In this document: piece after piece, positions 1 to 27,028 of the stretch
How positions within the stretch are numbered: position 1 is the first letter of the stretch
How the letters are laid out: every line of letters begins with the position of its first letter
Origin: a virus
DNA length: 27,028 nucleotides
Reading direction: 5' to 3' (one strand)
IMG/VR virus record: IMGVR_UViG_3300042879_003126
Coordinates: 1-27,028 of that record
The notes under the pieces: generated by a model
What the model saw: only the letters and a program-made list of their open reading frames with translations
Database searches by the model: none
Told to the model about the DNA's origin: nothing
Program-made: the position numbers and the translations under genes

Positions 1-189
1 GGCCCTGCGTACACGCGGCCAAGGGTTGCCGATTGGGGGCAGTAGCACGCCCGCTGGCAGGCCGGCCAGAGCCTGGACCGCTCGGGAGCCGGGTTTCTGC
101 GGCGGGTCGATCCTGGGGCAACGTAGCGGGCGCGAGATAAGCAAAGGCGGACATTGAGCCTGATTTAGATGCAAGAAAGTGAGGCTGAG
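1..189. other. left flank without a gene
   Basis: No convincing coding frame or RNA gene is seen here. The stretch is GC-rich and precedes the small terminase. If the window is a circular genome opened between the HNH gene and the terminase, this segment joins the repeat block at the right end and would form a noncoding gap of about 360 bases where packaging signals or a late promoter could lie. I see no clear -35/-10 pair. Confidence 0.4.
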
Positions 190-669
190 ATGGGCAAGCG
201 AGGACCAAGACCAACACCCACGGCCATCCTGAAGTTCAGGGGCAGCGAGCTCGTGGCCAAGCGCGGCGAAGAGCCGGCCGGCAGCGACGGTGCTCCCCTG
301 CTGCTTCCGTTCGTGTCGAGCGACGAGCGAGCCCGGTACTACTTCGATCGGCTGATCGAGGACCTGCGTCGCTTGGGCGTGTACGCCGCGGAGGACTACG
401 CGGCTCACAACCTGTACGCGCATCTGATGGCTGAGGGCGAGCGGGCCCACGCATCGGTGCTGGCCGAGGGCATGGTCGTTGAGTGTCGTGGTCAAAAGTG
501 GCAGAATCCGATGAAGAAGGTGCGGGACGACGCCTGGGCTGAGGCGTCGCGTATCGGCAAGGAGTTTGGGCTGACTCCTGCCAGTCGCGTGGGTCTAGTG
601 TCGTCGAGAAAGAACACACAGGGGGATGCCTCGGGCATCGACGCGCTCCTCAAACCCAAGACCGCCTAA
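190..669 (+). CDS. terS: terminase small subunit (P27-like)
   Basis: This is the probable DNA-recognition subunit of the packaging motor, working with the large terminase encoded next. The N-terminus MGKRGPRPTPTAILKFRGS is the typical opening of P27-family small terminases, and the 159-aa length fits. An in-frame ATG lies upstream at 169, but the family-like N-terminus begins at the ATG at 190, which has a purine-rich AGTGAGG stretch upstream, so I chose 190. The 3' end overlaps the large terminase start by 44 nt. HNH endonucleases often lie just upstream of such genes, and here one sits at the opposite end of the window, which hints at a circular map. Identification rests on the N-terminal motif and the neighbour. 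Confidence 0.88.
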   Translation: MGKRGPRPTPTAILKFRGSELVAKRGEEPAGSDGAPLLLPFVSSDERARYYFDRLIEDLRRLGVYAAEDYAAHNLYAHLMAEGERAHASVLAEGMVVECRGQKWQNPMKKVRDDAWAEASRIGKEFGLTPASRVGLVSSRKNTQGDASGIDALLKPKTA

Positions 670-2260
670 GCTCGGCCCCGTCGCCGGCTTCAGTGCATCG
701 GCCACCGCCCGCAAGGGCGACTGGTTTGACGTTGCGGAGTTTGCGCGCCTTGAGACGTTCTTCGGCCTGTTGCGTCACCAGAAGGGCGTGTGGGCTGGCC
801 AGCCGTTCAAGCTGCTGCCGTGGCAGCGTGATCTGCTGGGGTCGCTGCTGTGCTGGAGGCGGGCCGACGGCACCCGACGATTTCGCCAGGCGTATATCGA
901 GATCCCACGGAAGAACGGGAAAAGCACCCTGCTGGCTGCGATCGGGTTGTACATGCTGCTGTGCGATCACGAGCCAGGGGCCGAGGTCTACTGCTGTGCC
1001 AGCGCTCGCGACCAGGCCGCGATCGTTGGCGACGCCTGCCGGCAGATGGTTCAGAGCAACCAGGCACTGGCCAGCCGGGTCGAGGTGTTCCGCAACGTCA
1101 TCACGTTTGGCACGTCGAAGCTTGAGGTGCTCAGCAGCGACGCCGGCACGAAGCACGGCCGCTCGGCAAGCTGCGTGATCTTTGACGAGGTGCACACGTT
1201 CGCCGACCGCGACCTCTACGACGCCATGGTCACAAGCATGGGTGCACGCCGCCAGCCCTTGCAAGTGAGCATCACCACGGCTGGCCACGACCGAAACAGC
1301 CTCTGCTGGGAGCTGCACGACTACGCGGAGAAGGTGCGGGAGGGAATCATCGACGACCACGCTTTCATGCCGGTGGTGTTCAGTGCCCCAAAGGACGCCG
1401 ACTGGAAGAGCCCGAAGACGTGGCGGGCTGCCAACCCCAGCCTTGGCACGACGGTCACCGAAGAGTTCCTGCGGGCCGAGTGCGACAAGGCCAAGGAACT
1501 GCCGACCTACGAGACGACGTTCCGGCAGCTGTACCTGTGCCAGTGGACTGAGGCGAAGACGGTTTGGATCAGCAGCGACGCATGGAAGGCGTGCGCCTCG
1601 AGCGCCGCGGACCCCGACAGCCTTGCTGGCCGCGAGTGCTGGGGCGGGCTGGACCTGAGCACCACCACGGACCTGAGCTCGCTGGCGTTGGTGTTTCCAT
1701 CCGCGGACGGGTCCGTCGATGTTCTGTCCTGGTCGTGGTGCCCCGAGGAGGGCATCCGCCGGCGGAGCCGCAGCGACCGGGCCCCGTACGACGTGTGGGC
1801 GTCACGCGGCGACCTGATCCCGACGCCAGGCACGGTGGTGGACTACGAGTTCATCGCGGCAAAGATCCGGCAGGTGTGCGAGCGCTACTCGGTTCGACAC
1901 ATTGGCTACGACCCGTGGAACGCGACGCAGCTGGCGTCCGGGCTGTTCACAGAGGGCGTCCCCATGCTGGAGGTGCGTCAGGGCTTCCGCACCCTGTCCG
2001 AGCCGTGCAAGCGGTTGGAGGCGTTGGTCGTGAGCCGCAAGATCAGGCACCCCGACAACCAGCTGCTGAACTGGGCCGTGAGCAACACGATCACGGACGC
2101 CGATCCAGCCGGGAATCTCAAGATCTCGAAATCGAGCAGCACGGAGCGCATTGACCCCGTGGCCGCTCTTGTCACCGCCCTTGCCACGTGGTTGCACCAA
2201 CGCGATCAGGGCGGCCCCAGCGTTTACGAAGAACCCGAAAGGACGATCACATGGGTCTGA
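626..2260 (+). CDS. terL: terminase large subunit
   Basis: This is the ATP-driven packaging motor and headful/cos nuclease. The Walker A-like motif PRKNGKST is at residues 94-101 and the Walker B motif VIFDEVH is around 184-190 (D187, E188). The C-terminal RNase H-like nuclease shows GLDLSTTTD (D343), GYDPWN (D429) and a final IDPVAAL (D510), a complete set of acidic residues. The 544-aa length is normal for the HK97/phage_terminase_1 type. The ATG at 626 lies inside the small terminase gene and has AGGGGG immediately before it, which is unusually close, so a slightly different start cannot be excluded. The 3' end overlaps the portal start by 10 nt. The function is secure; the exact N-terminus is less so. 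Confidence 0.95.
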   Translation: MPRASTRSSNPRPPKLGPVAGFSASATARKGDWFDVAEFARLETFFGLLRHQKGVWAGQPFKLLPWQRDLLGSLLCWRRADGTRRFRQAYIEIPRKNGKSTLLAAIGLYMLLCDHEPGAEVYCCASARDQAAIVGDACRQMVQSNQALASRVEVFRNVITFGTSKLEVLSSDAGTKHGRSASCVIFDEVHTFADRDLYDAMVTSMGARRQPLQVSITTAGHDRNSLCWELHDYAEKVREGIIDDHAFMPVVFSAPKDADWKSPKTWRAANPSLGTTVTEEFLRAECDKAKELPTYETTFRQLYLCQWTEAKTVWISSDAWKACASSAADPDSLAGRECWGGLDLSTTTDLSSLALVFPSADGSVDVLSWSWCPEEGIRRRSRSDRAPYDVWASRGDLIPTPGTVVDYEFIAAKIRQVCERYSVRHIGYDPWNATQLASGLFTEGVPMLEVRQGFRTLSEPCKRLEALVVSRKIRHPDNQLLNWAVSNTITDADPAGNLKISKSSSTERIDPVAALVTALATWLHQRDQGGPSVYEEPERTITWV

Positions 2261-4053
2261 CCGACATCCTGCGCCGATACCTCGGCCCCACTCCGCCTCG
2301 TTCCGACTTTGAGGACACCGTCCCCATCGGGCAGGCGACCAGCGGCAGCGTTCAGTCCTACGTTCAGTCGTACTCGTACTCGGGCGAGTCGATCACGCCG
2401 GCACGTGCCCTCGAGGCCCCCAGCGTGTACGCCTGCGTGCGCCTGATTGCCTCGAGCATCAGCCGGCTCGAGTGGCAGGTGCTGCGTGAGTCGCCCGAAG
2501 GCAAGATCGCCGACTCCGCTCACCCGCTCTACAACCTGCTGAACTACGAGGCGTCCGATGACGTGGGCGCCATCCAGCTGCGTGAGAAGCTGCTGACGGA
2601 TTGCCTGCTCACCGGCAACGCATACGCCTACATCCACCGCGATGCTGGCGGTCGTCCGGTGGCCCTTGAGGCGTTGCGACCTGATTACGTCGCCATGTAC
2701 CGCGACGGAGCCAACCAGCCCTACTACCAGGTCTGGACCGGACGCTACAGCGGCAACAACGCCGAGAAGGCCATGCGCCGTTTTAGGGCGTTTGACATGT
2801 TCCACCTGGTCGGTCCAACCACGTTTGACGGCGTGCTCGGCGTGCCACCGATCCACCTGGGTCGCGATGTCATCGCCCTCGAGCTCGAGATCACCGAGTA
2901 CGTGACGCGGTTCATCGCCAACAACGCGGTGCCGGCAGGCACCCTGCAGATGCCTGGTCGCCTCAGCCCCGAAGCGTCAAAGCGTCTGCGCGAGGCGTGG
3001 CAGGCCGCTCATGGCGGCGCCAGCCGAGCCGGCCGCGTGGCGGTGCTTGAGGACGGGCTCAAGTACGAGCCGATCTCCGGCACGTTCAAGGATTCCGAGC
3101 TCATCGAGATGCGGAAGTATTGCCGACAGCAGATTGCTGCGATGTTTCAGGTGCCGGCCCACAAGGTCGGCGACACCGACTCGGGCTCGTACAACAGCAA
3201 CGAGCAGGCGGACTCGGAGTTCGTCAAGCACACGCTGGCGAGCTGGGCCGCTCGTCTTGAGCAGGAAGCCAGCCGCAAACTGGTGATGCGTGGAGAGCCT
3301 TGGTGCACCCGCATCAACTTCAGCGACCTCCTGCGGGCTGACATGACCAGCCGGTTCTCGGCGTATGCCACCGCCATCACCAACGGCATCCTGACCGTCA
3401 ACGAGGCCCGAGCCCTTGAGGGTCGCCCAGCGGTCGATGGCGGCGATCAGATCCGGGTGCCCATGAACACGGAAGCCCCCGGCCAGCAGCCCGCTCAAGG
3501 GCCTAGCGCTCCCGCTGAGGTGCCGGCAGGCAAGGAGCCATCCGTGGACCTTGAGCCCGAGGAAACGCAGCCGGAGGCGCCCACGGTGCCCGACAGCGTG
3601 GACATGGACCCCGACGACGAGGCAAAGCGGTCGGCCGAGGCCATCGGTGCCGCTCAGCGCATGGCTGCCGTGGCTGCGGTCAGGCCTGCTGTGGAGGGCG
3701 CCTTCCGTCGCCATCTGCAGCGAGTCACCGAGTACCTGCAGCGACAGCGCACTCAGGCGAAGCTCGACAAGTGGGCCCCGCCCATCGACTGCCTTGAGGG
3801 CGAGCTGCGGGACACCGTGGCCGGGTTGGGCCGGATCTTTGGCGACCAGGACAAGGCCGAGAAGGCCCTGAGCGATTGCATGCTCCGGCACGCTCGCCAC
3901 CTGCGTGGCAGCGTCGGCAAGATCGCCGAACTGAGCGACGCCATCAGCGGATGGCACACCCTGCCCGGCGCGGCTGCGGCCGAGCTGCTGGACATGGTTC
4001 GCATGGAAATCATCGACACCCCTGTCTTGGAGGACAACAATGCACAAGCCTGA
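2251..4053 (+). CDS. portal protein with long C-terminal extension
   Basis: This HK97-type portal protein forms the dodecameric DNA channel at one capsid vertex. Family-like stretches include PSVYACVRLIASSISRLEW near the N-terminus, ANQPYYQVW in the middle and FQVPAHKVGD followed by YNSNEQ. The frame is open from 2188, but the ATG at 2251 with AAAGGA about 10 nt upstream gives the expected N-terminus MGLTDILRRYLG, for 600 aa. HK97-like portals are usually near 400 aa. The excess is a proline/acid-rich linker after about residue 420 and then a charged, mostly helical domain to the end. That tail could be an internal scaffold-like or minor-head domain, which is inference. The gene overlaps the protease start by 14 nt. 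Confidence 0.93.
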   Translation: MGLTDILRRYLGPTPPRSDFEDTVPIGQATSGSVQSYVQSYSYSGESITPARALEAPSVYACVRLIASSISRLEWQVLRESPEGKIADSAHPLYNLLNYEASDDVGAIQLREKLLTDCLLTGNAYAYIHRDAGGRPVALEALRPDYVAMYRDGANQPYYQVWTGRYSGNNAEKAMRRFRAFDMFHLVGPTTFDGVLGVPPIHLGRDVIALELEITEYVTRFIANNAVPAGTLQMPGRLSPEASKRLREAWQAAHGGASRAGRVAVLEDGLKYEPISGTFKDSELIEMRKYCRQQIAAMFQVPAHKVGDTDSGSYNSNEQADSEFVKHTLASWAARLEQEASRKLVMRGEPWCTRINFSDLLRADMTSRFSAYATAITNGILTVNEARALEGRPAVDGGDQIRVPMNTEAPGQQPAQGPSAPAEVPAGKEPSVDLEPEETQPEAPTVPDSVDMDPDDEAKRSAEAIGAAQRMAAVAAVRPAVEGAFRRHLQRVTEYLQRQRTQAKLDKWAPPIDCLEGELRDTVAGLGRIFGDQDKAEKALSDCMLRHARHLRGSVGKIAELSDAISGWHTLPGAAAAELLDMVRMEIIDTPVLEDNNAQA

Positions 4054-4564
4054 ACGACGCGAAAAGGGCACTTTCTCTGGTGCTGGAGACTTGAAGGTTC
4101 GCGGTTACGCGGCCACTTGGGACACCTACGACATGGGCTCGTTTGAGGAGCGCCTTGACCAAACCGCTTTCAACCGGGCTTTGGAGCAAGCTGACGAGAT
4201 CGCCCTGCTTTGGAATCACGACACCGGCAAGCCGCTGGCCCGCGTCCGTGCCGGCAATCTGCGTCTGTGGTCCGACGACACCGGGCTGGGGTTTGAGGCC
4301 ACCCTTTCCGACACACAGTCTGGACGCGAGGCGTACGAGCTGGTGAAGTCCGGCGTGGTGACCCAGTGCTCCTTCGGTTTTCAGGTGCGCGACGAGGTGT
4401 ACGAGAAGGGTTCGACCAAGCCCCTGCGGATCATCCGAGACGCCGACCTGCTCGAAATTAGCCTTGTGACGTTCCCAGCAAACGGTTCGACCAGCGTCGA
4501 AGCCCGCGAGAAGCCAGCCGAGCCGGCGTCACGTCGCGTGCTCCGGATGTTTCCACCGGCGTGA
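4040..4564 (+). CDS. prohead protease (HK97 gp4-like, U35)
   Basis: This 174-aa serine protease of the HK97 prohead family cleaves scaffold regions during capsid maturation. LLWNHDTGKPLARV supplies the catalytic histidine (H60), TQCSFGFQV the serine (S111), and DADLLEISLVTFPAN the usual acidic site (D136/E139). The size matches stand-alone members of the family. The start overlaps the portal end by 14 nt, consistent with translational coupling. The likely substrate is the second capsid protein (5856-7172), which has a removable N-terminal region; the first capsid protein (4797-5825) lacks one. That assignment of substrate is inference. Confidence 0.93.
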   Translation: MHKPERREKGTFSGAGDLKVRGYAATWDTYDMGSFEERLDQTAFNRALEQADEIALLWNHDTGKPLARVRAGNLRLWSDDTGLGFEATLSDTQSGREAYELVKSGVVTQCSFGFQVRDEVYEKGSTKPLRIIRDADLLEISLVTFPANGSTSVEAREKPAEPASRRVLRMFPPA

Positions 4565-4796
4565 AATGTGAACCGCTATTGACCTGCCTCTTTTGGCAAG
4601 GACAATGGCGGTCGACAACTCATCACCACCGCTCTCAGCGAGCCACCGCCTAGTGCGATTCGACTGACGAGCGAGCGGACCTCCGTGCAGCCCGTGTGGC
4701 GCACTGGCCCGACCAGCGGATGTCAACGACGACGACAACCGCCGGGGCAGTGCGCCATTTTCATGCGCGGTCCCGGCGCTAACCCCGGAGACTGCG
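4565..4796. other. 232-nt gap before the capsid genes
   Basis: This is the longest noncoding gap in the head region. It contains a TTGACC hexamer at about 4578, but no good -10 at 16-18 nt, so I do not call a promoter. The sequence just before 4797 carries CCGGAGA as ribosome binding site for the first capsid gene. The gap itself suggests separate transcriptional or translational control of the two capsid genes. Confidence 0.35.
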
Positions 4797-5825
4797 ATGG
4801 CAGAAACAAAGAACACACTGGACCGTGGCGGCGAGGAATACCGCGGCCTGTTCCAGGACTACTTGCGGCACGGCACTGGCCGACTGACTGACGCCGAGGT
4901 GCGTGCACTCAGCAACAGCGGAACCGGCCTTGGCAATGTTCTTGCCCCGACCGGATGGTCCGACTTCATCGAGCTCTCGATGCGGCAGGACACGATTCTG
5001 AGCAAGGTTCGGAAGGTCACCACCGCCGGCAAGTTCACGCAGCCCATCAACGTGGCCGACGCGACGGTCAACAGCAACCAGTCCGAGACCAACATCGGAA
5101 CGGAGAGCTGGACAGCCGGCACCGCTCTTGCCCTGCCCCAGCAGGGATCTGGCGGAAGCACCACTTACACCTTCAGCCTGAAAAAGGTCACTGCGTGGAC
5201 CAAGGTCAGCAACGAGATCTTGGAAGATTCAACCGCGGCTACCAGCATCGAGGAGTTTGTGCGGGCCGAACTGGTTGCCGAACTGATCACGCAGCTCAAC
5301 TCGCAGATCCTGATTGGTGACGGCAGCACTGGATGCCAAGGAGCGTTCAACTCGGCCAAGGCGTACAGCCGAACGGCGAGCACGGGTGTTTCGACCAGCA
5401 ACAAGGCCAGCGACATTCTTGCCGCCGCCTGGGGCTCCAGCAACTCGGCGCTGTCTCCCATGGCGTTTGAGTCATGGAAGAACAGCGTCGCGGTCATCAA
5501 CAGTCGTCTGACGGGTTCCTTTGACTCGACGTTCTTCCCGCCCCTGTTCCCGCTGTTCGTCGGAAACATGCAGGATGGAACGTCGGTCGAGGGATTGCCG
5601 ACCGTCTATCACCGATTGAGCGCCACCACGCCGGCTGCCGGCGACACCCTGGTGATGTTCTTCGACCCCACCAAGTACCTGCTGGCTACCTCGTTCCGCG
5701 GATTCAGCGTGACCCGTCTGAGCGAGACCTACAGCGGGACGGACCAAACGGCATTCGTCGCATCTGTGCGTGCGGACGGTTGCCTGCTTCACACCTCTGG
5801 CGTGCTCAACGTGAACCGCGCCTGA
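4797..5825 (+). CDS. major capsid protein 1 (HK97 fold, no delta domain)
   Basis: This 342-aa protein is related to HK97 capsid proteins. It begins directly with the N-arm: RALSNSGTGLGNVLAPT at residues 36-52, followed by a long beta-rich region, the FSLKKVTAWTKVSNEILEDS helix region, an ILIGDGST motif and the A-domain with FFDPTKYLLATSFRGF. It aligns by eye with the next gene product over RALSxxGTGLG, LKK..AW.KVSxEILED and the IGDGSTG/LNGTGASG motif, so the two are paralogues. It lacks the roughly 90-residue N-terminal scaffold region of the other. GGAGA about 6 nt upstream supports the ATG. It may be the main shell protein, a vertex (pentamer) protein, or an alternative shell protein; sequence alone does not decide. 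Confidence 0.85.
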   Translation: MAETKNTLDRGGEEYRGLFQDYLRHGTGRLTDAEVRALSNSGTGLGNVLAPTGWSDFIELSMRQDTILSKVRKVTTAGKFTQPINVADATVNSNQSETNIGTESWTAGTALALPQQGSGGSTTYTFSLKKVTAWTKVSNEILEDSTAATSIEEFVRAELVAELITQLNSQILIGDGSTGCQGAFNSAKAYSRTASTGVSTSNKASDILAAAWGSSNSALSPMAFESWKNSVAVINSRLTGSFDSTFFPPLFPLFVGNMQDGTSVEGLPTVYHRLSATTPAAGDTLVMFFDPTKYLLATSFRGFSVTRLSETYSGTDQTAFVASVRADGCLLHTSGVLNVNRA

Positions 5826-5855
5826 TCGCACGCACAAACAGGAAAGGACTGGAAC

Positions 5856-7172
5856 ATGACCGAAACGTACCGCGGGCTCGTCGAAAAGATGGGAGCCCTC
5901 TACCGAGACATGCAGGCCCTGATCGACGCGGCCAACAAGAACGGCGGCGACATGAGCGCCGATGACACCAAGCGCTTCGACGCCATGCAGGCCGAGTACC
6001 GCAAGCTGCAGGAGCAGCGCGAGCGGAACGTCGCCCTGATGGGTCTGGCGGCCAAGGACAAGCAGATTGGCAGCGAGTTTGTCGACGTCGGCCCCGACGC
6101 TCCCGAGATGCGGCGCGCTCCCGCTGCCCGCGAGACCGCCCAGCGGGCCCCCCGCTTCGGCGACTTCCGCTGCAGCGACGAGTTCAGCAAGGCCTATGAG
6201 GTCTATCTGAAGCGCGGCGAGCACACCCCCGTGTCCGAGATGCGGGCCCTCAGCGAGGGCGGCACCGGCCTCGGCGACATCATTCCGCCGACCGAGTTCC
6301 ACAGCCGCATGGCCGAGCAGCTGCAGAAGATGGTTGTCCTGCGCAAGCTGGCAACCGTGATGCCGCTGGGCTCGTGGAAGCGAGACATCGCCATCGAGAG
6401 CGCCCTGGCCAGCGTGAACTGGACCACGGAAGGCTCGTCGATCACCGATTCGCTGCAGACCAACCCGACCTACAGCAACGTCGTCCTGCAGCCCAAGAAG
6501 CTCGCCGGCCTTGCCAAGGTGAGCCGCGAGCTGCTCGACGATGCTCCGGCTCGTGGTGCTGGGTTCTCCATCGAGACCATCATCACCAACAGCTTTGCCA
6601 AGTCTTTCGCTCAGACCGAGGAAGACGGCATGCTCAACGGCACCGGCGCGTCCGGACAGCCGACGGGCGTCCTGACCATCGCGGCCAGCGGCCCTTCGGT
6701 CGGCAAGCAGCTGGCGTCCAACAGCGCCATCACTGCTGTCGAGGTCATCGACTGGGTCTACAGCCTGGGCCGCGAGTATCGCTCGCACCCCAGCGCGGCG
6801 ATCCTGCTTTCGGACACCGCCCTTGGCTATGTCCGCAAGGCTGCAGCCGCAACCGGCACGCTGAACTACTTCTGGCAGCCCAGCGGCGTGCTCGGAGAGC
6901 CGGATCGGATCATGGGGATTCCGGTCTACGCGAGCCAGTACGTCCCGGCTCCGGCGACCAGCAGCCAAGGCTTTGCCTCGGGCGGCGGAATCTGCGGCAT
7001 GATCGGCGCCTTTGACTACTGCGTCATCGGCGAGCGCTCGGGCTACACGCTTCGCGTGCTGAACGAGCTCTACGCGGCGAACGATCAGGTGGGCTACGTG
7101 GCCACCAATCGCGTGGATGTGAAGCTGACCAACATGTCGGCCTTCAAGTACCTCCGCGGCGCCGCCAGCTGA
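5856..7172 (+). CDS. major capsid protein 2 (HK97 fold with delta domain)
   Basis: This 438-aa HK97-family capsid protein has the classical layout. A charged coiled-coil delta region spans roughly residues 1-75, a linker to about 125 follows, and then the mature-like N-arm with EMRALSEGGTGLGDIIPPT from residue 128. Downstream are VNWTTEGSSI (E-loop region), LQPKKLAGLAKVSRELLDD, GMLNGTGASGQPTGVL, and IMGIPVYASQYVP with a C-terminal DQVGYVATNRVDVKLTN, all typical. The start has a strong AGGAAAGGA upstream. The prohead protease should remove the N-terminal part before the RALS segment, by analogy with HK97. The gene follows its paralogue after 30 nt, so both are probably on one message. A perfect hairpin follows the stop. 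Confidence 0.95.
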   Translation: MTETYRGLVEKMGALYRDMQALIDAANKNGGDMSADDTKRFDAMQAEYRKLQEQRERNVALMGLAAKDKQIGSEFVDVGPDAPEMRRAPAARETAQRAPRFGDFRCSDEFSKAYEVYLKRGEHTPVSEMRALSEGGTGLGDIIPPTEFHSRMAEQLQKMVVLRKLATVMPLGSWKRDIAIESALASVNWTTEGSSITDSLQTNPTYSNVVLQPKKLAGLAKVSRELLDDAPARGAGFSIETIITNSFAKSFAQTEEDGMLNGTGASGQPTGVLTIAASGPSVGKQLASNSAITAVEVIDWVYSLGREYRSHPSAAILLSDTALGYVRKAAAATGTLNYFWQPSGVLGEPDRIMGIPVYASQYVPAPATSSQGFASGGGICGMIGAFDYCVIGERSGYTLRVLNELYAANDQVGYVATNRVDVKLTNMSAFKYLRGAAS

Positions 7173-7193
7173 TCGGGTTACTGAGTGATTCAA

Positions 7194-7221
7194 CCCTTGG
7201 GGAGGGAAACCTCCCCAAGGG
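7194..7221 (+). promoter_or_regulatory. perfect 12-bp hairpin with GAAA loop after capsid gene 2
   Basis: CCCTTGGGGAGG and CCTCCCCAAGGG pair perfectly around a GAAA tetraloop. No T-run follows (ATTTCG only), so as a factor-independent terminator it would be weak. It could act as partial terminator, RNase-stop or processing site that keeps capsid mRNA abundant relative to downstream genes. The location just after the most highly needed protein favours a role in setting stoichiometry. Confidence 0.75.
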
Positions 7222-7235
7222 ATTTCGAGGATGCG

Positions 7236-7436
7236 ATGAAGGTCAAGATGCTCACCAGCGTCGGAACGGCTGACGAGGGCTACGGCGAAGGTCAGGTCTA
7301 CGACCTTCCCGAGCCGCGTGCTCTTGAGTTTTTGTCCCTTGGATGGGCGGAGCAGGCCGAGTTCCACGCCGACCATCCGGAAGCGTGCGTGAAGCCGCAG
7401 TGCTGCAAGGCGACTAGGAAGGCGGCCAGGCGATGA
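7236..7436 (+). CDS. small head-region protein
   Basis: This 66-aa protein begins MKVKMLTSVGTADEGYGEGQVYDLPE. It resembles a widespread class of small proteins next to phage capsid genes whose N-terminus reads like MKVxxLTSxxG...GDVxDLP. The frame is open from 7185, but that start lies in the hairpin; the ATG at 7236 has GAGG 5 nt upstream. The C-terminus is basic and contains two cysteines in QCCK. Its function is not known to me; related proteins are usually annotated as hypothetical. It overlaps the next gene by ATGA. Confidence 0.75.
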   Translation: MKVKMLTSVGTADEGYGEGQVYDLPEPRALEFLSLGWAEQAEFHADHPEACVKPQCCKATRKAARR

Positions 7437-8689
7437 GGGGCAACGCGTTTGTACCGTTTATGCTCAAGCGCGGCGACGGCTCCACGCTCTCGCTGGACTT
7501 CGCGAGCATGGGCGAGCTTGATAGCCGATTCACCTTTACGCGGAATTCGATTGCTACCTATACGAACTCCAGCGGGATTGTGACTAGCGTCACGGCTGCC
7601 GCTACAAACGATCCGTCAAAGGCCAGGTTTGACTACAACCCAACCACGCTCGCGCGTCGCGGTTTGCTGATTGAGGGCAGCGCAACGAACATTTGCACAA
7701 GGTCGGAAGACCTCGCAAATGCCGTCTGGGTGCCGGACAACGGATCGGCTACGAATCCAAATGTGGAGGCAGTGTCACAGGCCGCACCGAACGGCGGGGC
7801 ATCCGTCAACCGAATCACATTCAACAAGACCGGCGGCACTTTCTCACGAATCCGGCAAACGCTCGTCGGTACGAGTGGAGCCACCTACACCCTTTCCGTG
7901 TGGATGAAAGCCAACACGGCAAACGGTGCGGCCGCAACTCAAAATGTGGGCCTGCGAATCGGTGCGGATACCGGCGGGTTCAATTGTGCGGTGACCACCA
8001 CATGGACGCGCTTTTCGTATTCCTATGCGCTATCCGGCACGGACGCATCGGCTCAGATCATGCTGTGGGACAATATTGCCGGAAACGATGAAACAGCGGA
8101 TGTCCTGGTGTGGGGCGCACAACTGGAGGCAGGATCTTACGCATCCTCGTACATCCCGACAGGCGCAAGCACCGCGCAGCGGGCGGCGGAACTATGCCAG
8201 ATGAGCGGAACCAACTTCTCGTCATGGTTTCAGGCAGGCAGCGCGTATTCCATGCTGTATCGCTACTCGCTCAATTCACCCACAGCATTTGCAGGCACGA
8301 ACATAGATCGTGCGTGCGGGCAAATGTCCGTAAGCGGCTCGGGGAATCGCACATTCATCAACGCTGCGTACAGAGTTGCAAGCGGTTCAGGAGACATAGG
8401 GCGATTCGTGCGCGTTTTCGACACCGGCTCGCTCGACATGCAACCAGCAACCCTACCGGCTGCCGCAACAAATACGGCTCTGGCGTTTGCGGTGAACACG
8501 AACGATGCGGCGATCTACGGAACGAACGGAGTGGTGGGGACGGATAGCAGTTGCACGATCTTGACTGGGCAAAACCTGCTCGACATCGGGTCGATTGGAT
8601 CATCCCAGCATCTGAACGGCTGTATTTCGCTCATCAAATACTGGCCTACCCGCCTGCCCAACGCCACCCTTCAGAGCCTCACAGCATGA
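7433..8689 (+). CDS. head spike/fibre-like adhesin
   Basis: This 418-aa beta-rich protein resembles phage head spike fibre-domain proteins. The N-terminal part carries FTFTRNSIATYTNSSG and RRGLLIEGSATN, a typical opening for this class. The centre (about residues 110-235) reads like a carbohydrate-binding beta-sandwich: TYTLSVWMKAN, TWTRFSYSYAL, VWGAQLEAGSYASSYIPT. The end, LNGCISLIKYWPTRLPNATLQSL, is the usual closing LamG-like strand. The likely role is glycan or host-surface binding from the capsid. The gene is visibly less GC-rich and uses more A/T-ending codons than its neighbours, suggesting recent exchange of a receptor-binding module. It overlaps both neighbours by 4 nt. Confidence 0.78.
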   Translation: MRGNAFVPFMLKRGDGSTLSLDFASMGELDSRFTFTRNSIATYTNSSGIVTSVTAAATNDPSKARFDYNPTTLARRGLLIEGSATNICTRSEDLANAVWVPDNGSATNPNVEAVSQAAPNGGASVNRITFNKTGGTFSRIRQTLVGTSGATYTLSVWMKANTANGAAATQNVGLRIGADTGGFNCAVTTTWTRFSYSYALSGTDASAQIMLWDNIAGNDETADVLVWGAQLEAGSYASSYIPTGASTAQRAAELCQMSGTNFSSWFQAGSAYSMLYRYSLNSPTAFAGTNIDRACGQMSVSGSGNRTFINAAYRVASGSGDIGRFVRVFDTGSLDMQPATLPAAATNTALAFAVNTNDAAIYGTNGVVGTDSSCTILTGQNLLDIGSIGSSQHLNGCISLIKYWPTRLPNATLQSLTA

Positions 8690-8985
8690 GCGACTACTAC
8701 CTACGAGCAAACACGAAGGCAGCGATGCAGAATGCGTTCCTGGCTGCCGGCATCACCGTGCAAGGCATCGACGGCGAGGTGGTGGACTTCGACGGCATCC
8801 GCCTCGACATCGGATGGATCGGCCCCGTGGTGCGGCCTGACCCGGCTGACCCAGAGGCACCGCCTACTGTGGACAACCGATACCACGCGAATTTGCGAGC
8901 AGGCGGCGAGCTGCCTGCGTCCGTGTTGGACGCACTGCCGATCCTCGATCCGTCGCCATCTAATCCCATGAGGGTATGGGGATGA
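8686..8985 (+). CDS. small conserved-looking phage protein
   Basis: This 99-aa product begins MSDYYLRANTKAAMQNAFLAAGI. Later it shows WIGPVVRPDP, a YHANLRAGGELP segment and the closing PMRVWG. The pattern of an N-terminal helix, a GP-x-x-RP turn, WHANLR-like motif and a VW(A/G) end resembles small proteins found beside phage fibre or structural genes; their function is unknown to me. The frame is open further upstream, but the ATG at 8686 overlaps the fibre stop as ATGA, matching the style of this genome. Base composition returns to the GC-rich norm inside it. It may be an accessory of the fibre protein (inference). Confidence 0.7.
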   Translation: MSDYYLRANTKAAMQNAFLAAGITVQGIDGEVVDFDGIRLDIGWIGPVVRPDPADPEAPPTVDNRYHANLRAGGELPASVLDALPILDPSPSNPMRVWG

Positions 8986-9569
8986 GGACTAACCTGTCAG
9001 ACACCGGCGCCACGTCGCCAGTGATCTCGGCGAGCGAGCTGAAGACGCACGCACGCATCTACCACAGCCAGGACGACACGTACCTCGGCACCCTGATCAC
9101 GACGGCCACGCAGATCATCGAAGCCGAGACGCGGCGGGCCATGATCAACCGAGCCTTTGCATATCAGCTCGAGGCGTTCCCGGCCGACGGGGAGATCATC
9201 TTGCCCCGCTCGCCGCTGTCCACCGTCACCAGCGTCACCTACACGGACACGGCCGGGGCCACGCAGACCCTGTCGGCCAGCACTTACCACGTCTACTCCG
9301 TCAACGGTGTCGGCCGGGTCGTGCTGAAGAGCACTTCGTCCTGGCCCGACACGCAGGACACCGGGAACCTCGACGTCACGGTCAACTTCACCGCCGGATA
9401 CGGGGCATCCTCCAGCAACGTGCCGGCCGCTCTCCGGCATGCGACGCTGCTGGCAGCGACGCACCTGTACGACAACCGCACCAGCGTCAACGTCGGCAAC
9501 ATCGTCAACGAGCTGCCGATGACGGTGCAGCGTCTGATCGTGCAGTACCACAGCGGGGACTACGCATGA
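8982..9569 (+). CDS. head-tail connector (gp6-like)
   Basis: This is a probable head-tail adaptor that binds under the portal. The N-terminus VISASELKTHARIYHSQDD is a typical helical opening, followed by TYLGTLITTATQIIEAETRRAMINRAFAYQLEAFP, then IILPRSPLSTVTSVTYTDTAGA and a C-terminal VPAALRHATLLAATHLYDNR. These fit the phage gp6-like/phiE125 gp8 connector class at 195 aa. The ATG at 8976 is in frame too, but the ATG at 8982 overlaps the previous stop as ATGA and has AGGG at a normal distance, so I chose it. Position between capsid and closure genes agrees. Confidence 0.85.
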   Translation: MRTNLSDTGATSPVISASELKTHARIYHSQDDTYLGTLITTATQIIEAETRRAMINRAFAYQLEAFPADGEIILPRSPLSTVTSVTYTDTAGATQTLSASTYHVYSVNGVGRVVLKSTSSWPDTQDTGNLDVTVNFTAGYGASSSNVPAALRHATLLAATHLYDNRTSVNVGNIVNELPMTVQRLIVQYHSGDYA

Positions 9570-9910
9570 ACCCGGGCTACATGCGGACGCCGCTCGCGAT
9601 CTACAACCCAACCGACTCGGTGGACGAGTTTGGTCAGGTGACCAGCACCAAGACCACCAGCACCGGCACGATCTTTGCCGCCATCAACGAAGCCAGCGCC
9701 GAGGAGAAGAGCAACCACCGGCAGCTGAATCAGACGGTGACGCATCGCATCCGATGCCGATGGCACCCGGACATCACCCACCGCACGCAGCTGCGGACCG
9801 TTGCAACCGAGCAGGGCAAGACCACCACGACTTGGGAGGTCGTCACCGCGATCGACTGGCAGGAGCGAAGGCAGTACCTCGACCTGGTCTGCAGGCAGGT
9901 GATCACGTAA
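9566..9910 (+). CDS. head closure / head-tail joining protein
   Basis: This is a 114-aa protein of the phage head-tail joining type. It contains YMRTPLAIYNPTDSVDEFGQVTSTKT near the start, the usual DEFGQ signature of SPP1 gp16-like closure proteins, then WHPDITHRTQLRTV and the ending DWQERRQYLDLVCRQV, which is also characteristic (R-x-x-x-L-x-L-x-C-x-x). The role is to seal the capsid after packaging and form the tail-docking surface. It overlaps its neighbours as ATGA upstream and TAATG downstream. Confidence 0.87.
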   Translation: MNPGYMRTPLAIYNPTDSVDEFGQVTSTKTTSTGTIFAAINEASAEEKSNHRQLNQTVTHRIRCRWHPDITHRTQLRTVATEQGKTTTTWEVVTAIDWQERRQYLDLVCRQVIT

Positions 9911-10512
9911 TGGGCGACTGGCGCAAGAGCAATCTGAAGAACTACCTCGTCGAGGGCATCCCGCAGATGGAGGCAACCATCCGCAACATGCTGGACGAGG
10001 ACCTGTCAAAGGCCATTTTGTCCACGCTGCGGGAAATCGGCACGCCGACACAGGCTGCCCTGATCCAGCACTACAACAACGCTCCGGCCAAGCACGACAA
10101 CGAGAGCACCAAGAAGGCCCTGCAGCACCGATGGTGGAACAAACTCGACCGCAAGGGTCGTCCGGTTGGCTACAGCCGTTTCCGGATCTTGAAGGACTTG
10201 GTCCGCACGGGCTACGGCATCAAGGTCAAGCGGGCGAAGACTAGGGGCGAACCCTATGTCCTCCGCATCAAGGTGCGTGGCGAGGCCGTGCACCTGCTTG
10301 AGAGCGGCCGCAAGAAGGCGCAGACGATCCAGCGGACGAAGGGCCCGAAGGCCAAGTACACGACCAGCAATCAGTACAAGGGCTGGATGCGTGGCATCGA
10401 GATCCTCAAGGCGTTCGCCGCAAGGGCGGCGGGCGACCTGTCCACACTGCTGCCAGCCAAGATCGAAAGAGCCGCTGCCATGGCAGCCAAGCGTTCGGGG
10501 GTGCAGGCGTGA
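9910..10512 (+). CDS. tail-completion protein (HK97 gp10-like position)
   Basis: This 200-aa basic protein starts at the TAATG junction with the head closure gene (MGDWRKSNLKNYLVEGIPQMEA). The open frame extends upstream to 9754, but only within the closure gene. Its place between closure and tail terminator is that of HK97 gp10-type neck/tail-completion proteins, which often begin with a helix and contain a rigid basic beta region; here KVKRAKTRGEPYVLRIKVRGEAVHLLESGRKK fits loosely. At 200 aa it is longer than usual. The assignment is mostly from gene order. Confidence 0.6.
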   Translation: MGDWRKSNLKNYLVEGIPQMEATIRNMLDEDLSKAILSTLREIGTPTQAALIQHYNNAPAKHDNESTKKALQHRWWNKLDRKGRPVGYSRFRILKDLVRTGYGIKVKRAKTRGEPYVLRIKVRGEAVHLLESGRKKAQTIQRTKGPKAKYTTSNQYKGWMRGIEILKAFAARAAGDLSTLLPAKIERAAAMAAKRSGVQA

Positions 10513-10979
10513 GCGCTACCGTGGCTGCCGCTGTCCGCGACGCAATCCTGTCGCAGTCTGCCGTGGTGGCGCTGCTGGGCGGCAACGCCCTGACCGCCCG
10601 CGTCTTTGCGTCGTACCGCGACACCACGGGCTTCCCGTGCATCGTGCTGAGCTACGGCAACAACGCCGACGTGAGCCCGGCTATCGACCGCACCGACCGC
10701 GTCCGCAAGCTGGACGTGGAGATCGACTGCGTGGCCACCACCGCCAAGGGAGCACTGGCGTTGGCAGAGGCCGTCCGGGCCGGCCTGCACGGGTGCAAGG
10801 GCACCAGCCGCAACACCACGATCATGGAGATCCGCGTCATCAACGAGACCACGTCCTACGACGTCGGGGCCGAGGGCGACGAGGGCGGCTACCACATCAC
10901 GAGCGTCAACGTCGAGGCCTACTACAGGTCCGACGCGGTGAACCCGTCAACCATCACCACCCCGGGCCAAGCGCCCTGA
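10509..10979 (+). CDS. tail terminator-like protein (DUF3168/gp11-like)
   Basis: This 156-aa protein starts with GTG overlapping the previous stop (GTGA). VRDAILSQSAVVALLGGNALTARVFAS is typical of the DUF3168-like tail-terminator class, where a short helix is followed by a small beta-sandwich; FPCIVLSYGNNADVS and RKLDVEIDCVATTAKGALALAEAVRAGL continue it. The role would be to cap the tail tube and join it to the neck. The tail tube gene follows after a 15-nt gap with its own strong ribosome site. Confidence 0.75.
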   Translation: MSATVAAAVRDAILSQSAVVALLGGNALTARVFASYRDTTGFPCIVLSYGNNADVSPAIDRTDRVRKLDVEIDCVATTAKGALALAEAVRAGLHGCKGTSRNTTIMEIRVINETTSYDVGAEGDEGGYHITSVNVEAYYRSDAVNPSTITTPGQAP

Positions 10980-10994
10980 CCTAAGGAGAGAACC

Positions 10995-11456
10995 ATGCCA
11001 GCCATTGCATCGTGGGGGACCACCCTCAAGTACGGCAACGCAACCAACTGCGCGTACACCGGCACGCCGGCCACCAGCGTCGGAAACGTCACCAGCCTCA
11101 ACGTGGACGGCATCAGCCTGACCACGATCGACGTGACCACCCTGACGGACCGCTTCCGCAAGTTCGTCGCGGGCCTTGTCGATTCGGGCACCCTGAGCCT
11201 CGAGGTCAACCTTGACACCGATAGCGGTTCCAACCAGATGACGCTGATCGACGACCTGGACGTGACCACCACCGGCGCGGCCACCTGCCGTTCGTTCCTG
11301 CTCGAGTTTGGCGAGGCGACCAACAACAAGGGCACCACGATCCAGTGCGCTGGGTACGTGACGCAGTTCAGCATCCGCGGCTCCGTAGATGCGGTCGTCA
11401 CGGCCAGCATGACCATCAAGCTCAATGGCAGCGTGCAGATCGCTGACGTGGCCTGA
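10995..11456 (+). CDS. major tail tube protein
   Basis: This 153-aa beta-rich protein is very probably the tail tube subunit. It follows the tail terminator and precedes the G/T chaperones, the invariant order of siphophages. The sequence has VGNVTSLNVDGISLTTIDVTTLTD, FVAGLVDSGTLSLEVNLD and the closing VDAVVTASMTIKLNGSV, the usual tube-protein pattern of alternating beta strands with Thr and Val. AAGGAGA ends about 6 nt before the ATG and is the strongest ribosome site in the late region, consistent with a high-copy protein. It overlaps the next gene as TGATG. Confidence 0.9.
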   Translation: MPAIASWGTTLKYGNATNCAYTGTPATSVGNVTSLNVDGISLTTIDVTTLTDRFRKFVAGLVDSGTLSLEVNLDTDSGSNQMTLIDDLDVTTTGAATCRSFLLEFGEATNNKGTTIQCAGYVTQFSIRGSVDAVVTASMTIKLNGSVQIADVA

Positions 11457-11812
11457 TGAGCGACCTGAAGGCACGTCTCCTCAGTCTTCGTGCGACGGTC
11501 CCTTCGGAGACCGTCTCTGTGCCTGGCGTCGGTGAGGTCGAAGTACGTGGCCTCACCGCCGCCGGGCGGGACGAATGGGAGCAGCGAATCGTTTCCGCCA
11601 AGGGCAAAACGGTCCGGAACATCCGGGCCAGTCTGGTGGCGTTGTGCGTGTACGAGGCCGACCGGCTGGTCTTCAGCCCGGGCGACGTCGACGCGCTGGG
11701 TGAGCTGCCCGCTCAGGTGGTCGATCGCCTCTACGAGGTGGCGTCACGCCTGAGCGGGCTGGGTGCCAAGGACCAGGAGACCCTCGAGGGAAACTCCGAC
11801 AGCGCCCGCTGA
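11456..11812 (+). CDS. tail assembly chaperone (gpG-like)
   Basis: This 118-aa product occupies the lambda G position between tube and tape measure. It starts at the TGATG junction with the tube gene. EVRGLTAAGRDEWEQRI and VRNIRASLVALCVYEADRLVFSPGDVDALGELPAQVVDRLYEVASRLSGL match the usual chaperone pattern, where a small lipid-like domain is followed by a helical end. Near its 3' end lies a GGGAAAC slippery heptamer in the correct phase, so a fraction of ribosomes should shift -1 into the T frame. The unshifted product ends with LEGNSDSAR. Confidence 0.9.
   Translation: MSDLKARLLSLRATVPSETVSVPGVGEVEVRGLTAAGRDEWEQRIVSAKGKTVRNIRASLVALCVYEADRLVFSPGDVDALGELPAQVVDRLYEVASRLSGLGAKDQETLEGNSDSAR
11788..11794 (+). 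promoter_or_regulatory. programmed -1 frameshift site, G_GGA_AAC
   Basis: The heptamer GGGAAAC has the X_XXY_YYZ phase of the chaperone frame (codons GGA at 11789 and AAC at 11792). The -1 frame is open from 11704 to 12120 and encodes a T-like protein with no good start of its own. Lambda uses GGGAAAG at the equivalent place. Slippage would join LEGN to LRQRPLRRFLFRLALALG. Confidence 0.9.
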
Positions 11813-12120
11813 GGCGGTTCCTGTTTCGGCTGGCGCTGGCCTTGGGGCGAACTGTGGCAGAGCTGGAGGAAACCATGAGCGGAGCAGAGCTGACCGAGTG
11901 GATGGCATACGAGGCCGTCGATGGCGTCCTCGGCGAGCAGCGGGCCGACCTCCGTGCCGGCATCGTTGCTGCCACCATGGCCAACTGTCACCGCTCGAAG
12001 GGCCCGGCGTTCAAGCCGCAGGACTTCATGCCGTACCTCGAGAAGCCCAAGACGGACCCCGACGCTGCCCTTGACGCCCTGCGGGTGGCTCTTGGCAAGC
12101 CGAAGAAGGGAGCCCAGTAA
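11794..12120 (+). CDS. gpT-like chaperone domain, made by -1 frameshift
   Basis: Reading from the slip site, the -1 frame encodes about 108 residues. It contains FLFRLALALGRTVAELEETMSGAELTEW, then a YEAVDGVLGEQRADLRAGIVAATMANCHR stretch (GxxRADLRAGI and an N near the end are the hallmark of lambda-gpT-like and DUF4035-like proteins) and a C-terminal MPYLEKP. A TTG at 11842 could begin a separate product, but no strong ribosome site precedes it, so a G-T fusion spanning 11456-12120 is more likely. The fusion would bind the tape measure and recruit tube subunits. It ends at a TAATG junction with the tape measure gene. Confidence 0.88.
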   Translation, partial: LRQRPLRRFLFRLALALGRTVAELEETMSGAELTEWMAYEAVDGVLGEQRADLRAGIVAATMANCHRSKGPAFKPQDFMPYLEKPKTDPDAALDALRVALGKPKKGAQ

Positions 12121-13301
12121 TGGCGACCGTTGCCAACCTCAAGGCCAAGTTGGTGATGGACGTCGGCCAGTTTGAGCAGGCTGCTGAGAAGGCTGTCGGC
12201 ACCGCAAAGAGGACTGGAGTGTCGATCAGTAGGGCACTCAGCCAAGTCGGGAAGGACTGGGAGCGGTCCATGCTCAACTTTGGCAAGGGGTTGGTGGGCA
12301 TGCAGGCCGTGGACAGTGGCATGCGAGCGTTGGGCGGATACCTCAAAGAGCTCGACCTATCGAAGCTCGAGACGTTCAACGACGTTGTGTCGTCCATATC
12401 TGATGGCATCGGCAACACCATCAAGGCCATCCCGCTGCTGGGCGGTGCTTTTGAACTTGGCGAGGGCATTGGGTCTCTCATGGGAGTTGGTGCCCAAGAC
12501 AAAGCGCTGGATGCAGCTGCCGCTGTCCGTGATGCAGAATCCCAAAAGGCAAAGGTTTTGCAGGATCAGCTGCAATTACTTCGTCAACAGCAGGAGCGTG
12601 CGGACGCTTTGCGCGGACTTCAGGGCGAAGCACTGGAACAAAAGAAGGCCGAGTTTGAGATTGAGGACAGGCTTGCAAAACTGAAGTCGGTCGCCGTGGC
12701 TGGCACAAGCGCGGGGACAGCGGCCGCTCTCGTCAATCAAGCACGGGAACAACTTACGCAGACGATGCAGAAGGACTTGGAAGCCGCACGTGAACGGGCC
12801 AAGCTCGAAGAAAGCATCGCCGAGGCAAAGCGGCAGCAGGCAGAGGAAGCGGCCATTATCCAAAGGGAAGATCAGGCCGCCGCGTCCTTCCTCGAAAGCC
12901 TCAAGAGTCAGCACGAAGCACTGACACTCTCAGAACGCGAGCGCCTCGAGCTGCAGATGCAGCGGCTCAAGCTGTGGCCCGAAGAGATTGAGGCCGCGAC
13001 GAAGCTGTACGAGCAGATTCAGCGGGCAAAGGAGCTGCAGGACGAGCAGCGCCGCATGGACGACCTCAAGGCGAAGGCCGACGAGGAGGCCGCACAGAAC
13101 CGCAAGATCGCCCTGGAGGCAATGGATGCAGCGGACCGGGCCAGCAGCGTCGAGACGCTCGACACGGCCATCGGCGGCGTCAAGGTGCAGGGCATGATGG
13201 ACGCCAGCCTGAGCCGACTGGTGCCGCTGCAGGAAGCCCAAAAGGCCTACCTGAAGGCCATCGCAGACAACACCAAGCCGGCAGCCGGAGGGGCACCGTA
13301 A
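12120..13301 (+). CDS. short tape measure protein
   Basis: This 393-aa protein follows the G/T chaperones, the position of the tape measure. It is mostly charged helix, rich in Q, E, A and K, with coiled-coil stretches from about residue 140 to 330. A hydrophobic glycine-rich segment at about 85-120 (GIGNTIKAIPLLGGAFELGEG) could be the membrane-inserting part used in DNA injection. The N-terminus MATVANLKAKLVMDVGQFEQA is a typical tape measure opening. The length is small for the family, where 700-1200 aa is common; at about 1.5 angstrom per residue it predicts a tail of about 60 nm. No peptidase motif is seen. Start at the TAATG junction. Confidence 0.8.
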   Translation: MATVANLKAKLVMDVGQFEQAAEKAVGTAKRTGVSISRALSQVGKDWERSMLNFGKGLVGMQAVDSGMRALGGYLKELDLSKLETFNDVVSSISDGIGNTIKAIPLLGGAFELGEGIGSLMGVGAQDKALDAAAAVRDAESQKAKVLQDQLQLLRQQQERADALRGLQGEALEQKKAEFEIEDRLAKLKSVAVAGTSAGTAAALVNQAREQLTQTMQKDLEAARERAKLEESIAEAKRQQAEEAAIIQREDQAAASFLESLKSQHEALTLSERERLELQMQRLKLWPEEIEAATKLYEQIQRAKELQDEQRRMDDLKAKADEEAAQNRKIALEAMDAADRASSVETLDTAIGGVKVQGMMDASLSRLVPLQEAQKAYLKAIADNTKPAAGGAP

Positions 13302-14197
13302 TGGCCATTGTCATCAATCAGAAGCCGGACGGCGTTCGCATCGGGTTCGATCGCGGCAAGTTCTCCGGCACGTCGGCGTACGTGATTCTTGACGACGCGG
13401 GCGCACGCATCAACAGCAGCGACATCATGGGCAGCACGAGCGTGCTGGCCAAGATTGCGCCATCCGACTACTACGTCGGCGGTAGCGGGGCCCTGACCGA
13501 CTTGGGCAGTTACTGGAGCACGAGGATGCGGCAGGTGTCCTTTGACCTGTCGCAGCAGGACGCCGGCGGATTCGTGTGGGAAGCCACGGTCAACTTCGAC
13601 AGCAACATCGGCGACGCCGCAACGACGCCCGTGGATCAGAAGAACGAACAACAGGCCGGGTTTACTGCGATCGAGTACTCCGTCCAGGGCGAGCCGGTGG
13701 ACGTGTGGCGTGTGAACCCCACAATGCCAACGGGCTCAAACATCGACACGCCGACCGAGACCGACATCGGCGGCACAAAGGTGGACTCGGGCGGCGAGCC
13801 CATCAGCACGTTTGTGAACATGGCTCGCGTGACCGTTCGGAACGTGGTCGTGGGCAGGCCGACGCCCCCGCTGTCGTCGATCAACAGCCGCAACAGTGCA
13901 ACCTTCGCCATCGGCCCGTACTCGTTCCCGGCCCGTTCGCTGCTGTTCACGGGCGTGCAGATCAGCCGCGTCGGCGTCAGCACCTACGAGGTCGTCTACA
14001 GCTTCGCGTATGACGCCCAGTTTCACCTGCGGCAGGTGGCCCAGCGGTTGGCCGAGACCCGCGAGGTGGACGTCGGAGCCCTGGCGGATACGTGCACCGG
14101 ATCACGGACATCGGGCAAGGCCTACGCCGCTTGCGTCGTGTTCAAGCAGCCTTTCCCTACCACCACCGCGTTCAGCGGACTGGGCCTCGTCACGTGA
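13301..14197 (+). CDS. presumptive distal tail/virion protein, unrecognised
   Basis: This 298-aa protein is not one I recognise. It follows the tape measure (TAATG junction), where distal tail or baseplate proteins normally lie. It is beta-rich, has no signal peptide or membrane segment, and contains AYVILDDAGARINSSDI near the start, YYVGGSGALTDLGSYWSTRMRQVSFDLSQQDAG in the middle and a C-terminal QFHLRQVAQRLAE stretch. The number of aromatic residues and Asn/Ser-rich turns fits a structural protein. A role as Dit-like or hub protein is only inferred from position. The next gene starts inside its stop as GTGA. Confidence 0.55.
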   Translation: MAIVINQKPDGVRIGFDRGKFSGTSAYVILDDAGARINSSDIMGSTSVLAKIAPSDYYVGGSGALTDLGSYWSTRMRQVSFDLSQQDAGGFVWEATVNFDSNIGDAATTPVDQKNEQQAGFTAIEYSVQGEPVDVWRVNPTMPTGSNIDTPTETDIGGTKVDSGGEPISTFVNMARVTVRNVVVGRPTPPLSSINSRNSATFAIGPYSFPARSLLFTGVQISRVGVSTYEVVYSFAYDAQFHLRQVAQRLAETREVDVGALADTCTGSRTSGKAYAACVVFKQPFPTTTAFSGLGLVT

Positions 14198-14724
14198 GGG
14201 TGAACGGGTCAACCAAGCAGAGCCTCGGGCCCTGGTCGCCCAACATGGTGCGGACCATCGCCGACGCTGTGAACGCCTACAACGACGAGCGGGCCAGCGT
14301 TCCTGCCCAGCGCATCAAGATCCCCACCCTGTTCTTGGCCCGCATCACCGGGAACACGGCCATCGCTGGCAAGACTGCAACGGTCGGCGGGGTCGCTGGC
14401 ACTCAAGTGGCCTGGACCTACGACTGGGAAGAAGCCTCCATGAACAGCGGAGGCACATATCAGACTGCCAAGGACTACCGACGCAAGAGCAGCCTGATCA
14501 GCGGCACCCTGGGGCGGGCCTACAACGGTGCAGAGGGCCCGCAGACCATCGGTGCCACCACGGTGCTCGGACCCGGGATCACCACCGCCAACATCCCCGC
14601 GGGCTACACCATCAAGGCAATCGCCAACGACACGGTCGTGCTCATGTATGCGTTGAGCCGCGACAACGGTGAGCCGCTTTTCTTCTTTTGTTGCCCCAAC
14701 GCTATCGACGGAGCTTGCCCATGA
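14194..14724 (+). CDS. presumptive tail-tip protein, unrecognised
   Basis: This 176-aa protein starts with GTG at the GTGA junction; a GTG two codons later is an alternative. The frame is open upstream to 14092, but there it only shadows the previous gene. WSPNMVRTIADAVNAYNDE looks helical, followed by beta-rich ARITGNTAIAGKTATVGGVAGTQVAWTYDWEEA and GPGITTANIPAGYTIKAIANDTVVLMYAL, a pattern common in small fibre or tip proteins. The end has FFFCCPNAIDGACP, an unusual cysteine-bearing hydrophobic tail. No known family is evident to me. Position implies a virion role. Confidence 0.5.
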   Translation: MRVNGSTKQSLGPWSPNMVRTIADAVNAYNDERASVPAQRIKIPTLFLARITGNTAIAGKTATVGGVAGTQVAWTYDWEEASMNSGGTYQTAKDYRRKSSLISGTLGRAYNGAEGPQTIGATTVLGPGITTANIPAGYTIKAIANDTVVLMYALSRDNGEPLFFFCCPNAIDGACP

Positions 14725-15002
14725 CCCCGCTCGGACCCCGCCATCAGACCAACCCGCAGCTGGCGTTTGCCATCAGCCTCCTGCAGCTCGTCACCCTGAT
14801 CATCGGCGTGGCCGGCGTGTTCGTCACGCTGGGCCGCAAGGACGCCATCCTCGAGCGGCAGGACCGCGACATCAGCGAGCTGCGAGCGATCGCTCAGGAG
14901 CTGGTGAAGTCGCAGGTGCTGGGTGCTGCCAACGATCAGAAGCACGCAGAGGCCCTGCAAGCCGTCGGCACCCGGCTGGACAGGCTGGAGGCCCGCCGGT
15001 GA
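14721..15002 (+). CDS. small membrane/coiled-coil protein (i-spanin-like topology)
   Basis: This 93-aa protein has one transmembrane segment at about residues 13-37 (LAFAISLLQLVTLIIGVAG) followed by a charged helical stretch from about 42 to 92 (ILERQDRDISELRAIAQELVKS and onward) that looks like a coiled coil. The ATG overlaps the previous stop as ATGA. The topology of N-terminal membrane anchor plus coiled coil is that of an inner-membrane spanin subunit. The next gene, overlapping as GTGA, is a lipoprotein, so the two could form a spanin pair. A holin-like or virion role cannot be excluded. Confidence 0.6.
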   Translation: MTPLGPRHQTNPQLAFAISLLQLVTLIIGVAGVFVTLGRKDAILERQDRDISELRAIAQELVKSQVLGAANDQKHAEALQAVGTRLDRLEARR

Positions 15003-15520
15003 TCCGGACGCTGCTGTTCCTGCTTGTCGTCGCTCTGGCGGGCTGCTCGTCTGCCGAGGCGATCAGCGTGCAGGCGACTGCGGTGGGCGACCGAGCCACG
15101 ACCATCCGCGGGCTGGCCGAGCGGATCGGGGCCCAGTCCACCCAGCCCGACATCGTGGCGGATGCTGCCGAGATCAGCCTGCAGGCCCAGTCGATTCAGC
15201 ACAGCGTAAGCGTGATCCATCAGAAGGTCACCGGGGTGCGAGACATCACGCCCTGGTGGGCGTCGCTGTTGCAATGGGTCATGGTGGCCTTGGCCGGAGC
15301 TGCGGCCGTTTGGCTGGTGCACAGCACCGGGATCGGCGCCGCGATCCGCGTGGCCATTGGATGGATTCCACGCCGCACAGTCACTGAGGCCGAAATGGCT
15401 GCAGCCACGATGGCAACAGACAAGCCCGAGACGATTCGGGAATGGATCGCCATGAAGCGAGCATCGGACAAGGAGTTCGACGCGGCATGGCGAAAGACTC
15501 AACAGGAGCACAAACCATGA
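14999..15520 (+). CDS. lipoprotein with internal transmembrane segment (spanin-like?)
   Basis: This 173-aa product starts with GTG at the GTGA junction. Its first 16 residues form a lipoprotein signal with lipobox LAGC (Cys16, followed by Ser-Ser, not Asp, so export to an outer membrane is plausible). A helical Gln/Ala/Ile-rich stretch follows to about residue 84. A second hydrophobic segment at about 86-108 (WWASLLQWVMVALAGAAAVW) looks like a transmembrane helix, and a charged tail runs from about 119 to the end. Lipobox plus transmembrane segment is the layout of unimolecular spanins, though the roughly 65-residue tail after the membrane helix is unusual for them. Placement after virion genes suits a lysis gene. 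Confidence 0.6.
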   Translation: MIRTLLFLLVVALAGCSSAEAISVQATAVGDRATTIRGLAERIGAQSTQPDIVADAAEISLQAQSIQHSVSVIHQKVTGVRDITPWWASLLQWVMVALAGAAAVWLVHSTGIGAAIRVAIGWIPRRTVTEAEMAAATMATDKPETIREWIAMKRASDKEFDAAWRKTQQEHKP

Positions 15521-15642
15521 TTCTTGCCACTGCCGAAAGTCTGATCGGTTCCGTGTGGGCCGCGTTCGCATGCCTGGCCGTTGGCTACATCGCCGGACAT
15601 GTCGTGAGCCTCGATCGCGTCTCGAGCTGGTTCAAGAAGTGA
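15517..15642 (+). CDS. 41-aa membrane peptide
   Basis: This very short product, MILATAESLIGSVWAAFACL and onward to SSWFKK, starts at an ATGA junction with the lipoprotein gene and ends at a GTGA junction with the next gene. It has one hydrophobic segment at about residues 5-30 and a basic C-terminus. Holin-like or pinholin-like action is possible from size and neighbours, but nothing specific is visible. The double overlap with flanking genes argues that it is translated. Confidence 0.55.
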   Translation: MILATAESLIGSVWAAFACLAVGYIAGHVVSLDRVSSWFKK

Positions 15643-16307
15643 GCAGCCTGCTGGCGGCAAAGTGTTGTTGCGGCTGCACCTGCACATGCCCCGCCGAAAC
15701 GACACTCCCTAGCAGCGTTACAGCAACAATTACTTTTACTGATTGTTGCGGAAATCAGCGGGTTGTCACTAGGGTGCTTTCCAAGTTTTCGCCGCTGTCT
15801 GTGCGTGCTTGTCACGGCTGCGTAGTTTGCGAGCAGTACGCTTGGCATGCGTTCGATCCGACGCAACCGTCTGGATGTCAAGTTTGCACCAACAGCTCGT
15901 TTGCGTTCAGTGCTTACGATTGCGAGGACACCGGCGAAGAATCAGAGCTTGGAAGCGTTTCTCTGGGCGCTGTTACTTGCAAAGATTACACCGAAGGCAA
16001 TTTTGACCCGCCAACCCCTACGGATTGTTCTGAATGGGTTGTCTCAATCAATTTCAGTTTTGGGAGCAGCTTGAACCTTGGAACAAGAAGGGAGGACTGT
16101 CACTGCTTTCAATTTTTCGGGCAAATTCCCTGTTCAGCAGGACCAAACAAACACACTCACTCCTTGTGCAAGTCTGGATCTCAAACTCCCTTGGGGACCT
16201 ACACCGTTTGCCCTGGTGGCTTTGAGCATCCGTGTTATTCATGTGAGGGTGTGCTGTGCCCATATACGAACGAACTTTTGCCATGCCCAACGGTAGTTAT
16301 TTCATGA
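15639..16307 (+). CDS. cysteine-rich protein, 25 Cys in 222 aa
   Basis: This protein starts at the GTGA junction (MSSLLAAKCCCGCTCTC) and has about 25 cysteines spread over 222 residues, including CCCGCTCTC, CC, CHGCVVC, CQVC, CHC and CYSC. There is no clear signal peptide. Such density suggests either metal binding or a disulfide-knit extracellular protein. Between the cysteines it reads beta-rich with many Ser, Thr and Asn. The gene is visibly richer in A and T and uses codons such as TTT and TGT much more than its neighbours, a sign of different origin. I do not recognise a family. The following gene is also cysteine-rich, so the two may work together. Confidence 0.65.
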   Translation: MSSLLAAKCCCGCTCTCPAETTLPSSVTATITFTDCCGNQRVVTRVLSKFSPLSVRACHGCVVCEQYAWHAFDPTQPSGCQVCTNSSFAFSAYDCEDTGEESELGSVSLGAVTCKDYTEGNFDPPTPTDCSEWVVSINFSFGSSLNLGTRREDCHCFQFFGQIPCSAGPNKHTHSLCKSGSQTPLGTYTVCPGGFEHPCYSCEGVLCPYTNELLPCPTVVIS

Positions 16308-16813
16308 TTGAGTGCGACCACTGGTCCGAGTGCAACGTCACCGGCGGCGGCTGCTGCGCTGCCGGGCACTACGGCGGGCGTCCGTCCCTTGGCGTCTGCG
16401 GCCAGTGCCCGCACCGCGTGGTGGGCGGCGAGCAGCCCATCGGCACGACCGTCACGCACGGAGCCACCACGACCAAGGCGGTGCAATACCTGAAGACGGA
16501 GGCCATGCACGCCCTGAAGGGCCCGGCACCGGCCGACGTTGTTGAGACCCGCTCAGCGCTGTGCCGCAGCTGCGAGTTCCGGGTCGACAGCCTCGAGGAC
16601 AACACTGACCCTGGCGGCATCGGGTTCTGCACAAAGTGCGGCTGCGGTGGCAACAGACGAGCAGCACTCAGCGTGAAGCTGACGCTGGCAGGAACCTCAT
16701 GCCCCGTCGGGAAGTTCAAGGCGAGCGACGGCACCAAGGGCAGCATCGAGAGCATGATGCAGGCCCTCAAGGGCGTGGCGATGACGCTGGCGGATCAGGC
16801 CAAAAAGGTCTAG
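16304..16813 (+). CDS. CxxC-rich protein, probable zinc binding
   Basis: This 169-aa product is placed at the ATG at 16304, which overlaps the previous stop as ATGA. A GTG at 16256 and an ATG at 16283 are in frame alternatives. Cysteine clusters occur at residues 4, 10, 17, 18, 32 and 35 (CGQCPH). A second cluster reads CRSCEFR, then FCTKCGCGG about 20 residues later and TSCPVGKF, a layout typical of a structural zinc site. The C-terminal helix is hydrophilic. I recall similar CRxCE...CxxCGC...CPxGKW proteins in phage-like contigs but cannot name a function. GC content returns to the genome norm here. It is the last + strand late gene. Confidence 0.7.
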   Translation: MIECDHWSECNVTGGGCCAAGHYGGRPSLGVCGQCPHRVVGGEQPIGTTVTHGATTTKAVQYLKTEAMHALKGPAPADVVETRSALCRSCEFRVDSLEDNTDPGGIGFCTKCGCGGNRRAALSVKLTLAGTSCPVGKFKASDGTKGSIESMMQALKGVAMTLADQAKKV

Positions 16814-17025
16814 ATCGCCCGCTTCACCAGCAGCAGCAAGAACAGAAAGCCACAGAAGAACGCTAAGCCGATGCCGGCGGCCAACATGCCTTCCGCATTT
16901 GGTGCTTTGGACACGGCTCCGACCAAAGCAAGCACCAAACCAAGTGCGGTAAGCGAGCCCGTCAAGATCTTCAGAAACCGGCGGAGCAGACTGGTCTTGG
17001 CAACGCCTTCCTGCGTGGTGTGCAT
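16810..17025 (-). CDS. small two-helix membrane protein, only minus-strand gene
   Basis: This is a 71-aa protein from the ATG at 17025 (MHTTQEGVAKTSLLRRFLK); the frame is open to a TTG at 17070. It has two hydrophobic segments, TGSLTALGLVLALVGAV and MLAAGIGLAFFCGFLFLLLLV, separated by a short SKAPNAEG turn, and a basic N-terminus and C-terminus, so both ends are probably cytoplasmic. The region is lower in GC than its surroundings. Its opposite orientation, next to the integrase, is typical of a lysogenically expressed gene, and small membrane proteins in this place sometimes exclude superinfecting phages. That role is inference. No ribosome site is evident, so a leaderless message is possible. 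Confidence 0.6.
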   Translation of the reverse strand: MHTTQEGVAKTSLLRRFLKILTGSLTALGLVLALVGAVSKAPNAEGMLAAGIGLAFFCGFLFLLLLVKRAI

Positions 17026-17031
17026 AGAAAC

Positions 17032-17061
17032 ACCATAGCGGACCGCATCGTCCGAGATCAA
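17032..17061 (-). promoter_or_regulatory. candidate minus-strand sigma-70-type promoter
   Basis: On the minus strand TTGATC (17056-17061) and TATGGT (17032-17037) are 18 nt apart. Both match the consensus at about four of six positions. Transcription would begin at or just before the ATG at 17025, giving a nearly leaderless message for the small membrane protein. It is suggestive only. Confidence 0.3.
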
Positions 17062-17107
17062 CCGCGACAAACACGAGTTTTTTGTAATCGCTTAGCCTGT
17101 CGGCCCC

Positions 17108-18484
17108 ATGCGGCTCCGGGTCACCGTAGAGTGGGTTGTGGATTCAATGGGTCCAGCCGTCCGGGCTGACCTCCTCGAACAAGTCGAGGCGTGGTGCGTT
17201 TTTGCTACAGAGGTCGAGGGGCACAGCCGCCGGCACGCTGAGCAGGCGGCTCGGTGGGTGCGTGCTTGGATTGAGCACATGCAAGCCAACGGCCTTGGGC
17301 CGACGCCCGACTCTTGCGTCGCGTGGCTGCGTGACATGACTCGAGGGGCAAGCCTCAGCCCGCAGACGATCCGCAACCGGGCCAGCGCCTGCCGACGCTT
17401 TGCCGGCTGGATGGTTGTCCAAGGCGTGCTGGACGCGAACCCGTGGACCAGCGTGCCCATGCCCCGGGGCCGAGCTCGGCAAGGTGCCGACGCATTCACC
17501 GACGACCAGGTCGCCGCACTGATCGCTCACGCTGAACGCATGGCCACCAAGGGCCGCAAGCCCAGCGACCGGGCTTCAGCTGCAAACCGAGCCAACCTGT
17601 ACAGGTTTCTGAGCCTGACCGGGCTGCGGCGTGGCGAGGCCAGGGCCCAGCGTTGGGACGACATTGACCTCAAGGCCCGCACCATGGTGATCAGCCTGGA
17701 CAAGGCCCGCCGGTCTGATCCCGTGCCGCTGTCCGTTGCAGCTGCTGGCATGCTCCGGCAACTGCTGGCACAGCGTGGCACCAGCCCGCTGGTCTTCCCC
17801 ACGATCGTGACGGACAAGGCGCTCGAGGCTGACTGCCGGGCCTGCGGGATCACCGGCCGGGGGAAGTGGCACCGCTTCCGGGTCGGCTTTGTGACCGAAT
17901 CCTTCGAGGCCGGCGTGCCGCCGGAACTGATCCAGCGGCTGGTTCGGCATCGCTCCATCGACCAGACCCACCGATACTTGCGACACAAGGAGGAGCGGCT
18001 CCGGAATGCAGCAGAGGCACGGACCTCAAAAATCTTTGAGGATTCCTCCCTGTCAAAACCTCGTGCTGCCGATAGGTTCCCCGTGGATTCAGGCATGGCC
18101 CACGGCGCAACCATTTCCGAGAGCACCCCGACGACCAGCCAGGTCGCCGCGCCGTTCGGCTCTGAATCCACAATCAGCCTGGCTGGTCTTCTGCGTGCTC
18201 TCGGCCGCTCCGGTTCATCCAGTCTCCCGACAAACGAAAAGGCCCGCGTCCGTGGACGCGAGCCTCTCGTGAGTCGGGGTGACAGGATTTGCACCGACAC
18301 CCCCACGGGGGCACCGGAGCGGCTTCTTCTCGCGGCGATCGAACTGATCACCGCAGTGCTGCAGCTGCAGCAGGGAGCCGCAAGTGAGTCAGCAGAAGAC
18401 CGTGAACGATGGACGGTTCGGGCAGGTGGTCGAGGACGTGGGACTCGCCATTCAGGAACTGCGGAACGAAGGCCGCGGTCTTGA
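17108..18484 (+). CDS. int: tyrosine recombinase (integrase)
   Basis: This site-specific integrase has a SAM-like N-terminal DNA-binding region (about 10-110) and a full catalytic domain. Visible catalytic residues are R174 (TGLRRGE), K199 (LDKARR), H255-x-x-R258 (WHRFR), H281 (VRHRS) and the nucleophile Y290 (HRYLRHK), with normal spacing of H281 to Y290. The ATG at 17108 has no clear ribosome site; an ATG at 17147 is an alternative. The frame continues 168 codons past Y290, well beyond the family norm, through a tRNA-like segment and a terminator hairpin, and ends 101 nt inside the next gene. The tail could be real protein or a chance open frame in GC-rich DNA. It would be exchanged by integration if the candidate attP is correct. 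Confidence 0.93.
   Translation: MRLRVTVEWVVDSMGPAVRADLLEQVEAWCVFATEVEGHSRRHAEQAARWVRAWIEHMQANGLGPTPDSCVAWLRDMTRGASLSPQTIRNRASACRRFAGWMVVQGVLDANPWTSVPMPRGRARQGADAFTDDQVAALIAHAERMATKGRKPSDRASAANRANLYRFLSLTGLRRGEARAQRWDDIDLKARTMVISLDKARRSDPVPLSVAAAGMLRQLLAQRGTSPLVFPTIVTDKALEADCRACGITGRGKWHRFRVGFVTESFEAGVPPELIQRLVRHRSIDQTHRYLRHKEERLRNAAEARTSKIFEDSSLSKPRAADRFPVDSGMAHGATISESTPTTSQVAAPFGSESTISLAGLLRALGRSGSSSLPTNEKARVRGREPLVSRGDRICTDTPTGAPERLLLAAIELITAVLQLQQGAASESAEDRERWTVRAGGRGRGTRHSGTAERRPRS
18234..18264 (-). terminator. minus-strand rho-independent terminator next to attP
   Basis: GGCCCGCGTC and GACGCGAGCC pair over 10 bp with one mismatch around a 4-nt loop. On the minus strand the stem is followed by TTTTCGTTTG. 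It sits 8 nt beyond the tRNA-like 3' end, also in minus orientation, as expected if the phage carries the terminal part of a host tRNA gene with its terminator. Confidence 0.7.
18272..18291 (-). other. attP: candidate attP core, tRNA-Pro-like 3' end
   Basis: AGTCGGGGTGACAGGATTTG read on the minus strand gives CAAATCCTGTCACCCCGACT. That matches the end of the T loop, the T-stem 3' strand and the acceptor 3' strand of a typical bacterial tRNA-Pro. Further upstream on the minus strand the pairing of a real T-arm fails (GTCGG against CCTGT), and no 5' half of a tRNA is present, so it is a fragment, not a gene. Adjacent to an integrase it is the natural crossover site. Identity with a host tRNA could extend through the neighbouring terminator, making the shared core about 55-60 bp. 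Confidence 0.65.
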
Positions 18485-18818
18485 CGCACGCAAGATTGAA
18501 CTGACGCTGGAGCACCACGCCGGCGACATGGTGCGGGCTTTGGTGAGCACCATTCCGTCTGGGCGGATTGAGGCCCGGTTCGTGCTGTTGGCTGCGGACG
18601 CTGTGATCACCAACCGGATTGAGTTGGTGATGGATGAGGTGCGTCGGGTGCAGGCCCGTCGCCGAGCCGAGTCGCAGGACGAAGCACCGCTGGCTGTGAT
18701 CGGTCAGGGGACGAGCCAGCGTGAGATCCGTGGCGAGCCGGCGGACGCAGCAGGCGGGCTCGTGGGCCGTCTGCGGCGGTTTGTGGGTCGCTTGCTGGGA
18801 GTGGAGGCCGTGCGATGA
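18384..18818 (+). CDS. unrecognised protein upstream of sigma-like protein
   Basis: This 144-aa protein begins with GTG at 18384, supported by AGGGAG 6 nt upstream, inside the end of the integrase frame. It is mostly helical and charged: GRFGQVVEDVGLAIQELRNEGRGLDARKIELTLEHHAGDMVRAL, then IEARFVLLAADAVITNRIELVMDEVRRVQARRRAE. The C-terminus GLVGRLRRFVGRLLG is an amphipathic basic helix. No domain is recognised. It heads a chain of overlapping genes leading into the recombination genes and overlaps the next as ATGA. A regulatory role with the sigma-like protein is possible. Confidence 0.6.
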   Translation: MSQQKTVNDGRFGQVVEDVGLAIQELRNEGRGLDARKIELTLEHHAGDMVRALVSTIPSGRIEARFVLLAADAVITNRIELVMDEVRRVQARRRAESQDEAPLAVIGQGTSQREIRGEPADAAGGLVGRLRRFVGRLLGVEAVR

Positions 18819-18979
18819 GCCAGGCTGAAGTCGCAGACGCCCTTGGGATCACCCGCCAGACCGTTCGGGAGATCGAGCAGGCCGCGTTGGAGAAGCTTCG
18901 CAGGAAGCTGATCCGGCTCATCCGAAACGAGGCCGACCTTGCACGGCTGGCTGGTCTGTTCGAGGAGGCGTGCCGATGA
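18815..18979 (+). CDS. 54-aa sigma-region-4-like helix-turn-helix protein
   Basis: A short frame between two ATGA junctions encodes MSQAEVADALGITRQTVREI and then EQAALEKLRRKLIRL and onward to EEACR. The segment ADALGITRQTVREIEQAALEKLRRKL matches region 4.2 of sigma-70 factors, where LG(V/I)TRERVRQIExxALxKLR is the -35-binding helix-turn-helix. There is no region 2, so it cannot be a full sigma factor. It may bind -35-like DNA, act on host RNA polymerase like an anti-sigma or appropriator, or serve as a repressor-type regulator. The overlap with both neighbours supports translation despite its size. Confidence 0.75.
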   Translation: MSQAEVADALGITRQTVREIEQAALEKLRRKLIRLIRNEADLARLAGLFEEACR

Positions 18980-19809
18980 CGCCCTTCGCCCTTTCCGAGC
19001 AGCTGGTGCCTGGCATGTCCAGCATGCATTACCACGGCATTCAGGCGTTCTCCAGCAGCCTTGGCCGCGAGATGGTCAGGAGCAGTCCCGCTCACGCGAT
19101 GGCCCGCAAGCACCGACCGCAGACGCCGGCCATGGTGCTGGGGTCCGCCGTGCATGCGCGCGTGCTCGAGCCGCACGCTGGCGCCGTGGCCATCGCCCCC
19201 GATGTCGATCGCCGCACGACTGCCGGCAAGGAGGCCTACTCGGCTTTCGTACGCGAGGCCTCCGGCAAGATCATCCTGACGCACGACCAGGGCGAGACCT
19301 ACCGCGGGATCGTTGACGCGGTTGCCGAGAGCAGGGCCGCGACCAACCTGCTGCACGTGTGTCAGAGCCGCGAGCTGAGCGGGTTCACGGTGGACCCGAC
19401 CAACGATGTCCTGTGCAAGGCCCGTTTCGATGCCATCAGCGTTCAGGACGGGGTGATCCTTGACCTCAAGACGACCAGCGGGCTCTCAACGCGGTCAGAG
19501 TTTGAGCGGAGCATCGGGTCTTTGGGCTACGGGTTTCAGGCGGCTCTGTACACATGGGTCGCGGCACGCCTGGGCGTCCCGTCCCCCGCGTTCATGTTCT
19601 TGGTGGTCGAGGTCGAGTACCCGCACGGCGTCGGTCTGTTTGCAATGCAGCAGGAGGTGATCGACCTGTACATGCCAAGGGTGCAGGAGGCGATCCAGCT
19701 GTACGCGGAGTGCATGAAGGCCAACGCATGGCGGTCGTACCCCGACGAGGTGCAGTCCATTGGCATCCCAGCGTGGGTCCGCAAGGGACTTGAGGAGGTG
19801 GCAGCGTGA
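18976..19809 (+). CDS. RecE-like PD-(D/E)XK exonuclease
   Basis: This 277-aa protein of the exonuclease VIII/PDDEXK-like class (DUF3799 type) begins at the ATG at 18976, overlapping the previous stop. Early motifs are SSSLGREMVRSSPAHAMARK and MVLGSAVHARVLEP, which match the conserved GTAxHxxxLEP region. The catalytic core shows KARFDAI (D152), LDLKTTS (D163 and K165) and YGFQAALYTW, whose Q-x-x-x-Y is the usual helix after the D-x-K. The protein would resect double-strand ends to give 3' single strands for the annealing protein encoded next, a RecE/RecT-like pair. It overlaps that gene by 4 nt. Confidence 0.87.
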   Translation: MTPFALSEQLVPGMSSMHYHGIQAFSSSLGREMVRSSPAHAMARKHRPQTPAMVLGSAVHARVLEPHAGAVAIAPDVDRRTTAGKEAYSAFVREASGKIILTHDQGETYRGIVDAVAESRAATNLLHVCQSRELSGFTVDPTNDVLCKARFDAISVQDGVILDLKTTSGLSTRSEFERSIGSLGYGFQAALYTWVAARLGVPSPAFMFLVVEVEYPHGVGLFAMQQEVIDLYMPRVQEAIQLYAECMKANAWRSYPDEVQSIGIPAWVRKGLEEVAA

Positions 19810-20669
19810 GCATCGTTCCGATGACAGACATGCAGGCGATCGAGCAGATCACGATGACCGGCGACCTGTCGAGGTTGACCGCCGAGCAGCGGGTCGCATA
19901 CGTGAAGTACGTCTGCGATTCGCTGGGTTTGAACGCCGCCACCAGGCCGTTCGAGTTTCAGATGTTTCAGGGCAAGTTGGTGATGTACGCCAAGAAGGAC
20001 TGCACCGAGCAGTTGCGGAAGATTCACGGCGTCAGCATCAGGGTCCTTGAGCGGAAGACGGACACGGACAATGGCGTCTTCACGGTGTCTGTCCGCGGCA
20101 TCGACAAAACCGGCCGCCGGGACGAAAGCACCGGAGCGGTGGGCATCGCCGGGCTTCGCGGCATGGAGTTGGCCAACGCCATGATGAAGGCGGAAACCAA
20201 GGCCAAGCGGCGGCTGACCCTGAGCATTTGCGGGCTGGGTTTCTTGGACGAGTCCGACATCGCCGACGGCGGTGCTGCCAGCGCCCCCGTCCGCGTCAGT
20301 ACGACGGATCAGCTCCGTCGCCTGAACGCCTTGGCACAAGGCACTGTCACGGCTCCATCGACGGAGGCCGTGGCGGCTCCCGCGGCGGCGCCGGTCGAGG
20401 AGTCGGAGCCTCGGCCGGCGACCGCTGCACCCGGCTGGGAGCAGCAGCTGGGCCAGCCTGCCACGGACGGCGGGCCGGCGGAGCCCACGCTTGAGGATCT
20501 TGCGGAGCAGGTGGCCGCTTTGGCCCGGCAAGCGGGCGGCAAGCGCACAGCGATGCAGGCACTGGCCAGGGCAAAAAAGGACGGGAAGGACGAGGCGGGC
20601 ACGCGCCGCGTGCTTGAGGAATGGCACGAAGCACTCAGCAACACCATCAACAAGGAGAGCATGAAGTGA
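19806..20669 (+). CDS. putative single-strand annealing recombinase
   Basis: This 287-aa protein directly follows the RecE-like nuclease. The N-terminal half carries LTAEQRVAYVKYVCDSLGLN, FEFQMFQGKLVMYAKKDCTEQLRKIHGVSI, TVSVRGIDKTGR, GLRGMELANAMMKAETKAKRRLTLSICGLGFLDE. These motifs occur in a class of phage proteins of the RecT/Red-beta kind encoded beside exonucleases. From about residue 160 an alanine/proline-rich linker follows, and then a helical C-terminal segment. The likely role is to coat and anneal ssDNA in recombination or replication. The call rests on motif memory and gene order, not on a structure. Starts at a GTGA junction. Confidence 0.72.
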   Translation: MSIVPMTDMQAIEQITMTGDLSRLTAEQRVAYVKYVCDSLGLNAATRPFEFQMFQGKLVMYAKKDCTEQLRKIHGVSIRVLERKTDTDNGVFTVSVRGIDKTGRRDESTGAVGIAGLRGMELANAMMKAETKAKRRLTLSICGLGFLDESDIADGGAASAPVRVSTTDQLRRLNALAQGTVTAPSTEAVAAPAAAPVEESEPRPATAAPGWEQQLGQPATDGGPAEPTLEDLAEQVAALARQAGGKRTAMQALARAKKDGKDEAGTRRVLEEWHEALSNTINKESMK

Positions 20670-21118
20670 ACATCATCCACAACAGCAACGACGAGCAGGC
20701 AAAGACAAAGACCAACCGCACTGACAAGGTGCTTCCAGCCGGCACCTACCAGGCCGAGATCGTCAAGGCGACGGCCCGGCAGAGCGAGTACAGCAAGAGC
20801 AACGACAACCCGGACGGCTGGGAGCTGAGCCTGTGGATTGACGTGCAGCACCAGGGCGAGCGGTTTCGGGTGTTTGAGTCGATTCCAACGACGCACGTCA
20901 ATCGCCTCAACGAAGTTCTGGCGGCGTGCGACTTGCCCAAGCTGACACCCAAGATCCACCGGATCGAGGAGTCCAACCTCGAGGGCCATGTCGTCACCAT
21001 CCGCACTTTCGTCACCAAGGGCAACAAGGCCCGCGTCGGTGACTTCACAAAGCGGACCAGCAAGCCGGCAACCGCCAAGGCTGCCGTGAAGGTGGACGAC
21101 AGTGACATCCCGTTCTGA
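20666..21118 (+). CDS. SSB-like protein with acidic DDSDIPF tail
   Basis: This 150-aa protein is placed at the GTG at 20666, overlapping the previous stop, with AAGGAG 9 nt upstream. PAGTYQAEIVKATARQS, WELSLWIDVQHQGERFRVFESIP and VVTIRTFVTKGNKARVGDFTKR suggest a small beta-barrel, similar to DUF669-type phage proteins. The final residues VDDSDIPF closely resemble the DDDIPF tail of bacterial single-strand binding protein, which recruits partner proteins. It probably covers ssDNA and works with the neighbouring annealing protein and primase-helicase. Confidence 0.78.
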   Translation: MNIIHNSNDEQAKTKTNRTDKVLPAGTYQAEIVKATARQSEYSKSNDNPDGWELSLWIDVQHQGERFRVFESIPTTHVNRLNEVLAACDLPKLTPKIHRIEESNLEGHVVTIRTFVTKGNKARVGDFTKRTSKPATAKAAVKVDDSDIPF

Positions 21119-21356
21119 TCCGAAGGCACCTGGGGTGACTCAAGGATGGTTTAACAGCCGGGCCCGCCCTTCGGCGGCAGATCCGGCCAAGACGCCGCAG
21201 ATGACCCGACGGGGTCGCGGAAATGCAGGTGCAAGCCCTGCTCCTTCCCCTCGTGTGCTGCTTTGGTTTTGGCTGGGCTTTGCGTGGGGCTCAGCTGGCA
21301 CGTGTGCATTCCTCGTAGCGGCCCTTGGCCGCGGATGGTTGGAGGCTTTGCTGTGA
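21102..21356 (+). CDS. small single-helix membrane protein
   Basis: This frame codes for up to 84 aa from a GTG at 21102 (AAGGTGG lies upstream); an ATG at 21201 would give 51 aa. The C-terminal part has one strong transmembrane helix, LLWFWLGFAWGSAGTCAFLVAAL. The N-terminal part is low-complexity and basic. The stop overlaps the GTG of the next gene (GTGA), the usual coupling here, which is the main reason to believe it is real. Function unknown; early membrane proteins of this type can alter host membrane physiology or exclusion, but nothing specific is visible. Confidence 0.45.
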   Translation: MTSRSDPKAPGVTQGWFNSRARPSAADPAKTPQMTRRGRGNAGASPAPSPRVLLWFWLGFAWGSAGTCAFLVAALGRGWLEALL

Positions 21357-21649
21357 TTGATCCACTTCGTGCTCAGATGCTTCGTCGGGCCGCGGACGTG
21401 ACGGTCGAGCGTGGCAAGGCGTACGGCCCGCCAGCCGAGCACTTCGAGCGCACCGTGCTGGCGTTGTACGCGCTCATGCCTGACCTGTTTGCCCGGCCAC
21501 CACTGCCGGAGGACTGGGCCAAGTGCATGATCATCGACAAGCTGGCACGCGACGCGGAGGTCCCGAAAGAGGACAACTGCATCGACATCGCGGGCTATGC
21601 CGCGTGCCTGTACGAGGTGCGAAAGTGCGACAGCTCTGAACTTGTTTAG
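21353..21649 (+). CDS. DUF6378-like protein
   Basis: This 98-aa protein starts with GTG at 21353, with GGAGG about 7 nt upstream. AADVTVERGKAYGPPAEHFERTVLALYALM, then PEDWAKCMIIDKLARDAEVPKEDNCIDIAGYAACLYEV correspond to the DUF6378 pattern: a helix with an RGxxYGPP turn, a K-x-x-R-D helix, and an acidic D-x-x-DIAGYA helix. This all-helical fold is reminiscent of MazG-like nucleotide pyrophosphohydrolases, but the classical MazG metal motif is not evident. It is common in phage early regions. Confidence 0.75.
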   Translation: MIDPLRAQMLRRAADVTVERGKAYGPPAEHFERTVLALYALMPDLFARPPLPEDWAKCMIIDKLARDAEVPKEDNCIDIAGYAACLYEVRKCDSSELV

Positions 21650-21674
21650 CGGATTCGACCTCGGAAAGGACGCA

Positions 21675-21992
21675 ATGAGGCCACCATATCAAAAGCGAAT
21701 TCTCAACGAGCAGGAGCGCATGCGGTTGCGTGACTGTTGGCACGGATTTTTTGATGACGAGGGGACACCATTTGAGCGGGTGCAGCGCGACGTTGACTAC
21801 CTGAGAGGCTTTGCTCAGGGCGTGTACTTCATGCGCAGGCACGGGCACAAGATCACCTCTAGCAAGTTTGAAACTCTGTGGGACCTGTTGATGGAAGCCC
21901 GTGTGGAAGCAAAGTCTGGCAGAACGTGTTTGCCACTGTGTGGATGGCTGGAGGAGAGATTTCGCTTGTCACGCGATGGGCAAGATCCATGA
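21675..21992 (+). CDS. unrecognised early protein
   Basis: This 105-aa protein starts at the ATG at 21675 with GGAAAGGA just upstream. It reads MRPPYQKRILNEQERMRLRD, then FDDEGTPFERVQRDVDYLRGFAQGVYFMRRHGHKI and a helical LWDLLMEARVEAK. It looks soluble and helical with many charged residues. The DNA is somewhat less GC-rich than in the flanking genes. I do not recognise a family. It overlaps the following mini-gene as ATGA. Confidence 0.6.
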   Translation: MRPPYQKRILNEQERMRLRDCWHGFFDDEGTPFERVQRDVDYLRGFAQGVYFMRRHGHKITSSKFETLWDLLMEARVEAKSGRTCLPLCGWLEERFRLSRDGQDP

Positions 21993-22159
21993 CATGCAGG
22001 GAATGCGGTTTCGAGGGTGACAACCGATATGGCGGCCTGTGTTTTACGTGTTGGCTTGACGTGCAGCTCTACAAACCAGGTCAGCCCGGATCACGCAGGG
22101 AGTTAGACGATCCGGACGCCAACGCAGTGAGCGAACGAGACGACGCCGGATTGGAGTGA
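21989..22159 (+). CDS. 56-aa zinc-ribbon mini-protein
   Basis: The ATG at 21989 overlaps the previous stop as ATGA. The product begins MTCRECGFEGDNRYGGLCFT with cysteines at 3, 6, 18 and 21, a compact CxxC-x11-CxxC site that should bind zinc. The rest is charged and probably flexible. The frame is open further upstream only as a shadow of the previous gene. The stop overlaps the GTG of the primase-helicase gene. Such ribbons often mediate DNA or protein contacts. Confidence 0.65.
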   Translation: MTCRECGFEGDNRYGGLCFTCWLDVQLYKPGQPGSRRELDDPDANAVSERDDAGLE

Positions 22160-24072
22160 GCAAGGACGCCATGAACACCACCGCAGAAGTCGAGGCAGCA
22201 TTTCAGCTGCTTGGATTCATCTTTGAGGCCGACGACCTGATCGAGTTCCGCACACTCGGCCGCTTGGTCAGCAGCCGATGGTCCACGCTCAACGAAGCCG
22301 CCGCAAAGATCGAGGAACTGGCAGGCCTGGGTTCGGGAGTGCAGATCTATTTCGGGGCCAACCCTCGCAGCAGGCAGGGCGGCAAGGCCGAGGACGTGAA
22401 GCTTGCCCGCTGCCTGTTCGCAGACTTTGACGGTGGCACGACGGTCGAGCAGGCCCGGCTGCGGTGGCGGGACGCCTGCATCCCTGAGCCGACGGTGATC
22501 GTGACCACGGGCGGCGGTCTCCACGCTTGGTGGCGACTGCTCGAGCCCATGACAGACATGGCCGAGTGGACCATGCGGCAGAAGGCCCTTGCCCGCCGGC
22601 TGGGTGCCGACCAGAGCTGCACGGACGCCCCCCGGATCATGCGGCTGCCGGGCTTCGTGAATTGGAAGTACCCCCATCGTCCGCTGTGCGTCGTCGAGAG
22701 CTGCGAGCCCGACAACGCCTTCAGCCTCGAGGAGTTCCCGACTCGTCTTGAGCCCGCCCAGCTCGAGCCGCTGGCCCAGGTCGAGGAGGTGGCGAGGGGC
22801 AGCCTTTCTAGTTTCAGCCGTCGGTTCTTGGGCGACGGTTTCTGCCTGCCGCACGGGCGCCGGCAGACGATCTTCACCGTCGCCTGCGACCTGAAGGCAC
22901 GGGCGTGGGATCAGGGCGAGGCCGAGGCCGCGATCATGGGCCGAGCACGGCAGCTGGGGCTCAGCCCCGACGAGCTGATGGACGTGCCCAGGCAGATCCG
23001 CAACGCCTTCAGCAAGGAGCGGCAGCCGCTGGACGGGCCCGCGGAGGAGGCAACGCCGGTGGTGGATGACACCCCACCCGTCGGCATCCTCGACCTGATT
23101 GGCCGCAACCCAAAGATGCGGCGGCCGATCGTCCACGACCTGCTTCGGTCCGGCGAGACCATGAACATCATCGCCGCTCCCAAGACCGGCAAGAGCTGGA
23201 TGGTGCTGGACCTGGCCCTGAGCGTGGCCACTGGCCGCGTTTGGCTGAACCGTTTCAAGGTCGAGCGGTCCCGCATCCTGCTGATCGACAACGAGCTCCA
23301 CGAGGAGACCTTGGCCGAGCGCATCCAGCGGGTCGCTGGGGCCATGGGGATCGCCCCTGCCGAGCTCGAGGGGTGGCTGGAGGTCAAGAGCCTGCGAGGC
23401 TGCCTGCAGTCCTTCCAGAGCCTTGGCAGCGGTCTGTTCAAGGACATGCCGGCTGGCAAGTACGGCATGGTGGTCTTTGACGCCTTCTATCGGTTCAACA
23501 TCGGGGACGGGGCCGACGAGAACGACAACGCCAGCATGGCTGCCACGTACAACCTGCTGGACGCCATGGCAAAGCGGCTGGACGCCTGCTTGGTGTGCAT
23601 TCACCACACCAGCAAGGGCAACCAGTCAGAGAAGTCAGTCACCGATGTCGGAGCCGGGGCCGGGTCCATGAGCCGAGCAGCCGACACGCACCTGGTGCTG
23701 CGGGAGCATGAGCAGGCAGGGCACTTGGTGATCGACGCCGCATGCCGCAGCTGGCCGCCACTGGAGCCGACCGTGGTGCGGTTTGAGTACCCCCGCTTCT
23801 ATCCCGAGCCTAACGCCGACGCCGGAGCCCTCAAGAAGGCCAAGAAAAAGGGCGACGGCTGGAACGAACGTCGGTTTGTGGAGGAGTTTTTCCCAACGCC
23901 GGCAACGGAGTGGAGTCACAAGGAGCTGGTGGCGGCTGGCGCCGAGGCCGGTTTGTCTGCCAACCGGGTGCGGACCCTGCGGGAGTCGGCCTGCGCCAAG
24001 ACGCCCAGCCGGAAGCCGTTGCTGGAGCGAGTCGGAGACAGCAGCTCGAGCAAGTACCGGAGGGCGTCGTGA
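22156..24072 (+). CDS. primase-polymerase / RepA-like helicase fusion
   Basis: This 638-aa replication protein starts at a GTGA junction. The N-terminal third resembles an archaeo-eukaryotic primase: FADFDGG (D90 and D92), TTGGGLHAWWRL (H123) and RIMRLPGFVNWKYP. The second part is a RecA/KaiC-fold ATPase similar to RepA-type helicases: AAPKTGKSW (Walker A, K346), RILLIDNELHEET, GMVVFDAFYRF (Walker B) and CLVCIHHTSKG, with SMSRAADTHLVLREH near the end. A basic helical C-terminal domain (KKAKKKGDGWNE and then a winged-helix-like SHKELVAAGAEAGLSANRVRTLRE) may bind DNA. It would prime and unwind at the origin. Repeats directly after its stop are candidate binding sites. Confidence 0.88.
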   Translation: MSKDAMNTTAEVEAAFQLLGFIFEADDLIEFRTLGRLVSSRWSTLNEAAAKIEELAGLGSGVQIYFGANPRSRQGGKAEDVKLARCLFADFDGGTTVEQARLRWRDACIPEPTVIVTTGGGLHAWWRLLEPMTDMAEWTMRQKALARRLGADQSCTDAPRIMRLPGFVNWKYPHRPLCVVESCEPDNAFSLEEFPTRLEPAQLEPLAQVEEVARGSLSSFSRRFLGDGFCLPHGRRQTIFTVACDLKARAWDQGEAEAAIMGRARQLGLSPDELMDVPRQIRNAFSKERQPLDGPAEEATPVVDDTPPVGILDLIGRNPKMRRPIVHDLLRSGETMNIIAAPKTGKSWMVLDLALSVATGRVWLNRFKVERSRILLIDNELHEETLAERIQRVAGAMGIAPAELEGWLEVKSLRGCLQSFQSLGSGLFKDMPAGKYGMVVFDAFYRFNIGDGADENDNASMAATYNLLDAMAKRLDACLVCIHHTSKGNQSEKSVTDVGAGAGSMSRAADTHLVLREHEQAGHLVIDAACRSWPPLEPTVVRFEYPRFYPEPNADAGALKKAKKKGDGWNERRFVEEFFPTPATEWSHKELVAAGAEAGLSANRVRTLRESACAKTPSRKPLLERVGDSSSSKYRRAS

Positions 24073-24084
24073 TGCAGATAACTT

Positions 24085-24222
24085 CTCTTGAGGGATTCTC
24101 TTGCGGGCCCTCAAGAGCCGCCTCAAGAGCGGGCAGGAATCTCTTGTGGTGCGCACCTAAAGGTGCGCCCCACAAGAGGTGTCCTGCTGCCATCCGGAAC
24201 CTCAAGAGATGACCCTCAAGAG
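24085..24222. repeat. iteron-like array of CTCTTGAGG repeats
   Basis: Eight copies of a 9-10-nt word occur in 138 nt, in both orientations. Forward forms CTCTTGAGGG, CTCTTGCGGG and CTCTTGTGGT are at 24085, 24098 and 24141. Reverse forms CCCTCAAGAG, CCTCAAGAG and CCACAAGAG are at 24108, 24121, 24170, 24200 and 24213. Copies at 24098-24117 form a near-palindrome, and those at 24141-24178 a long hairpin. The array follows the primase-helicase and spans the start of the next gene. It could be the origin, an operator, or both. Confidence 0.8.
24141..24178. other. 17-bp hairpin within the repeat array
   Basis: CTCTTGTGGTGCGCACC pairs with GGTGCGCCCCACAAGAG over 17 positions with a single mismatch, leaving a TAAA loop. 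No T-run follows on the + strand (GTGTCC), so a terminator role is unlikely. Structured inverted repeats among iterons are common at phage and plasmid origins, and this could be a primase entry or nick site. Confidence 0.7.
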
Positions 24223-24571
24223 AAGGGTGGCCGGAAAGGCGGACCTTGTCCTTCGGGCCCTGGTGTGGCTGGAGGTGGGCCGGACCACGGCGTACGCCTA
24301 CGGCAGCCTCAGGCAGAACGCCGCACGGGATCGTCGGCGTCGGGCCCTGTACGCCACCCTCCTCCACCGGCTGGGCCGGCTGAACGTTCGGGGCGTCGCG
24401 GAAGCCCTGCAGGTGAGCGAGTACGTGGCCAGCAAGGCCATCGCCATGGACGCGATCCCGCAGGACGAGGTGACCGAATGGGCTCGCCTGGTGGCCGAAG
24501 CTCTCATGCAGCTGGAGGTGATGGATCTGCGTGCACAAGGTGAGACAATCCCGTCATGGAGGCGATCCTGA
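24209..24571 (+). CDS. small basic protein with helix-turn-helix-like stretch
   Basis: This 120-aa protein is assigned to the ATG at 24209; the repeat array covers its first codons (MTLKRR includes a CCCTCAAGAG copy). The region LNVRGVAEALQVSEYVASKAIAMDAIPQDEVTEWARLV looks like a helix-turn-helix DNA-binding segment, and the N-terminal half is very basic (LRQNAARDRRRRALYATLLHRLGRL). If it binds the repeats at its own start it would be autoregulatory, which is inference. No good ribosome site is visible before 24209, so the start is uncertain. It overlaps the next gene by 16 nt. Confidence 0.6.
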   Translation: MTLKRRVAGKADLVLRALVWLEVGRTTAYAYGSLRQNAARDRRRRALYATLLHRLGRLNVRGVAEALQVSEYVASKAIAMDAIPQDEVTEWARLVAEALMQLEVMDLRAQGETIPSWRRS

Positions 24572-24795
24572 GATGGGGCCCCTGCGACGGGGACACGGTC
24601 GAGGTGGACGAGGACGCCCGCGAGCTGCGGGTGCCTGTCGCCTGCGGAGTGTGCTTGGACGACCTGCCGGCCGGGCTGTCGAAGGACGTGTACTCCGAGG
24701 CCCTGTACCTGCTCGATCCGGAGACCGGGGCATGGTTCTACTCGGGTCGCCTGCGCTACAACGGCGAGGGCCAGGCGTACCACCATCCGGCGTAG
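24556..24795 (+). CDS. small hypothetical protein
   Basis: This 79-aa acidic protein starts at the ATG at 24556, overlapping the previous gene. MEAILRWGPCDGDTVEVDED and the later LYLLDPETGAWFYSGRLRYNGEGQAYHHPA suggest a small beta-sheet protein; the C-terminal W-x-Y...Y-x-x-x-G-x-x-x-Y pattern with HH is notable. I do not recognise a family. It probably shares the operon with its neighbours. Confidence 0.55.
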   Translation: MEAILRWGPCDGDTVEVDEDARELRVPVACGVCLDDLPAGLSKDVYSEALYLLDPETGAWFYSGRLRYNGEGQAYHHPA

Positions 24796-24834
24796 GTGCT
24801 TGTTTCGCCCTTGAAAAACAGGAGGATGGGAACC

Positions 24835-25203
24835 ATGGGTAAGGCCAGCCGCGACAAGGGCAAGCGGGGCGAACGTGAGGCTGCTGCTCAGATTGCGCAC
24901 CACTGGGGTGCCACCGGAGCCCGCCGGGCTCAGCAGTTTGCCGGCGTCGGCACCGGGACGGCGGACTTGGTCGGCGTTGACGGACTGAGCGTGGAGGTCA
25001 AGCGATACGCCCGCATCGCGTGCCTTGACTGGCTGGAGCAAGCAGAGCTGAGCGGCACGCCTGGCACCGTGCCAGTGGTGCTGTTTCGAGAGGACTGCAG
25101 CACGGAGTGGACGGTCATGCTGCGGGTGCACGACGTGCCCGAGTTTGCCAGGCGAATTGTCGGCATGCTCAAGGAGGCGACGCCAAGCGTCGATCCAGCG
25201 TGA
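24835..25203 (+). CDS. Holliday-junction-resolvase-like PD-(D/E)XK nuclease
   Basis: This 122-aa protein has AGGAGG about 9 nt upstream of the ATG at 24835; an ATG at 24826 is in frame but too close to it. The N-terminus MGKASRDKGKRGEREAA gives the conserved basic turn and acid (E13), QQFAGVGTGTADLVGV supplies D44, and LSVEVKRY supplies E54 and K56, the full active-site set of Hjc-like and related small nucleases. The rest (LDWLEQAELSGTPGTVPVVLFREDCSTEWTVMLRV) fits the closing beta strands with W and Q contacts. It would cut branched DNA arising from replication or recombination before packaging. Overlaps the next gene as GTGA. Confidence 0.83.
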   Translation: MGKASRDKGKRGEREAAAQIAHHWGATGARRAQQFAGVGTGTADLVGVDGLSVEVKRYARIACLDWLEQAELSGTPGTVPVVLFREDCSTEWTVMLRVHDVPEFARRIVGMLKEATPSVDPA

Positions 25204-26171
25204 AGAAGACCAAGAGGGACGAGACCGGGGCAATCATCAGCAAGCCCGTGCGGGAGAAGTATCCCGACCGCAAGCGTGGCTGGAGCGTCGAGCACCACGG
25301 CAAGAACATTCATGTGATCAGGGTGCATCGGCCAAACACCAAGAAGGTCGAGCAGTGGGTGCTGCTGTTGGCCGACAACCACGTGGACAACCCGGCCGCG
25401 AGGAACGATGTCACCACGCGGCTGATGGCGCAGGCTGTCGAACGAGACGCGGTGGTCATTGTCGTTGGCGACTTTCTAGACCTGATGCAGGGCCGAAACG
25501 ACAGACGCTCAAGCAAGACCGCTCTGCGGTCAAACCTGCTGTCGGACGGTTACTTCGACAAGGTCATCGACATGGGTGCCGACCTGTGTGCACCGTATGC
25601 AAGCCACCTGGCCGTGTTGGCCCAAGGCAATCATGAGAGCGGCTGGATGCGGCACAACGAGAGTGACCCAACGGCAAACCTGGTGCGGGCGATCAAGGAC
25701 CGTGCACACTCGCCGGTCGGAGCTGGTGCGTACGGCGGCTGGATCAAGTTCCAGTTCAGCGTCGGCGGGAACCACCTGAGCTATTCGATGCGCTATCAGC
25801 ACGGAACGGGTGGAGGTGCAAGCCCGATGACGATGGGCATGCTCGACGCTCGTCGCATGTATTCGTGGATCGAGGGTGCCGACTCCATCGTCATCAGCCA
25901 CAACCATGCGACAAACGTGGCCGGGATCGCACGCGAATACCTGCGTTCGCAGAACGGCGTGTACAGCGTCGAGAAGAAGTATTGCGACATGATCCGCGTG
26001 GGCACGACCAAGGATTCGTGGAAGGACGGAGCCCACGGGTGGGAAGTGGAGAAGGGTTTCGGTCCTTCGCCGATTCGGCAGAAGTGGCTGCGGCTGTACA
26101 TCGCCTGGGATTACGAGGGCGGCAAGGGCGGCAAGGCTCGAATCGCGTGGGACGTGCACGATGCCCAGTGA
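25200..26171 (+). CDS. calcineurin-like metallophosphoesterase
   Basis: This 323-aa protein starts at the GTGA junction (MKKTKRDETG). It shows every motif of the family: LLLADNH (D59, H61), VVGDFLDLM (D91, D94), AQGNHES (N144, H145, E146) and ISHNHAT (H234, H236). The N-terminal part before the first motif is basic. Members in phages act as phosphodiesterases or as DNA nucleases like Mre11/SbcD; the neighbour being a resolvase-like nuclease makes DNA end processing the more likely role, but substrate is not shown by sequence. The end overlaps the HExxH gene by 11 nt. Confidence 0.88.
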   Translation: MKKTKRDETGAIISKPVREKYPDRKRGWSVEHHGKNIHVIRVHRPNTKKVEQWVLLLADNHVDNPAARNDVTTRLMAQAVERDAVVIVVGDFLDLMQGRNDRRSSKTALRSNLLSDGYFDKVIDMGADLCAPYASHLAVLAQGNHESGWMRHNESDPTANLVRAIKDRAHSPVGAGAYGGWIKFQFSVGGNHLSYSMRYQHGTGGGASPMTMGMLDARRMYSWIEGADSIVISHNHATNVAGIAREYLRSQNGVYSVEKKYCDMIRVGTTKDSWKDGAHGWEVEKGFGPSPIRQKWLRLYIAWDYEGGKGGKARIAWDVHDAQ

Positions 26172-26448
26172 CTTCCGCACCAAGATCAACGGCCGCACGT
26201 GGCGGGTGCAGTTTGTCGAGGCCCGTGCGATGGGCAAGGACTGGGGTCGATGCCCGCACCCGCCGGGTCGTCATCCCACGCTTGAGATCCGACGCAGCCT
26301 CAAGGGCATCAACATGCTCGACACGTTGGTGCATGAGGTGCTGCACGCCCAGCGTGTGGAGCTGGACGAGCAGGCTGTCGAGGAGACCGGGTCCGCGATT
26401 GCCAAGGCGTTGTGGCGTGCGGGATATCGACTGCAGGAGGACGCATGA
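26161..26448 (+). CDS. small HExxH metal-protease-like protein
   Basis: This 95-aa protein contains LDTLVHEVLHAQRVELDEQAVEETG, where H58-E59-V60-L61-H62 is a zinc HExxH motif and a glutamate about 11 to 12 residues later (EQAVEE) can be the third ligand, as in SprT/ImmA-like minimal proteases. The N-terminal part with RTWRVQFVEA and the short length suggest a stripped-down catalytic core. It may cleave a host protein or DNA-protein crosslinks; neither is shown. The ATG lies inside the end of the phosphoesterase gene. Confidence 0.72.
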   Translation: MPSDFRTKINGRTWRVQFVEARAMGKDWGRCPHPPGRHPTLEIRRSLKGINMLDTLVHEVLHAQRVELDEQAVEETGSAIAKALWRAGYRLQEDA

Positions 26449-26858
26449 GACAGCGACCGCCAAGGCTGAGGGTTGGCAGGCCGGCGGCTCCACGCCTGGA
26501 CGTCAGTCACGAGCGAGACCGCGGCACCACCCACGAGCGTGGGTACGGTTGGCAGTGGCAGCAGCTGCGGCAGATCGTGTTGAACGACGAGCCGCTGTGC
26601 CGGCGTTGCAGCTCACGCAATCGGGTGTCCGGTGCCGTGCTGGTAGATCACATCGTCCCGTTGCTGGACGGCGGCACGAACGACCGCACCAACCTGCAGG
26701 CCCTGTGCTTGGACTGCCACGCGGTCAAGACGCAGGCCGACGTGCGGGCGAGGCGGCGTGTAGCGGACACCAGTGTCCGTGATGGGCGTTTTCGGGCCAA
26801 AAAGGGCTATAGTCCGAGCGAAAAAGTGGCGAAATTGGGCCAGAAAGGGCGTTTTTGA
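26445..26858 (+). CDS. HNH endonuclease
   Basis: This 137-aa HNH protein starts at the ATGA junction at 26445. A basic N-terminal region precedes RGYGWQWQQLRQIVL and the core: LCRRC (C52, C55), LVDHIVPLLDGGTNDRTN (D68, H69, N83) and LCLDCHAVKT (C88, C91, H92). This is the type often found next to the small terminase, where it assists packaging or end cleavage. Here the terminase is at the left end of the window, so circular joining would restore that arrangement. The last about 25 residues are encoded by the beginning of the terminal repeat block. Confidence 0.9.
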   Translation: MRQRPPRLRVGRPAAPRLDVSHERDRGTTHERGYGWQWQQLRQIVLNDEPLCRRCSSRNRVSGAVLVDHIVPLLDGGTNDRTNLQALCLDCHAVKTQADVRARRRVADTSVRDGRFRAKKGYSPSEKVAKLGQKGRF

Positions 26859-27011
26859 GGGTGCAACAGGGCCACAAAGTGGCGATATTGGGCCAGAAAC
26901 GGCCCTTTTTTAGTCATAAAAGTGGCGTTTTTAGGCCAAAAAGGGCGTTTTTTGGGCCGATTGAAAAGTGGCGTTTTTGCAAAGAAAACGGGGGGGGGCG
27001 GCGTTTTTGTG
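26780..27011. repeat. block of imperfect AGTGGCG/GGGCCA-type repeats
   Basis: The word AGTGGCG recurs at 26825, 26878, 26921 and 26967, and GGGCCAnAAnGGGC-like words at 26794, 26837, 26890 and 26933. The full unit reads roughly AAAGTGGCGTTTTTGGGCC followed by AAAAAGGGCG. Spacing is 43-53 nt. A minus-strand open frame over it gives only a repeated KRPFWPxxATF peptide, which I attribute to the repeat. No gene follows the HNH stop. The region could hold terminators and a packaging or cos-related site. Confidence 0.8.
26890..26911 (+). terminator. rho-independent terminator in the repeat block
   Basis: GGGCC and GGCCC pair around AGAAAC and are followed at once by six T. It would end the long early transcript after the HNH gene. 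Neighbouring repeat units have the same design with imperfect arms, so they may be decayed or alternative copies. Confidence 0.65.
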
Positions 27012-27028
27012 CCCTTAGACGGCATGAC

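Follow-up and report, generated by a model that had tools for sequence, protein, structure and literature searches.

Tandem HK97-type capsid genes in a lineage of small, probably temperate phages: a possible two-protein shell

The window analysed here is the whole of a 27,028-base IMG/VR virus record (IMGVR_UViG_3300042879_003126, positions 1 to 27,028). Its head genes stand in the order terS, terL, portal, S78 protease, cap1 and cap2, the last two being adjacent HK97-type capsid genes preceded by a promoter and an RNA leader. The features discussed below are as follows.

169-669, terS
626-2260, plus strand, terL, terminase large subunit (TerL_ATPase and TerL_nuclease)
2188-4053, plus strand, portal protein (PF04860, E 1e-95)
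4040-4564, plus strand, prohead serine protease, Peptidase_S78 (PF04586, E 4e-42)
4579-4606, plus strand, sigma70-like promoter TTGACC-16-GACAAT before cap1 (found by pattern; 2 sites in 4000-7500 against 0.3 expected)
4630-4762, plus strand, conserved structured RNA leader with a terminator-like hairpin at 4698-4757 followed by ATTTT (z -7.1 against shuffles, covarying pairs in the terminator-like stem)
4797-5825, plus strand, cap1, HK97-type capsid paralogue without a coiled-coil delta domain, 342 aa, proposed penton protein (PF05065, TIGR01554, RcGTA chain 6tba)
4797-4904, plus strand, cap1 residues 1-36, short pro-segment ending at a putative cleavage site between R36 and A37 (E-V-R-A-L-S, motif at residues 34-39)
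5313-5600, plus strand, cap1 residues ~173-268, A (axial) domain, with approximate boundaries taken from alignment; in some cap1 types this part is swapped among close relatives
5856-7172, plus strand, cap2, canonical HK97-type major capsid protein with an N-terminal delta domain, 438 aa, proposed hexon protein (PF05065, TIGR01554, RcGTA Rcc01687)
5856-6245, plus strand, cap2 residues 1-130, delta/pro region with a helical part at residues 5-72 and, at its end, a putative cleavage site between R130 and A131 (E-M-R-A-L-S, cut after R)

Downstream of the capsid pair are genes for a head-tail adaptor, head closure, tail tube and tail chaperone, together with a candidate tape measure protein of 393 aa that gave a weak match (E 4e-4), and beyond the tail genes lie an integrase and then recombination and replication genes. 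Given these tail genes and the integrase, recombination and replication genes, the window phage is probably a temperate siphovirus. The gene at 7433-8689 (PHROG tail protein, with a weak carbohydrate-binding match), which follows the capsid pair and the small gene next to that pair, varies among relatives, and the relatives L049 and L017 differ by ~1.6 kb of DNA between the small gene (7185-7436 in the window) and the head-tail adaptor gene. An open frame of 634 codons on the minus strand (5472-7376) spans the 3′ third of cap1 and the entire cap2 in antisense, and probably arises from codon usage at high G+C.

Both capsid reading frames are intact, with stops at 5825 (cap1) and 7172 (cap2). 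Their products are 23% identical in an alignment covering almost the whole of cap1 (E 3e-13), and the profiles of the two families matched each other by hhalign with a probability of 99.9% (E 8e-33). PF05065 was matched by cap1 with 74.9 bits (E 9e-21) and by cap2 with 151.8 bits (E 3e-44), at a curated cut-off of 24.2, and TIGR01554 (HK97 major capsid protein) with 78.5 bits (5e-22) and 226.3 bits (7e-67), respectively, at a cut-off of 27.5; the remaining cap1 types likewise lie above the curated HK97-type profile cut-off. Since curated profiles, pairwise alignment and hhalign all join the two proteins, their likeness is homology and not chance. This bears out the first-pass annotation, which had called the products paralogues from motifs that are indeed present in cap1 and cap2 (RALSNSGTGLG and RALSEGGTGLG; KKVTAWTKVSNEILEDS and KKLAGLAKVSRELLDDA; IGDGSTG and LNGTGASG). 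The closest solved structure by sequence to both families is the RcGTA capsid Rcc01687 (6tb9, 6tba), which was matched by the cap2 profile with E 3e-50, by the cap1 profile with E 2e-9 (chain 6tba), and by the cap2 sequence with E 6e-24. AlphaFold2 models of cap1 and cap2, made from a shallow alignment of 22 close sequences, reached pLDDT values of 31.5 and 42.5; on their sequence profiles, both proteins are of the HK97 type.

The N-terminal delta domain, fused to the capsid protein, is present in cap2 and absent in cap1. A coiled-coil delta region had been assigned to the second gene alone, and the profile alignments agree, with TIGR01554 aligned from position 7 in cap2 and from position 79 of 385 in cap1; residues 10-60 are also the main part of the cap2 AlphaFold2 model above pLDDT 70. 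Such a delta domain is not found in every HK97-fold capsid protein, and its absence in cap1 does not exclude the fold. The further statement that cap1 begins directly at a mature-like N-arm has to be corrected, as ~36 residues of the protein precede the site equivalent to the HK97 cut. In the alignment with mature HK97 (chain 1ohg, 282 of 385 residues), A131 of cap2 falls on the first residue of that chain, and the E-x-R-A-L site of cap1 aligns with that of cap2, hence with the bond cleaved in HK97. Among 36 diverse phages for each protein, the residues before the site number 121-130 in all 36 cap2 and 31-42 in 35 of the 36 cap1, the exception being L060 with 3, and the site motif is kept in all cap2 and, as E-x-R-A/T/V-L/I, in 34 cap1. 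Judged from these alignments, cap1 has lost the coiled-coil part and kept the site. Because it retains a short pro-segment with the same putative site as cap2, both proteins are probably cleaved, to predicted mature sizes of 306 aa (cap1) and 308 aa (cap2). The first-pass annotation had a prohead protease removing the delta region of the second protein; the S78 protease gene just upstream speaks for such a cut, and the picture of processing as a matter for cap2 alone gives way to the short pro-segment and same putative site of cap1.

Relatives were gathered from IMG/VR with cap1, with cap2 and with alignments, and a contig was counted if its cap2-clade gene had more than 1 kb of upstream sequence, loci on the same contig being removed by hand. 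The search for phages with the same paired arrangement, recommended in the first reading of this DNA, found the pair to be universal in the clade: cap1 lies directly upstream of the cap2-clade gene in 75 of 75 distinct contigs, a number that includes near-copies from related samples and does not stand for 75 independent events. Among contigs carrying the nearest other capsid genes, cap1 precedes the capsid gene in 0 of 69, of which 9 are GenBank phages. A score gap separates the two sets, with cap2-clade genes at 426 or more and the other capsid genes at 297 or less. The pairs include very distant ones, such as L060, L099 and L112-L116, whose cap1 is barely recognisable by pairwise search; the cap1 of L060 and L099 is still above the PF05065 cut-off. 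The longest contigs measure 24-28 kb for phages of the window's kind and 34-40 kb for the most distant kind. On one contig of 40,086 bases (IMGVR_UViG_3300035703_000188, L198 and L199) the cap1 match is divided between both contig ends, a sign that this may be a whole genome, circular or permuted, of the distant type with the pair. In L060, the 3′ third of cap2 and the DNA following it (4413-5139) are 96% identical to L028 and the rest is very distant, a patch due to recombination or chimeric assembly.

Two scans of GTDB genomes gave no prophage with cap1, and plasmids gave no match. A cap1 search of INPHARED returned only 14 weak matches of 24-27% identity, all gut-phage records whose capsid genes were matched by cap2 too, and the L099-type cap1 had no match in INPHARED. 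In a tree of 36 cap1, 36 cap2 and 9 single-gene capsid proteins, a branch sets each group apart from the others (support 97, 96 and 87). With one clade for cap1 and one for cap2, a single origin of the pair before the lineage diversified is probable; this tree is unrooted, and the origin of cap1 could be a duplication or an older capsid gene. Most single-gene capsids score ~260 against the profile of cap2 and ~75 against that of cap1, so that cap2 is closer to them. Values of dN/dS were 0.09-0.22 for cap1 and 0.12-0.26 for cap2, indicating purifying selection on both.

In the gap between the protease gene and cap1, many relatives carry a promoter of the TTGC-17-GATAAT type, and the promoter is among the best-conserved parts of the aligned gap. 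Its DNA pattern alone matched 38 contigs, and the next gene was cap1, in several forms, in all 36 that had enough downstream sequence. With a covariance model, the RNA leader was located between the protease gene and cap1 in relatives of 24-28 kb, the match being strong for close relatives and weak for distant ones (E up to 0.02); the most distant pairs, with a gap of -4 to 33 bases, gave no match. No Rfam family matches the leader, which in the window lies in the gap 4565-4796 and is possibly an attenuator or a small RNA controlling the capsid operon. cap1 and cap2 are 30 bp apart behind this same leader, and a second promoter was not found between them.

Comparison of close relatives leads to one robust statement, namely that cap1 and cap2 vary independently. 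Between L055 and L056 the flanking DNA is 84-92% identical and cap2 97% identical, against 29% for cap1, the DNA match ending 16 codons into cap1 and returning at its end. Likewise, L049 and L017 have flanks of 92-93%, a cap1 of 34% and a cap2 of 79% identity. The DNA of L049 and L050 is 91-94% identical save for cap1 residues ~217-327, and by segment their cap2 is 99-100% identical throughout and the A region of cap1 37%; the DNA match of L056 and L057 breaks off at a similar cap1 position. No pair was found to combine a cap1 identity of at least 80% with a cap2 identity of at most 65%. The asymmetry is not uniform, since the A region of cap2 is the more variable in L076/L079 and L004/L031. 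From the window to L003, cap1 is 91% identical as against 82% for cap2, and to L006 the values are 52% and 41%. Correlations of distances, which are descriptive and of which the cap1-to-cap2 value is lowered by exchange alone, were 0.73-0.76 within cap1, 0.50-0.77 within cap2 and 0.21-0.48 between the two. The E-loop has 56-60 residues in every cap2 and 62-142 in cap1, and large insertions in it occur in cap1 only: one clade has two GSGYTSAPTV-type repeats, and L060 has an insert unrelated to them. The repeat-bearing insertion is ~75 residues long (L004:4688-5935, L026:4629-5876, L031:2601-3851, L038:1702-2946), and Pfam had no match for it.

The A domains of HK97-type shells come together at the axis of each capsomer, and the A-A contacts are made within a capsomer. 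Mixed capsomers should therefore tolerate exchange of an A domain poorly, and the independent A domains of cap1 and cap2 favour separate capsomers. With separate capsomers, and with cap2 as the canonical lattice protein, the vertices are left for cap1. On balance we lean, with modest confidence, towards a two-protein HK97-type shell in which cap1 makes separate capsomers, most likely pentons, cap2 makes the hexons, and the S78 protease cleaves both. cap2, with its own delta scaffold domain, would build the hexon lattice; cap1, without a coiled-coil delta, would form its own capsomers, most likely pentons at the eleven non-portal vertices; and the protease would cut both at the equivalent E-x-R-A-L site, between R and A, leaving mature proteins of ~306 and ~308 residues. 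We infer co-assembly in one shell, cleavage of both proteins and placement of cap1 at the pentons. Against this reading count the pairs L076/L079 and L004/L031, in which the A region of cap2 varies more than that of cap1, and the position of cap1 upstream of cap2 in a shared putative transcript, which would not of itself give a low cap1 copy number. A more tentative extension, about which we are somewhat doubtful, is that in this widespread, uncultured lineage cap1 pentons may be swapped between phages as a cassette, or mainly as the axial domain, over a constant hexon lattice, so that vertex surfaces would diversify independently.

Similar predicted mature sizes (306 and 308), one putative transcript and universal pairing would equally suit an arrangement in which cap1 and cap2 share capsomers, as hetero-hexamers or in an alternating lattice, and no hexon/penton division exists. 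We think this unlikely, because cap1, wholly or chiefly in its A region, has been substituted in pairs whose cap2 is still 97-99% identical, and because the distances of the two proteins correlate less with each other (0.21-0.48) than within each (0.50-0.77). It seems more improbable still that cap1 belongs to heads of another size or to another class of particle, or that it modulates the size of the head, and is not in every shell; the promoter and RNA leader before cap1 could regulate the pair apart from the other head genes, yet they lie before both genes, which are 30 bp apart with no second promoter between them. Slightly lower we place the idea that cap1, instead of being a shell subunit, is an assembly factor, decoy or head-surface protein built on the HK97 fold. 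It diversifies fast, is exchanged as a cassette and has two unrelated E-loop insertions, traits reminiscent of surface or decoration proteins, but cap1 matches the capsid family over almost its entire length and shares the putative protease site.

A reversal of roles, with cap1 as the hexon or majority protein and cap2 as a specialised vertex protein, we find a shade less credible again: cap1 is the better conserved in several lineages, as the window's comparisons with L003 (91% against 82%) and L006 (52% against 41%) illustrate, whereas cap2 is nearer the single-gene capsids and alone has the delta domain needed for HK97-type assembly. Finally, adjacent and homologous genes could reflect a recent redundant duplication or a decaying, functionless copy. 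This explanation, to which we give almost no credence, was rejected on account of the presence of the pair in every relative, the strong purifying selection, the old split of the families and the lack of any loss in 75 contigs.

The nearest parallel is phage T4, whose penton protein gp24 loses 10 residues and whose hexon protein gp23 loses 65, the two being ~20% identical (PMC9958956). As in the T4-like two-protein shell, two HK97-type paralogues are encoded by one phage; in T4 the penton protein has much the shorter propeptide, and here the putative pro-segments are 36 residues in cap1 and 130 in cap2, with the two proteins 23% identical. The putative site motif and its spacing in the two proteins fit the T4 pattern, the shorter peptide being on the proposed penton protein. 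The pair may work like gp23 and gp24, yet we do not assign it to the T4 family, since T4 capsid chains are absent from the matches of the cap1 profile (E up to 1) and of the cap2 profile (E up to 0.01). T4 also differs in that its genome is far larger and its scaffold forms a core of its own, whereas the window phage has 27 kb and carries its scaffold fused to cap2. Some siphovirus actinophages have been annotated with hexamer and pentamer capsid genes, by annotation rather than structure (PMC10893344, PMC9413003). Their likeness to the present phages, two capsid genes, is drawn from published annotation, and they limit any claim of uniqueness to T4 and the present lineage. A literature search for small phages with HK97 capsid genes in tandem yielded nothing beyond T4 and these annotation-only actinophages.

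Among systems with one capsid gene, RcGTA differs in that a single protein makes both pentamers and hexamers; the head spikes of this particle attach to the pentamers at their axial domains (PMC7296036). Streptococcus phage Javan630, Acutalibacteraceae phage NatCom_11578 and Salmonella phage ST64B share with the window the order terL, portal, protease and major capsid gene, and a cap2-like capsid; unlike the window lineage, such single-capsid phages lack a cap1 in the interval from the protease gene to the capsid gene (present in 0 of 69 contigs). The first-pass annotation had considered two capsid genes unusual for so small a phage, and at 27 kb this judgement stands beside a review in which one-gene capsids are explained by genome economy and T4 is the rare two-gene case, affordable with a large genome (PMC13185644). 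A lineage mostly of 24-28 kb that never loses the second capsid gene contradicts that reasoning. If our reading is true, a division of labour between hexon and penton proteins, usually associated with far larger viruses like T4, would exist in a small uncultured temperate group, where several cap1 types behind a near-identical cap2 offer natural variation for testing hexon-penton recognition, and where the pair bears also on shell assembly when one of two proteins carries the scaffold.
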